Source: Nocardioides aromaticivorans (lineage in GTDB: Bacteria; Actinomycetota; Actinomycetes; Propionibacteriales; Nocardioidaceae). Taken from it: DNA of 64,000 bases. The stretch is taken from NCBI RefSeq assembly GCF_013408525.1, contig NZ_JACBZM010000001.1:4661001-4725000 (forward strand). The letters run 5' to 3'. Both the position numbers and the translations under genes were made by a program. Positions 1 to 64,000 of the stretch are shown piece after piece. How positions within the stretch are numbered: position 1 is the first letter of the stretch; each line of letters opens with the position of its first letter. The notes beneath the pieces were generated by a model that had not been told where the DNA came from, searched no databases, and worked only from the letters and a program-made list of their open reading frames with translations.

Positions 1-710
1 CCGCGGCGGGTGAGGTGGTGCAGTCGCGGGTGGTGGGCGAAGCGGCGCTGCTGGCGGGTGCTGTAGGCGCCGTCCGGCTTCGGGACGACGTACGGCGCCG
101 AGCGCTGGAACACCGTCAGCGAGGCCACCTCACCAGCGATCGCCGGGACGAACTGGATCGCGCTGGCGCCGGTGCCGATGACGCCGACCCGCTTGCCCGT
201 GAGGTCGACGTCGTGGTCCCAGGTCGCGGAGTGGAAGATCGGTCCGTCGAAGTCGTCGAGGCCGGGGATGCGCGGCACGGCCGGTCGGGAGAGCTGGCCG
301 ACCGCGGAGACGAGCACGTCGGAGGTGAGCTCCTCCCCGGTCGCGAGGGTGACGGTCCACCGGGCCGTCGCGTCGTCCCACGCCGCCCCCGTGACCTCGG
401 CGCCGGTACGGACCAGGTCGCGCAGCCCGCTGCGGGCGGCGTGGTCGCGGATGTAGTCGAGGATCTCCGGCTGGCGGGCGTAGCGGTGCGACCAGTCGGA
501 CTTGCGGGCGAAGGACCACGAGTAGAGCACCGACGGCACGTCGCAGGCGGCGCCCGGGTAGGTGTTGTCGCGCCACACGCCGCCCACGTCGTCGGAGCGC
601 TCGAGGAGGGTGATGTCGGTGATGCCGGCCGCGCGCAGGTGGTGGGCGACGGCGAGGCCGCCGAACCCGGCGCCGATCACGATGACACGAGGGGACGTGG
701 GCTGCTCCAT
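1..710 (-). CDS. Flavin-containing monooxygenase (Baeyer-Villiger type), 3' end cut by window edge
   Basis: Only the first 236 residues are in the window; the gene runs off the left edge. Residues 13-18 read GAGFGG, the Rossmann FAD-binding loop, followed by an acidic strand end (LLER). Residues 151-161 read FDGPIFHSATW, which fits the FxGxxxHxxxW fingerprint of Baeyer-Villiger and related class B flavoprotein monooxygenases. A second GxGxxG (residues 173-178 region, IGTGAS) is the NADPH site. Such enzymes insert oxygen into ketones or hydroxylate lipophilic substrates; the substrate cannot be told here. It is divergent from an AraC-type regulator whose start lies 69 bases away, so the regulator probably controls it. 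Confidence 0.85.
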   Translation of the reverse strand, partial: MEQPTSPRVIVIGAGFGGLAVAHHLRAAGITDITLLERSDDVGGVWRDNTYPGAACDVPSVLYSWSFARKSDWSHRYARQPEILDYIRDHAARSGLRDLVRTGAEVTGAAWDDATARWTVTLATGEELTSDVLVSAVGQLSRPAVPRIPGLDDFDGPIFHSATWDHDVDLTGKRVGVIGTGASAIQFVPAIAGEVASLTVFQRSAPYVVPKPDGAYSTRQQRRFAHHPRLHHLTRR

Positions 711-716
711 GGCAGG

Positions 717-722
717 ACTCTA
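717..722 (-). promoter_or_regulatory. -10 box for flavin monooxygenase
   Basis: TAGAGT on the minus strand lies 6 nt before the ATG at 710, the spacing expected for a leaderless transcript. Confidence 0.55.
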
Positions 723-766
723 GGAATCGCCGACGCGGGGATCGAGCGGTCAACGGCCAGAGGATC

Positions 767-772
767 CATAAT
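767..772 (+). promoter_or_regulatory. -10 box for AraC-family regulator
   Basis: CATAAT lies 7 nt before the ATG at 780 and supports that start over any upstream in-frame codon. Confidence 0.45.
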
Positions 773-779
773 TCCGGAC

Positions 780-1805
780 ATGTTCGAGCCGCCGGTGACC
801 CGCTCCTGGGACTTCCCGCGGCAGGTCGCCGGCACCGCGCTGCTCGTGGCGGCTGGCGCCGATGCCGGCGTCGCGCCGTCGGTGCTGCTGGACGGCAGCG
901 GTCTCGGTCCCCGCGACCTGGCCGACCACCGGCGTGAGGTGACCGCCCAGCAGGAGCTCCGGGTGGTGCGCAACCTGCTCGCCGCGGCGCCCTCGATGAC
1001 GGGGGTCCGCGTCGGCACCCGCTACCACGCCTCGACCTTCGGACCGCTCGGCTTCGCCCTGATGAGCAGCGCGACGCTCGGCGACGCGGCCAACCTGACC
1101 TTCCGCTTCCTCGACCTCAGCTTCACCTTCTGCGTGCCGACGGCCGGCACCGACGGCGACCAGGTCGTGATCGGCGTCGACGACGGCGACCTGCCGGCGG
1201 ACGTGCGGCGGTTCCTCGTGGAGCGCGACCTCACGGCGGTCTGGACCGTGCTGCGCGAGATCGCCGGCGGGGCGCCGCGGCTCACCTCGCTGACCCTGCC
1301 AATCGCACCGGGCGAGTCCGGTGCCCTCCGGTCGGCGTTCGGCACCACTCCGTCGGCCGGGGACGGTCGGGCGGAGCTGCGCCTGGACGCCGCCTGGTTC
1401 GACCTGCCGCTCCCCCAGGCGAACCCCCACGCGTTCGCGATGGCCGAGGCGCTGTGCCGCGAGCTCGTGGCCAGCCGCCGCAGCCGGACCGGTGTGGTGG
1501 AGGAGGTCCGGGTCCTCGTCGCGCAACGGCTCGCCGACGGCGCCCCCATGGGTGCGGTCGCGGCGGTCCTCGGGCTCAGCGAGCGCTCACTCCGGCGGCA
1601 CCTGACCGAGGCCGGGACGTCGTACCGCACCCTGCTGGACGAGGTACGCCGCAGCGCCGCCGAGGAGCTCCTCGCCCGTCCCGGCCTGAGCGTCGACGAC
1701 GTCGCGCGGGAGCTGGGCTACGCGGAGGCGACCAGCTTCGGGGCGGCGTACCGGCGCTGGACGGGTCGCTCGCCGCGCGCCGGACGCACACGACCCGGCC
1801 GGTGA
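780..1805 (+). CDS. AraC family transcriptional regulator with arabinose-binding-like N-terminal domain
   Basis: The protein has 341 residues. The first ~200 residues resemble the AraC 'arabinose-binding' type domain of OruR/ArgR-like regulators (sensing of an unknown ligand). The last ~90 residues hold the double helix-turn-helix of AraC proteins: a first HTH around MGAVAAVLGLSERSLRRHL and a second around LSVDDVARELGYAEATSFG, then the AYRRWTGRSPR signature. The reading frame is open far upstream, but codon structure and the -10 box place the start at 780. It is divergent from the flavin monooxygenase and likely activates it; this is inferred from position only. Confidence 0.85.
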   Translation: MFEPPVTRSWDFPRQVAGTALLVAAGADAGVAPSVLLDGSGLGPRDLADHRREVTAQQELRVVRNLLAAAPSMTGVRVGTRYHASTFGPLGFALMSSATLGDAANLTFRFLDLSFTFCVPTAGTDGDQVVIGVDDGDLPADVRRFLVERDLTAVWTVLREIAGGAPRLTSLTLPIAPGESGALRSAFGTTPSAGDGRAELRLDAAWFDLPLPQANPHAFAMAEALCRELVASRRSRTGVVEEVRVLVAQRLADGAPMGAVAAVLGLSERSLRRHLTEAGTSYRTLLDEVRRSAAEELLARPGLSVDDVARELGYAEATSFGAAYRRWTGRSPRAGRTRPGR

Positions 1806-1808
1806 GGG

Positions 1809-2297
1809 TCAGGCGGCGGGGTCGGTGACGTCCGCGACCGTCGCGCCCAGCGCCGACACCAGGTCGGCGGCCTCCACGGTCAGCGCGACGCCGTGCGCCC
1901 CGCCGCCGATCGAGACCCGGCCCGCGACCCGCTCGTCGGCGATGACCGGCAGGGGCGCGAGCGAGCCCAGCGGCGTGATCGTTCCGCGCACGTAGCCGGT
2001 GACCTCGCGGGCCGCGTCCGCCGACGGCATCGAGAGCCGGTTGGCGCCGAGCAGGGCGCGCAGCTTCGGCCAGGCGATCTCCCGGTCGCCGGGCACCAGC
2101 ACGAACCGGTGGTCGCCCTCGGCCACCCGGACGACCATCGTCTTCACGATCTGGCGGGGCTCGACGCCGCGCGCCGCCGCGGCCTCCGCCAGCGAGCGCA
2201 CCGGGCCGTGCCGGGTCTCGGTGAAGCTGAGGCCCAGGGCCTCGGCGGCCGCGATCGCGCGGGCTGACTGGTCCGTCGGGTCGGTCGCGTCGTCCAC
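1809..2297 (-). CDS. YbaK/EbsC family aminoacyl-tRNA deacylase-like protein
   Basis: A 162-residue protein matching the YbaK/ProX/INS editing superfamily in length and pattern, with IVKTMVVRV, FVLVPGDREI and the G(I/V)SIGGG-type C-terminal strand. Family members hydrolyse mischarged tRNAs (for example Cys-tRNA-Pro or Ala-tRNA-Pro); the specific tRNA here is unknown. The conserved lysine of the family is likely in the IVKT segment. The start is a GTG preceded by a TAGGCT box. It converges with the AraC gene, leaving only 3 bases between stop codons. Confidence 0.8.
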   Translation of the reverse strand: MDDATDPTDQSARAIAAAEALGLSFTETRHGPVRSLAEAAAARGVEPRQIVKTMVVRVAEGDHRFVLVPGDREIAWPKLRALLGANRLSMPSADAAREVTGYVRGTITPLGSLAPLPVIADERVAGRVSIGGGAHGVALTVEAADLVSALGATVADVTDPAA

Positions 2298-2303
2298 GCC
2301 AGC

Positions 2304-2309
2304 AGCCTA
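2304..2309 (-). promoter_or_regulatory. -10 box for YbaK-like gene
   Basis: TAGGCT lies 6 nt before the GTG at 2297 and decides that start. Confidence 0.55.
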
Positions 2310-2325
2310 CGGGCGCCTCCTCGCC

Positions 2326-3318
2326 TCAGCGCACGGTGAACGAGGTGGTGGAGCTGGAGGCGGCGTAGGTGTTGTTCTGCAGGAAGACCATGCGGATCCG
2401 GTGGGTCCCGCGGCTGAGGCCGCGCAGGGTGATCGCGCGCCGGCCACCGTCGATGTAGGAGCGGGTGAGCAGGCGCGAGCCGTCGTAGATCCGGACGTTG
2501 CCGTAGACCTGCGTCTGGTCGGCCTTGAAGAGGTCCGACCAGGCGTAGGAGACGGCGGTCAGGCGCAGCTGCCCCTTGGCCGGCGAGGTCCCGCGCAGGA
2601 TCGACCGGGTGGCCCAGCGCACGGGCGGGACGACGCCCCCCACCTTGGCGACGGATCCCCACCGGCGGTCGATCGCGAGCACGTCGTTGGGCGCCGGGAA
2701 CTGGTGGTAGGCCATGACCAGCAGCGTCACCGGCTTGCCGACGTCGGCAGGACGGGTGCGATAGGTCAGTCCCGTCTCACCGGCGATGTCGCGCATCTCG
2801 GAGGTGCCGACACGACCACGTCGCCACTGCGGCTCGACGTCCCAGTCGGAGGTCCAGGACCCGAGGGAGGCGGTCAGCAGCTGGCCGACGAGCGGCTTGC
2901 CGCTGATCACCGGCGTCCGCATCTGCCAGAGGATGAAGTTGGTGACGCCGGAGGAGCGCTCCTCGACGACATTGCCGTCCTCGACCGCACGGACCCGGAC
3001 CTTGAGCCGGTGGTGGTGGTCGTCGGCCGTCATGGTGTAGGTGCTGTCCGTCGCCCCGGGGATCGCCTCGAAGCTGGACGGGGTGTTGTCGATGTCGCCG
3101 CGCAGCCACTGGTAGCGCAGCACCGTCCCTGCCGGTGGGGTGCCGTTGATGCCGACCGAGAAGTGGTAGCCGACGACCGGCCCGGCGTAGAGGTCCTCGT
3201 GGAGGAACACCACCGACCAGGTCGCCGCGGAGCTGGGGGCAGCGGTCGACAGCAGGCCCACCACGAGGCCGGCGGCCGCGAGGAGGGCCAGGAGCCCGGT
3301 ACGGAGACGCGTCATCAC
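2326..3318 (-). CDS. Secreted protein with Ig-like modules, function unknown
   Basis: A 330-residue exported protein. Residues 1-32 form a Sec signal peptide (positive MMTRLRTG, hydrophobic core, cleavage near SSAA). The rest looks like three beta-rich modules. The middle carries the pattern of actinobacterial Ig-like repeats (PVISGKPLVGQLLTASLGSW, then W..QWRR and TY..RPADVGK), usually found in cell-surface proteins. The C-terminal part ends with a strand-rich RIRMVFLQNNTYAASSSTTSFTVR-like tail. No catalytic motif is visible. It is the last of three consecutive exported proteins on this strand. The first codon is GTG at 3318; ATG at 3315 is the alternative. Confidence 0.6.
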   Translation of the reverse strand: MMTRLRTGLLALLAAAGLVVGLLSTAAPSSAATWSVVFLHEDLYAGPVVGYHFSVGINGTPPAGTVLRYQWLRGDIDNTPSSFEAIPGATDSTYTMTADDHHHRLKVRVRAVEDGNVVEERSSGVTNFILWQMRTPVISGKPLVGQLLTASLGSWTSDWDVEPQWRRGRVGTSEMRDIAGETGLTYRTRPADVGKPVTLLVMAYHQFPAPNDVLAIDRRWGSVAKVGGVVPPVRWATRSILRGTSPAKGQLRLTAVSYAWSDLFKADQTQVYGNVRIYDGSRLLTRSYIDGGRRAITLRGLSRGTHRIRMVFLQNNTYAASSSTTSFTVR

Positions 3319-3324
3319 GCGTCG

Positions 3325-3330
3325 ACGGTA
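3325..3330 (-). promoter_or_regulatory. -10 box for Ig-like secreted protein
   Basis: TACCGT lies 6 nt before the GTG at 3318, favouring GTG over the adjacent ATG. Confidence 0.5.
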
Positions 3331-3399
3331 ACCGGAGAGCGGCCCAGGGCTGATGTCAACGGCGGGCCCGCGGGACTTCGTCCCGGCAAGTCGAACCGG

Positions 3400-4635
3400 T
3401 CAGCCTTCCTTGGGCCGGCACGCGGCCTCGTACACGCCACCGGCGCGGGTGCGGAGGCGCTCGAAGTAGGCGAGGAAGCGGGCATGCATCGGCCGGCTGC
3501 GGATGCCGAGCACCGCCTCGTCGGACGCCATGCCGTCGGTGGTCCAGTTGTCCGAGCCCACCCAGGTCCAGTACTGCCGCCGGCCGCCGGAGAGCCACGA
3601 CGCCGACATGTCCTTGGAGTGCGTGTACGTGCCGTCGCGGAAGCAGCCGGCGTACACCGCGACCCCGCCGCTGCGCATCGTCGCGCGGACCTCGGGCGCC
3701 ACCGTGGGCCCGGCGACGAGCACCACCCGCGCCCCACGCCGCGCCATCGAGGCCAGCCGGTCGGCGATCCACAGCGCACGGGTGTCCCACATCGAGTACA
3801 TCGCGATCCGGATGACGGTGCCGTCGCCGACCGGGATGCCCGCCAGGCGCCGCATCACCGGGTCACCGGCCGGCGTCCGTGCGGTGAGCGGCGAGAAGTA
3901 CGCCGACCAGTCCGGACCACGGAAGGTCCGCAACCGAGGCGCCGCGTCGTGCATCCGCACCTGTGCGGCCCACACGCTCGCGAAGGCGTCGTACACGCCC
4001 TCGTCGACCCACTGCCACATCAGCGAGTGGGCGCGGGAGTCGGCGAGGTCGCTGGCGTTGTACGACCCGGTGACGGTGACGAAGCGGGCCCCGCCAACCC
4101 GGCTGAACCGCCACGTCTTCTGGTGCATCGCGCCGCCGCTGGCACGCGTCGAGCCCGCGGTGAAGCGGACCCACGAGCGATCGGTCGAACGCCTGTTGAG
4201 GATCCGGCCGAGGGCGGTCCCCTCCCGGTGGTCCTCGCGGGTGTGCGCCTCGAAGACCGCACGCACCTCGACGCCCCGGCGGAACGCGTCGACGAGCGCC
4301 GCCTCCAGCGCCGGTGAGCCGAGGAAGTAGGTCATCACCTCGATGCTCTCGCCGGGCGGCACGTTGTCGATCAGGCGGACCAGCTGGTCGGTGATCCGGT
4401 GCGGCGCCCGCACCGGGTCGCTGGCGATCAGCGTCGACCGCGGCGTGAACGTGTACGCCGCCCCGTCGGCTGCGCGATCGGTCGCGGACGCGGCCACGGT
4501 GGTCACCGCCGGCGGTGGAGCCGGCGGTGCGTCGTCATCGGTGAACGCCGAGAGCACCGGGGCCGCGACGAGCAGCAGGGCGACCAGGAGGGTGCGGACG
4601 GGACGGACGGGGTGGACCGGGCGGAGTGGACGCAT
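3400..4635 (-). CDS. Secreted phospholipase D-like protein
   Basis: A 411-residue exported protein with an Arg-rich N-terminus and hydrophobic segment (LLVALLLVAAPVLSA) as signal peptide. Two PLD-like lobes are present. Lobe one has HxK at H171/K173 (MHQKTW) followed by GSYNASD. Lobe two has HxK at H339/K341 (THSKDM) followed by GSDNWTTDG. In both lobes the Asp of HxKx4D is a Ser, so this is a divergent HKD pair. Family members hydrolyse phosphodiesters or transfer phosphatidyl groups; the substrate is unknown. The start is supported by GAGGTG four bases before ATG, but that ribosome binding site lies inside a long hairpin (4636-4728). Confidence 0.75.
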   Translation of the reverse strand: MRPLRPVHPVRPVRTLLVALLLVAAPVLSAFTDDDAPPAPPPAVTTVAASATDRAADGAAYTFTPRSTLIASDPVRAPHRITDQLVRLIDNVPPGESIEVMTYFLGSPALEAALVDAFRRGVEVRAVFEAHTREDHREGTALGRILNRRSTDRSWVRFTAGSTRASGGAMHQKTWRFSRVGGARFVTVTGSYNASDLADSRAHSLMWQWVDEGVYDAFASVWAAQVRMHDAAPRLRTFRGPDWSAYFSPLTARTPAGDPVMRRLAGIPVGDGTVIRIAMYSMWDTRALWIADRLASMARRGARVVLVAGPTVAPEVRATMRSGGVAVYAGCFRDGTYTHSKDMSASWLSGGRRQYWTWVGSDNWTTDGMASDEAVLGIRSRPMHARFLAYFERLRTRAGGVYEAACRPKEG

Positions 4636-4728
4636 GTCACCTCGGAGCGGGGTGCCGGCAGGGCGGCCTTCGTCGGGCGAGGTCCACGCTGCCCGGTCCC
4701 GGCCTACGCCAGGCTGCTCCGAGGTGAC
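4636..4728 (-). promoter_or_regulatory. Leader hairpin that hides the ribosome binding site of the PLD-like gene
   Basis: A perfect 13-bp inverted repeat, GTCACCTCGGAGC at one end (4716-4728 read on the minus strand) and its complement at 4636-4648, closes a 67-nt loop. The 3' arm contains the Shine-Dalgarno GAGGTG and abuts the ATG at 4635. No known riboswitch consensus was recognised. Confidence 0.55.
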
Positions 4729-4753
4729 AGTGGGTGGTCAGGAAGCGGAACCC

Positions 4754-7285
4754 TCACGACCAGGCGCGCACGTAGTCCACCGTCATCGTGGCCGGCAGGG
4801 GCGTCCCGTCGACCAGCGTGTTGCCGGTCTGCGAGCCGAGGGCCTGGGTCAGCGCCATGATGTAGCGCTTCTTGAACGCGTCGTTGCCGGAGGTGTTCAC
4901 CAGGCAGGACCGCCCGTTCACGAAGACCTCGACCCGCTCGGGTGACCACTCGAGGGTGTAGGTGTTGAACTCGCCGCGGGGTGCGGTGCAGCTCCACGTC
5001 GTGTTGGCGTCGCTGCCGGTGAGGATCCCGCCGACCGTGTCGAGGGCGGTGTGCAGGTAGGGCACGACGAGGTCGGCGAACTTCGAGTAGGTCTCGGCGA
5101 TGTCGATCTCACCGTTGGCCGGCCACGCCTGCTGGCCCTCGGGGTAGCGGTCGTCGGGCCACAGCCAGAAGGCCTCGTGCAGGCCGGGGCTCGTCGTCGC
5201 GGTGGTCTTCACCCGCGCCTCGAAGCGGCCGTACTGCTGCGACCACCGGTGGGCCGTCGTGACCATGCCGGAGGTGTACGGCGTCACCAGGCCGCCCTGG
5301 CCCTCGCAGGCCCGCGGCTCGCCCTTGCGGACCGTCAGGTGCAGCGCGCCGTCGGACACGGCGACGTTGTCGGGCGAGTCGACGTAGCAGGCGACGCTGT
5401 CCTCGTGGCCGCTGGCGAAGATGGTCTGCACGTTCCACTTCGCCCGGTCGAGCGTCGTCCCGACGAAGTCGTCGGCGAAGGTGCAGGTCCACGGCGTGCC
5501 GTCCGCCTTGAGGACCGTCTCGCCGCAGGCTCCCGCCGCGGGCACCGGGCTGGTGTCGACCGACCAGGTGGCGGTGGCGGTGCTCGCCTGCTGCGTCGCG
5601 CTCGGGCGGTAGCGGACCTTGACCCCGAGGGCCCCGCCCACGCGGCTGCCGAGGGCGACCGTCGTACGACCGTCGGTCAGCGTGTGGGTGGTCTGCGCCC
5701 GGCCGTCGACCCAGAGGTCCACCGGGTTGGTGGTCGCGCTCCCGTTCGCGGCGACGACCTTGATCGTCGCCGTGCCGTCGGGCATCACGCTCAGGGTGGT
5801 CGTCGTCGCCACCTGGTCGGCCGTCGTGACCGACCACGGCAGGCTCGCTTGGCTCGCGCCGCTGGTGCTGCTCGGGCGGTAGCGGACGGTGACCCGGTGG
5901 TCGCCGCCCGGCTGGGGCCCGAGGTCGAAGGTCGCCTGGCCGTTCGTCAGGGTGTACGCCCGCTGCCACGTGCTGTCGATCCACAGGTCGACGGGGTTGG
6001 CGAGCGACGCGGACGCGCCCCCGTCGGCGGTGACCTTGATGGTCCCGGTGCCGTCGGCGCTGAGGTCCAGGGTGGTCGTCGTGGGCACCTGCACCGTGCC
6101 CGGCGCCGTCCACATCAGCGACGCCTGGCTGGCTCCGGTCGTGGTGCTCGGTCGGTAGCGCACGGTGATCCGGTGGTCACCGAGTGCCTGGGCGCCGAGG
6201 TTGACGGCCGCCTGCCCGTTGGTGAGCGTGTACGCCTTCTGCCAGGTGCTGTCGACCCACAGGTCGACCGGGTTCGAAGGCGTCGGGCCGCTGGCGGCCG
6301 TCACCTTGATCGTGCCCGAGCCGTCGGCGTTGAGCTGGAGCGTGGTGGTCGTGGGGACCTGCACGGTGCCGGGCGCGGTCCACGGGACGGTCATCTGGCT
6401 GGTGCCGCTGGTGGTGCTGGGCCGGTAGCGCACGGTGACCTTGTGGTCGCCCGCGGTCTGGGTGCCCAGGTTGACCGCGGCCTGGCCGTTGGTCAGCGTG
6501 TACGCCTTCTGCCAGGTGCTGTCGACCCACAGGTCGACCGGGTTCGAGGGCGTCGGGCCGCTGGCCGCGGTCACCTTGATCGTGCCGGTGCCGTCGGCGT
6601 TGAGCTGGAGCGTGGTGGTCGTGGGGACCTGCACGGTGCCGGGGGCGGTCCACGGAACGGTGACCTGGCTGGCCCCGCTGGTGCTGCTCGGACGGTGCCG
6701 GACGGTGACCTTGTGGTCGCCCGCGGTCTGGGTGCCCAGGTTGACCGCGGCCTGGCCGTTGGTCAGCGTGTACGCCTTCTGCCAGGTGCTGTCGACCCAC
6801 AGGTCGACCGGGTTCGAGGGCGTCGGTCCGCTGGCCGCGGTCACCTTGATCGTGCCCGTGCCGTCGGCGTTGAGCTGCAGCGTCGTGGTGGTCGGGACCT
6901 GCACCGTCCCCGGTGCCGTCCACATGATCGACGCCTGGCTGGCCGCGTGGGTCGCGCTGTTGCGGTAGCGGACGGTGATCCGGTGGTCACCGGGCGTCTG
7001 CGCCCCGACGTCGATCGCGGCCCGGCCATCGGCGAGCGTGAACGTCTGCACCCAGGTGGTGTCGACCCACAGGTCGACCGGGTTCACCGGTGCCGAGCCG
7101 TCAGCGGCGACGACCCGGACCGTCCCGGTGCCGTCGGCGTTCATCGTCAGCGTCGTCGTGGTGGCCACCGGGTCGACGGCAACAGCCGGTCCCGAACCGG
7201 CCAACCCGGCAACGACGGTCAACAGCCCCACGACGACGACGGCCGAACGGCCAAGCGATCGAACCCGAGCTCGCACGTGTTCCAC
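4754..7285 (-). CDS. Secreted GH16 endo-beta-glucanase-like protein with six Ig-like repeats
   Basis: The protein has 843 residues with this start. It begins with a signal peptide (RARVRSLGR, then VVVVGLLTVVAGLAG, AVA). Residues ~40-581 are six ~90-residue repeats, each opening with V(A/P)TTTTL and containing NPVDLW(V/I)D and a GDH..TVRYR strand; they resemble bacterial Ig-like (Big) domains that act as spacers or binders. Residues ~582-843 form a GH16 domain with the catalytic EIDIAE (E726, D728, E731) and FWLWPDD, FNTYTLEWSP nearby. This fits laminarinase-type beta-1,3-glucanases. GTG 7285 has a strong upstream GGGAGGGGGAG; an in-frame GTG at 7312 with a leaderless-type -10 box is the alternative. 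Confidence 0.85.
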   Translation of the reverse strand: MEHVRARVRSLGRSAVVVVGLLTVVAGLAGSGPAVAVDPVATTTTLTMNADGTGTVRVVAADGSAPVNPVDLWVDTTWVQTFTLADGRAAIDVGAQTPGDHRITVRYRNSATHAASQASIMWTAPGTVQVPTTTTLQLNADGTGTIKVTAASGPTPSNPVDLWVDSTWQKAYTLTNGQAAVNLGTQTAGDHKVTVRHRPSSTSGASQVTVPWTAPGTVQVPTTTTLQLNADGTGTIKVTAASGPTPSNPVDLWVDSTWQKAYTLTNGQAAVNLGTQTAGDHKVTVRYRPSTTSGTSQMTVPWTAPGTVQVPTTTTLQLNADGSGTIKVTAASGPTPSNPVDLWVDSTWQKAYTLTNGQAAVNLGAQALGDHRITVRYRPSTTTGASQASLMWTAPGTVQVPTTTTLDLSADGTGTIKVTADGGASASLANPVDLWIDSTWQRAYTLTNGQATFDLGPQPGGDHRVTVRYRPSSTSGASQASLPWSVTTADQVATTTTLSVMPDGTATIKVVAANGSATTNPVDLWVDGRAQTTHTLTDGRTTVALGSRVGGALGVKVRYRPSATQQASTATATWSVDTSPVPAAGACGETVLKADGTPWTCTFADDFVGTTLDRAKWNVQTIFASGHEDSVACYVDSPDNVAVSDGALHLTVRKGEPRACEGQGGLVTPYTSGMVTTAHRWSQQYGRFEARVKTTATTSPGLHEAFWLWPDDRYPEGQQAWPANGEIDIAETYSKFADLVVPYLHTALDTVGGILTGSDANTTWSCTAPRGEFNTYTLEWSPERVEVFVNGRSCLVNTSGNDAFKKRYIMALTQALGSQTGNTLVDGTPLPATMTVDYVRAWS
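5543..7168 (-). repeat. Six in-frame ~270-bp tandem repeats inside the GH16 gene
   Basis: Six units of 90-92 codons are arranged head to tail. Units 2-4 (6089-6898) differ by only a few codons and are almost identical at DNA level, while units 1, 5 and 6 are diverged. This suggests recent duplication within the gene. Confidence 0.85.
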
Positions 7286-7318
7286 AGCGGCTCCCCCTCC
7301 CAGAAGTCCCACACCTTG

Positions 7319-7324
7319 ACGCTA
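7319..7324 (-). promoter_or_regulatory. -10 box for GH16 gene
   Basis: TAGCGT lies 6 nt before GTG 7312. If transcription starts there, translation could begin leaderless at 7312 or after a 27-nt leader at GTG 7285. Confidence 0.45.
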
Positions 7325-7423
7325 GGCGCGCGGGGTGCGGCTGGGCATCGGTGGAAGGGGCGCACCCGGATGCCCACAAAGGACTAGTCCGCGGCGCCCT
7401 TCGGTCAACCGGCCGAAATGGCG

Positions 7424-7451
7424 AAAGGCCCCGGGGATCCCGGGGCCCTTC
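7424..7451 (-). terminator. Intrinsic terminator of tRNA-Leu
   Basis: AAGGGCCCCGGG-ATCC-CCGGGGCCTTT forms a strong GC stem just 3' of the tRNA on the minus strand. Confidence 0.65.
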
Positions 7452-7456
7452 CTGTG

Positions 7457-7542
7457 TGTCCGAGGGGGGACTTGAACCCCCACGCCCTAATACGGGCACT
7501 AGCACCTCAAGCTAGCGCGTCTGCCAATTCCGCCACCCGGAC
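7457..7542 (-). tRNA. tRNA-Leu (anticodon GAG)
   Basis: An 86-nt class II tRNA. The 7-bp acceptor stem pairs GTCCGGG with CTCGGAC (one G-U), the anticodon stem CTAGC/GCTAG holds loop TTGAGGT giving anticodon GAG, a long variable arm (TGCCCGTATTAGGGCG) follows, and the T arm contains GGTTCAAGTCC. The discriminator is A; CCA is not encoded. It decodes CUC/CUU leucine codons. Confidence 0.95.
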
Positions 7543-7736
7543 GAGTGCGGAGAAACCGTAGCAAAGGGTGGCCCGAGATGCCGCATCGGGACCCCGATTC
7601 CCGCTCTGCGGCGCTCGGTCCGACGTGGCCCGGGCCCGCCGACCGGGAGACGGCGACACGCCGGGGCGCTTGAACGGGCCCAGCGCCCGTGCAACGGTCG
7701 GAAGGGTCACTGACCACGAGAACGAGAAGGCACATC

Positions 7737-8012
7737 ATGCTCACCCTGACTGAGAACGCCTGCACGATCGTCAAGCAGATGACCGACACCCCCGATGCGG
7801 CCGAGTCTGCCGGCCTGCGCATCTCCGAGGCCGAGGCCGGCTTCGCCGTCACCGCGACCAACCAGCCACAGGCCGGGGACCAGGTCGTGGAGCAGGACGG
7901 GGCCACCGTCTACCTCGACAACAACGCCGCCGAGAAGCTAGACACGATGATCCTCGACGCAGGAGTGGACGACGCCGGCGCCGTGCAGTTCGGGCTGCTG
8001 GCGCAGGCCTGA
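7737..8012 (+). CDS. HesB/IscA-like (A-type fold) protein lacking the cluster-ligand cysteines
   Basis: A 91-residue protein with the A-type Fe-S carrier architecture: LTENACTIVKQM at the start, GLRISEAEAG, and a QVVEQDGATVYLDNNAAEKLDTMILD core equivalent to the region before the ligands. Normal A-type carriers end with CGCGxSF-like cysteines; here the C-terminus reads VDDAGAVQFGLLAQA and the only Cys is near the N-terminus. It therefore cannot carry a cluster in the usual way. AGAAGG before the ATG is the ribosome binding site. A 13-bp hairpin follows the stop. Its true role is unknown. Confidence 0.75.
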   Translation: MLTLTENACTIVKQMTDTPDAAESAGLRISEAEAGFAVTATNQPQAGDQVVEQDGATVYLDNNAAEKLDTMILDAGVDDAGAVQFGLLAQA

Positions 8013-8028
8013 CACCTCCCCCCAGGGC

Positions 8029-8058
8029 GAAGCCCGGGCGCTGCGGCGCCCGGGCTTC
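8029..8058 (+). terminator. Hairpin terminator after HesB-like gene
   Basis: GAAGCCCGGGCGC and its exact complement form a 13-bp stem with a 4-nt loop 16 bases after the stop codon; no U-tract follows. Confidence 0.55.
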
Positions 8059-8092
8059 GTCGTACCCGGGCACGGTCCGGGACACTGGTGCC

Positions 8093-8686
8093 ATGGAGCA
8101 GCTGAGGATCGCGTTCGTCACGGGCGTCACGCCGGACAAGTGGGCGCGGGTGTGGCGCGAGCGCAACCCGCGGATCCGGCTCGAGCTGCTGCCGATCGAG
8201 CAGGCCGACCAGCGCGCGGTGCTCGACGAGGGCATCGCCGACATGGTGCTGGCGCGACTCCCCGTCGACCTCGACTCCCCCACGCCCCTCCACTGCGTCC
8301 GCCTGTACGACGAGCTGCCGGTCGTGGTCGCCGGACGCGAGCACTTCGTGGCCGCCGTCGAGGAGCAGGACGTCGTCGCGCCCGACGACCTCGCCGACGA
8401 GCAGCTGGTGCTGCCGCACCCCAGCGGCTGGACGCCGGGCGTGCCGCAGCTCGACTTCCCGGCGATGACGGAGAAGGACGCGATCGAGGTGGCCGCCTCC
8501 GGCACCGGCGTGGTCATCGTCCCGATGTCGGTCGCCCGGCTGCACCACCGCAAGGACGTCGTGCACCGGGTCGTCGACCTGCCGCCGACCACGGTCGCCC
8601 TGCTCTGGCAGCGCGACGCCGACAGCCCGGTCCACCAGGACTTCGTCGGCGTCGTCCGCGGCCGGAAGCCCAGCAGCAGCCGCTGA
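8093..8686 (+). CDS. LysR substrate-binding-domain protein without DNA-binding domain
   Basis: A 197-residue protein that begins directly with the periplasmic-binding-like fold of LysR regulators (LRIAFVTGVTPDKW, DMVLARLP, LYDELPVVVAGREHF, IEVAASGTGVVIVPMSVAR). The N-terminal winged helix present in LysR regulators is missing, and no HTH is found upstream because the preceding gene ends 80 bases away. It may be a cytoplasmic ligand-binding protein or an antagonist of a full-length LysR protein; both are guesses. A weak -10 (GACACT) lies 6 nt before ATG. It converges with the nucleosidase gene. Confidence 0.7.
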   Translation: MEQLRIAFVTGVTPDKWARVWRERNPRIRLELLPIEQADQRAVLDEGIADMVLARLPVDLDSPTPLHCVRLYDELPVVVAGREHFVAAVEEQDVVAPDDLADEQLVLPHPSGWTPGVPQLDFPAMTEKDAIEVAASGTGVVIVPMSVARLHHRKDVVHRVVDLPPTTVALLWQRDADSPVHQDFVGVVRGRKPSSSR

Positions 8687-8688
8687 CC

Positions 8689-9237
8689 TCAGCCGAGGTT
8701 GGCCGCCACCCAGTCCCCGAGGACCCGGGCGCTGCGGTCGACCAGCGTCGCCCACTCGAGGGCGCCCTCGTCGGCGTTGTCGGAGACGTGCTTGACCAGC
8801 CGCACGGGCACCCCGAACTCGGCGGCGACGTAGGCGACCGCATAGCCCTCCATGTCGACCAGCTCGGCCTGCTCGGCCAGCCGCGCCCGGACGACCGGGT
8901 CGGTCACGAAGACGTCGCCCGTCGCGAGCACGGTGGCCGACGGTCCGACGGTGAGCCGCTCGCGCGGGTCGTAGCCGAGCGCGCGGATGGCGTCGGCGTT
9001 GATGTCGTGGTTGAGCACGGTGCCGACCTCGAACAGGCCGTCGACGTGGTCGTGCAGGGCACCGGCGGTGCCGATGTTGACGACCTCGAGGCCCGCCAGG
9101 TCGTCGTACGACGCCAGGCGGCGGGCCAGCGCCGTGGCGGCCGCGGTCTTCCCCATGCCGGTGACGAGGACGTCGAGACCGGCGGGCAGGTGGGCCGCCT
9201 CGGCCCGGGTGGCGGAGACGATCAGGTGGCGGGGCAC
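8689..9237 (-). CDS. Nucleosidase, MTA/SAH nucleosidase family
   Basis: A 182-residue member of the PNP/UDP phosphorylase superfamily. It shows VTGMGKTAAATALARRL, VVNIGTAGALHDHVDGLFEVGTV, HDINADAIRALG, and the nucleoside-binding LVDMEGYAVAYVA, where the Met-Glu pair binds the ribose in 5'-methylthioadenosine/SAH nucleosidases. The conserved VSDNADE supplies the catalytic-Asp region. It is shorter than typical MTANs (~230), with a compact N-terminus. The GTG start at 9237 is chosen because VPRHLIVSAT begins the fold and a TAGGTT box lies 7 nt upstream. Substrate could be MTA/SAH or futalosine-like. Confidence 0.75.
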   Translation of the reverse strand: MPRHLIVSATRAEAAHLPAGLDVLVTGMGKTAAATALARRLASYDDLAGLEVVNIGTAGALHDHVDGLFEVGTVLNHDINADAIRALGYDPRERLTVGPSATVLATGDVFVTDPVVRARLAEQAELVDMEGYAVAYVAAEFGVPVRLVKHVSDNADEGALEWATLVDRSARVLGDWVAANLG

Positions 9238-9244
9238 GGGCGCC

Positions 9245-9250
9245 AACCTA
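9245..9250 (-). promoter_or_regulatory. -10 box for nucleosidase
   Basis: TAGGTT lies 7 nt before GTG 9237 and argues against longer upstream starts. Confidence 0.5.
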
Positions 9251-9368
9251 GGGCACCGCGGCCCGTGACCTGATCCGGTAACAGTGTGACTCGATGTCGC
9301 ATTCACCGTTGCACCCACGCAAGGAGGTTCCGTCTCGGGAACCATCACCTCGATGGAAGGACACATCC

Positions 9369-9977
9369 ATGCGCACCATGAAGCGTGCCTCCGCAGCGGC
9401 GGCCGTCGCCCTGCTCGCCCTCGCCCTCGGCGCCTGCTCGGACGCCAAGGACGCCGCGGACAAGGCTGCGGACGACGCCAGGGAGAAGGCCGGCGAAGCC
9501 GGCTCCTCGCTCGCGGCCGATGCCTCGGACAAGGCCGGGAGCGCCCTCTCCGACGCGACCGCCGGGGACGACAGCTCGGCGACGTCCGGCACCGGCGGCT
9601 CCGGCGGTACGGGCGACGCGTCCGCGACGGACGGCTCGGCGGGCTCGGGCGACGTCGGAGGCATCGCCCTCGACCTGGGCGAGTTCGCGACGGACCCCTC
9701 GGCGAAGGCGGTCGGCGAGTTCTACAGCGCTCGCGAGGAGGTCCGCGGCGGGGGCGACAGCGCGGCCCTCGAGGCCGTCACCGGCGCCGACCACTTCCAG
9801 GACGTGCTGGCGTGGGCCGAGAGCCACCCGTCGACGGGATCCTTCAGCGTCGTCGTGACCGCGGTCGACGGCTCGTCGGTCAGCGCCTGCGTGGGCGAGG
9901 ACGGCGAGGGCCCACGCGTCCTGACGGTCGAGGACGGCAAGGTCACCGGCAACGCCCGCGGCGACTTCGACTGCTGA
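9369..9977 (+). CDS. Secreted lipoprotein, function unknown
   Basis: A 202-residue protein. Residues 1-24 form a lipoprotein signal peptide ending in the lipobox LALGAC, so the mature protein is probably anchored through Cys. It is followed by an Ala/Asp/Lys-rich segment (KDAADKAADDAREKAGEAG) that could be helical, a Ser/Thr/Gly linker, and a globular C-terminal domain of ~110 residues (LGEFATDPSAKAVGEFYSAREEV ... VSACVGEDGEGPRVLTVEDGKV) with two Cys that may form a disulphide. GGAAGGA precedes the ATG. No family recognised. Confidence 0.65.
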   Translation: MRTMKRASAAAAVALLALALGACSDAKDAADKAADDAREKAGEAGSSLAADASDKAGSALSDATAGDDSSATSGTGGSGGTGDASATDGSAGSGDVGGIALDLGEFATDPSAKAVGEFYSAREEVRGGGDSAALEAVTGADHFQDVLAWAESHPSTGSFSVVVTAVDGSSVSACVGEDGEGPRVLTVEDGKVTGNARGDFDC

Positions 9978-10057
9978 TCCCCCGACCGCGGCCCGTCACC
10001 TTCCTGCTGGTGGCGGGCCGCCGCCGTCGGTCCGCCGCGATCGGTGAGGATGGTCCG

Positions 10058-11080
10058 ATGAGGACCGCACGTGCCGTGGCCCCCGGCCGGGTCAACCTGA
10101 TCGGCGAGCACACCGACTACAACCGCGGCCTGTGCCTGCCGTTCGCGATCCCGCTCGCCACGACCGCCACGGTGAGCGCCCGGGACGACGACCGGCTGCG
10201 CATCGCGAGCGACCGCGGGGAGCCGTGGGAGGGCGTGCGCGGCGAGCGCCCGGCCGGCTGGGCGTCGTACGTCGCCGGGGTGCTGTGGGCGCTCGAGGAG
10301 GCCGGCTGGGAGCTTCCGGGCCTCGACATCTCGCTCTCCTCCACCATCCCGCTGGGTGGTGGCTTGTCCAGCTCCGCGGCGCTCGAGTGCGCGGTCGCCG
10401 TGGCCCTCGCCGGCCTGCTGCACGAACCGCTCGACCGGGCCGCGCGGCTCGACCTTGCCGAGGCCTGCCGCCGCGCCGAGACCGAGTACGTCGGCGCGCC
10501 GACCGGTGGAGTCGACCAGCTCGCCAGCCTCCTCGCCACCGAGGGACACGGCGTCCTCGTCGACTTCGCCGACCCCGCCGCGCCCGCGGCGACGAACGTC
10601 CCCCTCGACCTCGACGCGGCGGGCCTCACGATCCTGGTCACCGACACCGGCGTGCGGCACTCGCTCGCAGACGGCGACGGCGGCTACGCGCAGCGCCGGG
10701 CGGAGGCGGAGGCGGGCGATCCGCGGCGGTGGCGCCACATCGACTCCGAGAACGAGCGGGTCCGCGCCACCGTGCAGGCCGTCGAGACGGGTGACTGGGC
10801 GGCGGTCGGCCGGCTGCTGACGGCCTCCCACGTCTCCCTGCGCGACGACTACGAGGTGTCCTGCCGCGAGCTCGACGTCACCGTCGATGCCGCTCTCGCC
10901 GCCGGCGCGCTGGGCGCCCGGATGACCGGTGGTGGCTTCGGCGGCTGTGCGATCTCGCTGGTGCCGACCGCGGGCGCCGCGGCGCTCAGGGCTGCCGTCG
11001 ACCGGGCCTATGCGGCCCAGGACTGGGCACCGCCGGTCCACCACGAGGTGCAGCCGTCCGCGGGCGCGCGCCTGCTCTGA
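10058..11080 (+). CDS. galK: Galactokinase
   Basis: A 340-residue GHMP kinase that phosphorylates galactose to galactose 1-phosphate (Leloir pathway). The galactokinase signature GRVNLIGEHTDYN is at residues 10-22. The ATP-binding GGGLSSSAA is at 100-108, and the catalytic Asp is D153 in GGVDQ. The C-terminal GARMTGGGFGGCAISLV motif is present. It is shorter than usual (about 380-390 residues): the segment between RRAEAEAG and HIDSENERV, which normally contains an LRDV helix, is missing about 30 residues. No other Leloir genes are adjacent. A GAGGAT box lies 6 nt before ATG. Confidence 0.9.
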   Translation: MRTARAVAPGRVNLIGEHTDYNRGLCLPFAIPLATTATVSARDDDRLRIASDRGEPWEGVRGERPAGWASYVAGVLWALEEAGWELPGLDISLSSTIPLGGGLSSSAALECAVAVALAGLLHEPLDRAARLDLAEACRRAETEYVGAPTGGVDQLASLLATEGHGVLVDFADPAAPAATNVPLDLDAAGLTILVTDTGVRHSLADGDGGYAQRRAEAEAGDPRRWRHIDSENERVRATVQAVETGDWAAVGRLLTASHVSLRDDYEVSCRELDVTVDAALAAGALGARMTGGGFGGCAISLVPTAGAAALRAAVDRAYAAQDWAPPVHHEVQPSAGARLL

Positions 11081-11099
11081 CCCGCGGGGCCCGACGCGA

Positions 11100-11131
11100 A
11101 CGGGCCCGCCTCCGGTCGGAGACGGGCCCGT
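11100..11131. terminator. Bidirectional terminator between galK and acyl-CoA dehydrogenase
   Basis: ACGGGCCCGCCTCCG pairs with CGGAGACGGGCCCGT (15 bp, one G-U) around a 2-nt loop between convergent genes. Confidence 0.65.
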
Positions 11132-11148
11132 GCAGCGAGCGGGTCAGC

Positions 11149-12366
11149 TCACTTCAGCTCGGAGCTCGACAGGCCGAGGATCCGGCGCGCCACGATCAGC
11201 TGTTGAATCTGCTGGGTGCCCTCGAAGATGTCGAGGATCTTGGAGTCGCGGGCCCACTTCTCGAGCAGCTCCTCCTCGCTGTAGCCCACCGATGCGCACA
11301 GCTCGACGCAGGAGAGCGTCACGTCGGAGCCGACGCGGCCGGCCTTCGCCTTGGCCATCGAGGCCTCCAGCGAGTTGGGCTTGCGGTTGTCCGCCATCCA
11401 CGCGGCCTGGAGGGTGAGCAGGCGGCCCGCCTCCCAGTCCGACTCCAGCTGGAGGAACTTCGCCGCGGCAGCGGACTGCAGGATCGCCGGCTTGTCGTAG
11501 TCGACCTCGACACCGGCCTCCTTGAGCAGGTCGCGGGTGAGGTCGAGGGACGCACGGGCGCAGCCCACGGCCATCGCGGCCACGAGCGGACGGGTGTTGT
11601 CGAAGGTCGCCATCGCACCGGCGAAGCCCTGCTCGACGTTGATCTCCGGCGAGCCGAGGAGGTTCTCCTTCGGGACGCGGGCGTCGGTGAAGGTGATGAC
11701 GGCGGTGTCGGAGGCCCGGATGCCGAGCTTCTCCTCGAGCCGCTCCACCTTCACGCCCGGCGTGCCCTTCTCGACCACGAACGACTTGATCGCCGCGCGG
11801 CCCAGGGACTTGTCGAGCGTCGCCCAGACCACGATGCAGTCGGAGCGCTCGCCGGAGGTGACGAAGATCTTCTCGCCGTTGATGACGTACTCGTCGCCGT
11901 CGAGGACCGCGGTGGTCGAGATGGCGGCCGAGTCGGAGCCGAACGACGGCTCGGTGATCGCCATCGAGGCCCAGCGGCCCTTGAAGCGCTCGAGCTGCTC
12001 GTCGTTGGCGACGGAGGCGATGGCGGAGTTGCCGAGGCCCTGGCGGGGCATCGACAGCAGCAGGCCGGTGTCGCCCCAGCACATCTCGGCGACCGAGGTC
12101 ACCGACGCGAGGTTGGCGCCGTTCTTGACCTTGCCCTTCTCCTCGTCACCGGCGTCGCGACGGACACCGGTCGCGCCGGCACCCTCGCTCGCGCCGGACT
12201 CGGAGAGCCCGTCGATCATCGCCGCGAGCATGTCGAGCTCCTTGGGGTACTCGTGCTCGGCGATGTCGTACTTGCGGGAGATCGGTCGCAGCATGTTCAT
12301 CGCGACCTGGTGGGCCTGGTCGACCAGCGCCCGGTGCTTCTTGGGGACTTCCAGGTTGATCGCCAT
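11149..12366 (-). CDS. Acyl-CoA dehydrogenase (second gene of coupled pair)
   Basis: A 405-residue flavoprotein of the acyl-CoA dehydrogenase family, which oxidises acyl-CoA to trans-2-enoyl-CoA. Seen motifs are MAITEPSFGSDSAAI (FAD/substrate loop), FVTSGERSDCIVVWA, and the catalytic-Glu segment FEGTQQIQQLIVARR with E382. Its ATG overlaps the stop of the upstream dehydrogenase as TGATG, so the two are translated together and may form a heteromeric enzyme. Size and order (about 454 then 405 residues) recall mycobacterial FadE24-FadE23, a family-level guess. A terminator hairpin follows. Confidence 0.85.
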   Translation of the reverse strand: MAINLEVPKKHRALVDQAHQVAMNMLRPISRKYDIAEHEYPKELDMLAAMIDGLSESGASEGAGATGVRRDAGDEEKGKVKNGANLASVTSVAEMCWGDTGLLLSMPRQGLGNSAIASVANDEQLERFKGRWASMAITEPSFGSDSAAISTTAVLDGDEYVINGEKIFVTSGERSDCIVVWATLDKSLGRAAIKSFVVEKGTPGVKVERLEEKLGIRASDTAVITFTDARVPKENLLGSPEINVEQGFAGAMATFDNTRPLVAAMAVGCARASLDLTRDLLKEAGVEVDYDKPAILQSAAAAKFLQLESDWEAGRLLTLQAAWMADNRKPNSLEASMAKAKAGRVGSDVTLSCVELCASVGYSEEELLEKWARDSKILDIFEGTQQIQQLIVARRILGLSSSELK

Positions 12367-13730
12367 CAGACGAGCACCGTTCCTTCCATGATCCCGATGG
12401 CACGCAGGTCGCGGTACCACCGCTCGACCGGGTGCTCCTTGACGAACCCGTGGCCACCGAGCAGCTGGACGCCGTCGAGGCCGATCTGCATGCCCTTGTC
12501 GGTGCAGGCCTTGCGGGCCAGCGCGACCTCGCGGGAGAAGTCCTTGCCAGCCGCGGCGCGCGAGGCGGCGCGGTAGGTCAGCAGGCGCATGCCCTGCAGC
12601 TCGATCGCGATGTTGGCGACCATGAAGGCCACCGACTGGCGGTTGGCGATCGGCTCGCCGAACGCCTCACGCTCCTTGACGTAGGGCGTCACGTAGTCGA
12701 GCACGGCCTGGCCGGTGCCGATCGCGAGCGCACACCACGCGAGGCGCGAGAGCCGCACGCACTCGGTGTACGTCGACCCGTCGGTCTCGCCGAGCACGGC
12801 GTCCGCCGGGACCTTCACGTCCTCGAGGACCAGCTTGGTCATCGACGCGGCGCGCACACCCATGGCCGGGTCGCCCTCGACGGACAGGCCCTCGGTCGAG
12901 GACTCCACGAGGAACAGGACCGGCTTGCCGTCGAGGCTCGCGCCCACGATGAACAGCTCGGCGTGGTCGCCGCGGGCGACCAGGCTCTTCGTGCCGTTGA
13001 GGACGTAGCCGTCGCCCGACTTCGTCGCGGTGGTCGACGGGCTGAGCACGTCGAAGAGCACGGTGGGCTCGTTGAGCGCCAGCGCGGCCGCCGGCACCTC
13101 GTCACCCGTGAACGCCGGCAGGTAGGTCTGCTGCTGGGCGTCGGTGCCCCACAGGCCGATCGCGGTGGCGACCGAGCCCGGGGCGAGCGTCGCCACGGCG
13201 AGACCCATGTCGCCCTTGGCGAGCGCCTCCGCGACGAGCGTGCCGGCCATGGCCGAGCGTTCCTCCGAGACACCGCCGAGCGACTCCGGCACGCCGAGGA
13301 TCGGCAGGCCGATCTCGAGGCTGGCCTTGAGCAGGTCGTCGGGCGCGGAGCACGCCTTGTCGGCCTCGAACGCTGCGGGCCGCACGACCTCCTCGGCGAA
13401 CTCGTTGACGACGTCGACGAGCATCTGCTCGTCCTCACCCGGGGTGAGGTCGAAGACGCCGCTCGCGGCGGCCGCGGTCGGGCGCGTGCCCGGCTGGCCC
13501 TTCTTGCCGGCCTTGGCGAAGGTCCGGCTCGCGTTGGTCATGGTCTTGAACCCGGTCCGGGTCACGGAGAAGACGGCCTGCTCGGCGGGCTTGCGGAGGC
13601 GGACCTTGTCGAGGAGGTCGGTCTGGGCGAGCCGGTTGAGGCCGGCCACCAGGTAGCCGATGGGGTCGCGGCTCTCGGAGCTCGGCACCCCGTGCTTGCC
13701 ACCCGGCTTGAGGTTGCTGATCAGGGACAT
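12366..13730 (-). CDS. Acyl-CoA dehydrogenase (first gene of coupled pair), C-terminally short
   Basis: A 454-residue acyl-CoA dehydrogenase-family protein with an N-terminal extension of about 90 residues (LISNLKPGG, RDPIGYLVAGLNRLAQ) before the usual domain. Conserved parts include AALALNEPTVLFD (in place of the usual MTEP), LNGTKSLVARGDHAELF, and HPVERWYRDLRAIGIMEGTVLV at the end. The catalytic Glu would be E449, but only five residues follow it, so the terminal helix of normal enzymes is absent. The missing C-terminus and non-standard MTEP suggest it needs its downstream partner. ATG 13730 is preceded by a -10 box and a palindrome. Confidence 0.8.
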   Translation of the reverse strand: MSLISNLKPGGKHGVPSSESRDPIGYLVAGLNRLAQTDLLDKVRLRKPAEQAVFSVTRTGFKTMTNASRTFAKAGKKGQPGTRPTAAAASGVFDLTPGEDEQMLVDVVNEFAEEVVRPAAFEADKACSAPDDLLKASLEIGLPILGVPESLGGVSEERSAMAGTLVAEALAKGDMGLAVATLAPGSVATAIGLWGTDAQQQTYLPAFTGDEVPAAALALNEPTVLFDVLSPSTTATKSGDGYVLNGTKSLVARGDHAELFIVGASLDGKPVLFLVESSTEGLSVEGDPAMGVRAASMTKLVLEDVKVPADAVLGETDGSTYTECVRLSRLAWCALAIGTGQAVLDYVTPYVKEREAFGEPIANRQSVAFMVANIAIELQGMRLLTYRAASRAAAGKDFSREVALARKACTDKGMQIGLDGVQLLGGHGFVKEHPVERWYRDLRAIGIMEGTVLV

Positions 13731-13736
13731 GCCCTA

Positions 13737-13742
13737 AATGTA
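13737..13742 (-). promoter_or_regulatory. -10 box for acyl-CoA dehydrogenase pair
   Basis: TACATT lies 6 nt before the ATG at 13730 and is covered by the operator-like palindrome at 13739-13755. Confidence 0.5.
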
Positions 13743-13755
13743 ACTGTGAGTTACA
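13739..13755. promoter_or_regulatory. Operator-like palindrome over the fadE-pair promoter
   Basis: TGTAAC-TGTGA-GTTACA, perfect 6-bp arms with a 5-bp spacer, overlaps the -10 box. The layout fits repression by a TetR-type fatty-acid or acyl-CoA regulator; the regulator is not in the window. Confidence 0.55.
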
Positions 13756-13814
13756 CATTGCGCTACACGTGGGGTGACATCGATCCCTGTGATCTGCGTT
13801 GCGGCGCTCACACC

Positions 13815-13820
13815 TAGAGT
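13815..13820 (+). promoter_or_regulatory. -10 box for peptide deformylase
   Basis: TAGAGT lies 7 nt before the ATG at 13828. Confidence 0.5.
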
Positions 13821-13827
13821 TGGCGCC

Positions 13828-14448
13828 ATGGCGTGGGGCAAGGCGGATGACCAGGGGACCGACGAGACGGGCGAGGTCGTCCACGCGCCGTACGGGCCTC
13901 TCCCCCGGGGCGGCAACGTCCGCCCGATGACCCGGTGGGGCACTCCGGTCATGCACCGGCCGCAGGCGAAGGTCACCGTGTTCGACGACGCGCTGCGGGC
14001 GCTCGCCGCCGACATGGTCGCCACGATGTACGCCGCTGAGGGCGTGGGGCTCGCGGCGTGCCAGATCGGCGAGGACGTCGCCATGTTCGTCATGGACTGT
14101 CCCGACGCGGCCGGCGAGCGCTGGATGGGCGTCGTGTGCAACCCGGTCGTCCACCTGCCGGAGGGCAGGGACCGGGTGCTCGACGACAGCCCGGAGGGGT
14201 GCCTGTCCTTCCCCGGGGCCTTCGTCGACTGCGCCCGCCCCGACCACGCCGTCGTCGAGGGCGTCGGCCTCGACGGCCAGCCGGTCCGCTTCGAGGGCGA
14301 CGGGCTGCTGGCCAAGTGCCTGCAGCACGAGACCGACCACACGCTCGGCACGGTCTTCGGCGACCGGCTCTCGGCGCGCTCGATGAAGAAGCTGCGCAAG
14401 CAGCACGACGCCGCCGCGGAGGACTACCCCGCGGAGTGGCCGACCTGA
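13828..14448 (+). CDS. def: Peptide deformylase
   Basis: A 206-residue metallohydrolase that removes the N-formyl group from nascent proteins. All three motifs are present: GVGLAACQIG (GxGxAAxQ), EGCLSFP with the metal-binding Cys, and QHETDHTLG (HExxH). A ~35-residue N-terminal extension (KADDQGTDETGEVVHAPYGP) precedes the RPMTRWGTPVMH start of the fold, and a Lys-rich C-terminus (SMKKLRKQHDAA) follows. The gene stands apart from fmt or other translation genes, so it may be a second deformylase. The start is set by the TAGAGT box. Confidence 0.9.
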   Translation: MAWGKADDQGTDETGEVVHAPYGPLPRGGNVRPMTRWGTPVMHRPQAKVTVFDDALRALAADMVATMYAAEGVGLAACQIGEDVAMFVMDCPDAAGERWMGVVCNPVVHLPEGRDRVLDDSPEGCLSFPGAFVDCARPDHAVVEGVGLDGQPVRFEGDGLLAKCLQHETDHTLGTVFGDRLSARSMKKLRKQHDAAAEDYPAEWPT

Positions 14449-14465
14449 CGCACCCGCGCTGCGGG

Positions 14466-14471
14466 TAGCGT
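14466..14471 (+). promoter_or_regulatory. -10 box for esterase gene
   Basis: TAGCGT lies 6 nt before the ATG at 14478. Confidence 0.55.
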
Positions 14472-14477
14472 GCGGCC

Positions 14478-15392
14478 ATGCCCGTGGACGCCCAGCTCGC
14501 TCCCCTCCTCCAGATGATCGAGGCGGGGACCCCCATGAACACGCTCACCCCGGCCGAGGCACGCGACGCGTTCCGCAAGCTGACCGTCGACTTCCGCCCG
14601 CCGGGCACGCTGCCCGAGGTCGCGTCGGTCGCGGACGGCACGGTCGCGGGCGCGGAGGGTCCGCTCCCAGCCCGGGTCTACCGGCCGGCGGCCGAGGGAC
14701 CGGTGCCGACGGTGGTCCTGCTCCACGGCGGCGGCTTCGTGATCGGCGACCTCGACACGCACGAGGCGATGGCCCGCGCGATCTGCAGGGGCACCGACTC
14801 CGTCGTCGTCGCGGTCGACTACCGCCTCGCGCCGGAGGCGAAGTTCCCTGCCGCCGCCGAGGACGCCATCGCCGCGGTCCGCGACGTCCAGGCCCGCATC
14901 GCCGAGTACGGCGGGAGCGACGTCCTCGCCGTCGCCGGCGACTCGGCCGGAGGCAACCTGTCGGCCGTGGCCGCGCAGCACGTGCCCGGCATCGCCGCCC
15001 AGCTCCTCGTCTACCCGGCGACGGACGTGCTCGGCGCCTACGCCTCGCGCGACGAGAACGCGACCGGCTACTTCCTCGACCAGCCGACCCTGATCTGGTT
15101 CATCGGCCACTACGCCGACACCGCGGAGGACCTGAATGACCCGAAGATCTCCCCGCTGCACGGCACGCTCGAGGGCCAGCCGCCGGCGGTCGTGGTCACC
15201 GCCGAGTTCGACCCGCTCCGCGACGAGGGCATCGCGTACGCCGATGCGCTGGCGGCCGCAGGGGTGCCCGTGCACCAGACGACGTACCCGGGGCTGATCC
15301 ACGGGTTCTTCGACATGGGGCCGTGGTCGGCCGCCTGCCAGCAGGCGATCGACGAGACGATCGCGCGGTTCCGGGAGCTGCTCCGCCCCTGA
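14478..15392 (+). CDS. Alpha/beta hydrolase, hormone-sensitive-lipase family esterase
   Basis: A 304-residue cytoplasmic carboxylesterase-like protein. The oxyanion-hole motif HGGGF (in LLHGGGFVIGDLDTH) and the nucleophile elbow GDSAGG define the HSL (bacterial family IV) esterases. The acid residue is the Asp in EFDPLRDEG and the catalytic His is in GLIHGFFDM. The YRLAPEAKFPAA segment is typical of the family. There is no signal peptide. Short acyl esters are the likely substrates. It converges with the CMD-family gene with 13 bases between stops. Confidence 0.9.
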   Translation: MPVDAQLAPLLQMIEAGTPMNTLTPAEARDAFRKLTVDFRPPGTLPEVASVADGTVAGAEGPLPARVYRPAAEGPVPTVVLLHGGGFVIGDLDTHEAMARAICRGTDSVVVAVDYRLAPEAKFPAAAEDAIAAVRDVQARIAEYGGSDVLAVAGDSAGGNLSAVAAQHVPGIAAQLLVYPATDVLGAYASRDENATGYFLDQPTLIWFIGHYADTAEDLNDPKISPLHGTLEGQPPAVVVTAEFDPLRDEGIAYADALAAAGVPVHQTTYPGLIHGFFDMGPWSAACQQAIDETIARFRELLRP

Positions 15393-15405
15393 CGGGTGGC
15401 GCTGC

Positions 15406-15897
15406 TCAGCCGCCGGCGGCGTGGCTGGGCAGCACGCAGGCCGTGTCGAGGCCGAGCACGCGGTTGAGCCTCCCGAAGGCCAGCCACGAGCCGAGGCACA
15501 TCGACAGCTCCGCGATCTCGCGGTCCGAGTAGTGCGTGCGCATCCGCTGCCAGAAGCCGTCGTCGATGCCGTGGTGGTCGAGGGCGTAGCGCTCGGCGTA
15601 CTCGGCAGCGAGGCGGGTGCGGTCGTCGAAGTCGCGGGTGGTGCGCCACTCGGCGACGGCCTGGTCGAAGGTGTCCTCGACCTTCTGCCCGTCGCGCTCG
15701 GTGCGCCAGTCCTGGCAGAAGAGGCAGCCGTTGATCTGCGCGATCCGGAGCCGGGCGGCCTCGAACTCGCGCAGGCCGAGCGTGCTGTGCTCGTAGACGC
15801 TCATCGCCATCGCGGACGCGGCCGGCCCGATGCCGGGCACCAGCTCGCCCCAGACGTAGAGGATCGGGTCCTTGCCCTCGGGGATCTCGATGAACAT
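15406..15897 (-). CDS. Carboxymuconolactone decarboxylase/AhpD-like protein
   Basis: A 163-residue all-helical protein of the CMD/AhpD family. RLRIAQINGCLFCQDWR carries the CxxC typical of AhpD-like disulphide reductases, followed by a conserved region (LAAEYAERYALDHHGIDDGFWQRMRTHYSDREIAEL). The Cys pair suggests a thiol redox role rather than decarboxylation. The start at MFIEIPEG has GGAGGG upstream. It lies 5 bases downstream of the DapB-like oxidoreductase gene and is most likely cotranscribed with it, so the two may act on the same pathway. Confidence 0.8.
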   Translation of the reverse strand: MFIEIPEGKDPILYVWGELVPGIGPAASAMAMSVYEHSTLGLREFEAARLRIAQINGCLFCQDWRTERDGQKVEDTFDQAVAEWRTTRDFDDRTRLAAEYAERYALDHHGIDDGFWQRMRTHYSDREIAELSMCLGSWLAFGRLNRVLGLDTACVLPSHAAGG

Positions 15898-15902
15898 CGC
15901 GG

Positions 15903-17012
15903 TCAGCCCTCCCGGCCGCTGAGGTAGGTGCTCGGCACGAGCGGCACGTCCAGTCCGTCGTACAGGCCGGGGGTGGCTTCGCGGAGCCACGGGATGGCGT
16001 TGACGAGCCGGTTGGCGGCGGTGGCGTTGCCGCCGGCGGCCCGGTTGCCGCCCTCGTCGGTGGCCTCGACGTTGATCTCGATGCGCGGGCGGCCCTCGAT
16101 GATCACGCGGTGGGCGCCGTCACCGCCGTCGGGCGGCATCGGCCAGTCCTGCGCGCAGGCGCCGGTGATCCGGGTGACGTGCTCGATCACGATCCGGGCC
16201 TCGCCGCCGACGATGCCCTGCACCTCGAAGCGCAGCGCGCCCTGGGTGCCGGCCTCGAAGTCACCGAGCGCCGTGGTGACGGTCGCGTCCAGCGCCCGAC
16301 GCTCGACGGCCTCGCGGATCTCATCGACCTCGACACCGAGGGCCCGGGCGATGAGCCGCACCTGGCCGCCCCACACCATCGACGGGATGCCCGGGGCCAC
16401 CATCATCGGCTCGTAGTCCATGGGCTGGCCCATGCCGACGATGTAGCGGACCGAGTCCTCCGCGTCGTACGTCGAGTAGTCGAAGATCTCCTGGCAGCGC
16501 ACCTGCTCGATCTCCGAGGCCAGCCCGCTCACCAGGGCCGGCAGGAGGTCGTTGCCCCACCCCGGGTCGATGCCGCTGACGAACAGCGCCGACGCCCCCT
16601 CGGCACAGGCCTTCTCCAGGGGCTCGCGCAGCTCCACCGGTGCGCTGCGGTGATCGTAGAGCGCGTAGACCGACGGCGTCACCACCACCGCCCCGGCCGC
16701 GAGGACCCGGGCGAAGTCGGCGCAGGCCTCCTCCGGGCGCAGCTCGCCGGAGGCCATGTAGGCGACGGCTCCCCCACCGCCGAGCGTCGCCAGCGCAGCG
16801 TCCACGTCACGCGTCGCGAGCACGCCGGTCGACCGGCCCAGGTCGGCGAGCTCGCCGGCGTCCCGGCCCTCCTTCGCCTCGTCGCTGACGATCACCGCCG
16901 CCAGGGTCAGGCTCGGGTGAGCCGTCACCGCGCGGATGGACGCACGTCCCATGTTCCCGGTGCCCCACACCGCCACCGGGATCGTCGAATAGAACGTGTT
17001 CTCGTTCGTCAT
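15903..17012 (-). CDS. DapB-like NAD(P)H-dependent oxidoreductase (amine dehydrogenase family)
   Basis: A 369-residue protein. The N-terminal Rossmann motif is GTGNMG at residues 17-22, as in dihydrodipicolinate reductase. The C-terminal half (IPSMVWGGQVRLIARALGVEVDEI ... MPPDGGDGAHRVIIEGRPRIEI) resembles the 2,4-diaminopentanoate dehydrogenase-type family. Substrate unknown. The gene is led by a TACGCT box, and codons 4-8 contain a palindrome AGAACGTGTTCT (plus-strand reading) that resembles a KstR-type operator, so a TetR-family repressor may block elongation or initiation. A CMD-family gene follows in the same unit. Confidence 0.75.
   Translation of the reverse strand: MTNENTFYSTIPVAVWGTGNMGRASIRAVTAHPSLTLAAVIVSDEAKEGRDAGELADLGRSTGVLATRDVDAALATLGGGGAVAYMASGELRPEEACADFARVLAAGAVVVTPSVYALYDHRSAPVELREPLEKACAEGASALFVSGIDPGWGNDLLPALVSGLASEIEQVRCQEIFDYSTYDAEDSVRYIVGMGQPMDYEPMMVAPGIPSMVWGGQVRLIARALGVEVDEIREAVERRALDATVTTALGDFEAGTQGALRFEVQGIVGGEARIVIEHVTRITGACAQDWPMPPDGGDGAHRVIIEGRPRIEINVEATDEGGNRAAGGNATAANRLVNAIPWLREATPGLYDGLDVPLVPSTYLSGREG
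16990..17003. promoter_or_regulatory. KstR-like operator within the start of the DapB-like gene
   Basis: TAGAACGTGTTCTC contains the palindrome AGAACGTGTTCT and fits TnnAACnnGTTnnA except at the last base. It lies about 10-23 bases inside the coding region, just downstream of the expected transcription start. The same 12-mer occurs at 52040. Confidence 0.45.
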
Positions 17013-17018
17013 GGTGGG

Positions 17019-17024
17019 AGCGTA
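17019..17024 (-). promoter_or_regulatory. -10 box for DapB-like gene
   Basis: TACGCT lies 6 nt before the ATG at 17012. Confidence 0.55.
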
Positions 17025-17099
17025 GGCCGACCCGCGCCATTGCGGTAGTGCGACACCGTGTCTTTTTGGTGAGGCCTTGATCTGCCGGCCGAGGGCGGC

Positions 17100-17903
17100 T
17101 CAGCGGCGCGCGGTCACGTAGCAGGCGACGGCGGTCGCGGCCGCGACGTTGAGCGAGTCGATGCCGGCCGACATCGGGATGATCGCGCGGCGGTCCGCGC
17201 TCTGCTCCCAGCGCGGCGAGAGACCGTGCCCCTCCGAGCCGAGCACGAGGGCCACCTTGTCGACGCCGGCCACCGCCTCCTCGATCGGTACGGCGTCCGG
17301 GGCCAGCGTGAGCGCCACGGTGGTGAAGCCGCGCGCACCGAGGTCGGGCAGGGCGTCGTACCAGTCGGGCAGGCGGGTCCACGGCAGGCTGAACACCGCT
17401 CCCATGGCCACCTTGATGGCACGGCGGTAGAGAGGGTCCGCGCAGCGCGGCGCCAGCAGCACGGCGTCGAAGCCGAGGGCGGCGCCGCTGCGCAGGATGG
17501 CACCGACGTTGGTGTGGTCGACGAGGTCCTCGAGCACCAGCACCGACCGGGCGCCGGCGAGCACCTCGTCGACCTCCGGCAGCGGTCGACGACGGAGCGA
17601 GGCGAGGGCGCCGCGGTGCACGTGGAAGCCGGTGACCTCCTCGGCGAGCACCTCGTCGATCACGTAGCAGGGCGCGTCGGAGCGGTCGAGCACGTCGGCC
17701 AGCCCGTCGAGCCAGCGCGGGGCCATGAGGAACGAGCGGGCGTCGTACCCGGCCTCGACGGCGCGGCGCACGACCTTCTCGCCCTCGGCGAGGAAGAGGC
17801 CGTGCTCGGCCTCGAGGGCCTTGCGGAGCTCGACGTCGCGCAGGTCGCGGTAGTCGGCCAGCCGGGGGTCGTCGGCCGACGCGATCTCGACGAGCTCCGC
17901 CAT
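17100..17903 (-). CDS. SPOUT-class RNA 2'-O-methyltransferase (TrmH/SpoU family)
   Basis: A 267-residue RNA methyltransferase. The N-terminal ~100 residues are the substrate-binding domain (FLAEGEKVVRRAVEAGYDARSFLMAP). The SPOUT trefoil-knot domain has motif 1 LVLEDLVDHTNVGAILRSGAALG, motif 2 LVLGSEGHGLS, and motif 3 IPMSAGIDSLNVAAATAVACY. Motif 1 has Val in place of the Arg usual in NPRN-type sequences but keeps Asn. It probably methylates rRNA or tRNA with S-adenosylmethionine. It sits 10 bases after the siroheme synthase stop, with GAGGCGG as ribosome binding site, so the two are cotranscribed. Confidence 0.85.
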   Translation of the reverse strand: MAELVEIASADDPRLADYRDLRDVELRKALEAEHGLFLAEGEKVVRRAVEAGYDARSFLMAPRWLDGLADVLDRSDAPCYVIDEVLAEEVTGFHVHRGALASLRRRPLPEVDEVLAGARSVLVLEDLVDHTNVGAILRSGAALGFDAVLLAPRCADPLYRRAIKVAMGAVFSLPWTRLPDWYDALPDLGARGFTTVALTLAPDAVPIEEAVAGVDKVALVLGSEGHGLSPRWEQSADRRAIIPMSAGIDSLNVAAATAVACYVTARR

Positions 17904-17913
17904 GCTCGCCGCC

Positions 17914-19152
17914 TCAGCCCTGGAAGGCGTCCGGGTGGGCGACCGCGACGACCTCGCCGACCACGATGATCGCGGGCGGCTTGACCTCCTCGGCCACGAG
18001 CTGCTCGGCCAGCGTGCCGAGGGTGGCGAGCACGGTGCGCTGCGTGGGCATCGTGCCGTCGCAGATGACCGCGACCGGCGTGGTCGCGGGGCGACCGCCC
18101 GCCACCAGCGCGTCCGCGATCCGCGGCGCGTTCTCGACGCCCATCATCACCACGACCGTGCCCTGCATCTTCCCGAGCGCGTCGTAGTTGACGAGCGACT
18201 CCGGGTGGCCCGGTGGGAGGTGGCCGGAGACGACGGTGAACTCGTGGGTGACGCCGCGGTGGGTGACCGGGATGCCGGCGATGCCCGGCACCGAGACCGG
18301 CGAGGTCAGGCCGGGGATGACGGTCACGGCGACGCCCGCCTCCCGGCAGGCGATGATCTCCTCGTACCCGCGCCCGAAGACGAAGTTGTCGCCGCCCTTG
18401 AACCGGACGACCCGCTTCCCCTCGAGGGCGCGCTCGACGATGATCCGGTTGATCTCCTCCTGCATCGCGGAGCGGCCGCGGGGCAGCTTCGCCACGTCGA
18501 CCAGCTCGACGTCGGCGGGCAGGTCGCCGAGCAACTCACGCGGGGCGAGCCGGTCGGCGACGACCACGTCCGCCGACATCAGGGCCTTGTGGCCCGCGAC
18601 CGAGATCAGCCCGGGGTCGCCGGGGCCGCCGCCGACGAGCGTGACGCCGGGCGTGCGCTCGGGGGTGGCCTCGCGGTGGTGGGGCGCCGCGATGGTGCCG
18701 TCGCGCAGGGCGGCGACGATCTCGTCGCGGACCGAGGCCGAGCGGCGCGGGTCGCGGTTGCCCACGACGGCCACGGTGATGCCGGCCTCCCGGCCCACCG
18801 CCGGGGTCCAGGCGGTGCCGAGGGTGGCGTCGTCGGAGCGGACGCAGAAGATCCGCTGCTGCTCGCACAGGTCCGACACGTGGTCGTTGACCTCGCGGTC
18901 GTCGGTGACGGCGATGACGTACCAGGTGCCATCGAGGTCGGCGTCCGCGAACGGGCGCTCGTGCCAGGTGATCTCACCCGATCCGACGAGGCCCTCGATG
19001 GCCGGGGTGACCTCCGGCGAGACGACGTGCACGTCCGCACCGACCGCGATCAGCTGCGGGACCCGCCGCTGGGCGACGTGACCACCACCGACGACGAGGA
19101 CGCGGCGCCCGGCGAGGCGCAGACCGGAGGGGTACGGCGGGAAGTCACTCAC
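17914..19152 (-). CDS. cysG: Siroheme synthase, CysG-type (precorrin-2 dehydrogenase + uroporphyrinogen-III methyltransferase)
   Basis: A 412-residue fusion. The N-terminal domain (residues ~1-160) has VLVVGGGHVAQRRV, the NAD-binding loop of precorrin-2 dehydrogenase/ferrochelatase. The C-terminal domain (~165-412) has VTLVGGGPGDPGLISVAGHKAL, VVRFKGGDNFVFGRGYEE, and VIPGLTSPVSVPGIAGIPVTHRG, the hallmarks of S-adenosylmethionine:uroporphyrinogen-III methyltransferase. Together they make siroheme for sulphite or nitrite reductase. The start is GTG 19152, where the fold begins (SDFPPYPSGLRLAGRRV). A GAGAAT box lies 6 nt upstream. The RNA methyltransferase follows. Confidence 0.9.
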   Translation of the reverse strand: MSDFPPYPSGLRLAGRRVLVVGGGHVAQRRVPQLIAVGADVHVVSPEVTPAIEGLVGSGEITWHERPFADADLDGTWYVIAVTDDREVNDHVSDLCEQQRIFCVRSDDATLGTAWTPAVGREAGITVAVVGNRDPRRSASVRDEIVAALRDGTIAAPHHREATPERTPGVTLVGGGPGDPGLISVAGHKALMSADVVVADRLAPRELLGDLPADVELVDVAKLPRGRSAMQEEINRIIVERALEGKRVVRFKGGDNFVFGRGYEEIIACREAGVAVTVIPGLTSPVSVPGIAGIPVTHRGVTHEFTVVSGHLPPGHPESLVNYDALGKMQGTVVVMMGVENAPRIADALVAGGRPATTPVAVICDGTMPTQRTVLATLGTLAEQLVAEEVKPPAIIVVGEVVAVAHPDAFQG

Positions 19153-19209
19153 CCGGACATTCTCCCGACATGCCCTCACCGGCCACTGACACGGGCCCAC
19201 GGAGCGGAC

Positions 19210-19215
19210 TAGCGT
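19210..19215 (+). promoter_or_regulatory. -10 box for PEBP gene
   Basis: TAGCGT lies 7 nt before the ATG at 19223. Confidence 0.5.
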
Positions 19216-19222
19216 CGGTGAC

Positions 19223-19750
19223 ATGAGTCTCGATCGCCCGGTGACCCCGGACCCGTACCCGCTCCTGCCCGCCGCGCCGTCCTTCGGCGTCACCAGCGCG
19301 GACGTCACCGACGGCCAGCCGCTGAAGGACGACCAGGTCTACGCCCTCGGCAACACCTCGCCCCAGCTGACCTGGGAGCCCGGCCCGGAGGGCACCCAGA
19401 GCTATGTCGTGACCTGCTTCGACCCCGACGCCCCGATCCCGAGCGGGTTCTGGCACTGGGTCGTCGTCGACATCCCGGCCGACGTGACCAGCCTCGACAC
19501 CGGTGCGGGCGCCTCCGACGCCACCCTGCCCGGCGGTGCGTTCCACGTCCGCAACGACTTCGGCACGCCGAACTACGGCGGCGCCGCCCCGCCCGAGGGC
19601 GACCAGGTGCACCGGTACTTCTTCGTGGTCCACGCGGTGAAGGAGCCCAGCCTCGGCGTCGACGGCTCGGTCTCCGCCGCCGTCGTCGGGTTCAACCTGG
19701 CGTTCAAGACGCTGGGGCGGGCGATCATCACGGGGACGTACCAGCACTGA
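19223..19750 (+). CDS. YbhB/YbcL family phosphatidylethanolamine-binding-like protein
   Basis: A 175-residue PEBP-fold protein without signal peptide. The family signature CFDPDAPIPSGFWHWVVVDIP and the anion-pocket HVRNDFGTPNYGGAAPPEGDQVHRYFFVVHAV are both clear. Bacterial members are annotated as Raf-kinase-inhibitor-like proteins, but their biochemical role is unknown; they bind phosphorylated ligands in structures. It is a single-gene unit, and two strong hairpins follow its stop. Confidence 0.85.
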   Translation: MSLDRPVTPDPYPLLPAAPSFGVTSADVTDGQPLKDDQVYALGNTSPQLTWEPGPEGTQSYVVTCFDPDAPIPSGFWHWVVVDIPADVTSLDTGAGASDATLPGGAFHVRNDFGTPNYGGAAPPEGDQVHRYFFVVHAVKEPSLGVDGSVSAAVVGFNLAFKTLGRAIITGTYQH

Positions 19751-19759
19751 TCACTTGCT

Positions 19760-19791
19760 GCAGGAATCCCCGCTCGGCCGGGGATTCCTGC
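19760..19791. repeat. Palindromic element 1 (possible terminator)
   Basis: GCAGGAATCCCCG and its exact complement form a 13-bp stem with a 6-nt loop directly after the PEBP gene. It shares the core GAATCCCCG with the next palindrome. Confidence 0.65.
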
Positions 19792-19820
19792 GCTTGTTGG
19801 GGTTTGCAACGGCCGACAAG

Positions 19821-19854
19821 TGCATGAATCCCCGGCCAGCCGGGGATTCATGCA
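19821..19854. repeat. Palindromic element 2 (34-bp perfect palindrome)
   Basis: TGCATGAATCCCCGGC and its complement are separated by only CA: 16-bp arms. It lies between convergent genes and can end transcription from both sides or be a REP-type element. Confidence 0.7.
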
Positions 19855-19869
19855 CGCCCGGGCCAGCCC

Positions 19870-21021
19870 TCAGAGCCCCATCGACTTCGCGAGGATCAGC
19901 TTCATCACCTCGGACGTGCCGCCGTAGATCCGGGTGACGCGGGTGTCGGCGTAGAGCCGGGCGATCGGGTACTCGTTCATGTAGCCGTAGCCGCCGTGCA
20001 GCTGGAGGCAGCGGTCGATGACGCGACCGGCGACCTCGGTGCAGAAGAGCTTGGCCGACGCCGCGTCGACCGGCGTGAGCTCGCCGGCGTCGTGCGCCTC
20101 CAGCGCCCGGTCGACGACGGCCTGCGCGGCGTCGACCTCGGCACGGCAGGCGGCCAGCTCGAACTTGGTGTTCTGGAAGGACGCCACCGGGGTGCCGAAG
20201 ACCTGCCGCTCCTCGACGTACGCCTGCGTGAAGCGGATGGCCGCCTCGGCCTGGGCGTAGGCGCCGAAGGCGATGCCGAGGCGCTCCTGCGGGAGGTTCT
20301 GGCCGAGGTACGAGAAGCCCTCGTTCTCCTCGCCGAGCAGGTCGGTGGCGGGGACGCGGACGTCGGTGAAGGACAGCTCGGCGGTGTCCGAGGTGCGCAG
20401 CCCGATCTTGTCGAGCTTGCGGCCGACCTCGTAGCCCTCCGACTTCGTGTCGACGGCGAACAGCGAGATGCCGAAGCGCCGGTTGCTCTCCAGCGGCGGC
20501 GAGGTCCGGGCACAGACGATGACGCGGTCGGCGAGCACGCCGCCGGTGATGAAGGTCTTGGCGCCGTTGAGGACGTAGCTGTCGCCGTCGCGGCGCGCGG
20601 TCGACCGCATCCCGGCCAGGTCCGAGCCGGTCCCCGGCTCGGTCATCGCGATCGCCCACATCTCCTGGCCGGAGACGAAGCCCGGCATCCAGCGCTTCAT
20701 CTGCTCCGGCGTCGCGAGCTTGAGCAGGTAGGGCAGGCAGAGCTCGAGGTGCACGCCGACGCCGCCGAGGTGGACGCCCGCCCGGGCCGTCTCCTCCGTC
20801 AGTACGGCCGAGAACTTGAACGAGTGGATCCCCGCGCCGCCGTACTCCTCGGGGACCTCGATGCCCAGGATGCCGAGGTCGCCGAGCTTGGTGTAGAGCT
20901 CGCGGTCGACGACACCGGCGTCGTACCACTCCTGGTAGTGCGGGACGACCTCCGACTCCAGGAAGGACCGGAAGGTCTTGCGGAAGTCCTCGTGCTCCTC
21001 GGTGAAGACGCTGCGGCGCAT
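19870..21021 (-). CDS. Acyl-CoA dehydrogenase, long-chain (LCAD)-type
   Basis: A 383-residue acyl-CoA dehydrogenase with MTEPGTGSDLAGM, FITGGVLADRVIVCAR and QLHGGYGYMNEYPIARLYAD. At the usual catalytic site it reads IYGGTSEVM, with Gly where medium-chain enzymes have Glu. Instead NLPQERLGIAFGAYAQAEAA places a Glu at the position used by LCAD and isovaleryl-CoA dehydrogenase, so the enzyme should be active with the alternate base. It ends just after LILAKSMGL. AGAGGA precedes the ATG and a palindrome lies upstream. Medium- to long-chain acyl-CoAs are likely substrates. Confidence 0.85.
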   Translation of the reverse strand: MRRSVFTEEHEDFRKTFRSFLESEVVPHYQEWYDAGVVDRELYTKLGDLGILGIEVPEEYGGAGIHSFKFSAVLTEETARAGVHLGGVGVHLELCLPYLLKLATPEQMKRWMPGFVSGQEMWAIAMTEPGTGSDLAGMRSTARRDGDSYVLNGAKTFITGGVLADRVIVCARTSPPLESNRRFGISLFAVDTKSEGYEVGRKLDKIGLRTSDTAELSFTDVRVPATDLLGEENEGFSYLGQNLPQERLGIAFGAYAQAEAAIRFTQAYVEERQVFGTPVASFQNTKFELAACRAEVDAAQAVVDRALEAHDAGELTPVDAASAKLFCTEVAGRVIDRCLQLHGGYGYMNEYPIARLYADTRVTRIYGGTSEVMKLILAKSMGL

Positions 21022-21057
21022 GGTGTTCCTCTCACGACGATGGGCGAAGCACCATCA

Positions 21058-21074
21058 TGACACCATCACTGTCA
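21058..21074. promoter_or_regulatory. Operator-like palindrome upstream of LCAD-type gene
   Basis: TGACA-CCATCAC-TGTCA, 5-bp perfect arms with a 7-bp spacer, lies 37 bases before the start codon and could hold a TetR-type repressor. Confidence 0.4.
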
Positions 21075-21088
21075 CGGTCGCCGCAGGG

Positions 21089-21739
21089 TCAGCGGACGGA
21101 GTCCCCGCCCGCCTCGCGGAGCAGCTGCTCGAAGGGCGTCGGCGCCGCGAACTCGTCCGCGACCGAGCGGCGCTGCGGCGCGGGAGCCGGGGCGCCCGAG
21201 CCGGCGCCGAGCAGGGCGGCGAGCTCCCCGGCCGCACGCTGGACGCGCTTGTCCAGACTGCCGTCATCGCTCGCACCGAAGTCCTCGCTGGCGGCGAAGA
21301 CGCCGGTCGGGACGACCACGGCACGCAGGTAGGCGAACAGCGGCCGGAGCGCGTGGTCGAGCACCAGGCTGTGCCGGGCCGTGCCCGCGGTCGCGGCGAT
21401 CACGACCGGCTTGCCGTCGAGGGTGCCCGGCTCCAGGACGTCGAAGAAGGTCTTGAAGAGCCCCGAGTACGACGCCGAGAACACCGGCGTGACGACGACG
21501 AGCGCGTCCGCGTGGCGGACCTGCTCGAGCGCGCCCGCGAGGTCGCCCGTCGGGAAGCCGGTGAGCAGGTGGTCGGCCAGCGCGTGGGCCAGCGGCCGGA
21601 GCTCGACGTGCTGGACGTCGACCTCCTGGCCGCGGGCGCCGACGGCCCGCTCGACCGCGTCGCCGAGCTTGTCGGCGAGCAGCTTCGTCGACGACGGGAC
21701 GGAGAGTCCCGCCGAGACGACGACGATCCGCTTGGTCAT
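21089..21739 (-). CDS. NAD(P)H-dependent FMN reductase, CE1759-like partner of LLM oxidoreductase
   Basis: A 216-residue flavodoxin-fold FMN reductase: IVVVSAGLSVPSSTKLLADKL at the N-terminus binds FMN phosphate, and VVVTPVFSASYSGLFKTFFDVL is the isoalloxazine-binding segment typical of the family. A Pro/Ala-rich linker (GSGAPAPAPQRR) precedes a short C-terminal tail. Its ATG overlaps the stop of the LLM gene as ATGA, so it is translated with it and should supply reduced FMN. The pair matches the CE1758/CE1759 'LLM duo' described in protein-family databases, whose substrate is unknown. Confidence 0.85.
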   Translation of the reverse strand: MTKRIVVVSAGLSVPSSTKLLADKLGDAVERAVGARGQEVDVQHVELRPLAHALADHLLTGFPTGDLAGALEQVRHADALVVVTPVFSASYSGLFKTFFDVLEPGTLDGKPVVIAATAGTARHSLVLDHALRPLFAYLRAVVVPTGVFAASEDFGASDDGSLDKRVQRAAGELAALLGAGSGAPAPAPQRRSVADEFAAPTPFEQLLREAGGDSVR

Positions 21740-22878
21740 GCGTCCACCTCCTCGCGGTCGGTCGTGCCGGTCATGGTGTCCTCGGCGTGCACGGTGCTGT
21801 CCTTCGCGCCACCAGCGGCCGCGACGAGCGAGGCGTGGGTGGGCGCGTCCGGGATGTCGGCCGGGCGTCCCTCGGCGAAGCCCTTGCGCATCTCGGGCAG
21901 GATCTCGCCGAGCAGGTCGAGCTGCTCCAGGACGGTCTTGAGCGGGAGTCCCGCGTGGTCGACCAGGAAGAGCTGGCGCTGGTAGTGGCCGGCGTACTCA
22001 CGGAACGACAGGGTGCGCTCCAGGACCTGCTGCGGGGAGCCGACGGTGAGCGGCGTGTGCTCGGTGAACTCCTCCAGCGACGGGCCGTGGCCGTAGACCG
22101 GGGCGTTGTCGAAGTAGGGGCGGAACTGCCGGACGGCCTCCTGGCTGTCCTTGTGCATGAAGATCTGGCCACCGAGGCCGACGATCGCCTGGTCCGCACG
22201 GCCGTGGCCGTAGTGCTCGTAGCGCTCGCGGTAGAGGTTGACCATCTGCGCGGCGTGCGAGGGCGGCCAGAAGATGTGGTTGTGGAAGTAGCCGTCGCCG
22301 TAGTAGGCCGCCTGCTCGGCGATCTCGGGGCTGCGGATCGAGCCGTGCCACACGAACGGCGCGACACCGTCCAGCGGACGCGGCGTCGAGGTGTAGCCCT
22401 GGAGCGGCGTACGGAAGCGGCCCTCCCAGTCGACGACGTCCTCGTTCCACAGCCGGCGCAGCAGCGCGTAGTTCTCGATCGCCAGGTTGATGCCTTGGCG
22501 GATGTCCTTGCCGAACCACGGGTAGACGGGACCGGTGTTGCCGCGGCCCATCATCAGGTCGACGCGGCCGTCGGTGAGGTGCTGGATCTTGGCGTAGTCC
22601 TCGGCGATCAGCACGGGGTCGGTCGTGGTGATGAGGGTCGTCGCGGTCGAGAGGATGATGTTCTCGGTCTGCGCGCCGATGTAGGCCAGGGTCGCGGTCG
22701 GGTTGGACGCGATGAACGGCGGGTTGTGGTGCTCGCCGGTCGCGAAGACGTCCAGGCCGATCTCCTCGGCCTTCTTGGCGATCGCGACGGTCGCCTTGAT
22801 CCGCTCGTGCTCCGTCGGGGTCCGGCCCGTGGTGGGGTCCGTGGTGACGTCGCCGACGGTGAAGATCCCGATCTGCAT
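21736..22878 (-). CDS. LLM-class flavin-dependent oxidoreductase, CE1758-like
   Basis: A 380-residue luciferase-like monooxygenase. MQIGIFTVGDVTTDP, VFATGEHHNPPFIASNP, and LTDGRVDLMMGRGNTGPVYPWFG are typical of this LLM subgroup. The C-terminal ~40 residues (AAGGAKDSTVHAEDTMTG) are low-complexity and dispensable-looking. It uses reduced FMN from the coupled downstream reductase to oxidise an unknown substrate. GGGAG lies before the ATG. The promoter region has TATAGT and two palindromes, suggesting control by a MarR/TetR-type regulator. Confidence 0.85.
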   Translation of the reverse strand: MQIGIFTVGDVTTDPTTGRTPTEHERIKATVAIAKKAEEIGLDVFATGEHHNPPFIASNPTATLAYIGAQTENIILSTATTLITTTDPVLIAEDYAKIQHLTDGRVDLMMGRGNTGPVYPWFGKDIRQGINLAIENYALLRRLWNEDVVDWEGRFRTPLQGYTSTPRPLDGVAPFVWHGSIRSPEIAEQAAYYGDGYFHNHIFWPPSHAAQMVNLYRERYEHYGHGRADQAIVGLGGQIFMHKDSQEAVRQFRPYFDNAPVYGHGPSLEEFTEHTPLTVGSPQQVLERTLSFREYAGHYQRQLFLVDHAGLPLKTVLEQLDLLGEILPEMRKGFAEGRPADIPDAPTHASLVAAAGGAKDSTVHAEDTMTGTTDREEVDA

Positions 22879-22910
22879 GGTGATCCGCTCCCTGGTGTGG
22901 TGGTGTCGCT

Positions 22911-22938
22911 GTCACCCCGCACAACGGGTGACATGTCA
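22911..22938. promoter_or_regulatory. Operator/leader palindromes for the LLM operon
   Basis: GTCACCC-N8-GGGTGAC (22911-22932) adjoins and overlaps the 10-bp palindrome TGACATGTCA (22929-22938). Both fall around the transcription start predicted from the -10 box. Confidence 0.45.
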
Positions 22939-22944
22939 ACTATA
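22939..22944 (-). promoter_or_regulatory. -10 box for LLM operon
   Basis: TATAGT, close to consensus, leaves a ~53-nt leader before the ATG at 22878. It overlaps the stop codon of the SpoIIE-type gene. Confidence 0.45.
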
Positions 22945-23668
22945 TTCCACCGGGTGCCAGCCGTCGAACGATGAGCACCGCGCGGTCGTCGTCACCCCGG
23001 TCGACCTGCGCGATGAGCCGCTTCGCGGCCCCCTCCCAGCCGTCGAGCACTGCGGTGCGCGCAGCGGCGCGGAGCCAGGCGATGCCCTCGTCGATGTCGG
23101 CGGAGCGCGACTCGACGACGCCGTCGGTGTAGAACATCAGCGCCTCACCGGGCGCGAGCACGCCGGTCGTCTGGCCGAACTCCGGTGCGTCGCACACCCC
23201 CAGCGCGGTGCCGCGGGCGTTGTCGATCACCCACTCGGCCGTCGCGAGCGACCAGTGCAGGGCGGGCGGGTGGCCGGCGCTGCGGATCAGGTACTCCCCC
23301 GTGGCGAGGTCGAGCACGACCTGCACGGCCGTCGCCAGGTCCTCGTCGGACGGCTGGCGCTGGAGGTAGGCGTTGGCGGCGCCCAGCAGCGCGTCGTCCG
23401 GTACGGCGACGACGAGGCTCTCGAGCGCGCCGGCGAACCTCACCGCGGCCGGCACCGCCGACTCACCGCCGCCGCACACGTCGACGAGCACGGCCTGGAG
23501 CCGCTGCTGGTCGGCCGACAGGTCGCTCACGATGAAGTCGCCGCCGTACGCGAAACCGGAGGCGGCGAGCATCGCCGACTGGTGCGACCAGCCCGCGGGG
23601 AGCGCCGGCATGCGCCCGCGCGCGAGCAACCTGTCGCGCAATCTGGCCCATTCGGCGTGATCCTGCAT
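22940..23668 (-). CDS. SpoIIE/PP2C-type serine phosphatase
   Basis: A 242-residue protein made almost only of the SpoIIE-like PP2C domain: GGDFIVSDLSADQQRLQAVLVDVCGGG (metal-binding Asp residues), LDLATGEYLIRSAGHPPALHW, and EALMFYTDGVVESRSADIDEGI. No PAS, GAF, HAMP or receiver domain precedes it, so regulation must come from elsewhere. Such phosphatases usually dephosphorylate anti-sigma-factor antagonists; no partner switch genes are adjacent. Start ATG 23668 follows a TACCCT box by 6 nt. It faces the hydrolase gene across a ~110-base divergent region. Confidence 0.85.
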   Translation of the reverse strand: MQDHAEWARLRDRLLARGRMPALPAGWSHQSAMLAASGFAYGGDFIVSDLSADQQRLQAVLVDVCGGGESAVPAAVRFAGALESLVVAVPDDALLGAANAYLQRQPSDEDLATAVQVVLDLATGEYLIRSAGHPPALHWSLATAEWVIDNARGTALGVCDAPEFGQTTGVLAPGEALMFYTDGVVESRSADIDEGIAWLRAAARTAVLDGWEGAAKRLIAQVDRGDDDRAVLIVRRLAPGGI

Positions 23669-23674
23669 GCCGAC

Positions 23675-23680
23675 AGGGTA
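23675..23680 (-). promoter_or_regulatory. -10 box for SpoIIE-type gene
   Basis: TACCCT lies 6 nt before the ATG at 23668. Confidence 0.5.
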
Positions 23681-23703
23681 GGGCCGGGTAACCTTCCTTC
23701 GGG

Positions 23704-23737
23704 CCCGGTCCGGCCAACCCCCCTTGGTCGGACCGGG
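23704..23737. other. Strong hairpin in divergent promoter region
   Basis: CCCGGTCCGGCCAA (23704-23717) pairs with TTGGTCGGACCGGG (23724-23737), 14 bp with one G-U and a C-only loop. It lies between two divergent promoters. Confidence 0.5.
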
Positions 23738-23766
23738 TTCCTCCGTCAGGCGTCCTCGCCGGCTCC

Positions 23767-23772
23767 TAGAAT
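23767..23772 (+). promoter_or_regulatory. -10 box for alpha/beta hydrolase
   Basis: TAGAAT lies 6 nt before the GTG at 23779. Confidence 0.55.
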
Positions 23773-23778
23773 CGGGGC

Positions 23779-24756
23779 GTGAGCGAGCCGACCGACGTCG
23801 AGACCACCGTCGACATCCTGGGCGAGCCGTGGGTCGTGGAGACGATCCCGCTCGACGACGACTTCGAGGGCGAGGTCGTGGCCACCCTGGTCAGCCGCCG
23901 CGGTGACAGCCCGACCGAGCACGCCGTCCTGCACGTGCACGGGTTCTCCGACTACTTCTTCCACACCGAGTACGGCGAGTGGTGGCTCGAGCGCGAGCAC
24001 GACGTCTACGGCCTCGACCTCCGCAAGTACGGCCGGTCGATCCGTCCGCACCAGTCCGCGACCTATGTCGCCGACCTGGAGGAGTACTTCGCGGACCTCG
24101 ACGCGGCGTGGGAGCGGATCACCGTCCGCGACGGCCACACGAGGGTCGTCGTCTCCGGACACTCGACGGGCGGGCTGATCGTCGCGCTGTGGGCCGACGC
24201 CCGTCAGCCGGCGGAGCTCGCCGGGCTCCTGCTCAACTCCCCCTGGCTCGACCTCCAGGGCCGTCCCGCGCTGCGCACGCCGGTCGCCGGCCTGCTCATC
24301 GACCAGGTCGGCCGTCGCCAGCCGATGCGCTCGCTGCCGCGCGAGGTCAAGGGCCACTACGCGCGCAGCCTGCACCGCGACCACGAGGGCGAGTGGGACT
24401 TCGACCTCACCTGGAAGCCGGTCGAGTCGTTCCCCGTCCGGTTCGGCTGGTTGCGCGCCATCCGCAAGGGCCACGCCCGCCTGCAGGCGGGACTCTCGGT
24501 GGCGGCGCCCGTCCTGGTCCTCTCCTCCGACCGCAGCAGCTCGCCGTCGGCGATGGACGAGGACGTCTTCAGCACCGACATCGTGCTCGACGTCCGGCAG
24601 ATCCGGCGCTGGTCGACCGCCGTCGGCCCGCACGTCACTTATGCGGCCGTCCCGGGAGCCGTCCACGACGTCGTGCTCTCGCGTCCGGAGCCCCGGGCAC
24701 GGGCCTACGAGGAGATCCGACTCTGGTTGGACGCCTACGTCCTCCGCAGCCGCTAA
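23779..24756 (+). CDS. Alpha/beta hydrolase (monoacylglycerol lipase/S33-like)
   Basis: A 325-residue cytoplasmic alpha/beta hydrolase. LHVHGFSDYFFHTEYGEWW is the oxyanion region, VVVSGHSTGGLIVALWA the nucleophile elbow with Ser, and VPGAVHDVVLS contains the catalytic His. The acid is probably the Asp in LSSDRSSSP. Between these sits a lid (LDLQGRPALRTPVAGLLIDQVGRRQ). The pattern fits monoglyceride-lipase-like hydrolases. It starts with GTG directly after a TAGAAT box. A small membrane protein gene follows but has its own -10 box. Confidence 0.85.
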   Translation: MSEPTDVETTVDILGEPWVVETIPLDDDFEGEVVATLVSRRGDSPTEHAVLHVHGFSDYFFHTEYGEWWLEREHDVYGLDLRKYGRSIRPHQSATYVADLEEYFADLDAAWERITVRDGHTRVVVSGHSTGGLIVALWADARQPAELAGLLLNSPWLDLQGRPALRTPVAGLLIDQVGRRQPMRSLPREVKGHYARSLHRDHEGEWDFDLTWKPVESFPVRFGWLRAIRKGHARLQAGLSVAAPVLVLSSDRSSSPSAMDEDVFSTDIVLDVRQIRRWSTAVGPHVTYAAVPGAVHDVVLSRPEPRARAYEEIRLWLDAYVLRSR

Positions 24757-24759
24757 CCT
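24754..24759 (+). promoter_or_regulatory. -10 box for small membrane protein
   Basis: TAACCT overlaps the stop codon of the hydrolase gene and lies 6 nt before the ATG at 24766. Confidence 0.5.
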
Positions 24760-24765
24760 CGCGCC

Positions 24766-25131
24766 ATGGATCCCGTCACCGGACTCTCGCTCGGCCGCAT
24801 CGTCATCGGCATCGGCTCCCTCGTCGCTCCCTCGGCCACGGCCCGGCTCTTCGGCATCGACCCCGCCGCCAACCCGAACATGGGTGTCATCAACCGGATG
24901 TTCGGCGCCCGCGAGATCGCGCTCGGCGCGGTCACGCTGGTCTCCAAGGGCTCGCTGCGCCGCAACCTGACCGTGGTCGGCATCGCCGTCGACGGCGCGG
25001 ACGCCGCCAGCGGTGCGCTCGAGATCGCCGGCGGCGGCCTGCCCAAGCTGCAGGGCGGCGCGCTCGTCGGCATCGCCGCGGGCGCCGTCGGCTCGGGCAT
25101 CGCCGCGCTGGTCCTCAGCCGCGGCAAGTGA
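24766..25131 (+). CDS. Small membrane protein, function unknown
   Basis: A 121-residue protein with about four weakly hydrophobic segments: LSLGRIVIGIGSLVAPSATARLFG, ALGAVTLVSKG, VVGIAVDGADAASGALEIAG and ALVGIAAGAVGSGIAALVLSRG. The N-terminal LGRIxxGxGSLxxP...FG.D and GAREIALGA patterns are shared with many actinobacterial membrane proteins of unknown function (DUF4267-like). It converges with the TauE-type exporter gene with 27 bases between stops. Confidence 0.65.
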   Translation: MDPVTGLSLGRIVIGIGSLVAPSATARLFGIDPAANPNMGVINRMFGAREIALGAVTLVSKGSLRRNLTVVGIAVDGADAASGALEIAGGGLPKLQGGALVGIAAGAVGSGIAALVLSRGK

Positions 25132-25158
25132 CGCGCGGGCGACCGGGCGCCCCCGGCG

Positions 25159-25962
25159 TCAGGTCGCCAGCATCACGGTGACGGCCACCAGGCCGACCAC
25201 CACGATCGCGCCGCGCAGCACGAGCGGCGGCAGCTTGCGGCCCACCGCCGCGCCCAGGAAGCCGCCGATCACCGCACCGACGGCGATCACCGCCACGACC
25301 AGCCAGTCGACCTCGGCGTCGCTGCCGAGCAGGCCGAGCTCGGCCACCACGACGAAGATCAGCCCGGCCACGCCGTTGACGACGGCCACGAGCACGTTCT
25401 TCACGCCGTTGAGCCGCTGCAGGCCCTCGTTGACCCCGATCCCGAGCACGCCCATCAGGATCACGCCCTGGGCGGCGCCGAAGTAGCCGCCGTACACGCC
25501 GGTCAGGAAGGCGGCGGCCAGCACCCACGGCGGACCCGTGGGCGATTCCCTCGTCGCGTCGCCGGTACGACGCTCGGCCCGCGCGGCGACGTACCGCGAC
25601 AACCGCGGCTGGACCACCACCAGCGTCACGCCCAGCAGGATGAGCACCGGTACGACGGCCTCGAAGGCCCCGGGAGGCAGCACGAGCAGCAGCACCGCCC
25701 CCAGCACGCCCCCGGTCGTGGAGAAGACCAGCAGCCGCACGATCCGGGTGCGCTGGCCCTCCAGCTCGCATCGGTAGCCGACGGCGCCGGCGACCGATCC
25801 CGGCACGAGGCCGAGGCTGTTGGACATGTTGGCGGTCACGGGGGGAACGCCGAGCGCCAGCAGGGTCGGGAAGGTGATGAGGGTGCCGGAGCCGACGACG
25901 GCGTTGATCGTCCCGGCGCCGACGCCCGCGAGCAGGACGGCGGCGATCTCGAGGATGGTCAC
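25159..25962 (-). CDS. TauE/SafE-family sulfite/anion exporter
   Basis: A 267-residue integral membrane protein with 7-8 predicted helices. The paired TauE repeats are visible: AGVGAGTINAVVGSGTLITFPTLLALGVPPVTANMSNSLGLVPG in the first half and FLTGVYGGYFGAAQGVILMGVLGIGVNEGLQRLNGVKNVL in the second. Members export sulphite, sulphoacetate or related anions. The GTG start overlaps the SPFH stop as GTGA, making it third in the NfeD-SPFH-TauE unit; a functional link to SPFH/NfeD is not established. Confidence 0.85.
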   Translation of the reverse strand: MTILEIAAVLLAGVGAGTINAVVGSGTLITFPTLLALGVPPVTANMSNSLGLVPGSVAGAVGYRCELEGQRTRIVRLLVFSTTGGVLGAVLLLVLPPGAFEAVVPVLILLGVTLVVVQPRLSRYVAARAERRTGDATRESPTGPPWVLAAAFLTGVYGGYFGAAQGVILMGVLGIGVNEGLQRLNGVKNVLVAVVNGVAGLIFVVVAELGLLGSDAEVDWLVVAVIAVGAVIGGFLGAAVGRKLPPLVLRGAIVVVGLVAVTVMLAT

Positions 25963-27023
25963 GGCTGGGCGGGAGGCTCCCCCGGCTGGCCCGGGCGTGC
26001 CGCGCTCTCGGCCTCGGCGATGGCCTCCTGGACCGCCTCGCTGGTGCCGGTCACCGACTCCACCGGCTCGGACGGGCCCATGTCGACGCGCTTGGCCGGG
26101 CCGGAGGTCGACCTCGGGATGCCGGCGACCTCGTGGATCGAGGAGCCGAGGCCCTCGAGCGCCTTGGTGATCTCGGACGGGATGACCCACACCTTGTTGG
26201 CGTCGCCCTCGGCGATGCGCGGCATCATCTGGAGGTACTGGTAGGCGAGCAGCGACTGGTCCGGGCGGCCGTCGTGGATCGCCTGGAAGACCGTCTGGAT
26301 CGCCTGCCCCTCGCCCTGGGCCCGCAGGATCTGGGCCTCCCGCTCGGCCTGGGCGCGCAGGATCTGCGACTCGCGCTCACCCTCGGCGTTGAGGATCGCG
26401 GCCTGCTTGTTGCCCTCCGCGGTGAGGATGGCCGACTGGCGCTGGCCCTCCGCGGTGAGGACGAGGGCGCGCTTGTCGCGCTCGGCGCGCATCTGCTTCT
26501 CCATCGCGTCCTTGATGGACGGCGGCGGGTCGATCCCCTTGATCTCGACGCGCTTGACCTTGATGCCCCAGCGCCCGGTCGTCTCGTCGAGCACTGCGGA
26601 CAGGCCGCTGTTGATCGACTCGCGGCTGGTCAGCGTCTGCTCGAGGTCCATGCCGCCGACGACATTGCGCAGCGTGGTCATGGTGAGCTGCTCGATCGCC
26701 TGGATGTAGTTGGAGATCTCGTACGTCGCCGCGATGGGGTCGGTGACCTGGAAGTAGATGACCGTGTCGACGTCGACCGTCAGGTTGTCCTCGGTGATGG
26801 CGGCCTGGGGCGGGAAGCTGACGACCTGCTCGCGCAGGTCGATCATGTAGCGCACCTTGTCGATGAAGGGCACCACGAAGTTCAGGCCCGCGGGCAGCGT
26901 CTCCTTGTACTTGCCGAAGCGCTCGACGATGCCGGTGTAGGCCTGCGGCACCACCCGGATCGACTTCGCGACCACGGTGATCACGAAGAGAAGCAGGAGG
27001 ATCAGGACGACCAGGACGACCAT
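25959..27023 (-). CDS. SPFH/band-7 (stomatin-like) membrane protein
   Basis: A 354-residue protein anchored by one N-terminal helix (VVLVVLILLLLFVITVVA). The SPFH domain follows (RVVPQAYTGIVERFGKYKETLPAGLNFVVPFIDKV, VTDPIAATYEISNY). Then comes a long coiled-coil with repeats of EGQRQSAILTAEGNKQAAILNAEGERESQ type, and an acidic C-terminal tail (SAARPGQPGEPPAQP). Such proteins build large membrane cages or lipid microdomains, usually with an NfeD partner, which is encoded 30 bases upstream here. Pairing with NfeD supports a membrane-organisation role. Confidence 0.9.
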   Translation of the reverse strand: MVVLVVLILLLLFVITVVAKSIRVVPQAYTGIVERFGKYKETLPAGLNFVVPFIDKVRYMIDLREQVVSFPPQAAITEDNLTVDVDTVIYFQVTDPIAATYEISNYIQAIEQLTMTTLRNVVGGMDLEQTLTSRESINSGLSAVLDETTGRWGIKVKRVEIKGIDPPPSIKDAMEKQMRAERDKRALVLTAEGQRQSAILTAEGNKQAAILNAEGERESQILRAQAEREAQILRAQGEGQAIQTVFQAIHDGRPDQSLLAYQYLQMMPRIAEGDANKVWVIPSEITKALEGLGSSIHEVAGIPRSTSGPAKRVDMGPSEPVESVTGTSEAVQEAIAEAESAARPGQPGEPPAQP

Positions 27024-27053
27024 GGGGGGCTCCTTCAGCCGGGGTCTGGGGGG

Positions 27054-27539
27054 TCAGTTCGCTTCGGGAAGCGCGGGCGGAGCAGGCGGGTCGCTCACCG
27101 GGCGCACCACGGCGGTGGCGCCGCCGATGGAGACGATCTCGACGGTACGCCCGACCTCGATGCCGGACTCCGCGCCCGCGGAGACGGCCAGCCAGCTCTC
27201 GCCGCCGATCTTCACGCGGCCGGGCCGGTGCTCGGCGACGGCCTCGGTGACGATGCCGCGCGACCCGACCAGGCTCGCCGGTCCGAGGACCAGGTCCGGT
27301 CCACCGTGCAGGCGGCGTACGAGCGGTGGGCGGACGCCGGCCAGGAGCAGCAGCGCTGCAGCCGAGGCGACGAGGACCTGGACGACGACGCTGTCGGTCA
27401 GGAAGGCCGCGCCCATGCCGGCGAGCGCACCGCCGGCGAGCATGAGCAGGAACAGGTCCATGCTGAGCAGCTCGGCCAGCGCGAGGGCGATCCCAACGGC
27501 GAGCCAGGTCTCCCAGAGGTGGTCGCGCAGCCAGTCCAT
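27054..27539 (-). CDS. NfeD-like membrane protein
   Basis: A 161-residue short NfeD protein: two to three N-terminal helices (WLAVGIALALAELLSMDLFLLMLAGGALAG, VVVQVLVASAAALLLLAGV) and a C-terminal OB-fold (LVGSRGIVTEAVAEHRPGRVKIGGESWLAVSAG...IEVGRTVEIVSIGGATAVVRPV). Short NfeD proteins partner with SPFH proteins, and the SPFH gene is next in the operon. The start is 6 nt after a TAGGGT box, which leads the three-gene unit. Confidence 0.9.
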   Translation of the reverse strand: MDWLRDHLWETWLAVGIALALAELLSMDLFLLMLAGGALAGMGAAFLTDSVVVQVLVASAAALLLLAGVRPPLVRRLHGGPDLVLGPASLVGSRGIVTEAVAEHRPGRVKIGGESWLAVSAGAESGIEVGRTVEIVSIGGATAVVRPVSDPPAPPALPEAN

Positions 27540-27545
27540 GACCGA

Positions 27546-27551
27546 ACCCTA
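27546..27551 (-). promoter_or_regulatory. -10 box for NfeD-SPFH-TauE operon
   Basis: TAGGGT lies 6 nt before the ATG at 27539. Confidence 0.55.
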
Positions 27552-27561
27552 ACCGTGGCGA

Positions 27562-28356
27562 CTAGCCACGCCGCTGGCGGCGGCGGGCGGCGTACCGTCC
27601 GTCGTTCTGCTCCAGCACGAGCGGCATGCCGAAGGTCGCCGACAGGGCCTCGGCGTTGAGCGTCGACTCCATCGGACCCTGCGCCACGACGCCGCCACCG
27701 CGCAGCATCAGCACATGGGTGAAGCCCGGCGGGATCTCCTCGACGTGGTGCGACACGAGGACGGTCGCCGGCGACGTCGGGTCGTAGGCGAGCACCGACA
27801 TCGTCGACACCAGGTCCTCGCGGCCGCCGAGGTCGAGGCCGGCAGCCGGCTCGTCGAGGAGCAGCAGCTCGGGGTCGGTCATCAGGGCGCGGGCGATCTG
27901 GACGCGCTTGCGCTCGCCCTCGCTGAGCGTCCCGAAGGTGCGGTCGGCGAGGTGCATGACACCGACCTCCCGCAGGAGCGCGTCGGCGCGGGCGTGGTCG
28001 ACGTCGTCGTACTGCTCGCGCCAGCGGCCCAGCACGGCGTACGACGCCGACAGCACCACGTCACGGACCTTCTCGTCGCGCGGGATCAGCTCGGCGAGCG
28101 CGGCGCTCGAGACGCCGATGCGCGGACGCAGCTCGAACACGTCGACGGTCCCGATCAGCTCACCGAGCACGCCGACGGCACCGGTGGTGGGATACATCTG
28201 GGCGGCGGCGACCTGCATCAGCGTGGTCTTGCCCGCACCGTTCGCCCCGAGCAGGATCCACCGCTCCCCCTCGCGGACCACCCAGCTCACGCGGTCGAGC
28301 AGCGTGGCCTGGCCACGCCGTACGGTCACCTCTGCGAGCTCGAGCACGGCGGACAT
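27562..28356 (-). CDS. ABC transporter ATP-binding protein (stand-alone)
   Basis: A 264-residue ABC ATPase. Walker A is GANGAGKTTL, the signature LSEGERKRVQIARAL, Walker B LLLLDEPAAGLD, and the switch His is in LVSHHVEEIP. The EGERK signature and EEIPPGFTHVLMLRGG match the ModF/YtrE-like group of iron- or molybdate-type ATPases often found without a permease gene. No transmembrane partner is adjacent. It is divergently arranged with the next gene, only 30 bases apart, so their promoters overlap. Confidence 0.8.
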   Translation of the reverse strand: MSAVLELAEVTVRRGQATLLDRVSWVVREGERWILLGANGAGKTTLMQVAAAQMYPTTGAVGVLGELIGTVDVFELRPRIGVSSAALAELIPRDEKVRDVVLSASYAVLGRWREQYDDVDHARADALLREVGVMHLADRTFGTLSEGERKRVQIARALMTDPELLLLDEPAAGLDLGGREDLVSTMSVLAYDPTSPATVLVSHHVEEIPPGFTHVLMLRGGGVVAQGPMESTLNAEALSATFGMPLVLEQNDGRYAARRRQRRG

Positions 28357-28363
28357 GAAGGCC

Positions 28364-28369
28364 ACCCTA
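28364..28369 (-). promoter_or_regulatory. -10 box for stand-alone ABC ATPase
   Basis: TAGGGT lies 7 nt before the ATG at 28356; the divergent box on the other strand starts 6 bases away. Confidence 0.5.
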
Positions 28370-28374
28370 ACGAC

Positions 28375-28380
28375 TAGGTT
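28375..28380 (+). promoter_or_regulatory. -10 box for Ala-rich hypothetical protein
   Basis: TAGGTT lies 6 nt before the GTG at 28387. Confidence 0.5.
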
Positions 28381-28386
28381 TGCACC

Positions 28387-29112
28387 GTGAGTGGACTCCC
28401 CGCATCTGGCCGGCTCGCGTGGTGGGGTACGGCGTGGCTGCAGGGCCGGATCGGACCGGACGCCTTCCTCGACGGCGTGCTCGGCGACGACGCGGCGCAC
28501 GTGGTCGGTGGCCCCGACGGCGCCTCTCCCCTCCTGCTCGAGCTCGCCGACGCCCGCAACCGGGGCGCGACCGGCGTCGCGGCGGTCTTCCCCGTGCCCG
28601 GCGACCCGGCCGGCTTGCGGGGGCCGCGGGAGCTCAACGCGGCCGCGATCGACGCCGGCGAGGCCGCCCTCCTGCTCGGCGCCGCGACCGCGCTGGTGCC
28701 CGCCCAGGTCGGGCGCGCCGTCGAGTGGACCGTGCTGCCCGCGGAGCGGCGTCCCCCGCTCGACCTCGGCGAGGCCGACCGGGCGCTGCGGTCCGGGCTG
28801 CTGGCGGCGGCGAACCTGCTCGCGGAGCTGGACGTGGCGAGCTGGCAGCCGGAGGTCGCCGACGAGCTGCACGACCTGCGGGCCGCCGTACCGCTGCCGG
28901 CGCCGGAGGGCGTCCCGGCCCGGTCCGTCGAGCTCGCCGGGCGTGCGCAGCACCTGCTGGCCGTCGCCCAGCTGGCCCTCGGCGACGACGGCGGAGCGGT
29001 CAGTGCGGGCGAGGCGGCGGCCCGGCGGGCCGCGATCGAGCCGCTCGAGCGGGCCGCGCGGCACGCCCTCGGCGCCGCGTGCTCGCCCGACGGCTGGCCA
29101 CCGGCTCGGTGA
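28387..29112 (+). CDS. Actinobacterial hypothetical protein, Ala-rich
   Basis: A 241-residue soluble-looking protein, very rich in Ala and Leu. It has an ordered N-terminus (SGRLAWWGTAWLQGRIGPDAFLDGVLGDDAAHVVGG), a central helical segment (LNAAAIDAGEAALLLGAATALVPAQVG), and helical repeats toward the C-terminus. No membrane segment, signal peptide or catalytic motif was recognised. It precedes serB by 31 bases on the same strand and could be cotranscribed, though serB has a possible box of its own (TAGCCT at 29129). Confidence 0.65.
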   Translation: MSGLPASGRLAWWGTAWLQGRIGPDAFLDGVLGDDAAHVVGGPDGASPLLLELADARNRGATGVAAVFPVPGDPAGLRGPRELNAAAIDAGEAALLLGAATALVPAQVGRAVEWTVLPAERRPPLDLGEADRALRSGLLAAANLLAELDVASWQPEVADELHDLRAAVPLPAPEGVPARSVELAGRAQHLLAVAQLALGDDGGAVSAGEAAARRAAIEPLERAARHALGAACSPDGWPPAR

Positions 29113-29143
29113 CAGCCCCCGGAGCCGATAGCCTGCAGCCGCG

Positions 29144-30364
29144 ATGAGCCCTCACGACGCCCCTGACACGCTGCTGATCACCGTCACCGGAACGGACCGG
29201 CCGGGCGTGACGTCCGCGGTCCTCGAGACCCTCTCCCTCTCCGGGGTCTCGGTCGTCGACGTCGAGCAGATCCTGATGCGCGGGCGGCTCGTGCTCGGCG
29301 TGCTGGTCACCGCGCCGCGCGACGCCAAGAAGCTGCGCAAGGCCGTCACCGAGACCGTCGAGGCACTCGGCATGAGCGTCGACATCGAGCGCGGCTCCGG
29401 CGACAACCGCAGCCGCTCGCGCGACCGCGCCCACGTCACGATCATCGGCGCTCCCCTCAAGGCATCGGCCATGGCGGCGATCGCCGGCCGGATCGCCGAC
29501 TGCGGCGGCAACATCGACCGCATCGAGCGGATGGCGCGCTACCCCGTGACCGCCATCGAGCTGCACACCTCGGGCGCCGCGCCGGACCGCCTCCGGACCC
29601 TGCTCGCCGTCGAGGCGGCCCGCCACGGCATCGACGTCGCCGTCCAGCCGGCCAGCCTCCTGCGCCACGGCGTCCGCCTGATCGTGATGGACGTCGACTC
29701 GACGCTCATCCAGGGCGAGGTCATCGAGATGCTCGCCGAGCACGCCGGCTACGGCGCCGAGGTCGCCGACGTCACCGAGCGTGCGATGCGCGGCGAGCTC
29801 GACTTCGAGCAGTCGCTGCGCGCCCGGGTCAAGCTGCTCGCGGGACTCGACGCGTCCGTCATCGACGAGGTGTACGACGCCATCGTGGTCAACCCCGGCG
29901 CCCGGACGATGGTCCGCACCCTGCGCCGGCTCGGCTACCGGTTCGCCATCGTGTCCGGCGGGTTCAGCCAGATCACCGACCGGCTCGCCGAGGACCTCGG
30001 CATCCACCGCGCCCGCGCGAACACGCTCGAGATCGTCGACGGCAGGCTCACCGGCGAGGTCGTCGGCGAGGTGGTGGACCGGGCCGGCAAGGCGCGGGCA
30101 CTGCGCGAGTTCGCCGCCGACCTCGGCGTCCCCGAGGCGGCCACCATCGCGATCGGCGACGGCGCGAACGACCTCGACATGCTCGACGCCGCGGGCCTCG
30201 GCATCGCGTACAACGCGCGCCCGGTCGTGCGCGAGGCGGCCGACACCTCGCTCACCGTGCCCTACCTCGACACGATCATGTACCTCCTCGGGATCAGCCG
30301 CGAGGAGATCGAGGCGGCCGACGCCGAGGCCGGGATCGTGACCCCGGCTCCCCCGCTGGCCTGA
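29144..30364 (+). CDS. serB: Phosphoserine phosphatase with N-terminal ACT domains
   Basis: A 406-residue enzyme of serine biosynthesis converting phosphoserine to serine. The N-terminal ~170 residues hold two ACT-like modules (LLITVTGTDRPGVTSAVLETLSLSGVSVVDVEQ and HVTIIGAPLKASAMAAIAGRIADCGGNIDRIERM), which bind amino acids and suggest serine feedback. The HAD domain starts with MDVDSTLIQGE, where D183 is the nucleophile and D185 the acid. It continues with FAIVSGGFSQITDRLA and ends with the metal site IAIGDGANDLDML. This length and order match actinobacterial SerB. Confidence 0.93.
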   Translation: MSPHDAPDTLLITVTGTDRPGVTSAVLETLSLSGVSVVDVEQILMRGRLVLGVLVTAPRDAKKLRKAVTETVEALGMSVDIERGSGDNRSRSRDRAHVTIIGAPLKASAMAAIAGRIADCGGNIDRIERMARYPVTAIELHTSGAAPDRLRTLLAVEAARHGIDVAVQPASLLRHGVRLIVMDVDSTLIQGEVIEMLAEHAGYGAEVADVTERAMRGELDFEQSLRARVKLLAGLDASVIDEVYDAIVVNPGARTMVRTLRRLGYRFAIVSGGFSQITDRLAEDLGIHRARANTLEIVDGRLTGEVVGEVVDRAGKARALREFAADLGVPEAATIAIGDGANDLDMLDAAGLGIAYNARPVVREAADTSLTVPYLDTIMYLLGISREEIEAADAEAGIVTPAPPLA

Positions 30365-30365
30365 T

Positions 30366-30392
30366 CCGGGCCCGGCTCGCCTCAGGGCCCGG
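30366..30392. terminator. Bidirectional hairpin between serB and sixA-like gene
   Basis: CCGGGCCC and GGGCCCGG form an 8-bp GC stem across an 11-nt loop between convergent stops. Confidence 0.45.
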
Positions 30393-30902
30393 TCAGGCCC
30401 GGGCGACGTGGAAGGCGTCGAGCCGGGCCGCCATGGGCGCCAGGTCCGCCCAGGCGCCGTCGACGGTGAAGATCGCCGCCGTGCTGGTCGGGAAGCTGCC
30501 GAGCGCGACGGAGCCGGTCGCGGCACCCTCGCCGTCGTCGAGGAGCTGGACCAGCATCCCCATCGTCGGGTTGTGCCCGACGACCACGACCGTCGCAGCG
30601 TCGTCCTTCGTGCCGCGGACCAGGTCGAGGACGCCCTCCTCGTCGGTGCCGTAGAGGTTGCCGTCGTACTCGGGCACGAGGGTCCAGCCGGCTCCGGCGG
30701 CGACGACGTCCCAGGTCTCACGGGTGCGGGCGGCGTACGAGACGTAGGCGGCATCGGGGGCCACGCCCTCGGCCGCGAGCCACTCGCCGAGCATCCGGCC
30801 CTCGACCCGGCCCCGGTCGGCCAGCACGCGCTCCACGTCGGTGGGCGCGTACGGCTCCGCCTTGGCGTGCCGGATGATGACGAGACGCCGAGAGTTCTGC
30901 AC
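30393..30902 (-). CDS. SixA-like histidine phosphatase
   Basis: A 169-residue single-domain histidine phosphatase. The RHG-type motif is LVIIRHAKAEP with the phosphorylated His, and the second catalytic His is in VVVVGHNPTMGMLVQLL. The spacing and size match SixA, which dephosphorylates phosphohistidine on signalling proteins; other members act on small phosphoesters. GTG 30902 follows a TAGGGT box by 6 nt. It is divergent from the YwaF-like gene. Confidence 0.85.
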   Translation of the reverse strand: MQNSRRLVIIRHAKAEPYAPTDVERVLADRGRVEGRMLGEWLAAEGVAPDAAYVSYAARTRETWDVVAAGAGWTLVPEYDGNLYGTDEEGVLDLVRGTKDDAATVVVVGHNPTMGMLVQLLDDGEGAATGSVALGSFPTSTAAIFTVDGAWADLAPMAARLDAFHVARA

Positions 30903-30908
30903 GTGCTC

Positions 30909-30914
30909 ACCCTA
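30909..30914 (-). promoter_or_regulatory. -10 box for SixA-like gene
   Basis: TAGGGT lies 6 nt before the GTG at 30902 and fixes this start. Confidence 0.55.
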
Positions 30915-30936
30915 CGACGTGGGCCATGCTGGATCC

Positions 30937-31686
30937 GTGGACCCGTACGGCACGACACACCTGGTGCCGCTGGGCCTGTTCGTCGTGGGCCTGGCGGTCG
31001 CGGTCGTGCTGGGCAGGCGACACGCGGAGGCCGACGGGCCGACCCGGTTCAGCCGCGCCTGGGCGCTCCTCGTGCCGGCGGTGACGATCCCGTTCCAGGT
31101 GATCGACCTCGTCGCGAACTTCGACATCGACGTCACGCTGCCGCTGCACCTGTGCGACCTGGCCTGGATCGCCGCGACCTGGGCGCTGTGGACGCACCGT
31201 CCGTTCCCGGTGGCGCTGACCTACTTCTGGGGTCTCACGCTAACGATCCAGGGCGTGCTCACGCCCTCGCTCAACGAGGACCTGCCGCACCCGCGGTACT
31301 TCGCCTTCTGGGCGCTGCACCTGCTGATCGTGTGGGCGGCGGTGTACCTCGTCGTCGGGCTGCGCCGGGCGCCGCGCTGGCAGGACTACCGTGCCGCCGT
31401 CGTCACGACGCTGGCGTGGGCCGTGGCGACGTACACCTTCAACGTGCTGGCCGACACCAACTACGGCTACCTCGTCCGCAAGCCGCGCTCGTCGATCCTC
31501 GACCTGCTCGGCCCGTGGCCGTGGTACGTCGTCGAGGAGATCGCGATCGTGGTCACGGCCTGGGCGCTGCTGACCGTCGCCGCCCAGTGGTGGGCGGCGC
31601 GTGCGGCAGGACCGTCAGGCACCCATGGCGTGGAAGCCGCCGTCGACGTGGACGATCTCGCCGGTGGTGGCCGGGAACAGGTCTGA
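30937..31686 (+). CDS. YwaF/TIGR02206-family integral membrane protein
   Basis: A 249-residue membrane protein with about six helices. LPLHLCDLAWIAATWALWTHRP, YFWGLTLTIQGVLTPSLNEDLPHPRYFAFWALHLLIVWAAVYLV, and TYTFNVLADTNYGYLVRKPRSSILDLLGPWPWYVV are the conserved segments of this family of unknown function. The GTG at 30937 follows CATGCT by 6 nt. Its last 24 codons, after the final helix, run antisense through the 3' end of fabI (72-bp convergent overlap); the tail is polar and probably not conserved. Confidence 0.8.
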   Translation: MDPYGTTHLVPLGLFVVGLAVAVVLGRRHAEADGPTRFSRAWALLVPAVTIPFQVIDLVANFDIDVTLPLHLCDLAWIAATWALWTHRPFPVALTYFWGLTLTIQGVLTPSLNEDLPHPRYFAFWALHLLIVWAAVYLVVGLRRAPRWQDYRAAVVTTLAWAVATYTFNVLADTNYGYLVRKPRSSILDLLGPWPWYVVEEIAIVVTAWALLTVAAQWWAARAAGPSGTHGVEAAVDVDDLAGGGREQV

Positions 31687-32418
31687 CAGCAGGGCGCAGA
31701 CCGCCTTGGCGGTCGGCTCCTGGTCGGTGTTGTCCCAGCCGAGCGGCGACTTCGTGGTCCACATCGACTCGAGGTCCTCGAAGCCGGGGATGGCCTTGGC
31801 GGCCAGCGTGCGCAGCGGGCCGGCGGAGACCAGGTTGACCCGGACACCCTCGGAGCCGAGGTCGCGCGCGAGGTAGCGGTTGGTCGACTCGAGGGCCGCC
31901 TTGGCGACGCCCATCCAGTCGTAGACCGGCCAGGCGACCGACGCGTCGAAGGTGAGGCCGACGATCGAGCTGCCCGGCTGCAGCAGGGGGCGGCAGGCGA
32001 CGGCGAGGGACTTCAGGGAGTACGCCGAGACCTCGACGGCCTGCGCGACGTCCTTCCACGGACCCTCGAGGAACTTGCCGCCGAGCAGCGTCTCCGGGTT
32101 GCCGTAGGCGATCGAGTGGACGACCCCGTGGAGGACCGCGTCCTCGCCGAGCGCCTCGCGCACCGCGCCCGGGAGGGCGGCGAGGTGCTCGGGGTCGGTG
32201 ACGTCGAGCTCGATGACCTCGGGCAGCACCGGGAGGCGCTTCACGATCCGGCGGGTGATCCGCAGGGCCTGGCCGAAGTTCGACACGAGGACGGTCGCGC
32301 CCTGCTCCTGCGCGAACTTCGCGACCGCGAAGCCGATCGAGGTGTCGAGGGTGACGCCCGCGACGAGGACGTTCTTGCCGGCGAGAATGCCGTTGCTGTT
32401 GATGGTGGTCTCCGTCAT
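31615..32418 (-). CDS. fabI: Enoyl-[acyl-carrier-protein] reductase (NADH)
   Basis: A 267-residue FabI/InhA-type SDR performing the last reduction of fatty-acid elongation. The cofactor-binding start GKNVLVAGVTLDTSIGFAVAKFAQEQGA, the VVHSIAYGNPETLLGG loop, and the catalytic YDWMGVAK (Y-x6-K) are all present, followed by RVNLVSAGPLRTLAAKAIPGF. It lies 2 bases after fabG, as mabA-inhA in mycobacteria, so both are cotranscribed. The target class is that of isoniazid-type and triclosan inhibitors. Confidence 0.93.
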   Translation of the reverse strand: MTETTINSNGILAGKNVLVAGVTLDTSIGFAVAKFAQEQGATVLVSNFGQALRITRRIVKRLPVLPEVIELDVTDPEHLAALPGAVREALGEDAVLHGVVHSIAYGNPETLLGGKFLEGPWKDVAQAVEVSAYSLKSLAVACRPLLQPGSSIVGLTFDASVAWPVYDWMGVAKAALESTNRYLARDLGSEGVRVNLVSAGPLRTLAAKAIPGFEDLESMWTTKSPLGWDNTDQEPTAKAVCALLSDLFPATTGEIVHVDGGFHAMGA

Positions 32419-32420
32419 TG

Positions 32421-33131
32421 TCAGTGCCCCATTCCGAGTCCGCCGTCGACAGGGATGACCGCGCCGGTGACGTACGACGCCGACGAGCTCGCCAGCCAGA
32501 GCACGGCTCCGGCGACCTCCGTCGGGTCGGCGTACCGGCCGAGCGGGACCTGGCTCCGGATGCCTTCCTTCTGCTCGTCGGTGAGCACCGCGGTCATGTC
32601 GGTGTCGACGTAACCGGGCGCCACGACGTTCGCGGTGATGGACCGCGGGCCGAGCTCGCGGGCCATCGAGCGGGCCATGCCCACCAGGCCGGCCTTCGAG
32701 GCGGCGTAGTTGACCTGGCCGGGCGAGCCGAGCAGGCCGACGACGCTGGAGATGAAGATGATCCGGCCCTTCTTCTGGCGCAGCATGCCCTTGGCGGCAC
32801 GCTTGGCCAGCCGGAAGGATCCGGTGAGGTTCGTGTCGATCACCGACTGCCAGTCGTCCTCCGACATGCGGAGCAGCAGGGTGTCGGCGGTGATGCCGGC
32901 GTTGGCGACGAGCACCTCGACGGGGCCGTGGGCCTCCTCGGCCGCGGCGAAGGCGGCGTCGACGGCAGCGGCGTCGGTGATGTCGGCCTTGAGCTCGAGC
33001 GCGCCGTCGGGCGCACCGCCGCTCCGGGTGGTGACGGCGACCTTGTCGCCGTTGGCGAGGAACGCTTCGGCGATGGCGCGGCCGATGCCGCGGTTGCCGC
33101 CGGTGACCAGGACGGATCGGGGTTCGTTCAC
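32421..33131 (-). CDS. fabG: 3-oxoacyl-[acyl-carrier-protein] reductase
   Basis: A 236-residue SDR enzyme reducing 3-oxoacyl-ACP with NADPH. Motifs are TGGNRGIG (cofactor), NAG (LVANAGIT), catalytic Ser in FISSVVG, and YAASK. ARELGPRSITANVVAPGYVDTDM and VTGAVIPVDGGLGMGH complete the FabG pattern. It leads the fabG-fabI unit. The GTG start lies 7 nt after TAGCGT, and a perfect 13-bp palindrome sits 62 bases upstream. Confidence 0.9.
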   Translation of the reverse strand: MNEPRSVLVTGGNRGIGRAIAEAFLANGDKVAVTTRSGGAPDGALELKADITDAAAVDAAFAAAEEAHGPVEVLVANAGITADTLLLRMSEDDWQSVIDTNLTGSFRLAKRAAKGMLRQKKGRIIFISSVVGLLGSPGQVNYAASKAGLVGMARSMARELGPRSITANVVAPGYVDTDMTAVLTDEQKEGIRSQVPLGRYADPTEVAGAVLWLASSSASYVTGAVIPVDGGLGMGH

Positions 33132-33138
33132 GCTCCTG

Positions 33139-33144
33139 ACGCTA
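33139..33144 (-). promoter_or_regulatory. -10 box for fabG-fabI
   Basis: TAGCGT lies 7 nt before the GTG at 33131. Confidence 0.5.
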
Positions 33145-33193
33145 CGGGCGTCGGTGCCTGCCGCTCGCCCGCGGCAGGCACCAAGTTCGCCCC

Positions 33194-33222
33194 GCTCCCT
33201 TGTAGGGGTCCTACAAGGGAGC
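33194..33222. terminator. Perfect 13-bp hairpin between dodecin and fabG
   Basis: GCTCCCTTGTAGG and its exact complement surround a 3-nt loop 16 bases after the dodecin stop and 50 bases before the fabG -10 box. It may end dodecin transcription or serve as an operator for fabG. Confidence 0.5.
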
Positions 33223-33237
33223 TCGACAGGCGGTTGC

Positions 33238-33453
33238 CTACTCGTCGTCCTCCAGCCGGAAGCCGATCTTCATCGTGACCTGGAAGTGCTCGACCTGGCC
33301 GTCCTTGACCTGGCCACGGACCTGGGTGACCTCGAACCAGTCGAGGTGGCGCAGGGTCTGGCCGGCGCGGTCGACGCCGTTGCGGATGGCCTGGTCGATG
33401 CCGTCGGGAGAGGTGCCGACGATCTCGCTGATGCGGTAGGTGCGATTGGACAT
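33238..33453 (-). CDS. Dodecin (flavin-storage protein)
   Basis: A 71-residue protein fitting dodecin throughout: TYRISEIVGTSPDGIDQAIRNGVDRAGQTLRHLDWFEVTQVRGQVKDG, with the conserved Trp that stacks on the flavin and the H-F-Q-V-T-M-K-I-G-F-R-L strand. Dodecins form hollow dodecamers binding FMN, riboflavin or CoA. The start lies 7 nt after TAGGCT. It is divergent from the DUF3099 gene. Confidence 0.93.
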   Translation of the reverse strand: MSNRTYRISEIVGTSPDGIDQAIRNGVDRAGQTLRHLDWFEVTQVRGQVKDGQVEHFQVTMKIGFRLEDDE

Positions 33454-33460
33454 GCGGATC

Positions 33461-33466
33461 AGCCTA
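33461..33466 (-). promoter_or_regulatory. -10 box for dodecin
   Basis: TAGGCT lies 7 nt before the ATG at 33453. Confidence 0.5.
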
Positions 33467-33482
33467 GTCCTGCGGCCCGGCG

Positions 33483-33488
33483 TAGGCT
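33483..33488 (+). promoter_or_regulatory. -10 box for DUF3099 gene
   Basis: TAGGCT lies 6 nt before the ATG at 33495. Confidence 0.5.
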
Positions 33489-33494
33489 GGGGGC

Positions 33495-33821
33495 ATGTCC
33501 TCCTCGCGTCACGGCCGCTCGCACGAGCCCGACGCGATCCGGATCACCACGGCGGGCGACAGCCCGGAGGCCGACATCGCCCGGCGGCAGAAGAAGTACG
33601 CCATCGCGATGGGCATCCGCACCCTGTGCTTCATCGGCGCAGCCATCACCGGCGCAGCCGGCCTGCACTGGGTCTGGCCCTTCCTCATCCTCGCCTCGCT
33701 GTTCCTGCCGTACGTCGCCGTCGTGATGGCCAACGCCAACGACAGCCGCTCCACGGAGCTCCCGCTCACCGGTGGCGGCGACGCGCAGCGCCAGCTCGGA
33801 CCGGGCGGCCATGGAGACTGA
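33495..33821 (+). CDS. DUF3099-family membrane protein
   Basis: A 108-residue actinobacterial protein with two membrane helices (YAIAMGIRTLCFIGAAITGAAGLHWVW and PFLILASLFLPYVAVVMANA) flanked by charged ends. RITTAGDSPEADIARRQKKYAIAMGIRTLCF is the recognised start of the DUF3099 family, whose function is unknown. Its last codons overlap the start of the next gene by 11 bases. Confidence 0.8.
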   Translation: MSSSRHGRSHEPDAIRITTAGDSPEADIARRQKKYAIAMGIRTLCFIGAAITGAAGLHWVWPFLILASLFLPYVAVVMANANDSRSTELPLTGGGDAQRQLGPGGHGD

Positions 33822-34005
33822 GCCCGACTTCTGCTCGGCCAAGGGCTGCCGGGCCGACGCCGTGTGGCAGCTGCACTGGAACAACCCCAAGCTGCACACC
33901 CCCGAGCGCCGCAAGATCTGGTTGGCCTGCGACGACCACCGCGAGTCCCTCGAGCACTTCCTCGGCGCCCGCGGCTTCCTCAAGGACACCCTCCCCCACC
34001 CCTGA
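33811..34005 (+). CDS. Small Cys-containing actinobacterial protein
   Basis: A 64-residue protein. FCSAKGCRADAVWQLHWNNPKLHTPERRKIWLACDDHRESLEHFLGARGF places three Cys and several His so that a small zinc site (CxxxxC ... CxxH) is plausible. Similar proteins are found after DUF3099 genes in other actinobacteria and carry uninformative names. The ATG lies inside the preceding gene, suggesting coupling. The first 21-nt repeat unit begins at its stop codon. Confidence 0.65.
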   Translation: METEPDFCSAKGCRADAVWQLHWNNPKLHTPERRKIWLACDDHRESLEHFLGARGFLKDTLPHP

Positions 34006-34108
34006 CTTGCCGCTCTGCCGGGTCGAGTTGCCGGTCCGGCGCGGCGAGTTGCCGATCTGGCGCGTCGAGTTGCCGGTCTGCCCGACCGACTCGCCAATCT
34101 GCTCCGAC
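34004..34108 (+). repeat. Array of five 21-nt tandem repeats (left array)
   Basis: Five contiguous units start at 34004, 34025, 34046, 34067 and 34088, each opening with GA(G/C)T(T/C)GCC followed by a G-rich variable half. The best units begin GAGTTGCCGGTC. A partial sixth unit (GAGTCGGCC) follows. The array starts within the stop codon of the upstream gene. Confidence 0.75.
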
Positions 34109-34233
34109 GAGTCGGCCCCATGAGTCACTCCATCAGCCACCGCCCGCCCACAGGTCGATCCGTCGCAACGACCATCCACAGCCATGAAGGCACCCCCGTC
34201 GCTCACCGACCGGAGTGACGACAGTCGTGCAGC

Positions 34234-35154
34234 ATGGAGATCAACGACTTGCCGGTCGAGCCCTTCCTGATCCGCAATGCAGAAGCGCTCGGGCTCACCC
34301 GGCGGCAGGTTCAACTGGCGACGGAGGACGGTCTGCTGGTCCGGGCCGCCAACGGCGTCTACCGACGCTCAGACATCGCCGACACGATCCAGGCACGTGC
34401 ACTGGTCGTTGCTTGCGCGGTGGCAGCTCACCACGTGGCGGTGGACCGGACCGCAGCTTGGCTCCATGGGGTGGAGATGCTGACCCTCGACGAGCAGGTG
34501 CTGCCGCCGCCGATCGAGAGCTGCGCGCTGCGCGGGCGTCGCCCGTCGCGCCGACCGGAACTGGACGGCCGAACGCGCGATCTCGCCCCGGATGACGTCA
34601 TGGTCGTCGACGGTGTCCGGGTCACCACGCCGCTACGAACCGCTCTTGACCTCGGCTGTCACCTCCGTCAGCGAGAGGCCTTCGCAGCGATGTGTCTTCT
34701 GGCCCGAGGGCACGCCTTCAATTCCCGGGACCTCGTCCACGAGCTCCCGAGATTCCGTGGGCGTCGCGGCGTGATCCAGCTGCGCGCCCTCGCACCACTG
34801 GTGGATCCGCGCGTCGAGTCGCACCGGGAGGCGTGGACCCTGCTGGAGATCGTCGGCTCGGGCTTGCCGGCCCCGCAACCCCAGTGGTGGGTCGAGATCG
34901 ACGGTGTTCCGACCTATCGCCTGGACTTCGCCTATCCCCTCGCCCGGGTATGCGTCGAGTACGACGGCTTCGAGCACCATCTGCGAACGCCGGAGCAACG
35001 CGAGCACGACGAGAGGCGACGCCGCTGGCTGCACGAGGCGGGGTGGACGGTCATCGTGATCCGCCGCGGTGACTTCGCCGACGGCGCCTCGGCGCGCTGG
35101 ACCCGTGAGCTGCGAGAGGCCCTCACGCCGTCGTACACGAACCGGCGCTGGTGA
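34234..35154 (+). CDS. AbiEi-like HTH protein fused to DUF559/Vsr-like nuclease domain
   Basis: A 306-residue two-part protein. Residues 1-150 match the AbiEi antitoxin-like winged-helix domain (LGLTRRQVQLATEDGLLVRAANGVYRRSDI, HHVAVDRTAAWLHGVEML, TTPLRTALDLGCHL). Residues ~190-306 form a restriction-endonuclease-like domain of DUF559/Vsr type with RLDFAYPLARVCVEYDGFEHH and RRRRWLHEAGWTVIVIRRGDF, placing Asp and Glu as in PD-(D/E)xK nucleases. Orphan genes like this are widespread in actinobacteria without an AbiEii toxin; none is adjacent here. It is bracketed by 21-nt repeats in opposite orientation and appears less GC-biased at third positions than its neighbours. Confidence 0.8.
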   Translation: MEINDLPVEPFLIRNAEALGLTRRQVQLATEDGLLVRAANGVYRRSDIADTIQARALVVACAVAAHHVAVDRTAAWLHGVEMLTLDEQVLPPPIESCALRGRRPSRRPELDGRTRDLAPDDVMVVDGVRVTTPLRTALDLGCHLRQREAFAAMCLLARGHAFNSRDLVHELPRFRGRRGVIQLRALAPLVDPRVESHREAWTLLEIVGSGLPAPQPQWWVEIDGVPTYRLDFAYPLARVCVEYDGFEHHLRTPEQREHDERRRRWLHEAGWTVIVIRRGDFADGASARWTRELREALTPSYTNRRW

Positions 35155-35210
35155 CAGCTCGCACCGCGGAACCGGCAACTCGCGCCGCCAAAGTGGCAAC
35201 TCGGCGGAGG
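35152..35210 (-). repeat. Right array of the 21-nt repeat, inverted
   Basis: GGCAACTC recurs ending at 35181 and 35202, and GACAGCTC ends at 35160, an exact 21-base period. On the minus strand these read GAGTTGCC, the opening of the left-array units. The outermost unit overlaps the stop codon of the AbiEi-like gene. Confidence 0.65.
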
Positions 35211-35220
35211 AGGGGGAGCG

Positions 35221-36213
35221 TCAGCCGCCGATGGCGGACATGGGGCGGTCGGGCTGGAGGAAGGTGGGGTCGTCGATGCCGTGACCCGGGAGCTTGCCCC
35301 ACATGGCAGTGCGCCAGCGCTCGGCGAGCTCGGCGTCGGTGGCACCGGCGCGCAGGGCGAGGCGGAGGTCGGACTCGGAGCGGGCGAAGAGGCAATTGCG
35401 GACCTGGCCGTCGGCGGTGAGCCGGACCCGGTCGCAGTCGCCGCAGAACGGGCGGGTCACCGAGGCGATCACGCCGACCGTGGCCGGGCCGCCGTCGACG
35501 GTGAACAGCTCGGCGGGAGCGCTCCCCCGCGGCTCGGAGGCGGTCGACAGCGTGAAGGCGGCCGACAGCGAGGCCAGGATCTCGTCGGCGGTGACCATCT
35601 CGGCGCGGCTCCACCCGTGCTGGGCGTCGAGCGGCATCTGCTCGATGAAGCGGAGCTGGTAGCCGCGCTCGATGCACCACGCGAGCAGCTCGGGCGCCTG
35701 GTCGTCGTTGACGCCACGCAGGAGCACGGCGTTGACCTTGACCGGGCCGAGCCCGGCGGCCTCCGCGGCGGCCAGCCCGGCCACCACGTCGTCGAGGCGA
35801 TCGCGTCGGGTGATCTCGTGGAAGGAGTCGCGGCGCACCGTGTCGAGGCTGACGTTGACCCGGTTGAGCCCCGCGTCGGCGAGGGCGCCGGCCGTGCGGG
35901 CGAGGCCGAGCGCGTTGGTGGTGATCGACATCTCGACGTCGGCGTCGCGCTCGCGCACGCGGCGGACGATGTCGACGAGCCCGCGGCGCACGAGCGGCTC
36001 GCCGCCGGTGAACCGGATCTCCTCGACGCCGAGCTCGCCCACGGCGATCCCGATCAGCCGGACGACCTCGTCATCGGTGAGCTGGTCGTCGGTGGGCAGC
36101 CAGTCGAGGCCCTCGGCCGGCATGCAGTAGGTGCAGCGCAGGTTGCAACGATCGGTCAGCGAGACCCTCAGGTCCGTCGCCACCCGTCCGTACTGGTCGA
36201 TCAAGGGCTGCAC
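35221..36213 (-). CDS. moaA: GTP 3',8-cyclase (molybdenum cofactor biosynthesis)
   Basis: A 330-residue radical-SAM enzyme that converts GTP to 3',8-cyclo-dihydro-GTP, the first step of molybdopterin synthesis. The N-terminal cluster motif is CNLRCTYC within DLRVSLTDRCNLRCTYCMPAEGLDWLP. The SAM-binding EIRFTGGEPLVRRGL and the C-terminal cluster PFCGDCDRVRLTADGQVRNCLF are present, and the protein ends with the conserved GG needed for activity. No other moa genes are adjacent. GTG 36213 follows a TAGGAT box by 6 nt. Confidence 0.95.
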   Translation of the reverse strand: MQPLIDQYGRVATDLRVSLTDRCNLRCTYCMPAEGLDWLPTDDQLTDDEVVRLIGIAVGELGVEEIRFTGGEPLVRRGLVDIVRRVRERDADVEMSITTNALGLARTAGALADAGLNRVNVSLDTVRRDSFHEITRRDRLDDVVAGLAAAEAAGLGPVKVNAVLLRGVNDDQAPELLAWCIERGYQLRFIEQMPLDAQHGWSRAEMVTADEILASLSAAFTLSTASEPRGSAPAELFTVDGGPATVGVIASVTRPFCGDCDRVRLTADGQVRNCLFARSESDLRLALRAGATDAELAERWRTAMWGKLPGHGIDDPTFLQPDRPMSAIGG

Positions 36214-36219
36214 CCCACC

Positions 36220-36225
36220 ATCCTA
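36220..36225 (-). promoter_or_regulatory. -10 box for moaA
   Basis: TAGGAT lies 6 nt before the GTG at 36213. Confidence 0.55.
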
Positions 36226-36256
36226 GGCCGCCTACTGGTTGGAACCAGGCTGGTCC

Positions 36257-36262
36257 TACCTT
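36257..36262 (+). promoter_or_regulatory. -10 box for SURF1 gene
   Basis: TACCTT lies 6 nt before the GTG at 36269 and excludes the upstream in-frame ATG. Confidence 0.5.
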
Positions 36263-36268
36263 TGTCGG

Positions 36269-37204
36269 GTGCGATCGTGGCTGGCCTCCTGGCGATTCCT
36301 GCTCAGCAGGCGCTGGGTGCTCTTCTTCCTCGCCATCATCGTGGTCGGCTACGGCACGTGGTGGCTCGGCGAGTGGCAGTTCGGCCGGCTCGAGGACCGC
36401 AAGGAGCGCAACGCCTATGTCGTCGCCAACGAGAGCCGCGAGCCGATCCCGGTGACCGACGTCCTCGCCCCCGGCAAGGACGTCGCCGAGAGCGACGAGT
36501 GGCGGCTGGTCACCGCCACCGGCGTGTACGACGCCGAGGAGACCATCGTCGTGCGCTACCGCACCCGCAAGGGCGCCCCCGGCGTCGAGGTCGTCGTCCC
36601 GCTCGTGACCGCCGACGGCACCGCCGTCGTGGTCGACCGGGGCTGGTTCGCCACCGACGACCCCGAGATCGGCGCCGACGAGCTGCCCGCCCCTCCGGAG
36701 GGCGAGGTCACCGTCACCGGCTGGGTCCGCGCCGACGGCGAGGGCGACAGCACGGAGATCGTGGGTCACTCGACCCGGGCGATCTCCAGCGAGAGGATCG
36801 GCGACGCGATCGACACCCCGGTCCTCACCGGCTTCGTGGCGCTCAAGGCCGAGGACCCGGCCCCGGACGAGGCGCTCGCACCGGTCGAGCTCCCCGAGCT
36901 CGGCGAGGGCCCGCACTTCTTCTACGGCCTCCAGTGGTGGTTCTTCGGGGTGCTCGGCGTCGGCGGCTTCGCCTATCTCGCCTGGGACGAGCGCAAGAAC
37001 GGTCGCCGCGGCGACCGGCGCCCGCAGCGGAAGGCCCGCGGACCGTTCTCCCGGCGCACCGACGACGAGGACGAGGACCGACGCGCGGCTCAGAGCCCGC
37101 GCGACATCCCGCCGTCGACCGGCACCATCACCCCGGACAGGAACGACGCGACGGGCGAGAGCAGGAACGCCGCCACCCGGCCGAACTCCTCCGGCCGGCC
37201 GTAG
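36269..37204 (+). CDS. SURF1-family cytochrome oxidase biogenesis protein
   Basis: A 311-residue membrane protein with the SURF1 plan: an N-terminal helix (RRWVLFFLAIIVVGYGTWWLGEWQFGRLEDR), a large extracytoplasmic domain (VTATGVYDAEETIVVRYRTRKGAPGVEVVVPLVTADGTAVVVDRGW), and a C-terminal helix (GPHFFYGLQWWFFGVLGVGGFAYLAW). SURF1 assists heme a insertion into subunit I of aa3 oxidase. After the last helix a ~80-residue charged tail follows; its final 38 codons run antisense through the next gene's 3' end (115-bp overlap). Confidence 0.85.
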   Translation: MRSWLASWRFLLSRRWVLFFLAIIVVGYGTWWLGEWQFGRLEDRKERNAYVVANESREPIPVTDVLAPGKDVAESDEWRLVTATGVYDAEETIVVRYRTRKGAPGVEVVVPLVTADGTAVVVDRGWFATDDPEIGADELPAPPEGEVTVTGWVRADGEGDSTEIVGHSTRAISSERIGDAIDTPVLTGFVALKAEDPAPDEALAPVELPELGEGPHFFYGLQWWFFGVLGVGGFAYLAWDERKNGRRGDRRPQRKARGPFSRRTDDEDEDRRAAQSPRDIPPSTGTITPDRNDATGESRNAATRPNSSGRP

Positions 37205-37860
37205 CGCCCGAGCGGGATCTGCGCGACGGCGGCTGCCTTCGAGGCCTCCGCGTCGCCGGTCGAGGCGTCCAGCTCGGCCACCCGCTCCGTCGCGATCCGC
37301 CCCGGGAGGAGCCCGTTGACGCGGATCCCCCGCGGGCCGAGCTCGTCGGCGAGGTTCTTCGCCACCATCGCCAGCCCGGGCCGGAGGCCGTTCGAGATGG
37401 CGAGACCGGCGATCGGCTGGCGCACGCTGGTGGACAGCACGAACGCGATCGAGCCGCCCTCGCCGAGCGCGGCGGCCGTCGTACGGGCCAGCCGGACGGC
37501 GCCGAGGAAGACCGAGTCGAAGGCGGCGAGCCACTGCTCGTCGGTCATGTCGGTGACCTTGCCGCCCGGCGGGCCGCCGACGCTGACGAGGACGCCGTCG
37601 AGCCGGCCCCAGGCGTCCTTCGCCGCCGCGACGAGCCGGTCGGCGGAGTCCGGCGCCGCGTTGTCGGCGACCACGCCGACGGCGCACCCGGCCCCACCGA
37701 CGGCTTCCAGCGCGGCGACGGCCGCGTCGACCGACTCCTGTCGTCGCCCGGAGACGACCACTCGCGCGCCGTCGGCGACCAGCGCCTCGGCGGTGGCGTG
37801 CCCGAGCCCGCGGGTGGCGCCGGTGAGCAGGTAGACGTGGTCGCGAACCCCGAGGTCCAT
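37090..37860 (-). CDS. SDR-family protein with substituted catalytic residues
   Basis: A 256-residue short-chain dehydrogenase fold with TGATRGLG (cofactor site), VVVSGRR, LVSVGGPPGG (in place of NNAG) and VPVDGGMSRGL at the end. The Ser of the triad is present (FVLSTSVRQ), but the YxxxK position reads SNGLR by alignment with FabG, so Tyr is replaced by Ser and Lys by Arg. Oxidoreductase activity by the usual mechanism is doubtful. Its ATG overlaps the glpD stop as TGATG, making it the last gene of the glpK-glpD unit. Confidence 0.8.
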   Translation of the reverse strand: MDLGVRDHVYLLTGATRGLGHATAEALVADGARVVVSGRRQESVDAAVAALEAVGGAGCAVGVVADNAAPDSADRLVAAAKDAWGRLDGVLVSVGGPPGGKVTDMTDEQWLAAFDSVFLGAVRLARTTAAALGEGGSIAFVLSTSVRQPIAGLAISNGLRPGLAMVAKNLADELGPRGIRVNGLLPGRIATERVAELDASTGDAEASKAAAVAQIPLGRYGRPEEFGRVAAFLLSPVASFLSGVMVPVDGGMSRGL

Positions 37861-39629
37861 CAGCTGGTCTCCATCATGTCGTCGTTGTTCTCGAGCTCCT
37901 CCGCGATCCGGGACACCGGTACGACGTCCGGGGCGCCCTTCCGCGCGGCGTCGGCCGTGTGGTCGTCGGGCTGGCGCTGGCTCTCGCGCTCGGCCTCGAC
38001 CCGCTTCAGGTAGTGCTCCAGCTCGCGCTTGGTCTGGTCGACGTCCCACTGGAGGTAGCCGCGGACCAGCTCGGCCACGTGCGGTGCGGCCGCGACGCCG
38101 CGGTCGAAGGTCTCGAAGGAGATCCGCATCCGCCGGGTGAGGATGTCGTCGAGGTGGCGGGCACCCTCGTGCGTGACGGCGTACACGGCCTCGGCCTGCA
38201 GGTAGTCCTCGGCGCCCGGCAGCGGCTCGGCGAGGTCCGGCTCGGCGGCGATCAGGTCGAGCACCTCCAGCACCAGCGAGCCGTAGCGCTCGAGCAGGTG
38301 CTCGATGCGGTTGATCGCGAGGCCGGACTGGGTGGCGAGGGTGCGGCGCTGGTTCCACAGCGCGTGGTAGCCGTCGGCCCCGACCAGTGGGATGTTCTCG
38401 GTGACGCACTCCCCCGACTTGCGCCCGAGCACGGTCTCCAGGCCGTGGACCGCCTCGTCGACGGCGTCGGCGGCCATCACCCGGTAGGTCGTGTACTTGC
38501 CGCCGGCGACCACGACGAGCCCCGGCACGCTGTGCGCGACCGCGTGCTCGCGCGACAGCTTCGACGTCGCCTCGGACTCACCCGCGAGCAGCGGCCGGAG
38601 GCCGGCGAAGACGCCCTCGACGTCGTCGCGGGTCAACGGCACCTCGAGCACGTCGTTGACGTGGGCGAGCAGGTAGTCGATGTCGCTGGAGCTGGCCGCC
38701 GGGTGGTCCTTCGAGAGCTCCCAGTCGGTGTCGGTGGTGCCGATGATCCAGTGCCGCTTCCACGGGATCACGAAGAGCACGGACTTCTCCGTGCGCAGGA
38801 TGAGCCCGGTCTCGCCCCGGATCCGGTCGCGCGGCACGACCAGGTGGATGCCCTTGCTGGCACGCACCTTGAACTGCCCGCGCTCGCGCGCCATCCCCTG
38901 CGTCTCGTCGGTCCACACACCGGTGGCGTTGATGACCTGGGAGGCGCGGATGTCGAAGCGGCGCCCGGTCTCCAGGTCGATGACCGACGCGCCGACGACG
39001 CGCTCGCTCTCCTTGATCAGGCCGAGGACGCGGGTGCGGGAGGCCACCGCGGCGCCGTACGTCGCGGCCGTGCGGGCCAGGAACATCGTGTGCCGGGCGT
39101 CGTCCACCTGGGCGTCGTAGTAGCGGATCGCGCCGACCAGGGCGTCCTTGCGCAGCGACGGGAACACCTTGCGCGCCCCGTGCCGGGTCAGGTGGCGGTG
39201 CAGCGGCAGGCCGTCGCCGTACCCGCTGGCCCTGGACATCGCGTCGTACAGCGCGACGCCGCTGCCGGCGTACCAGCGCTCCCAGCCGCGGCCGTTGAGC
39301 GGGTAGAGGAAGGGCACCGGGCGCACCAGGTGCGGCGCGAGGCGCTGCATGAGCAGGCCGCGCTCCTTGAGCGCCTCAGCGACGAGGCGGAAGTCCATCA
39401 TCTCCAGGTAGCGCAGGCCGCCGTGGATCAGCTTGGAGCTGCGGCTCGACGTCCCGGACGCGAAGTCGCGGGCCTCGACGAGCCCGACGGACAGGCCGCG
39501 CGTGGCGGCATCGAGGGCGGCGCCGGCACCCACGACTCCCCCGCCGATGACGAGGACGTCGAAGTGCTGGCTGCCGAGCTTCTTCAGCGCTGCCGAGCGG
39601 GCGCGCGGGGAAAGTGCTGCGGGCTTCAT
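37860..39629 (-). CDS. glpD: Aerobic glycerol-3-phosphate dehydrogenase
   Basis: A 589-residue FAD enzyme oxidising glycerol 3-phosphate to dihydroxyacetone phosphate and passing electrons to the quinone pool. The FAD-binding [23 protein letters not shown] is at residues 23-46, and [19 protein letters not shown] is the family signature. The C-terminal DAO domain ends with a coiled Glu-rich tail ([20 protein letters not shown]). The start overlaps the glpK stop as ATGA. This order places glycerol uptake, phosphorylation and oxidation in one unit. Confidence 0.93.
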
Positions 39630-41158
39630 CGGTCGGTCTCCACATCCACCCAGTCGAGGGTTCGCTGGACTGCCTTCTTCCACTGCGCGTACCCCGCTGT
39701 ACGCCGGTCCTCGTCCCACTGGGGCTCCCAGCGGGTGTCCTCCTGCCAGTTCTCCCGCAGCTCGTCGGTCGACGACCAGTAGCCGACCGACAGGCCCGCG
39801 GCGTACGCCGCTCCGAGCGCGGTCGTCTCCGGCACGACCGGCCGGCTCACCGGTACGCCGAGGACGTCGGCCTGGATCTGCATGCAGAGGCTGTTCATCG
39901 TCACGCCGCCGTCGACCTTGAGCACGCCGAGCTCGACGCCCGAGTCGCTGCACATCGCCTCGACGACGTCACGCGACTGGTAGCAGATCGCCTCCAGCGT
40001 CGCCCGGGCGACGTGGGCGTTGGTGTTGAAGCGGGAGAGCCCGACGATCGCACCGCGGGCGTCCGAGCGCCAGTAGGGCGCGAACAGGCCCGAGAACGCG
40101 GGCACGAAGTAGACCCCGCCGTTGTCCTCGACCTGCCGGGCGAGCGACTCCGACTCCGATGCCCCGCTGATGATGCCGAGCTGGTCGCGCAGCCACTGCA
40201 CGGCCGAGCCGGTGACCGCGATCGATCCCTCGAGGGCGTAGACGCAGGGCTGGTCACCGAGCTGGTAGGCCGGCGTGGTCAGCAGCCCGGCCTTCGAACG
40301 CACGATCTCCGTGCCGGTGTTGAGCAGCATGAAGTTGCCCGTGCCGTAGGTGTTCTTCGCCTCGCCGGGAGCGAAGCAGACCTGTCCGACCGTGGCCGCC
40401 TGCTGGTCGCCGAGGATGCCCGTGATCGGGACCTCGCCGCCGAAGGGGCCGCTGCGCAGCGTCGTACCGAAGGGCGTGGTGGCCGAGGACTCCCGGATCT
40501 CCGGCAGCATGGCGCGCGGGACGCCGAAGAAGCCCAGCAGCTCGTCGTCCCACTGCAGCGTCTCGAGGTCCATCAGCATCGTGCGGCTGGCGTTGGTCAC
40601 GTCGGTGACGTGGACTCCTCCGTCCGGCCCGCCGGTGAGGTTCCACAGCACCCAGGTGTCGGGGGTGCCGAACAGTGCGTCACCGCGCTCGGCCGCCTCC
40701 CGCGCGCCCGGGACGTTCTCCAGGATCCACTGCAGCTTGCCGCCCGAGAAGTACGTCGCCGGCGGCAGCCCCGCGCGGTGGCGGATCACGTCGCCGCGGC
40801 CGTCGCGGTCCAGCGCCGCCGCGATCGCGTCGGTCCGGGTGTCCTGCCACACGATGGCGTTGTGCAGCGGCCGTCCGGTCCGGCGGTCCCAGACGATGGT
40901 GGTCTCGCGCTGGTTCGTGATCCCGACCGCCGCCAGGTCCGCCGCGTCGAGGCGCGCCTTGCCCAGCGCGGTCTTCACGACGGCGGAGGTGCGCTCCCAG
41001 ATCTCGACCGGGTTGTGCTCCACCCAGCCGGCCCGCGGCAGGACCTGCACGTGCTCCAGCTGGTGCCGCGCCACCTCCCTGCCCTGGTGGTCGAACACCA
41101 TGAACCGGGTGCTGGTGGTGCCCTGGTCGATGGCCCCCACGAACCGCGCCTGCGCCAT
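39626..41158 (-). CDS. glpK: Glycerol kinase
   Basis: A 510-residue FGGY-family kinase phosphorylating glycerol. [15 protein letters not shown] is the phosphate-binding loop, [28 protein letters not shown] and the FGGY signature [30 protein letters not shown] follow. [17 protein letters not shown] is at the C-terminus. It is the first gene of glpK-glpD-SDR. ATG 41158 is preferred to the in-frame GTG at 41164 because a TAGGGT box lies exactly 6 nt upstream of the ATG. Confidence 0.95.
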
Positions 41159-41164
41159 GCGCAC

Positions 41165-41170
41165 ACCCTA
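41165..41170 (-). promoter_or_regulatory. -10 box for glpK-glpD operon
   Basis: TAGGGT lies 6 nt before the ATG at 41158 and decides between two candidate starts. Confidence 0.55.
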
Positions 41171-41274
41171 CGGGCGCCGGGTCACCTCCCGCGCGACCTC
41201 CCACGCCATCTCTCGGGGACGACTCGGGGTCAATCCTGATGCCGGGGGTCCGTGGCGACTGGCAGGGTGGTGCC

Positions 41275-42066
41275 ATGAGCGCCGCCCCCACGACCTCTGT
41301 CCCCCCGTCCGTCCCTCCGTCCCGCGCCGCGGCCCGGGCCATCGACCTCCGCAAGGTCTACGGCTCGGGCGACTCCGAGGTCCGTGCCCTCGACGGCGTG
41401 TCGATCGACCTCGCGGCCGGTGAGTTCACGGCGATCATGGGCCCCTCCGGCTCCGGCAAGTCCACCCTGATGCATTGCCTGGCCGCCCTGGACACCCCCA
41501 CGTCGGGGCAGGTCGTCATCGGCGACACAGAGCTCTCCCGGCTGCGCGACAAGGCGCTCACGGCGCTGCGCCGCGACGAGATCGGCTTCGTCTTCCAGGC
41601 CTTCAACCTGGTCCCCACGCTCTCGGCCCGGGAGAACATCCTGCTCCCGCTCAGCCTCGCCGGGCGCAAGCCCGACCAGCAGTGGTTCGACACGGTCGTC
41701 GACACCGTCGGCCTGCGCGACCGGCTCGGCCACCGGCCCGCCGAGATGTCCGGCGGCCAGCAGCAGCGCGTCGCCTGCGCCCGCGCCCTGGTGAGCAAGC
41801 CGGAGATCGTCTTCGCCGACGAGCCGACCGGCAACCTCGACAGCACGTCCGGCGCCGAGGTGCTGTCCTTCCTGCGCCGGAGCGTGGACGAGTTCGGCCA
41901 GACGATCGTGATGGTCACCCACGACGCCGTCGCGGCGTCGTACTGCGACCGCGTCGTTTTCCTCGCCGACGGCCGGATCGTCGACGAGCTCCGCAAGCCG
42001 GAGCGCGAGCAGATTCTCGAGCACATGACCTCCCTGCAGGACGCCGCTGCGCGCGGGAAGGCCTGA
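41275..42066 (+). CDS. ABC transporter ATP-binding protein, MacB/LolD type
   Basis: A 263-residue ATPase of the MacB/FtsE/LolD group. After a Ser/Pro-rich N-terminus it has RKVYGSGDSEVRALDGVSIDL, Walker A GPSGSGKST, the LolD-type TSGQVVIGDTELSRL and QAFNLVPTLSARENI, signature MSGGQQQRVACARAL and Walker B EIVFADEPTGNLDS. It precedes the FtsX permease by one base. Together they form a mechanotransmission-type exporter. A CAGGGT box lies 6 nt before ATG. Confidence 0.9.
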   Translation: MSAAPTTSVPPSVPPSRAAARAIDLRKVYGSGDSEVRALDGVSIDLAAGEFTAIMGPSGSGKSTLMHCLAALDTPTSGQVVIGDTELSRLRDKALTALRRDEIGFVFQAFNLVPTLSARENILLPLSLAGRKPDQQWFDTVVDTVGLRDRLGHRPAEMSGGQQQRVACARALVSKPEIVFADEPTGNLDSTSGAEVLSFLRRSVDEFGQTIVMVTHDAVAASYCDRVVFLADGRIVDELRKPEREQILEHMTSLQDAAARGKA

Positions 42067-42067
42067 G

Positions 42068-44602
42068 ATGCTGCGCCTGACCCTGCGCAACCTCCTCGCC
42101 CGCAAGGTCCGGCTCGTGATGAGCGGGCTGGCGATCGTGATCGGCGTGGCCTTCCTGTCCGGCGTGCTGGTCTTCAGCAACGGGCTGTCCACGACCTTCG
42201 ACGGGATCATCTACGGCTCGACGCCCGACGGAGTCGTCCGCGCACAGGACACCGACGAGTTCAGCGGCGGCGTGTCCGGGCAGTCCGCCCAGGCGATGAC
42301 GCCGGACACGGTGGAGGCGCTCGCGGCCCTGCCCGAGGTCGCCCGCGCGGACGGTGACATCAACGCCGGCGGCATGAGCCTGCTCGCGAAGGACGGCACG
42401 CTCGTCGGTGGCACCGGCGCGCCGACGCTGGCCTTCAACTACCACGACGGCCCCAACATGGCCGGCGACGAAATCCTGCTGCTCAAGGGCGGTCGCTGGC
42501 CGCAGGGCAAGGACGAGATCGTCCTCGACGAGGGCGCCGCCGAGGCGGGCGACTACCGGATCGGCGACGAGGTCAAGCTCCTCGCGCCCTTCGGCGTCCT
42601 CGAACGCACCGCGACGCTGGTCGGCACGGCCGAGTTCAACGGAGGCGGTACGGCGGGCGCCACCCTCCTGGTCTTCTCGACCGAGGGTGCGCAGGACCTG
42701 TTCTTCCAGGGCAAGGACGTCTACAACCGGATCAGCCTCACGGCCGCACCCGGTGTCACCCAGCGCGAGCTCGCCGACGCCGCCTCGACCGTGCTCCCGG
42801 ACGGCTTCGAGGCAGTCACCGGCGACAAGGTGGCCGAGGAGTCGCAGGACGCCGTCGGCAGCTTCCTCGACGTGATCAAGACCTTCCTGACCGTCTTCGC
42901 GATCATCGCCGTCATCGTCGGCGGCTTCATCATCGTCAACACCTTCTCGATCCTGATCGCCCAGCGAACCCGCGAGCTCGCGCTGCTCCGCGCGCTCGGG
43001 GCCTCCCGCGGCCAGGTGATGCGCTCCGTTCTCGTCGAGGCCTTCGTGCTGTCGGTCGTGTCGTCGACGCTCGCCATCGGGCTGGGGCTCCTGCTCGCGC
43101 GTGCCCTCGCCGCGCTCTTCCGCAGCGTCGGCCTCGACATCTCCGGCGACGCGCTCGACCTGACGTCGAAGGCGACGATCCTCAGCTATGTCGTCGGCAT
43201 CGGCGTCACCATGGTGGCCGCCTTCCTGCCGAGCTGGCGGGCCGGCAAGGTCGCCCCGGTCGCCGCCATGCGGTCCGACGTCGCGCCCGAGCGCGCATCC
43301 CTGCGGCGTCGTACCGTCATCGGGGCGGCGCTCCTCGCCATCGGCGCCGGGTTCGCGGTCGCCGGGCTGGCGCAGTCCAACGCGCTCCTGATCGGAATCG
43401 GGGCGGTGCTGTGGATCCTCACCGTCGCCGCCACCAGCTCGATCATCGGCAAGCCGGTCCTGGCGCTGTGCCGCGGCCTGTTCGCCGGCGTCTTCGGGAC
43501 CACCGGGCGCCTCGCGGGTGAGAACGCGCTGCGCGACCCGCGCCGCACCGGCGCCACCGCGTCGGCACTGATGATCGGGCTCGCCCTCGTCTCCACGATC
43601 GGCGTGCTCGCAGCCTCGCTCAACAAGTCCGTCGACGACGTGGTGGACGAGCAGTTCACCGCCGACCTGCTGGTGCAGAGCACGACCTTCCTGCCCTTCT
43701 CCACCGAGGTGGGCGACCGGATCGCCCAGGTCGACGGGGTGGGCACGATGAGCCGCCAGCAGTTCACCACGGCGCAGTACGACGGCAAGGCGGCCTACAT
43801 CACCGGGATCGACCCGGAGTTCGGGTCGATCTACCACCTCGACGTGCTGGACGGTACCGAGCGGATCAGCGGCGACCAGGCCTTCATCGGCACGGACTTC
43901 GCCGAGAAGCACCACCTGTCCGTCGGCGACACGTTGCCGCTCGCCTTCCAGGGCGGGAAGAAGCTGACGCCCGAGGTCGTCGGGATCGTCGACGACACCG
44001 AGGTGGCGTCCGAGGTCAACGTGCCGCTCGACCAGCTGGCCGAGGTGGGCGTGCTGCGGCAGGACACCTCGATCAGCATCCTGCTGGAGCCGGGCGCCGA
44101 CTCCAGCACGGTCCGGGACGCCGTCGACGACGCCGCGAAGTCGGTGCCGATCGTCGGCGTCTACGACAAGGAGGAGTTCTCCGACCAGATCCGCGGTCAG
44201 GTCAACCAGCTGCTCTACATGATCTACGGGCTGCTGGCGCTGGCGATCGTGATCGCCGTCATCGGCATCGTGAACACCCTCGGCCTCAGCGTCATCGAGC
44301 GCACCCGTGAGATCGGCCTGCTGCGGGCCGTCGGCATGAGCCGGGCCAAGCTGCGCCGGATGATCATGCTCGAGTCGGTCACGATCGCGGTGCTCGGCGC
44401 GGTGCTCGGCATGGCGCTCGGCCTGCTGATCGGCGTACTGCTGCAACGGGTGCTGAAGGACGACCTGACCAGCCTCGGCCTCCCGGTCGGACAGCTGGTG
44501 CTCTTCCTCGTGATCGCGATCGTCGTCGGCGTGCTCGCCGCCGTCATCCCCGCGATCCGCGCCGCCCGGCTCAACGTGCTGGCCGCGATCGCCACGGAAT
44601 AG
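42068..44602 (+). CDS. FtsX/MacB-like ABC transporter permease with two FtsX domains
   Basis: An 844-residue permease. An N-terminal helix (KVRLVMSGLAIVIGVAFLSGVLVFSNGLS) is followed by a ~200-residue extracytoplasmic domain and an FtsX core (IKTFLTVFAIIAVIVGGFIIVNTFSILIAQRTRELALLRALGASRGQV). A second pair of helices, a second extracytoplasmic domain and a second FtsX core (VNTLGLSVIERTREIGLLRAVGMSRAKLRRMIMLESV) end the protein. This is the duplicated layout of actinobacterial exporters that move lipids or antimicrobials; the substrate is unknown. It converges with the ABC-F gene with two bases between stops. Confidence 0.9.
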   Translation: MLRLTLRNLLARKVRLVMSGLAIVIGVAFLSGVLVFSNGLSTTFDGIIYGSTPDGVVRAQDTDEFSGGVSGQSAQAMTPDTVEALAALPEVARADGDINAGGMSLLAKDGTLVGGTGAPTLAFNYHDGPNMAGDEILLLKGGRWPQGKDEIVLDEGAAEAGDYRIGDEVKLLAPFGVLERTATLVGTAEFNGGGTAGATLLVFSTEGAQDLFFQGKDVYNRISLTAAPGVTQRELADAASTVLPDGFEAVTGDKVAEESQDAVGSFLDVIKTFLTVFAIIAVIVGGFIIVNTFSILIAQRTRELALLRALGASRGQVMRSVLVEAFVLSVVSSTLAIGLGLLLARALAALFRSVGLDISGDALDLTSKATILSYVVGIGVTMVAAFLPSWRAGKVAPVAAMRSDVAPERASLRRRTVIGAALLAIGAGFAVAGLAQSNALLIGIGAVLWILTVAATSSIIGKPVLALCRGLFAGVFGTTGRLAGENALRDPRRTGATASALMIGLALVSTIGVLAASLNKSVDDVVDEQFTADLLVQSTTFLPFSTEVGDRIAQVDGVGTMSRQQFTTAQYDGKAAYITGIDPEFGSIYHLDVLDGTERISGDQAFIGTDFAEKHHLSVGDTLPLAFQGGKKLTPEVVGIVDDTEVASEVNVPLDQLAEVGVLRQDTSISILLEPGADSSTVRDAVDDAAKSVPIVGVYDKEEFSDQIRGQVNQLLYMIYGLLALAIVIAVIGIVNTLGLSVIERTREIGLLRAVGMSRAKLRRMIMLESVTIAVLGAVLGMALGLLIGVLLQRVLKDDLTSLGLPVGQLVLFLVIAIVVGVLAAVIPAIRAARLNVLAAIATE

Positions 44603-44604
44603 GA

Positions 44605-46203
<1,599 letters not shown>

Positions 46204-46260
46204 GACGGGTCGATTCTCCCACCGCGCCTCTCGCTCCCCCTAAACCGCGCGGTGCTGGCA

Positions 46261-46266
46261 TAGGGT
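46261..46266 (+). promoter_or_regulatory. -10 box for YpfJ-like metallopeptidase
   Basis: TAGGGT lies 7 nt before GTG 46274 (10 nt before GTG 46277). Confidence 0.5.
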
Positions 46267-46273
46267 GCTGACC

Positions 46274-47248
46274 GTGGTGCGATTCAATCCGAAGGCCCGC
46301 CTCGACCAATCTCGGGTTCGTGACGCCGGGAGCGGCGGTGGCGGCGGCATGGGGGGCGGCGGACTCGGCGGCGGCGGGATGCGCCTCCCGATCCCGACGG
46401 GCAGGGGCGGCATCGGCGGCATCATCCTGCTGGTCGTGCTGTTCGTGGTCGCGCGCTGCGCGGGCATCGACCTCGGGCTCGGCGGCGACGGCGGGACCGG
46501 CGGGCTCGGCTCCGTGTACTCCCCCTCGCGGCTCAGCGACGCCCAGGACGGCTCCGACCGCTACGCGAACTGCAAGACCGGCGAGGACGCCAACAAGAGC
46601 CAGGACTGCGCCCGGGTCGCGATCGAGAACTCACTGACCGACTACTGGGGGTCCGAGCTGGGTGGCAAGTTCCGTCCCGAGGAGGCGATGGTCACCTTCA
46701 CCGGGTCCGTGAACACCGGCTGCGGCGCCGCGTCGAGCGACGTCGGCCCGTTCTACTGCCCCTCCGACGAGACGATCTACCTCGACACCACCTTCTTCGA
46801 CGACGTCCTCGAGGGCCAGCTCGGCGGGCCGGACGGCAGCTTCGTCGAGTTCTACGTGCTGGCGCACGAGTACGGCCACCACATCTCGAACCTGCTCGGC
46901 TTCATGACCGAGGCGAGCCGCCGCGGCCAGAACGGCCCGCAGAGCGGCAGCGTCCGCCTCGAGCTGCAGGCCGACTGCTACGCCGGGCTGTGGGCCAACC
47001 ACGCCGAGTCCACCGAGGACGCCGCCGGTGAGCCGCTCATCGAGGGTCTGACGCAGGAGGACATCGACCAGGCCATCGAGGCCGCCAAGGCCGTCGGCGA
47101 CGACTACATCCAGAAGCGCAGCGGCGGTCGCGTCGACGAGGAGGCCTGGACCCACGGCTCCTCCGAGCAGCGCAAGAAGTGGTTCATGGTCGGCTACGAG
47201 CAGGGCAGCCGCGACGCCTGCGACACGTTCTCCGTCGACCGGGTCTGA
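46274..47248 (+). CDS. YpfJ-type neutral zinc metallopeptidase, membrane-anchored
   Basis: A 324-residue protein. The N-terminus RFNPKARLDQSRVRDAG and a Gly-rich segment (GSGGGGGMGGGGLGGGGM) precede one helix (GGIIGIILLVVLFVVARCAG). The outer domain contains the zinc motif HEYGHH (H198, E199, H202) and LELQADCYAGLWANHAE, which carries the third metal ligand. DYIQKRSGGRVDEEAWTHGSSEQRKKWFMVGYEQG is the family signature. Four Cys probably form disulphides. Substrates of this family are unknown. The adjacent GTG at 46277 is an alternative start. Confidence 0.88.
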   Translation: MVRFNPKARLDQSRVRDAGSGGGGGMGGGGLGGGGMRLPIPTGRGGIGGIILLVVLFVVARCAGIDLGLGGDGGTGGLGSVYSPSRLSDAQDGSDRYANCKTGEDANKSQDCARVAIENSLTDYWGSELGGKFRPEEAMVTFTGSVNTGCGAASSDVGPFYCPSDETIYLDTTFFDDVLEGQLGGPDGSFVEFYVLAHEYGHHISNLLGFMTEASRRGQNGPQSGSVRLELQADCYAGLWANHAESTEDAAGEPLIEGLTQEDIDQAIEAAKAVGDDYIQKRSGGRVDEEAWTHGSSEQRKKWFMVGYEQGSRDACDTFSVDRV

Positions 47249-47262
47249 CCATTCGGGCGAGC

Positions 47263-47403
47263 GCGTCTCCGGCGCGATGACGGGAGGCAGCAAGCTGCCG
47301 TCGCGCCTCCCGCCGCGCTGCCGCCGGGACCCGGAGACGCTGCGGTTTGGTCCCAAACCGCAGAGATCCGGCCCGAGATGTTGTGGTTTGGGACCAAACC
47401 GCA
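47263..47403. repeat. Palindrome cluster between convergent genes
   Basis: Three structures: GCGTCTCCGG/CCGGAGACGC arms (47263-47272, 47331-47340) enclosing CGGGAGGC/GCCTCCCG and GGCAGC/GCTGCC; then the palindrome GCGGTTTGG-TC-CCAAACCGC at 47342-47361; then its reverse-oriented near-copy GTGGTTTGG-GA-CCAAACCGC at 47383-47402. REP-like or a double terminator. Confidence 0.6.
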
Positions 47404-47425
47404 ACCATTCGACCGGCCCCGCGGG

Positions 47426-48331
47426 TCACAGCTCGAGCAGCGCCTCCATGTGCCCGAACGTCCGCTGCAGCGTGCGCAGGTGGGGCGCGACGGCCGGATG
47501 CCGGTACTTCGCCGCCAGCGCTCCCTCGCCGGTCGCGACCCGCGCCAGCGCCCACTCCGCGCGGCTGAGCGCCGTGTAGACCGCGACCACCCGGGCGCCG
47601 AGGACGACGGTGTCACGGTCGGCGGTGGCGGTCGGCAGCCCGAGCAGGTAGGCGTCGAGCAGCGGCTCGAACTCCTCGCGCGACGACAGCGACAGGTAGC
47701 CGAGGTCGCCGCCGACCGGGCCGTGGCCGAGGGTGCCCCAGTCGATCGCGAGCGCGTCGTCGCCCTCGCGACCCGGCAGGTTCAGCGGCGTGGGGTCGCC
47801 GTGCTGGAGCACCTGCGGCAGTCCGTCGAGGAGGGTCAGCATCAGCTCGCGGCGGGTCCACAGGTGCTCGGCGATGTCGGCGACGGTGGTCCGGGCGAGG
47901 GTCGGCCAGCCGCCGCGCCGCGCCACCCGGTCGAGGCGGTTGCGCATCAGGTCGTTCGCCAGGAAGGTCGGGTGCCCGAGCGCGGCGCCGGCGAAGCGGC
48001 CGACGGAGAGGGCCAGGAAGAGCCCGCTCGACGCGGCGTCCTCCACCCAGTCGCGGGTGATCGTGATGCCGTCGTCGTCCTCCTCGACGGAGGCACCGGC
48101 GGCGCGCAGCCCCGGCGTGCCCGCCGTGAGGCCGGTCTCGAGCACGTCGGCCTCCCGACGCCAGTACGCCACGTGGCCGCGCTCGGAGAGGATGCCGGGG
48201 TCGCCGGGCTCGGGCCTGCCGAGACGCTTGACCACGACCGGTCGGCCGCCGAGGGCCGTGCGCCACACACCGACGGTGGACGTCCCGGATCCTCCCGGGA
48301 GCGCCACCCAGTCGGGCTCGGGCTGCCACAT
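47426..48331 (-). CDS. Aminoglycoside phosphotransferase-family kinase
   Basis: A 301-residue APH-fold protein. VVVKRLGRPEPGDPGIL is the nucleotide-binding Lys region, VLQHGDPTPLNLPGREG the catalytic HGDxxxxN motif, and ALAIDWGTLGHGPVGGDLGYL the metal-binding D-x-G. APH-like proteins in actinobacteria mostly phosphorylate metabolites or sugars; antibiotic resistance is not implied. ATG 48331 follows a TAGTTT box by 7 nt. Its stop faces the palindrome cluster. Confidence 0.85.
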   Translation of the reverse strand: MWQPEPDWVALPGGSGTSTVGVWRTALGGRPVVVKRLGRPEPGDPGILSERGHVAYWRREADVLETGLTAGTPGLRAAGASVEEDDDGITITRDWVEDAASSGLFLALSVGRFAGAALGHPTFLANDLMRNRLDRVARRGGWPTLARTTVADIAEHLWTRRELMLTLLDGLPQVLQHGDPTPLNLPGREGDDALAIDWGTLGHGPVGGDLGYLSLSSREEFEPLLDAYLLGLPTATADRDTVVLGARVVAVYTALSRAEWALARVATGEGALAAKYRHPAVAPHLRTLQRTFGHMEALLEL

Positions 48332-48338
48332 GGGGCCG

Positions 48339-48344
48339 AAACTA
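48339..48344 (-). promoter_or_regulatory. -10 box for APH-family gene
   Basis: TAGTTT lies 7 nt before the ATG at 48331. Confidence 0.45.
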
Positions 48345-48362
48345 GTGGATGCGGTGCCCCAT

Positions 48363-49922
48363 CTAGTGGATGTCACGCTCGCGGAAGCGCCACCACGCCA
48401 CGACGAGGAGTCCCGCGGCGACCGCGCTCAGTGCCGTGGCGCTCCCCCAGCTCCACGGTTCGGAGGGCACCGCCGGCACGTGTGCGTACGGCGACAGGTC
48501 GGTCACCCACGCCGGGAGCTGGAGCAGGTCGCCCATCAGCGCGAGCACCATGAACGCGGCCGGCCACACCCACGCGAGCACTGCCCACCGGGTTCCCCAG
48601 GCGAGGGAGAGGACGGCGAGCGCCCCGACCACCCACGCGGCCGGCACCCACGCGAGGGCCGCCACGAGCAGGTTGCCGATCCCGGGACCGTCGGCGGCGA
48701 CGTACCCGATCCAGAGGCCGAGGCCGGTGACCGCGAGGAGCAGTGCGGTGCCCACGAGCGCGAGGAGCAGCGAGGCACCGAACCAGGGCGCGCGGCTGGT
48801 GCCGGTGGCGAGGACCAGCTCGGCCCGGCCGTCGGTCTCGTCGCGGGCGGTGTGCGCGACGACGGTCGCGGCGAAGTAGGTCAGCACGACGGCGACCACC
48901 GACAGGATCGCCGCGACGAGCTCGCCGCCGAGCTCGTCGATGATCGACTGGGCGGTCTCGGAGTCCAGCAGGTCGCCGATCCCCGGCGCGATCATCCCGA
49001 AGACGACCCCCATGACGCCGGCCGCCAGCGTCCACAGCACGAGCGTCGTGCCGCTGGTGCGGACCGCCAGCGCGAAGGCGTCGGCCAGCCGGGGTGAGCC
49101 CGTCGCCGGTCCCGGGCGGGCGGCGAGCAGGCCGGAGCCGAGGTCGCGGCGCGCCCGGAGCGCGACCGCGACCGCACCGAGGACGAGCGCCAGGACGGGG
49201 TACGCCGCGAGCAGCCACCAGCGGGTGTCGCCGTACGCGCCGACCTGGGTGTTCCACCCGAGCGGCGAGAGCCAGCTCAGCCACTGCGGGCCGGTGTCGC
49301 CGGCGGCCCGGAGGACGAAGGCCACGCCGATCACGCCGGCCGCGAAGCCCGCGCAGGTGCGCGCGCCGGCGGAGAGCTGCGCGGTGACAGCGCCGATCCC
49401 GGCGGCGACCAGGCCGGTGCCGGCCCAGAGCCCTCCGAACGCCACCGAGCCCGTCGCGGAGAGACCGCTCAGGGTGTTGCCGACCGCAGTCAGCGCGCCG
49501 AGGGCGACGGCGAGCAGCAGCGCCTCGACGGCCACCGCCGCGAGCGGCGCGTTGCGTCCGACGGCCGTGCCGCCGACGAGCTCGGTCCGGCTGCTCTCCT
49601 CCTCCACCCGGGTGTGCCGGCGGACGACCACGACGAACAGCACGGCGACGAAGACGGCGTACAGGACGGTCATCTTGGTCATGGCGAGCTCACCCTCGCT
49701 CGTCACGTCCAGCACGGGGCCGTAGAGCGCGACGATGGCGGGGCTGGCGTTGAGGGCCTCTGCGGCGTGGACCCGGGCGGCCTGGTCGGCGTACAGGCTG
49801 GGCGTCGCGGCGGCCGAGGCGACGCTCATCATGACCAGCACGGCGATCCAGACCCCGGCAGGAACGCGGTCGCGACGCAGGGCCAGGCGCAGCAGCAGCC
49901 GCCAGCCCGCGGTCGTGCTCAT
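48363..49922 (-). CDS. ABC-2-type exporter permease (polyketide/antibiotic-export-like)
   Basis: A 519-residue permease with about 12 helices in two halves. The first half is [25 protein letters not shown] and [39 protein letters not shown]; the second is [28 protein letters not shown] and [39 protein letters not shown]. The repeated RHTR.EE..R.ELV and [12 protein letters not shown] motifs are typical of actinobacterial antibiotic-export permeases. Its ATG overlaps the ATPase stop as ATGA. The substrate is unknown. Confidence 0.85.
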
Positions 49923-50833
49923 CGCCCGGCGCCGGCGCGGTCGCGGTAGGCGTCGAGGAAGAGCTCCTCGAGGCTCGGCGGGCTGCTGGTCAGGCTGGTG
50001 ATGCCGGCAGCCGTGAGCTCGGCAAGGACGCCGGGCAGCGCGTCGGCGTCGACGGTGCAGGAGAGCTGGGCGCCGTCCACCGTGACGTCGTGGACGCCGG
50101 GCCGCCCCGACAGGTCGGGTACGGCGCCGGAGAGTCCCGCCACCAGCCGGGTCCGCTGCAGGTGCCGCAGCGAGGCCAGGGTGCCGGTCTCCACCACCCG
50201 GCCCTCGCGGATGATCGTCACCCGGTCGGCCAGGCGCTCGACCTCGCTGAGGATGTGGCTGGAGAGCAGAACGGTGGCGCCGCGGGCGGTCTGCTCGGCC
50301 ACGCAGTCGTTGAACACCTGCTCCATGAGCGGATCGAGGCCCGAGGTGGGCTCGTCGAGGATCAACAGGTCCGGGTCGGTGGCGAAGGCCGCCACGAGCG
50401 CCACCTTCTGGCGGTTGCCCTTGGAGTAGGCGCGCCCGCGCTTGGTCGGGTCGAGCCCGAACCGCTCGACCAGCTCGTCGCGGCGCGACGTGCGCGGGTC
50501 GGCGCCGCGCATCCGGATCAGCAGGTCGAGCGTCTCGCCGCCGCTGAGGTTCGGCCAGAGGCTGACGTCGCCGGGCACGTAGGCGAGGCGCCGGTGCAGC
50601 GACGCCGCGTCGCCCCACGGGTCGCCGCCGAGCAGCCGCACGTCCCCGGAGTCCCTGCGCAGGAGGCCGAGCAGCACCCGGATCGTCGTGGACTTCCCGG
50701 CCCCGTTCGGGCCCAGGAAGCCGTGCACCTCCCCCGGCGCCACCGACAGGTCCAGCTCGTCGAGGGCGCGGAAGCTGCCGAAGGTCTTCACCAGGTCGCG
50801 GATCTCGATGACGGGCGTCGTGCTGTCGTCCAC
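49919..50833 (-). CDS. ABC transporter ATP-binding protein, exporter type
   Basis: A 304-residue ATPase with Walker [10 protein letters not shown], signature [15 protein letters not shown], Walker [17 protein letters not shown] and switch His in [17 protein letters not shown]. The C-terminal ~80 residues form the extra domain of drug exporters ([33 protein letters not shown]). The GTG start follows a TAGCCT box by 6 nt. It is the first gene of a two-gene exporter with the ABC-2 permease. Confidence 0.9.
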
Positions 50834-50839
50834 GTCCCG

Positions 50840-50845
50840 AGGCTA
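50840..50845 (-). promoter_or_regulatory. -10 box for ABC-2 exporter operon
   Basis: TAGCCT lies 6 nt before the GTG at 50833. Confidence 0.5.
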
Positions 50846-50938
50846 GACCTCGAATCCTTCCGCAGGGGCCCGCGCCGACGGGGTGGGGACGAAGGACCCG
50901 GCGCCGTGGTGACCTCCGCCCCGCGGCAGGATGGCCCC

Positions 50939-51394
50939 GTGCAGATCCAGGTCGACGACCCCCGCCGTCCCGACGTGCTGGCGCTCCTCGAGGAGCACCT
51001 CGCCGACATGTACGCCACCTCGCCGCCCGAGAGCGTGCACGCCCTCGACCCCGACGCGCTGACGGTCCCGTCGATCACCTTCTGGACCGCGCGGGACGGC
51101 GACACCCTGCTCGGCTGCGTCGCCCTGAAGGCGATCTCGGGCGAGCACGCCGAGATCAAGTCGATGCGCACCGCCACGGCGGCCCGCCGCCGGGGCGTGG
51201 CCGGCCTGCTGCTGGACCACGTCCTGGCCGAGGCCCGCGAGCGCGGGCACGCGCGGATCAGCCTGGAGACCGGCGCGGAGGACTACTTCGTCGCGGCCCG
51301 GACCCTCTACTCCACCCGAGGCTTCCGCGAGTGCGGGCCGTTCGAGGGCTACGCGCCCGACCCCAACAGCGTGTTCATGACCCTGGAGCTCTGA
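50939..51394 (+). CDS. GNAT-family N-acetyltransferase
   Basis: A 151-residue acetyltransferase. VDDPRRPDVLALLEEHLADMYATSPPESVHALD is the N-terminal part, LLGCVALKAISGEHAEIKSMRTATAARRRGVAGLLLDHVL holds the acetyl-CoA-binding (R)RxGxA, and AARTLYSTRGFRECGPFEGYAPDPNSVFMTLEL the C-terminal strand. The arrangement fits PhnO/YjgM-like acetyltransferases acting on small amines. GTG 50939 follows CAGGAT by 6 nt. It overlaps the end of the acVLRF1 gene by 20 bases. Confidence 0.85.
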   Translation: MQIQVDDPRRPDVLALLEEHLADMYATSPPESVHALDPDALTVPSITFWTARDGDTLLGCVALKAISGEHAEIKSMRTATAARRRGVAGLLLDHVLAEARERGHARISLETGAEDYFVAARTLYSTRGFRECGPFEGYAPDPNSVFMTLEL

Positions 51395-52010
51395 CACCCG
51401 GACCGGCGGCGTTCTCCACGTCGACCACCAGCGACTCCGCGTCCCGGACGACCTGCTCCAGCACCGCCCGCCGCGGATCGGGTACGGCGAACCACGGGCC
51501 CACCACGCGCACCGACCCCAGCCTCCGGTCGGCCAGCACCTCGGCGACCGCGGCCCGGTCGCCGCCGGCGACGACCACCTCGACGCCCTCCAGCACCCGG
51601 ACGGCGTGGTCGGCCGCTGCCTCGAACGCCTCGCGCGCCTGGTTCGCCCGGCGGCGCGCGAACCGCTGCTGCGACTGGCCTCCGGCCTTCGTGCGGCCCT
51701 GGACGTGGCGCTGGCCCGTCTTCGATGCGACCACCGTGCCCCGCTCGATGCGGGCCGCCGCGAAGCCGCCCTTGCGCACGAGCAGGACTCCCCAGCCGGC
51801 TGGCGCGGCGACCGCATCGGCGAAGGCAGCGGGATCGGGCGGTCCGTCGTACCCGGTGGAGAAGGGGAGGTGGGCCACGAACCGCGACCCGTCGGGAGCG
51901 CTCCCCCGCAGACCGCCGGCAGCGACCTCGATCGTCGCGGGTCCGTGGGACGCCTCGAAGTTGGCGAGCCACCGGGGCCAGCGGGCGACTGGGACGAGGA
52001 CCTCGGGCAC
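51375..52010 (-). CDS. acVLRF1-family peptidyl-tRNA hydrolase (Vms1-like release factor)
   Basis: A 211-residue protein. VQGRTKAGGQSQQRFARRRANQA contains the GGQ-like motif shared with eRF1 and Vms1, matching the actinobacterial VLRF1 family thought to cleave peptidyl-tRNA on stalled ribosomes. An N-terminal ~90-residue domain (MPEVLVPVARWPRWLANFEASHG) and a C-terminal part with VVAGGDRAAVAEVLADRRL follow the same plan. GTG 52010 lies 6 nt after TACCGT. The function is inferred from the family; no rqcH-like gene is visible nearby. Confidence 0.82.
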   Translation of the reverse strand: MPEVLVPVARWPRWLANFEASHGPATIEVAAGGLRGSAPDGSRFVAHLPFSTGYDGPPDPAAFADAVAAPAGWGVLLVRKGGFAAARIERGTVVASKTGQRHVQGRTKAGGQSQQRFARRRANQAREAFEAAADHAVRVLEGVEVVVAGGDRAAVAEVLADRRLGSVRVVGPWFAVPDPRRAVLEQVVRDAESLVVDVENAAGPGVRAPGS

Positions 52011-52016
52011 GCGCCG

Positions 52017-52022
52017 ACGGTA
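52017..52022 (-). promoter_or_regulatory. -10 box for acVLRF1 gene
   Basis: TACCGT lies 6 nt before the GTG at 52010. Confidence 0.5.
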
Positions 52023-52039
52023 CCGGCAGTCCGTTCACG

Positions 52040-52051
52040 AGAACGTGTTCT
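52040..52051. promoter_or_regulatory. KstR-like operator at SRPBCC promoter
   Basis: The palindrome AGAACGTGTTCT overlaps the first base of the -10 box and is identical to the core at 16991-17002. It fits the AACnnGTT centre of KstR-type sites. Confidence 0.5.
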
Positions 52052-52056
52052 AGTCT
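52051..52056 (+). promoter_or_regulatory. -10 box for SRPBCC gene
   Basis: TAGTCT lies 6 nt before the ATG at 52063. Confidence 0.55.
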
Positions 52057-52062
52057 GCTGCC

Positions 52063-52560
52063 ATGGCCCGGATGCACCCCTGCGAGCGCGTCGGGATCGA
52101 CTTCGTCGAGACCGCTCCCCACCGCTACGCCAACAGCGTCGAGCTCGCCGTCACGCCGGAGCAGCTCTTCGAGGTGCTGGCCGACGCCGACGCCTGGCCG
52201 CGCTGGGCGAGCGTCATCACGAAGGTGGTCTGGACCACCCCGGAGCCGCGCGGCACGGGAACGCGCCGGACGGTCACCATGCGCGGCGGGCTCGTGGGCG
52301 ACGAGGAGTTCCTCGCGTGGGAGCCACCGAGGATGATGTCCTTCCGGTTCAACGAGGCGTCCACGCGCACCGTCAAGGCCTTCGCCGAGCGGTACGACGT
52401 CGTCGCGACCCCGACCGGCTGCCGGCTCACCTGGACCCTCGCCCTCGACGTCCGCGGACCCTCGCGCCTCGGCATGCCGCTGGGCAAGCCGGTCATGAAC
52501 GCCGTCTTCCGGCGCTTCCTGAGGAACCTCCGGACCTACACCGACGAGCGCTTCGCCTGA
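52063..52560 (+). CDS. SRPBCC (polyketide cyclase/START-like) family protein
   Basis: A 165-residue helix-grip protein: FVETAPHRYANSVELAVTPEQLFEVLADADAWPRWASVITKVVWTTPEPRGTGTRRTVTMRGG opens the fold, and LTWTLALDVRGPSRLGMPLGKPVMNAVFRRFLRNLRTYTDERFA forms the long C-terminal helix. Such proteins bind hydrophobic ligands. A KstR-like palindrome lies over its promoter, which would place it with sterol or lipid catabolism; this is an inference. Confidence 0.82.
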   Translation: MARMHPCERVGIDFVETAPHRYANSVELAVTPEQLFEVLADADAWPRWASVITKVVWTTPEPRGTGTRRTVTMRGGLVGDEEFLAWEPPRMMSFRFNEASTRTVKAFAERYDVVATPTGCRLTWTLALDVRGPSRLGMPLGKPVMNAVFRRFLRNLRTYTDERFA

Positions 52561-52625
52561 GCCCGGGCCGGGCAGTCCTCGATCCGACGGTCCCCGTTCC
52601 GCCCACGCACGGGTCGGGTCGAGCC

Positions 52626-52631
52626 TACGAT
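52626..52631 (+). promoter_or_regulatory. -10 box for small secreted protein
   Basis: TACGAT lies 6 nt before the ATG at 52638. Confidence 0.5.
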
Positions 52632-52637
52632 CCAGGG

Positions 52638-53177
52638 ATGCTCCCCCGTCGCGTCGTCGTCGCGCTCGTCCTGCTGGCGCTCGCCGCGCTGACCCTCCCG
52701 AACGGCGGGTCCGCGACAGCGAGCACCGGCACGCCGTCGTACACGTGGTCGGCGACGCCCTCACCCGTCGTGCTGCTGCTGCCGAGCAGGATGGTGCGGC
52801 TCCGGGCGACCACCTTCTGCTGGACGGCTCCGCCGGAGAGCTCGGGCGAGGGCGAGATCGGCTCGGCGCTGTGCAGCGACGGGATCGAGCCGTCCCGGGC
52901 GGACCTGCCGAAGGTGGCGCGCAGCCGGCCGATCCGGTTCTGGTTCGGCCGTCCCGGCTGGCGCTGGAGCGCGACGCTGACCAGCTTCGCGCACCCGCGC
53001 CGCGACGGCTGCCGGGTGCGCCGGGTGCCGACCCGGGTCACGGCGCAGCGCTACGACCTCGCACCGCCGCGCCACCGCGGCACCTACCGGGTGCGCCTGT
53101 TCGGGCAGGGGCCCGAGGGCGACGTGCTGGTCAGCTTCTCGTGGCGCTACGGGAGCCGGCCGGGCCGCTGCTCCTGA
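52638..53177 (+). CDS. Small secreted protein, function unknown
   Basis: A 179-residue exported protein: signal peptide RRVVVALVLLALAALTLPNGGSATAS, then a beta-rich domain with four Cys (FCWTAPP, ALCSDG, GCRVRRV, GRCS at the very end) likely paired as disulphides. It also has repeated Arg/Trp patterns such as RFWFGRPGWRWSATL. No homologous family was recognised. Direct repeats begin right at its stop codon. Confidence 0.6.
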   Translation: MLPRRVVVALVLLALAALTLPNGGSATASTGTPSYTWSATPSPVVLLLPSRMVRLRATTFCWTAPPESSGEGEIGSALCSDGIEPSRADLPKVARSRPIRFWFGRPGWRWSATLTSFAHPRRDGCRVRRVPTRVTAQRYDLAPPRHRGTYRVRLFGQGPEGDVLVSFSWRYGSRPGRCS

Positions 53178-53350
53178 GGTTTCGAGACGATCGGTTCTCA
53201 ACCTCTTCGCCCCACGCCGACCGCTCGTCCCTCGCGGCCGACTGGCCTCAGGTTTCGAGACGATCGGTTCCGGCCTCGCAGGCTCAGCCGGACGATCCCT
53301 CAACCTCTTCGCCCCACGCCGACCGCTCGTTCCTCGCGGCCGGCTGGCTC
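53177..53350. repeat. Two direct copies of an intergenic repeat
   Basis: AGGTTTCGAGACGATCGGTT starts both copies (53177 and 53250), and CTCAACCTCTTCGCCCCACG with the following ~35 bases recurs in each. Copy 2 carries about 28 extra bases between the two halves. The element fills the whole gap between convergent genes. Confidence 0.75.
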
Positions 53351-53810
53351 AGACGTTGAAGCCGAGCGCGCGCAGCTGCTCGCGGCCGTCGGGCGTGATC
53401 TTGTCGGGGCCCCACGGCGGCATCCAGACCCAGTTGATCGCGACGTCGTTGACCAGGCCCTCGAGGGCGCTGTTGGTCTGGTCGGTGATCACGTCGGTCA
53501 GCGGGCAGGCCGCGGACGTGAGGGTCATGTCGAGGACGAGGTTGGTGCCCTCGTCGACGTGCATGCCGTAGACGAGGCCGAGGTCGACGACGTTGATGCC
53601 GAGCTCGGGGTCGACCACGTCCTTCATGGCCTCCTCGATGTCCGCGAGGGCGACGCTCGTGGAGGCGTTGGTGCTCGACTCGGCGAGGCCGGCGGCCTCG
53701 GGCACGTGCGGCAGGTCGTCGTGGTGGCCGTGACCGTGGCCGTGGTGGCTGTGGTCGTGCCCGTCGTGGGAGTGCCCGTCGTGGGAGTGGTCGTGGGCGT
53801 GCTCGCTCAT
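53349..53810 (-). CDS. sufT: SufT-like metal-sulfur cluster assembly factor with His-rich N-terminus
   Basis: A 153-residue MIP18/DUF59-type protein. The core VALADIEEAMKDVVDPELGINVVDLGLVYGMHVDEG, DMTLTSAACPLTDVI and WMPPWGPDKITPDGREQLRALGFNV is the standard fold with the conserved Cys in AACPL. Unlike typical SufT it has an N-terminal extension with 14 His in the first 30 residues, a metal-binding-like stretch. It is the last gene of the suf operon and overlaps sufU as ATGA. Confidence 0.88.
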   Translation of the reverse strand: MSEHAHDHSHDGHSHDGHDHSHHGHGHGHHDDLPHVPEAAGLAESSTNASTSVALADIEEAMKDVVDPELGINVVDLGLVYGMHVDEGTNLVLDMTLTSAACPLTDVITDQTNSALEGLVNDVAINWVWMPPWGPDKITPDGREQLRALGFNV

Positions 53811-54286
53811 GCCTTCTCGTCTCCGTCTGCTCCGCTGGCGACGACCTGGGCCGTCGCGTCCTTCCATGCCATCCACGACAGCAGCGCGCACTTCACGCGC
53901 GCGGGGAACTTCGCCACGCCGGCGAAGGCGATGCCGTCCTCGAGGACGTCCTCGTCCGGCTCGACCGTGCCCTTGCCCTGCATCAGGGTCAGGAACTCCT
54001 GGTGGATCTCCATCGCCTCGTCGACGCTCTTGCCGACCACGAGGTCGTAGAGCACCGACGCGGACGCCTGCGAGATCGAGCAGCCGACGGCGTCGTACGA
54101 CACGTCCTCGACCACACCGTCGTGGAGGTGGACGCGCAGCGTCACCTCGTCGCCGCAGGTGGGGTTGACGTGGTGGACCTCGGCCTCGTGGGCCTCGCGC
54201 AGGCCCTTGCCGTGGGGGTTCTTGTAGTGGTCGAGGATGATCTCCTGGTAGAGCGCGTCCAGGTCCTGACCGTGTGCGGTGGTCAT
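53807..54286 (-). CDS. sufU: SufU zinc-dependent sulfurtransferase
   Basis: A 159-residue protein that takes sulphur from SufS. Zinc ligands C44, D46 (NPTCGD), C69 (VGCSISQAS) and C133 (VKCALLSW) are all present, with C44 and the SufU-specific insertion region between residues 80-125 (LVVGKSVDEAMEIHQEFLTLMQGKGTVEPDEDVLEDGIAFAGVAKFP). It lies 2 bases after sufS. It replaces SufE, which is absent. Confidence 0.93.
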   Translation of the reverse strand: MTTAHGQDLDALYQEIILDHYKNPHGKGLREAHEAEVHHVNPTCGDEVTLRVHLHDGVVEDVSYDAVGCSISQASASVLYDLVVGKSVDEAMEIHQEFLTLMQGKGTVEPDEDVLEDGIAFAGVAKFPARVKCALLSWMAWKDATAQVVASGADGDEKA

Positions 54287-54288
54287 CG

Positions 54289-55560
54289 TCAGTCCAACTT
54301 GAAGTACGAGCGGGTGTATTCCAGCGCCTCGACGAGGGCGTCGATCTCCCGCGGCTCGGTGTAGAGGTACGACGACATCCGCGTCGAGCTCTGCACGCCG
54401 AAGCGCGCGTGGGCGGGCTTCGCGCAGTGGTGGCCGGCCCGCACGGCGACGCCGCGGCTGTCGAGCACCTGCGCGATGTCGTGCGGGTGCACGCCGTCGA
54501 GCTCGAACGAGATCGCACCACCGCGGGAGGCCGCGTCGAGCGGTCCGAGGACCGTGAGGCCCTTGACCGACTGCAGGCCCTCCAGCGCGTAGCCGGTGAT
54601 GGCCTGCTCGTGGCGGTGGATCGCCTCCATGCCGATGTGGCCGAGGTAGTCGACCGCGGCGCCGAGGCCGATCGCCTCGACGATCGGCGGAGTGCCGGCC
54701 TCGAACTTGTGCGGGATGCCGGCGTACGTCGACGCCTCCATCCGGACCGTCTCGATCATCTCGCCACCGCCGAGGAACGGTGGCAGCTGGTCGAGGACGG
54801 CGCGGGCGCCCCAGAGCACGCCGATACCGGTCGGTCCGACGACCTTGTGTCCGGTGAAGGCGACCAGGTCCGGTCGCTCGTCAGCGGGCATGGCCGCGAT
54901 GTCGATCGGCAGCTGCGGCGCGGCCTGCGACGCGTCGACGACGACGATCGCGCCGACAGCGTGCGCCTTGCGGGTGATCTCGGCGATCGGGTTGATCGTG
55001 CCGAGCATGTTGGACACCCAGGTCAGCGAGACGACCTTGGTGCGCTCGTTGATCATCTCGTCGATCGTCGACAGGTCGAGACGACCGTCGTCGGTGAGGC
55101 CGAACCACCGCAGCGTCGCGCCGGTGCGCTGCGTGAGCAGCTGCCACGGAACGATGTTGGAGTGGTGCTCCATCTCGGTGATGACGACCTCGTCACCCGG
55201 ACCCACCTGCCGCTCGCCGGCCCAGGCCAGCGTGTTCGCGACCAGGTTGAGCGCCTCGGAGGCGTTCTTGGTGAAGATCACCTCGTCGCGGTCGGGGGCG
55301 CCGATGAAGGCCGCCACCCGGTCGCGGGCCGCCTCGAAGGCCTCGGTCGACTCCGCGCCGAGCTGGTGCATCGCCCGCGCGATGTTCGCGTTGTGCCGCT
55401 CGAGGTGGTCGACCATCGTGTCGATCACCACCTGCGGCTTCTGCGAGGTGTTCGCGCTGTCGAGGTAGACCAGGGGCAACCCGCCCGCGAGCGTGCGCTC
55501 GAGGATCGGGAAGTCCTTGCGGATGACCGCCAGCTCGGGGAGCAGGCCTTCGAGGGACAT
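54289..55560 (-). CDS. sufS: SufS cysteine desulfurase
   Basis: A 423-residue class V aminotransferase-fold enzyme that frees sulphur from cysteine. The PLP Lys is in LVAFTGHKVVGPTGIGVLWG, the H-binding site in VVITEMEHHSNIVPWQLL, and the catalytic Cys in VRAGHHCAKPAHARFGVQSSTR, typical of group II desulfurases. The N-terminal extension (EGLLPELAVIRKDFPIL) matches SufS. The start is 2 bases downstream of sufC's stop. Its partner SufU is next. Confidence 0.94.
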   Translation of the reverse strand: MSLEGLLPELAVIRKDFPILERTLAGGLPLVYLDSANTSQKPQVVIDTMVDHLERHNANIARAMHQLGAESTEAFEAARDRVAAFIGAPDRDEVIFTKNASEALNLVANTLAWAGERQVGPGDEVVITEMEHHSNIVPWQLLTQRTGATLRWFGLTDDGRLDLSTIDEMINERTKVVSLTWVSNMLGTINPIAEITRKAHAVGAIVVVDASQAAPQLPIDIAAMPADERPDLVAFTGHKVVGPTGIGVLWGARAVLDQLPPFLGGGEMIETVRMEASTYAGIPHKFEAGTPPIVEAIGLGAAVDYLGHIGMEAIHRHEQAITGYALEGLQSVKGLTVLGPLDAASRGGAISFELDGVHPHDIAQVLDSRGVAVRAGHHCAKPAHARFGVQSSTRMSSYLYTEPREIDALVEALEYTRSYFKLD

Positions 55561-55562
55561 GG

Positions 55563-56324
55563 TCAGACCGCCGCGCCGGTGGTGAACCGCTCGTAGCCGC
55601 TGGCCTCGAGCTCGTCGGCCAGCTCGGGACCGCCGGACTCGGCGATCCGGCCGTCGACGAACACGTGGACCACGTCGGGCTTCACGTAGCGCAGGATGCG
55701 GGTGTAGTGCGTGATCAGCAGCAGGCCCTTGCCCTCGCGCGCGGCGTAGCCGTTGATGCCGTCCGAGACGACCTTGAGCGCGTCGATGTCGAGGCCGGAG
55801 TCGATCTCGTCGAGGATCGCGAACTTCGGGTCGAGCAGGTCGAGCTGGGCGATCTCGGCGCGCTTCTTCTCACCGCCGGAGAAGCCCTCGTTGACCGAGC
55901 GGCTGGAGAACTGGGTGTCGAGCTTCATCCGGTCCAGGGCGCCGTTGACGTCCTTGACCCAGGTGCGCAGCTTGGGCGCCTCGCCGTCGAGGGCGGTCTT
56001 GGCGGTGCGCAGGAAGTTCGACATCGAGACGCCGGGGACCTCGACGGGGTACTGCATCGCGAGGAACAGGCCGGCGCGGGCGCGCTCGTCGACGCTCATC
56101 TCGAGCACGTTCTCGCCGTCGAGGAGGACCTCGCCACCGGTGACGGTGTACTTCGGGTGCCCCGCGATGGAGTACGCCGTGGTCGACTTGCCCGAGCCGT
56201 TGGGGCCCATGATCGCGTGGGTCTCGCCGTCCTTGATGGTCAGCGTGACGCCCTTGAGGATCTCCTTGGCGCCGTCCTCGGTGTCGACCGACACCTGCAG
56301 GTTCTTGATCTCGAGGGTGCTCAT
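55563..56324 (-). CDS. sufC: SufC Fe-S assembly ATPase
   Basis: A 253-residue ABC-type ATPase of the SUF scaffold: Walker A GPNGSGKST, signature FSGGEKKRAEI, and Walker B FAILDEIDSGLDIDALKVVSDGIN, followed by LLLITHYTRILRYVKPDVVHVFVDGRI. The last residues of the signature and the IDSGLD motif are diagnostic of SufC. It forms SufBC2D with SufB and SufD. Its ATG overlaps the Rieske gene's stop as ATGA. Confidence 0.95.
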   Translation of the reverse strand: MSTLEIKNLQVSVDTEDGAKEILKGVTLTIKDGETHAIMGPNGSGKSTTAYSIAGHPKYTVTGGEVLLDGENVLEMSVDERARAGLFLAMQYPVEVPGVSMSNFLRTAKTALDGEAPKLRTWVKDVNGALDRMKLDTQFSSRSVNEGFSGGEKKRAEIAQLDLLDPKFAILDEIDSGLDIDALKVVSDGINGYAAREGKGLLLITHYTRILRYVKPDVVHVFVDGRIAESGGPELADELEASGYERFTTGAAV

Positions 56325-56656
56325 GCGGGGGTGACTCCATTCAGGGTCGTGGTGACGTCGACGTAGATCTCGCCGTCACGCACTTCGACAGGGAAGGTGG
56401 CGACCGGTTCGGTCGCCGGGAGGCTGGTGGGCTTGCCGGTGCGCAGGTCGAAGGTCGACCCGTGCAGCCAGCACTCGACGGTGCAGTCGGCGACCTCGCC
56501 CTCGCTCAGCTGCACGGCAGCGTGCGAGCAGAGGTCCTGCAGGGCGAAGACCTCGTCGCCGTCGCGGGCGATCGCGACGTCGTACCGGTCGACGGTGACC
56601 GCGAGGGCCTCGTCGTCCGGTACGTCGGCGAGCGCTGCGACTCGTTCGAACGTCAC
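56321..56656 (-). CDS. Rieske-type ferredoxin embedded in the suf operon
   Basis: A 111-residue Rieske protein with LCSHAAVQLSEGEV and CWLHGSTFDLRTGKP: CxH and CxxH ligate a [2Fe-2S] cluster. It is annotated in relatives as a non-haem oxygenase ferredoxin subunit, but its position between sufD and sufC in actinobacterial SUF operons suggests an electron-transfer or cluster-delivery role. The GTG start overlaps the sufD stop as GTGA, and it is coupled to sufC. Confidence 0.9.
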   Translation of the reverse strand: MTFERVAALADVPDDEALAVTVDRYDVAIARDGDEVFALQDLCSHAAVQLSEGEVADCTVECWLHGSTFDLRTGKPTSLPATEPVATFPVEVRDGEIYVDVTTTLNGVTPA

Positions 56657-57818
56657 AGCGCGGCCTCGCGCAGGACGTTCTTCGCGAGCTCGGCCTCGAC
56701 GGTGGTGAGGAGCTTCTCCTCGATCTCCGGGACGTCGATCTTGCGGATCACGTCGTTGAAGAAGCCGTGCACGACCAGGCGCTGCGCCTCCTTCTCGGAG
56801 ACACCGCGCGAGCGGAGGTAGAAGAGCTGCTCGTCGTCGAAGCGGGCGGTCGCCGACGCGTGGCCCGCGCCCTCGATCTCGCCGGTCTCGATCTCGAGGT
56901 TGGGGACCGAGTCGGCCTGGCAGCCGTCGGAGAGGACCAGGTTGCGATTCTCCTCGTAGGTCTCGATGCCCTCGGCGACCTTGCGGATCAGCACGTTGCC
57001 GATCCACACGGTGTGCGCCTTCTCGCCCTGGAGCGCGCCCTTGTAGACGACGTGCGACTTCGTGCGCGGCGCCGTGTGGTCGACGAACAGCCGGTGCTCG
57101 ATGTGCTGGCCGGCGTCGGCGAAATAGAGGCCGAGGCCCTCGTAGGACCCGCCGGGACCGGCGTAGTCGGCCGTGCTGTCGCTGCGGACGACGTCGCCAC
57201 CGAAGGTGACGGCGACGTGCTTGAGCGCGGCGTCGCGGCCGATCCGGGCCCGCTGGCTGACGACGTGGACGGCGTCGTCGTCCCAGTCCTGGACCGTCAC
57301 GAACGTCAGGTCGGCGCCGTCCTCGACGACGACCTCGATGTTCTCGGCCCAGGTCGCGGAGCCGGAGTAGACGACGACCACGGTCGCCTTGCTGAACCGG
57401 CCGGCGCGCACCAGCAGGTGGGCGGCGGTCGCGTGGTCGGTGCCCGTGCCGGTCAGCCGGATCGTCGAGGCACCCTCGACGACGGCGTCCTCGGGGATGT
57501 CGACCTCGTAGACCGAGGTCGCGGCCTCCCAGGCGCGCGCGGAGATCCGGTCGAGCGGGATGAAGCCCGACGTCCCGCGGCGGGAGTCGGCGGCCGCGAC
57601 GCTCTGCGCGGTGACGCCGTCGGCGAGGTCGGCCTCGACCTTGAACGACGAGCCGTCCAGCGCCGCGTCCTTGTGGACGTCGCGCAGCCGCTTGAGCGGG
57701 GTGAACCGCCAGATCTCCTCGCGACCGGTCGGCACCTCGTGGGCGTCGACGTCGAAGGAACCTTCGGGGTGGAGGTGCGACTCGACCTTCTCGAGCGCGT
57801 TCTCCAGCACTTCCGCCG

Positions 57819-57822
<4 letters not shown>
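56653..57822 (-). CDS. sufD: SufD scaffold subunit
   Basis: A 389-residue beta-helix protein of the SufBC2D scaffold. The N-terminal helical domain ([43 protein letters not shown]) precedes the beta-helix, and the C-terminal [29 protein letters not shown] contacts Suf[33 protein letters not shown] is a family signature. It overlaps sufB's stop as ATGA and the Rieske start as GTGA. Confidence 0.94.
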
Positions 57823-59233
<1,411 letters not shown>

Positions 59234-59237
<4 letters not shown>

Positions 59238-59902
59238 GAGACCTGCTCCTTCTTGTTGATGCCTGCGTCGGGGATGCACGTGGTGCACACCCCGTCACCG
59301 TGGGCGATGGTGGCCAGGCGCTGGACGTGGGTGCCGAGGACCCGGCTGATCGCCTCGGTCTCGGCCTCGCACAGCTGGGGGAACTCGTGGGCGACGTGGG
59401 AGACCGGGCAGTGCTGCTGGCACAGCTGCTCCCCCACGACGGGCAATTCACGGACGGCGGCGGCGTAGCCCTCGTCGGAGAAGACCATCGCCAGCACCTG
59501 CGCCGGCGAGGCTTCCGGGTGGGCGGCCTGGACCTCGGGGAAGCGCCGCTCGATGAAGGTGGCGCGCCGGTCGGCGAACGCCTTCACCGCCTCGGCTCCG
59601 CCCGTCTCGGCCAGGAAGCGCAGGGCCTCGGTGGCGAGGTCGTCGTACTGCTGGTCGAAGAGGTCGCGTCCGTGCTCGGTCAGGGCGAACACCTTGGCCG
59701 GGCGACCACGACCGCGCGAGCCGACCGGCCGCGGGTCCCGCTGCTCGACCGCCCCGTCAGCGAGGAGCTGGTCGAGGTGGCGGCGGACGGCGGCCGGGGT
59801 GAGCCGGAGGCGCTCCGCGAGCGCCGCCGCGGTGGACGGGCCGTTGACCAGGATCGACTGCGCGACGCGCTGGCGCGTCGGCTGGTCGCTCTCGGTCGGC
59901 AT
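59234..59902 (-). CDS. sufR: SufR, iron-sulfur-responsive repressor of the suf operon
   Basis: A 222-residue winged-helix regulator. [48 protein letters not shown] is the ArsR/DeoR-like [22 protein letters not shown] the wing. The C-terminal half carries [22 protein letters not shown] and GVCTTC, the conserved Cys that bind a 4Fe-4S cluster. It likely represses its own operon. ATG 59902 is used; an in-frame ATG at 59944 lies upstream of the operator and is less likely. Confidence 0.92.
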
Positions 59903-59904
59903 TT

Positions 59905-59919
59905 CCACAACACAAGTGT
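59905..59919 (-). promoter_or_regulatory. SufR-type operator
   Basis: On the minus strand the sequence reads ACACT-N5-TGTGG directly before the ATG of sufR. It matches the ACACT-N5-TGTGA motif reported for mycobacterial SufR except in the last base. Confidence 0.6.
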
Positions 59920-59923
59920 GCCG

Positions 59924-59929
59924 ATAATG
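59924..59929 (-). promoter_or_regulatory. -10 box for suf operon
   Basis: CATTAT lies 21 nt before the ATG of sufR, so the operator covers the expected transcription start. Confidence 0.45.
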
Positions 59930-59964
59930 CCCCGGCCCGTTCAAGCAAGGTGACCCTTACCGGC

Positions 59965-60357
59965 TCAGGAGTCGGCGGCCGGCCTCGTGTGGTGCAGCCA
60001 CGCCAGCCCGGCGAAGGGCAGTACGAGCGGCAGGAAGCCGTAGCCCTGGCCGAAGTGCGACCACACCGTCTTGTCGTGGAACAGGTCGGTGTCGAGGTAG
60101 CTCCAGGCACCCACCGCGAGCACGCCGACCAGCTCGACGGAGACCGCGACCCGGGCCACCGCCCAGCCGGTCCGGCCGCCCACGAGCAGGCACGTGGTGG
60201 CGACCAGGTAGAGCACGGCGGCGAGCAGGGAGAGCCAGTACGGCAGCTTGCCGGCGTCCTCGCCGAGCTGCACCGCCGACCGGCCGGTCGCGGCGACCGC
60301 GAAGACGCCGTAGACGAAGACCAGGGCGCGGCCCCAGCCGCTGGAGAGCTCAGCCAC
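59965..60357 (-). CDS. Small membrane protein A next to suf, function unknown
   Basis: A 130-residue protein with four hydrophobic segments (ALVFVYGVFAVAATG, YWLSLLAAVLYLVATTCLLVG, RVAVSVELVGVLAVGAWSYL, FLPLVLPFAGLAWLHH). The third segment is followed by DTDLFHDKTVWSHFGQGYGF, a conserved polar loop. It overlaps the preceding gene's stop by 8 bases, so the pair is coupled. No known family motif was recognised; similar proteins occur near the suf cluster in actinobacteria. Confidence 0.7.
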   Translation of the reverse strand: MAELSSGWGRALVFVYGVFAVAATGRSAVQLGEDAGKLPYWLSLLAAVLYLVATTCLLVGGRTGWAVARVAVSVELVGVLAVGAWSYLDTDLFHDKTVWSHFGQGYGFLPLVLPFAGLAWLHHTRPAADS

Positions 60358-60715
60358 CGGTGCCTCCCCAGATGTCCCACAGGCGCAGCTCGAGCCCGGC
60401 GACCGTCGCGACGGCGAGCAGCAGGATCGTCGTACCGACCCGGGAGCGCTCGGCGAGCGAGAAGAAGGCGCCGACGACCGGGAGCAGCGCCACGGTCACG
60501 AGATAGCTGACGAAGACGGCGCCCTCGACGTCGCGGTCGGTCCGCGCCAGCGCGACGCACCCGCCGACCAGCTGGGCGAGCGCGCCCACCTGCAGCACGC
60601 CGAGGCCGATGTAGTGCGCGTCCTGCGCCGCCCGGTCGCGGACCAGGTCGACCACCAGCAGCACCGCGACCACGCCCGAGATGGCGAGGATCACGCCGTA
60701 GGACCAACCAGTCAC
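60350..60715 (-). CDS. Small membrane protein B next to suf, function unknown
   Basis: A 121-residue protein with about four hydrophobic segments (GVILAISGVVAVLLVVDLVRD, IGLGVLQVGALAQLVGGCVALAR, FVSYLVTVALLPVVGAFFSLAE, TILLLAVATVAGLELRLWDIW). The layout, ending in a Leu/Trp-rich helix, resembles actinobacterial proteins of unknown function. It leads a two-gene unit with membrane protein A. The GTG start lies 7 nt after TACGCT. Confidence 0.7.
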   Translation of the reverse strand: MTGWSYGVILAISGVVAVLLVVDLVRDRAAQDAHYIGLGVLQVGALAQLVGGCVALARTDRDVEGAVFVSYLVTVALLPVVGAFFSLAERSRVGTTILLLAVATVAGLELRLWDIWGGTGG

Positions 60716-60722
60716 GGCCGCC

Positions 60723-60728
60723 AGCGTA
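60723..60728 (-). promoter_or_regulatory. -10 box for the membrane-protein pair
   Basis: TACGCT lies 7 nt before the GTG at 60715. Confidence 0.45.
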
Positions 60729-60746
60729 GAGCGGGAGGCCTGGTCC

Positions 60747-60752
60747 TACACT
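60747..60752 (+). promoter_or_regulatory. -10 box for ABC exporter-ctaA operon
   Basis: TACACT lies 6 nt before the GTG at 60759. Confidence 0.5.
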
Positions 60753-60758
60753 CGCCGG

Positions 60759-61697
60759 GTGCCCGATGCCCGTCCTGCTGTGCTCGTCGACGGCCTGGTG
60801 ATGCGGTACGGCGAGCGTACGGCGGTCGACGGCCTGTCCTTCGAGGTCGAGTCCCACACCATCACCGCCGTCCTCGGCCCCAACGGCGCCGGGAAGACCA
60901 CGACGCTCGAGACCTGCGAGGGCTACCGCCGCGCGCAGGGCGGCACCGTCCGCGTGCTCGGCCTCGACCCGGTGCGCCAGCGGCACGAGCTGATCCCGCG
61001 GATCGGCGTGATGCTGCAGTCGGGCGGCGGGTGGAGTGGCGCGCGCGCCGACGAGATGCTGCGACACTTCGCCAAGCTGCACGCGAACCCGCTTCCGACC
61101 GACCTGCTGATGGAGCGCCTCGCCCTGCACGAGTGCGGCCGGACGCCGTACCGGCGGCTCTCGGGTGGCCAGCAGCAGCGCCTCGGCCTCGCCCTGGCCC
61201 TGGTCGGCCGGCCCGAGCTGGTGTTCGTGGACGAGCCCACCGCCGGCCTGGACCCCCAGATCCGCCGGGGCGTCTGGGAGCTGCTGGAGGAGCTGCGCGC
61301 CGACGGCGTGACCGTCGTGCTCACCACGCACTACCTCGAGGAGGCCGAGCGGCTCGCCGACAAGGTCCACATCCTCGACCAGGGCCGGCTGGTCGCGAGC
61401 GGCTCGCCGCTCGAGCTGACCCGCGGCGGCACCGTCGCCACCATCCGGCTCGTCGTGACCCAGCCCTTCCCCGAGGGCGCCCCTCAGGCGCTGGCCCGCG
61501 CCCTCGGCGACAGCACCGAGCTGACCGTCCTCGACCCGCTGAGCCTGCAGGTCTCCGGCCCTGCCGACGGTACGACGCTCGCCACCGTGGCTGCGTGGTG
61601 CGCCGACCACGACGTCCTCCCCGAGTCGCTGTCCCTGGGCCAGCGCAACCTGGAGGACGTCTTCCTCGAGCTGACCGGTCGGGAGGACTTCGCATGA
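60759..61697 (+). CDS. ABC transporter ATP-binding protein, ABC-2 type
   Basis: A 312-residue ATPase: Walker A GPNGAGKTT, signature LSGGQQQRLGLALAL, Walker B LVFVDEPTAGLDPQIRR and switch His in VLTTHYLEEAERLADKV. The C-terminal ~80 residues (LTVLDPLSLQVSGPADGTTLATVAAWCADHDVLPESLSLGQRNLEDVFLELTG) are the exporter-specific domain. It is followed by its permease with an ATGA overlap. In mycobacteria an ABC pair occupies the same place between sufR and ctaA, so the link may be conserved. Confidence 0.9.
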   Translation: MPDARPAVLVDGLVMRYGERTAVDGLSFEVESHTITAVLGPNGAGKTTTLETCEGYRRAQGGTVRVLGLDPVRQRHELIPRIGVMLQSGGGWSGARADEMLRHFAKLHANPLPTDLLMERLALHECGRTPYRRLSGGQQQRLGLALALVGRPELVFVDEPTAGLDPQIRRGVWELLEELRADGVTVVLTTHYLEEAERLADKVHILDQGRLVASGSPLELTRGGTVATIRLVVTQPFPEGAPQALARALGDSTELTVLDPLSLQVSGPADGTTLATVAAWCADHDVLPESLSLGQRNLEDVFLELTGREDFA

Positions 61698-62464
61698 GCG
61701 GCACCTTCGCACCCGCGCCCGGCGGCGCGCCCGTGGTCCGCCAGCTGCTGACCCAGGCCGGCATGGAGGCGCGGCTGATGCTGCGCAACGGCGAGCAGCT
61801 GCTGCTGGCGGTCGTGATCCCGGTCGTCGTACTGGTCGGCGCGGTCCGCAACGCCGACCGGATCGACCTCGGCATCGACGGCCGCCCCGTCGACGTCCTC
61901 ACCCCCGGCGTGCTCGCGCTCGCCGTCATGTCGACCGCCTTCACCTCGCTGGCGATCGCCACCGGCTTCGAGCGCCGCTACGGCGTGCTCAAGCGCCTCG
62001 GCACCGCTCCCCTGTCCCGCACGACGCTCCTCGGCGGCAAGGTCGCCGCACTGCTCGTCGTCGAGGTCATCCAGTTCGTGGTGATCGGCGGCGTCGGGCT
62101 CGCACTCGGCTGGGACGGCCCGTCGGGCGTCGCCGGCGTGCTCGCGGTGGTGCTGGCGGCCCTCGCTGGAACCGCCGCCTTCGCCTCCCTCGGCATGCTG
62201 ATCGCCGGCACGCTGCGCGCGGAGGCGACGCTCGCCGCCGCCAACCTCGTCTACCTGCTGCTCCTCGCCGGTGGCGCGGTCATCCTGCCCGCCAGCACGT
62301 ACGGCGGCCTCGGCGACCTCGTGCAGTGGCTGCCCTCCGGCGCCCTGGGCGAGGCGATGCGGTCCGCCTGCGACGGCGCCGTCGCCGTACGGGACCTGCT
62401 GGTGCTGCTCGCCTGGACCGTCGTCGGCTCCGCCCTGACCGCCCGCACCTTCCAGTGGGAGTGA
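61694..62464 (+). CDS. ABC-2-type transporter permease
   Basis: A 256-residue membrane protein with six helices. QAGMEARLMLRNGEQLLLAVVIPVVVLVG is the N-terminal motif, ALAVMSTAFTSLAIATGFERRYGVLKRLGTAPLSRTTLLGGKVAALLVVEVIQ the ABC-2 core, and YGGLGDLVQWLPSGALGEAMRSA the C-terminal loop. The ATG overlaps the upstream ATPase stop and its own stop overlaps the ctaA GTG. Its substrate is unknown; location beside ctaA suggests a link to haem or oxidase assembly. Confidence 0.88.
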   Translation: MSGTFAPAPGGAPVVRQLLTQAGMEARLMLRNGEQLLLAVVIPVVVLVGAVRNADRIDLGIDGRPVDVLTPGVLALAVMSTAFTSLAIATGFERRYGVLKRLGTAPLSRTTLLGGKVAALLVVEVIQFVVIGGVGLALGWDGPSGVAGVLAVVLAALAGTAAFASLGMLIAGTLRAEATLAAANLVYLLLLAGGAVILPASTYGGLGDLVQWLPSGALGEAMRSACDGAVAVRDLLVLLAWTVVGSALTARTFQWE

Positions 62465-63378
62465 ACGTGACCACCTCGACCACCGGCCGCCTCGCGACGC
62501 TCCGGCAGGCCCTCGGCGACCGGCTGGTGCCGCTCGCGTGGGCGAACCTCGTCGCCAACATCGCGATCGCCGTGACCGGCGGCGCCGTGCGGCTGACCGA
62601 CTCCGGCCTCGGCTGCCCGACCTGGCCGAAGTGCACCGACGAGTCGTACCTCCCCCACGGTGCCCTCGGCGTCCACGGCGCGATCGAGTTCGGCAACCGG
62701 ATGCTGACCTACGTGCTCGTCGTGATCGCGGTGGCCTGCTGGGTCGCGGCCCGCGAGCGCGCGGCGGAGCACCCCCTCGCCGTACGGCTGACGACGATCG
62801 TCGCGCTCGGCATCCCGGCGCAGGCCCTCGTCGGCGGCGTCACCGTCCTGACGGACCTCAACCCGTGGATCGTGTCGATCCACCTGCTGCTGTCGATGGC
62901 CCTCGTCGGGGTGTGCGTGCTGCTCCTCGACCACCTGACCGGCCCCACCCGGTCCTCCGCGCCGCTGCCGGTACGCCGCCTCACGGCCGCGCTCTTCGCC
63001 GTCGGATGGGTCGTCCTCTACCTCGGCACCGTCGTCACCGGATCCGGGCCGCACTCGGGCGACCTCGAGTCGAAGCGGACCGGACTCGACCCGCAGGTGA
63101 TGTCGCACGTCCACGCGTGGGCGGTCTACGTGCTCGTCGCCCTGACGCTCGTCACGCTGTGGCGCGCGCGCCGGCTCGGCCTGCTGACCCTCTACCGCGC
63201 CGCTCGCCTGCTCCTGCTCATCGAGCTCTCGCAGGGCGCGATCGGCTTCTGGCAGTACTTCACCGACCTCCCGGAGCTGCTCGTCGGCGTCCACATGCTC
63301 GGCGCCGGCATCACGTCCGCCGGCATCACCTGGGTGCTCCTGGCGTCGCGGACGCGCGGCTGGTCACGCAGCTCCTGA
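62461..63378 (+). CDS. ctaA: Heme A synthase
   Basis: A 305-residue COX15/CtaA-type protein with eight helices that converts haem O to haem A for aa3 oxidases. Conserved pieces are WANLVANIAIAVTGGAVRLTDSGLGCPTWPKCT, HGAIEFGNRMLTYVLVVIAVA (haem-binding His), VSIHLLLSMALVGV, MSHVHAWAVYVLVALTLV and VGVHMLGAGITSAGITWV. The Cys pair in GCPTWPKC is typical. GTG 62461 overlaps the permease stop as GTGA; a second GTG at 62467 is possible. SURF1 at 36269 serves the same oxidase. Confidence 0.92.
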   Translation: MNVTTSTTGRLATLRQALGDRLVPLAWANLVANIAIAVTGGAVRLTDSGLGCPTWPKCTDESYLPHGALGVHGAIEFGNRMLTYVLVVIAVACWVAARERAAEHPLAVRLTTIVALGIPAQALVGGVTVLTDLNPWIVSIHLLLSMALVGVCVLLLDHLTGPTRSSAPLPVRRLTAALFAVGWVVLYLGTVVTGSGPHSGDLESKRTGLDPQVMSHVHAWAVYVLVALTLVTLWRARRLGLLTLYRAARLLLLIELSQGAIGFWQYFTDLPELLVGVHMLGAGITSAGITWVLLASRTRGWSRSS

Positions 63379-63394
63379 CCGGCAGGAGCCGAGC

Positions 63395-64000
63395 TCACTC
63401 GACCAGCGCCGCCATCTCCTGGAGGGCCTCGATGATCGCCTCGTTGCCCTCGATGCCGTTCTCGTGGTTGCCGACGAGGGTGAGCACGCCGCCGGCCACC
63501 TCGATGCCGCAGTAGTCACCGGAGACCGTGCCGGGGTAGCACTTGCCCTCGCCGACCGGTGTGACGGGGTACTGGCCGTCGGTGGCCTGGTAGGTCGTCC
63601 AGTCGTCCAGGTCGTCGTCCGGGAACCACTGGAACAGCATCAGGTCGGCGCCCTCGCGGGGGTAGAGCGCCTGGGAGCGGTACTCGGACCGCTTCGCCTG
63701 GCGCTGTGACTCCGCCTCCTCGATCGGGACGCCACGGAAGTGGTCCGGGAAGGTGAAGGCGAGCTCCGCGGTGGGCTCGGTGGACGCCTCCTCCGTCGAG
63801 GGCTCGGTCGGGGGCTCCGTCACCGCGTCGGTCAGGGCGTCGGTCGGTCCGTCGGTCGAGCCCGTCTGCTCCGTGGTGTCCGACTCGCGGTCCTCGGCCA
63901 CCGGGTCGTCGTCGCCGCTCGACACCGCGATCGCCACGCCGACGACGACCAGCACCAGCACCACCGCGGCGGCGATCGCACCCCCGATCAGCAGCCCTCG
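63395..64000 (-). CDS. Membrane-anchored extracytoplasmic protein, 5' end outside window
   Basis: The visible 201 codons have no start codon before the edge, so the gene continues to the right. A transmembrane helix (GAIAAAVVLVLVVVGVAIAVSS) is followed by an acidic Thr/Glu/Ser-rich linker (PTDALTDAVTEPPTEPSTEEASTEP). A globular domain follows with two Cys (GKCYPG, DYCGIEV) likely linked by a disulphide. No motif was recognised. The N-terminal side beyond the edge may be a kinase or other cytoplasmic domain, which cannot be judged here. Confidence 0.7.
   Translation of the reverse strand, partial: RGLLIGGAIAAAVVLVLVVVGVAIAVSSGDDDPVAEDRESDTTEQTGSTDGPTDALTDAVTEPPTEPSTEEASTEPTAELAFTFPDHFRGVPIEEAESQRQAKRSEYRSQALYPREGADLMLFQWFPDDDLDDWTTYQATDGQYPVTPVGEGKCYPGTVSGDYCGIEVAGGVLTLVGNHENGIEGNEAIIEALQEMAALVE

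Follow-up and report, generated by a model that had tools for sequence, protein, structure and literature searches.

The question raised by this locus of Nocardioides aromaticivorans is what ties a nuclease gene to the short repeats around it: the gene, for a 306-amino acid protein, lies between two arrays of 21-nt units in inverted orientation, and a sequence-only reading had offered three options: a regulatory array, sites that the encoded protein binds and cuts, or the edges of a small mobile or selfish cassette. Here, we follow the arrays and the gene in the window, i.e., the whole stretch of 64,000 nucleotides that was analyzed, in the rest of its 5.26-Mb genome, and in relatives. The nuclease gene (34234..35154, + strand) has on its left five units of the form GASTTGCC N13 (34004..34108, + strand), with the boxes oriented to the gene, and on its right three inverted units (35140..35202, − strand; approximate coordinates); the common unit reads YGASTTGCC at its start. 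In both arrays the gene-side unit is the degenerate one, i.e., the fifth on the left (GACTCGCC) and the third on the right (GAGCTGTC), the latter overlapping the stop codon of the nuclease gene (35152-35154). A search of the whole window for box pairs at 21-nt spacing with up to three mismatches gave seven matches, six in the bracket and one elsewhere that sits at three mismatches, vs 0.63 on average, and never more than 3, in 100 shuffled windows, which confirms the inverted arrays of five and three units. The claim that both arrays start at a stop codon holds on the left, where the first box overlaps the TGA (34003-34005) of a 64-amino acid gene, and not on the right, where the array begins about 18 nt past the stop codon of moaA (35221-35223).

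The 64-amino acid gene ("up", 33811..34005, + strand) is the left neighbor of the site, has no Pfam match, and is the conserved left flank in relatives; moaA (35221..36213, − strand), the right neighbor, is convergent with it. The bracket in the window encloses the nuclease as its sole gene, with no transposase. The gene had been said to lack a toxin partner, and AbiEii/DUF1814 is indeed absent among the five neighbor genes tested, which Pfam assigns to DUF3099, moaA, SURF1, and SDR in addition to the 64-amino acid gene without a match. Rfam gave nothing above the gathering score in window positions 33700-35500; a mir-4891 match was dismissed (26.3 vs a gathering score of 100). Far from the bracket, at positions 5846-7085, a 270-nt unit is repeated in tandem 4.6 times (83% matches), possibly inside a coding sequence.

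Pfam and fold prediction agree with the domain content claimed for the protein, i.e., an AbiEi-type N-terminal half and a DUF559/Vsr-type C-terminal half. The former (residues 1-191; 34234..34806, + strand) combines a winged helix with an AbiEi-like second domain and is matched by the PADLOC AbiEi models; the latter (residues 196-299; 34819..35130, + strand) is joined to it in the structure prediction as an I-Bth0305I/Vsr (EDxHD) fold, with E199, D231, E242, H249, and D259 conserved. DUF559, MTES_1575, and AbiEi_4 are the only Pfam matches. AbiEi proteins are described as autorepressors that bind 23-bp inverted repeats in their own promoters (PMC7319586), and an EDxHD homing enzyme is described as dimerizing on nearly 60 bp (PMC3943268). 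In size, the 23-bp repeats are close to one 21-nt unit, and the site of nearly 60 bp is near the span of the 44-nt core found where two arrays face each other.

Such facing arrays are dispersed in the same genome. With at most one mismatch, the 21-nt-spaced pair GAGTTGCC has 41 matches vs 2 for the reversed pattern, and exact GASTTGCC pairs number 63 vs 0 in the control, four in the bracket and the rest at 15 other places. The pattern is noisy at two mismatches (146 vs 72 reversed), because of which our box counts are taken from the one-mismatch and exact-pair scans. The gene-less places are mostly a plus array facing a minus array, two (L036, L038) being one-armed. The facing boxes are exactly 28 nt apart in 10 of the 14 two-armed elements scored (17, 18, 19, and 136 nt in the others), a set that leaves out L037 and L040 with their variant (GASTTGGC) or mixed box. 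No nuclease homolog was found between the arms, and tblastn at 34 array loci of this genome gave none except for a DUF559 gene whose end lies about 1.5 kb away from the array at 1209804. As to gene context, a rough GC3-based gene call, from which L277 is omitted, puts 33 array places of the two families in this genome (the second is described below) between tandem genes in 18 cases and convergent genes in 12, with none between divergent genes and 3 unresolved; many arrays begin no more than about 20 nt away from a called ORF end.

Across 66 units from 12 of these elements, there is almost no variation in the box GASTTGCC, and good conservation also at positions 11-13 and 19-21. At unit positions 13-21, agreement in the 12 elements is 0.80 between units of one arm, vs 0.576 between opposite arms of the same element and 0.567 between opposite arms of different elements, so the arms seem to grow by local duplication and not to be held complementary. 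By inspection of column counts, the units of the window's family are non-palindromic; one of 10 cores (L046) is a perfect palindrome. The lack of complementarity between the arms points to double-stranded DNA sites, not hairpins, and an RNA hairpin reading was rejected because opposite arms are no more alike within than between elements. A sister box, GAGTTGGC, also at 21-nt spacing, has its own arrays at C1:211225-211337, 1326005-1326270, and 3156790-3157193 (L039, L040, and L037, respectively), which face each other in two of the three places; no bracketed nuclease cognate to it was seen among the DUF559 genes inspected in this genome.

The arrangement recurs around related genes. The family was defined as 80 named loci from a scan with alignment A1, and, since both search motifs fall in the AbiEi-type half, the scan also admits relatives without the nuclease. 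A YGA-anchored periodic box is present on both flanks at 54 of the 80 loci (54 of the 75 with flanks long enough), vs 3/297 in shifted-position controls. In these 75 loci, inverted 9-mer matches between the two flanks average 32.5, whereas direct matches average 5.1 and matches between flanks of different loci 5.5; with 350-nt flanks, the inverted mean is 30.1 at the gene vs 2.2-3.2 at ±1.7/2.0 kb, shifts of ±1.3 kb not being used as controls because they still overlap the arrays and helical repeats rise there. A second draw of 28 loci gave 19 with both arms; eight of the 28 repeat genes of the first draw, and 15 of the 20 new genes have both arms. Overall, both arms are found in 71 of 102 genes, with 55 distinct boxes among the 71.

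The periods of the 71 both-arm loci are 22 (31 loci), 32 (16), 21 (13), 31 (8), 33 (2), and 26 nt (1), i.e., near two or three whole helical turns in 70 of 71, as called by a finder that allowed 21, 22, 26, 31, 32, and 33 only; when the distances between repeated 8-mers are counted without such a restriction, the maxima are at 21, 22, 31, 32, 42, and 44. The sole exception among the 71 is L245, a bracketed relative with 26-nt spacing. Please note that the YGA anchor was chosen after inspection and the "YGA" is therefore partly by construction; when unforced, CGA ranks second of 64 trinucleotides, and the G at position 7, also unforced, is found in 65/75. The boxes are not all different, TGACCGGGCA recurring in several genomes of one clade.

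In a FastTree tree of the family, the two-turn/three-turn state changes 5 times vs 23.3 with shuffled labels; one gene drawn twice (L182/L237) is two-turn and nested in a three-turn clade at the same site. The nuclease clades mostly follow genomic sites, and the gene therefore moves rarely. One site (l7/r7) nests in the clade of another (l2/r2), and the flanking proteins of the two sites show no match. Two loci stand out: the cassette of L172 is inverted relative to its conserved neighbors, as from recombination between inverted arrays or insertion in the opposite direction, and L161 (Marmoricola endophyticus) has left neighbor l4 with right neighbor r2, a possible rearrangement through the arrays. 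Eight full-length proteins that lack the catalytic motif (L193, L199-L205), probably of one clade, have no arrays. Of the four other motif-poor genes (L163, L176, L177, and L198), each of which has a truncation, a frameshift, or an internal stop, three were called both-armed; among the motif-intact genes, the finder called 12 without arrays and 14 with one arm only. A short inverted repeat lies within the units of both L187 and L188, where hairpins may form, as they may at the palindromic core of L046. Two other families of the order, sampled at 20 loci, generally lack helical arrays; long inverted repeats were seen there at L266 (54 nt) and L264 (21 nt). By eye, other AbiEi/DUF559-like genes of the own genome are bracketed by copies of other kinds of repeat, palindromic or inverted (L003 at 4902443, L004 at 3121654, L005 at 200748, and L092 at 157101), and bracketing by a cognate repeat may extend beyond helical arrays.

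The boxes differ between genes and between genomes. Among 59 genomes of the genus, exact GASTTGCC pairs number 63 in the own genome, 3 in G004, 1 each in G006 and G034, and none in 55, i.e., five pairs in 3 of the 58 other genomes, and the box is nearly private to its genome. Of seven genomes searched for GASTCGTC pairs, G014 (11) and G034 (17) have them and the other five do not; of seven searched for GASTWGGG pairs, G035 (5) alone has them. Both patterns were scanned at 21-nt spacing only, and in the brackets of G014 and G020 the units lie 22 nt apart. The bracket of G020 has the box GACTTGGG, yet no GASTWGGG pair occurs there at 21-nt spacing. The orthologous nucleases of the relatives go with boxes other than GASTTGCC. 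The own genome has a second nuclease (3131707; 43% identity) with four CGAAGTGTG units on each side, spaced 22 nt, and this box has 76 pair matches at up to two mismatches (six in its own bracket) vs 1 in the control; here, too, most arrays face each other, and the two-armed calls (n = 13) have 29-32 nt between boxes in eight cases and 7, 11, 21, 40, and 929 nt in the others, the 929-nt gap (L290) being spurious since one of its boxes is a chance match.

In three genomes, two nucleases with arrays on both sides differ in their boxes (L131/L166 in strain Root682, L156/L174 in BIN47, and L056/L002). Boxes differ by 1.9 of 7 bases at protein distances below 0.3 and by about 4.1 above 0.5; the Mantel correlation of box with protein distance is modest and uncontrolled for species (r 0.24, 0/2000), and it is 0.29 after removal of the doubtful rows L176 and L177. 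When parts of the protein are compared with the box, r is 0.25, 0.29, and 0.25, and the winged helix fits no better than the other parts. This correlation would fit recognition or common descent alike.

The same gene junctions were compared across species. A moaA search of the 59 genomes gave 63 matches, and 30 loci were read: five are filled (the window included), 18 bare, 4 occupied by another gene, and 3 uninformative. The nucleases of the four filled relatives have 57-61% identity, and each has its own inverted units of 21-22 nt by eye, L065 being the weakest. At the 18 bare loci the neighbors lie 2-202 nt apart (at most 84 nt in 16), with no own-box array by search and no phased array by eye. 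At the moaA site, gene and arrays are present or absent together, and an empty site that keeps both arrays was not seen in the 30 loci. The gene that replaces the nuclease in L074, L079, L081, and L082 is, we assume, a nucleoside hydrolase; three of these four loci carry a convergent GAGGCGTC array behind it.

Two sites of gene-less arrays were compared in the same way. At 3710509, which holds a GASTTGCC element in the own genome, 18 of the relatives' 29 loci are readable; five of the 18 are bare, with 15-26 nt and no array, while phased facing arrays of other boxes were seen by eye in L293 (GAGTCGTC), L294 (CGAAGTGTC), and L295 (CGAAGTGTG), and the remaining readable loci have palindromes, other inverted repeats, or unrelated sequence, so that different repeat families occupy one junction across species. 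At another gene-less array site, flanked by a gene that we take to be folP, 25 of 29 relatives' loci are readable: 19 have 26-136 nt and no array by eye, five have 506-1022 nt between the neighbors, and one has palindromes. Judged from these readable junctions, the gene-less arrays are lineage-specific. No target-site duplication was noticed by eye at the junctions read (moaA, 3710509, and folP sites).

Two of the earlier proposals, cassette edges and the protein's own sites, thus gain strong comparative support from the joint presence or absence of gene and arrays and from the inverted arrays at most related genes. A repeat that is widespread near unrelated genes with no link to AbiEi/DUF559 genes would be a different matter; the first half of this is what we found in the own genome, and the second half is not, the array-nuclease link being systematic, because of which the dispersed copies look like gene-less members of the family. 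The explanation that we favor, with about an even chance of being right, is a nuclease with its own dispersed target arrays, which would bind the units and cut at facing arrays, and whose copies would be spread by repair. The winged-helix half would read the box, one monomer per unit, with the monomers aligned on one face of the DNA, and facing arrays would bring the nuclease halves together over the core; a nick or cut is predicted where two arrays face. Repair would then copy arrays, and occasionally the cassette as a whole, into intergenic sites or from one such site to another, so that breakage and repair would drive the spread and also keep the copies of one box alike. The nuclease gene sits between facing arrays, whereas in the gene-less copies the facing arrays are close together; since about 1 kb separates the facing arrays of the bracket, the gene would interrupt its own site and might thereby protect it, as homing genes do.

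The main problem for this explanation is the cost that unrestrained cutting at facing arrays would have. Because 15 array places coexist with an apparently intact nuclease, there must be some control of its activity, or a restriction of it to nicking or to special DNA. In its widest form, for which we would put the chances somewhat short of even, the locus would be a selfish genome-shaping element of a new class, in which a Vsr/EDxHD nuclease guided by an AbiEi-type reader resides in its own dispersed, helically phased target arrays. Drift of the reader's specificity would rewrite all copies of the box in the genome, leading to private repeat alphabets of species and of nuclease paralogs at the same gene junctions.

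Several other explanations compete with a nuclease that targets its own arrays. The arrays may be the protein's sites for regulation or anchoring only, in which case the AbiEi half would serve as a repressor of its own gene and occupy the dispersed arrays near gene ends, and the nuclease half would act elsewhere, e.g., on foreign DNA. The autorepression known from AbiEi-family antitoxins, the PADLOC matches of the N-terminal half, and the position of the left array upstream of the gene all suit this reading; autorepression, however, needs no array behind the stop codon, yet the right array is inverted and matched. With no divergent place among the 33 dispersed ones (by the same rough gene call), and with the arrays gone where the nuclease motif is lost though the leader motif described below is kept (8/8, probably one clade), we regard regulation alone as unlikely. 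A distinctly improbable reading is that the arrays belong to an unrelated host factor, e.g., a chromosome organizer or a terminator protein, and that the nuclease gene settles in tolerant intergenic places. Gene-less array places do outnumber the bracketed gene 15 to 1, and at one convergent site the exact position of the arrays is taken, in other species, by different arrays or by palindromes. One factor, however, does not predict three genomes with two both-arm nucleases of different boxes, and the two dispersed families of the own genome match its two array-bracketed genes.

That many arrays begin within about 20 nt of a called ORF end and that facing boxes are complementary might suggest transcription terminators or structured RNA between convergent genes. 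This is very hard to reconcile with arms that are not kept able to pair, with a helical spacing that would be meaningless for RNA, with the five relatives that end such a gene pair with 15-26 nt and no array, and with the negative Rfam search of 33700-35500, and we give it very little probability. We are just as skeptical that the repeats are the termini of a conventional transposon or MITE that a different transposase mobilizes, with the nuclease as a passenger: the window's bracket holds the nuclease alone, the ends are arrays of variable length, and no duplicated target was noticed at the junctions read by eye, against which stand the inverted ends, the dispersed gene-less copies, the presence and absence in relatives, and the one flipped cassette (L172).

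Among nuclease genes associated with dispersed repeats in bacteria, those of the REP/RAYT system are the best known. The locus resembles this system in that a single nuclease gene lies between two inverted copies of a repeat dispersed in intergenic DNA and in that repeat and gene vary together; RAYT genes are always flanked by inverted REPs, with which they seem to coevolve (PMC2817692). It differs in its enzyme, which has AbiEi and Vsr/EDxHD folds and not the IS200/IS605-type tyrosine (Transposase_17) one, and in its repeat, which in the window's family is non-palindromic and forms tandem arrays at whole helical turns with arms that are not complementary. The copy number also differs, with 15 places plus the bracket here vs the more than 100 copies per genome that are usual for REPs. 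We place the locus outside REP/RAYT because the enzyme is the wrong one and the window's family has no hairpin repeat.

With EDxHD homing endonucleases (I-Bth0305I) the protein shares the catalytic fold with conserved acidic and histidine residues; unlike them, it has in the window no intron, intein, or coding target, the presumed target being an intergenic array family, and gene-less copies persist beside the gene. With the AbiE type IV toxin-antitoxin it shares the AbiEi-fold antitoxin half, and it falls outside AbiE because there is no toxin; the AbiEii/DUF1814 gene does not adjoin, the half is fused to a nuclease, and the repeats extend beyond the promoter. DUF559 Vsr-like endonucleases such as Caulobacter VsrA have the same domain and a Vsr-like fold, and in the accessible part of the source VsrA is functionally linked to a cytosine methyltransferase, with no mention of repeat arrays (PMC12907096). 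No description of such arrays or of repeat-bracketed DUF559/AbiEi genes was found in the literature covered, which includes few subscription papers and was available in part.

This would be a new kind of repeat-and-nuclease system which, by its architecture, would work like REP/RAYT. If true, Actinobacteria would have invented such a system independently, with another enzyme, another DNA signal, and a readable code, i.e., a box of about ten bases that recurs after two or three helical turns in nearly every case. The 71 both-arm loci with their 55 boxes form a natural protein-box series in which protein-DNA recognition, concerted repeat evolution, and the birth of intergenic repeats become testable, and genes usually annotated merely as DUF559 or AbiEi would gain a concrete hypothesis.

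The leader of the gene carries a further signal. In 69 of the 80 related genes, the 250 nt that precede the match start contain TCCACAG or its complement, vs 33/1563 control windows, 1/77 downstream, 4/77 further upstream, and 44/1560 shuffled leaders. The motif, whose context is GTYRTCCACAGGC, resembles a DnaA box (TTRTCCACA). It tracks the gene family and not the arrays, being present also where arrays are absent, and it is kept in all eight genes of the motif-less, array-less proteins. In the window, the copy region is 34140-34190, with TCCACAG at 34175..34181 (+ strand) and, upstream of it, a near-match CCCACAGG to the motif TCCACAGG at 34147..34154 (+ strand).
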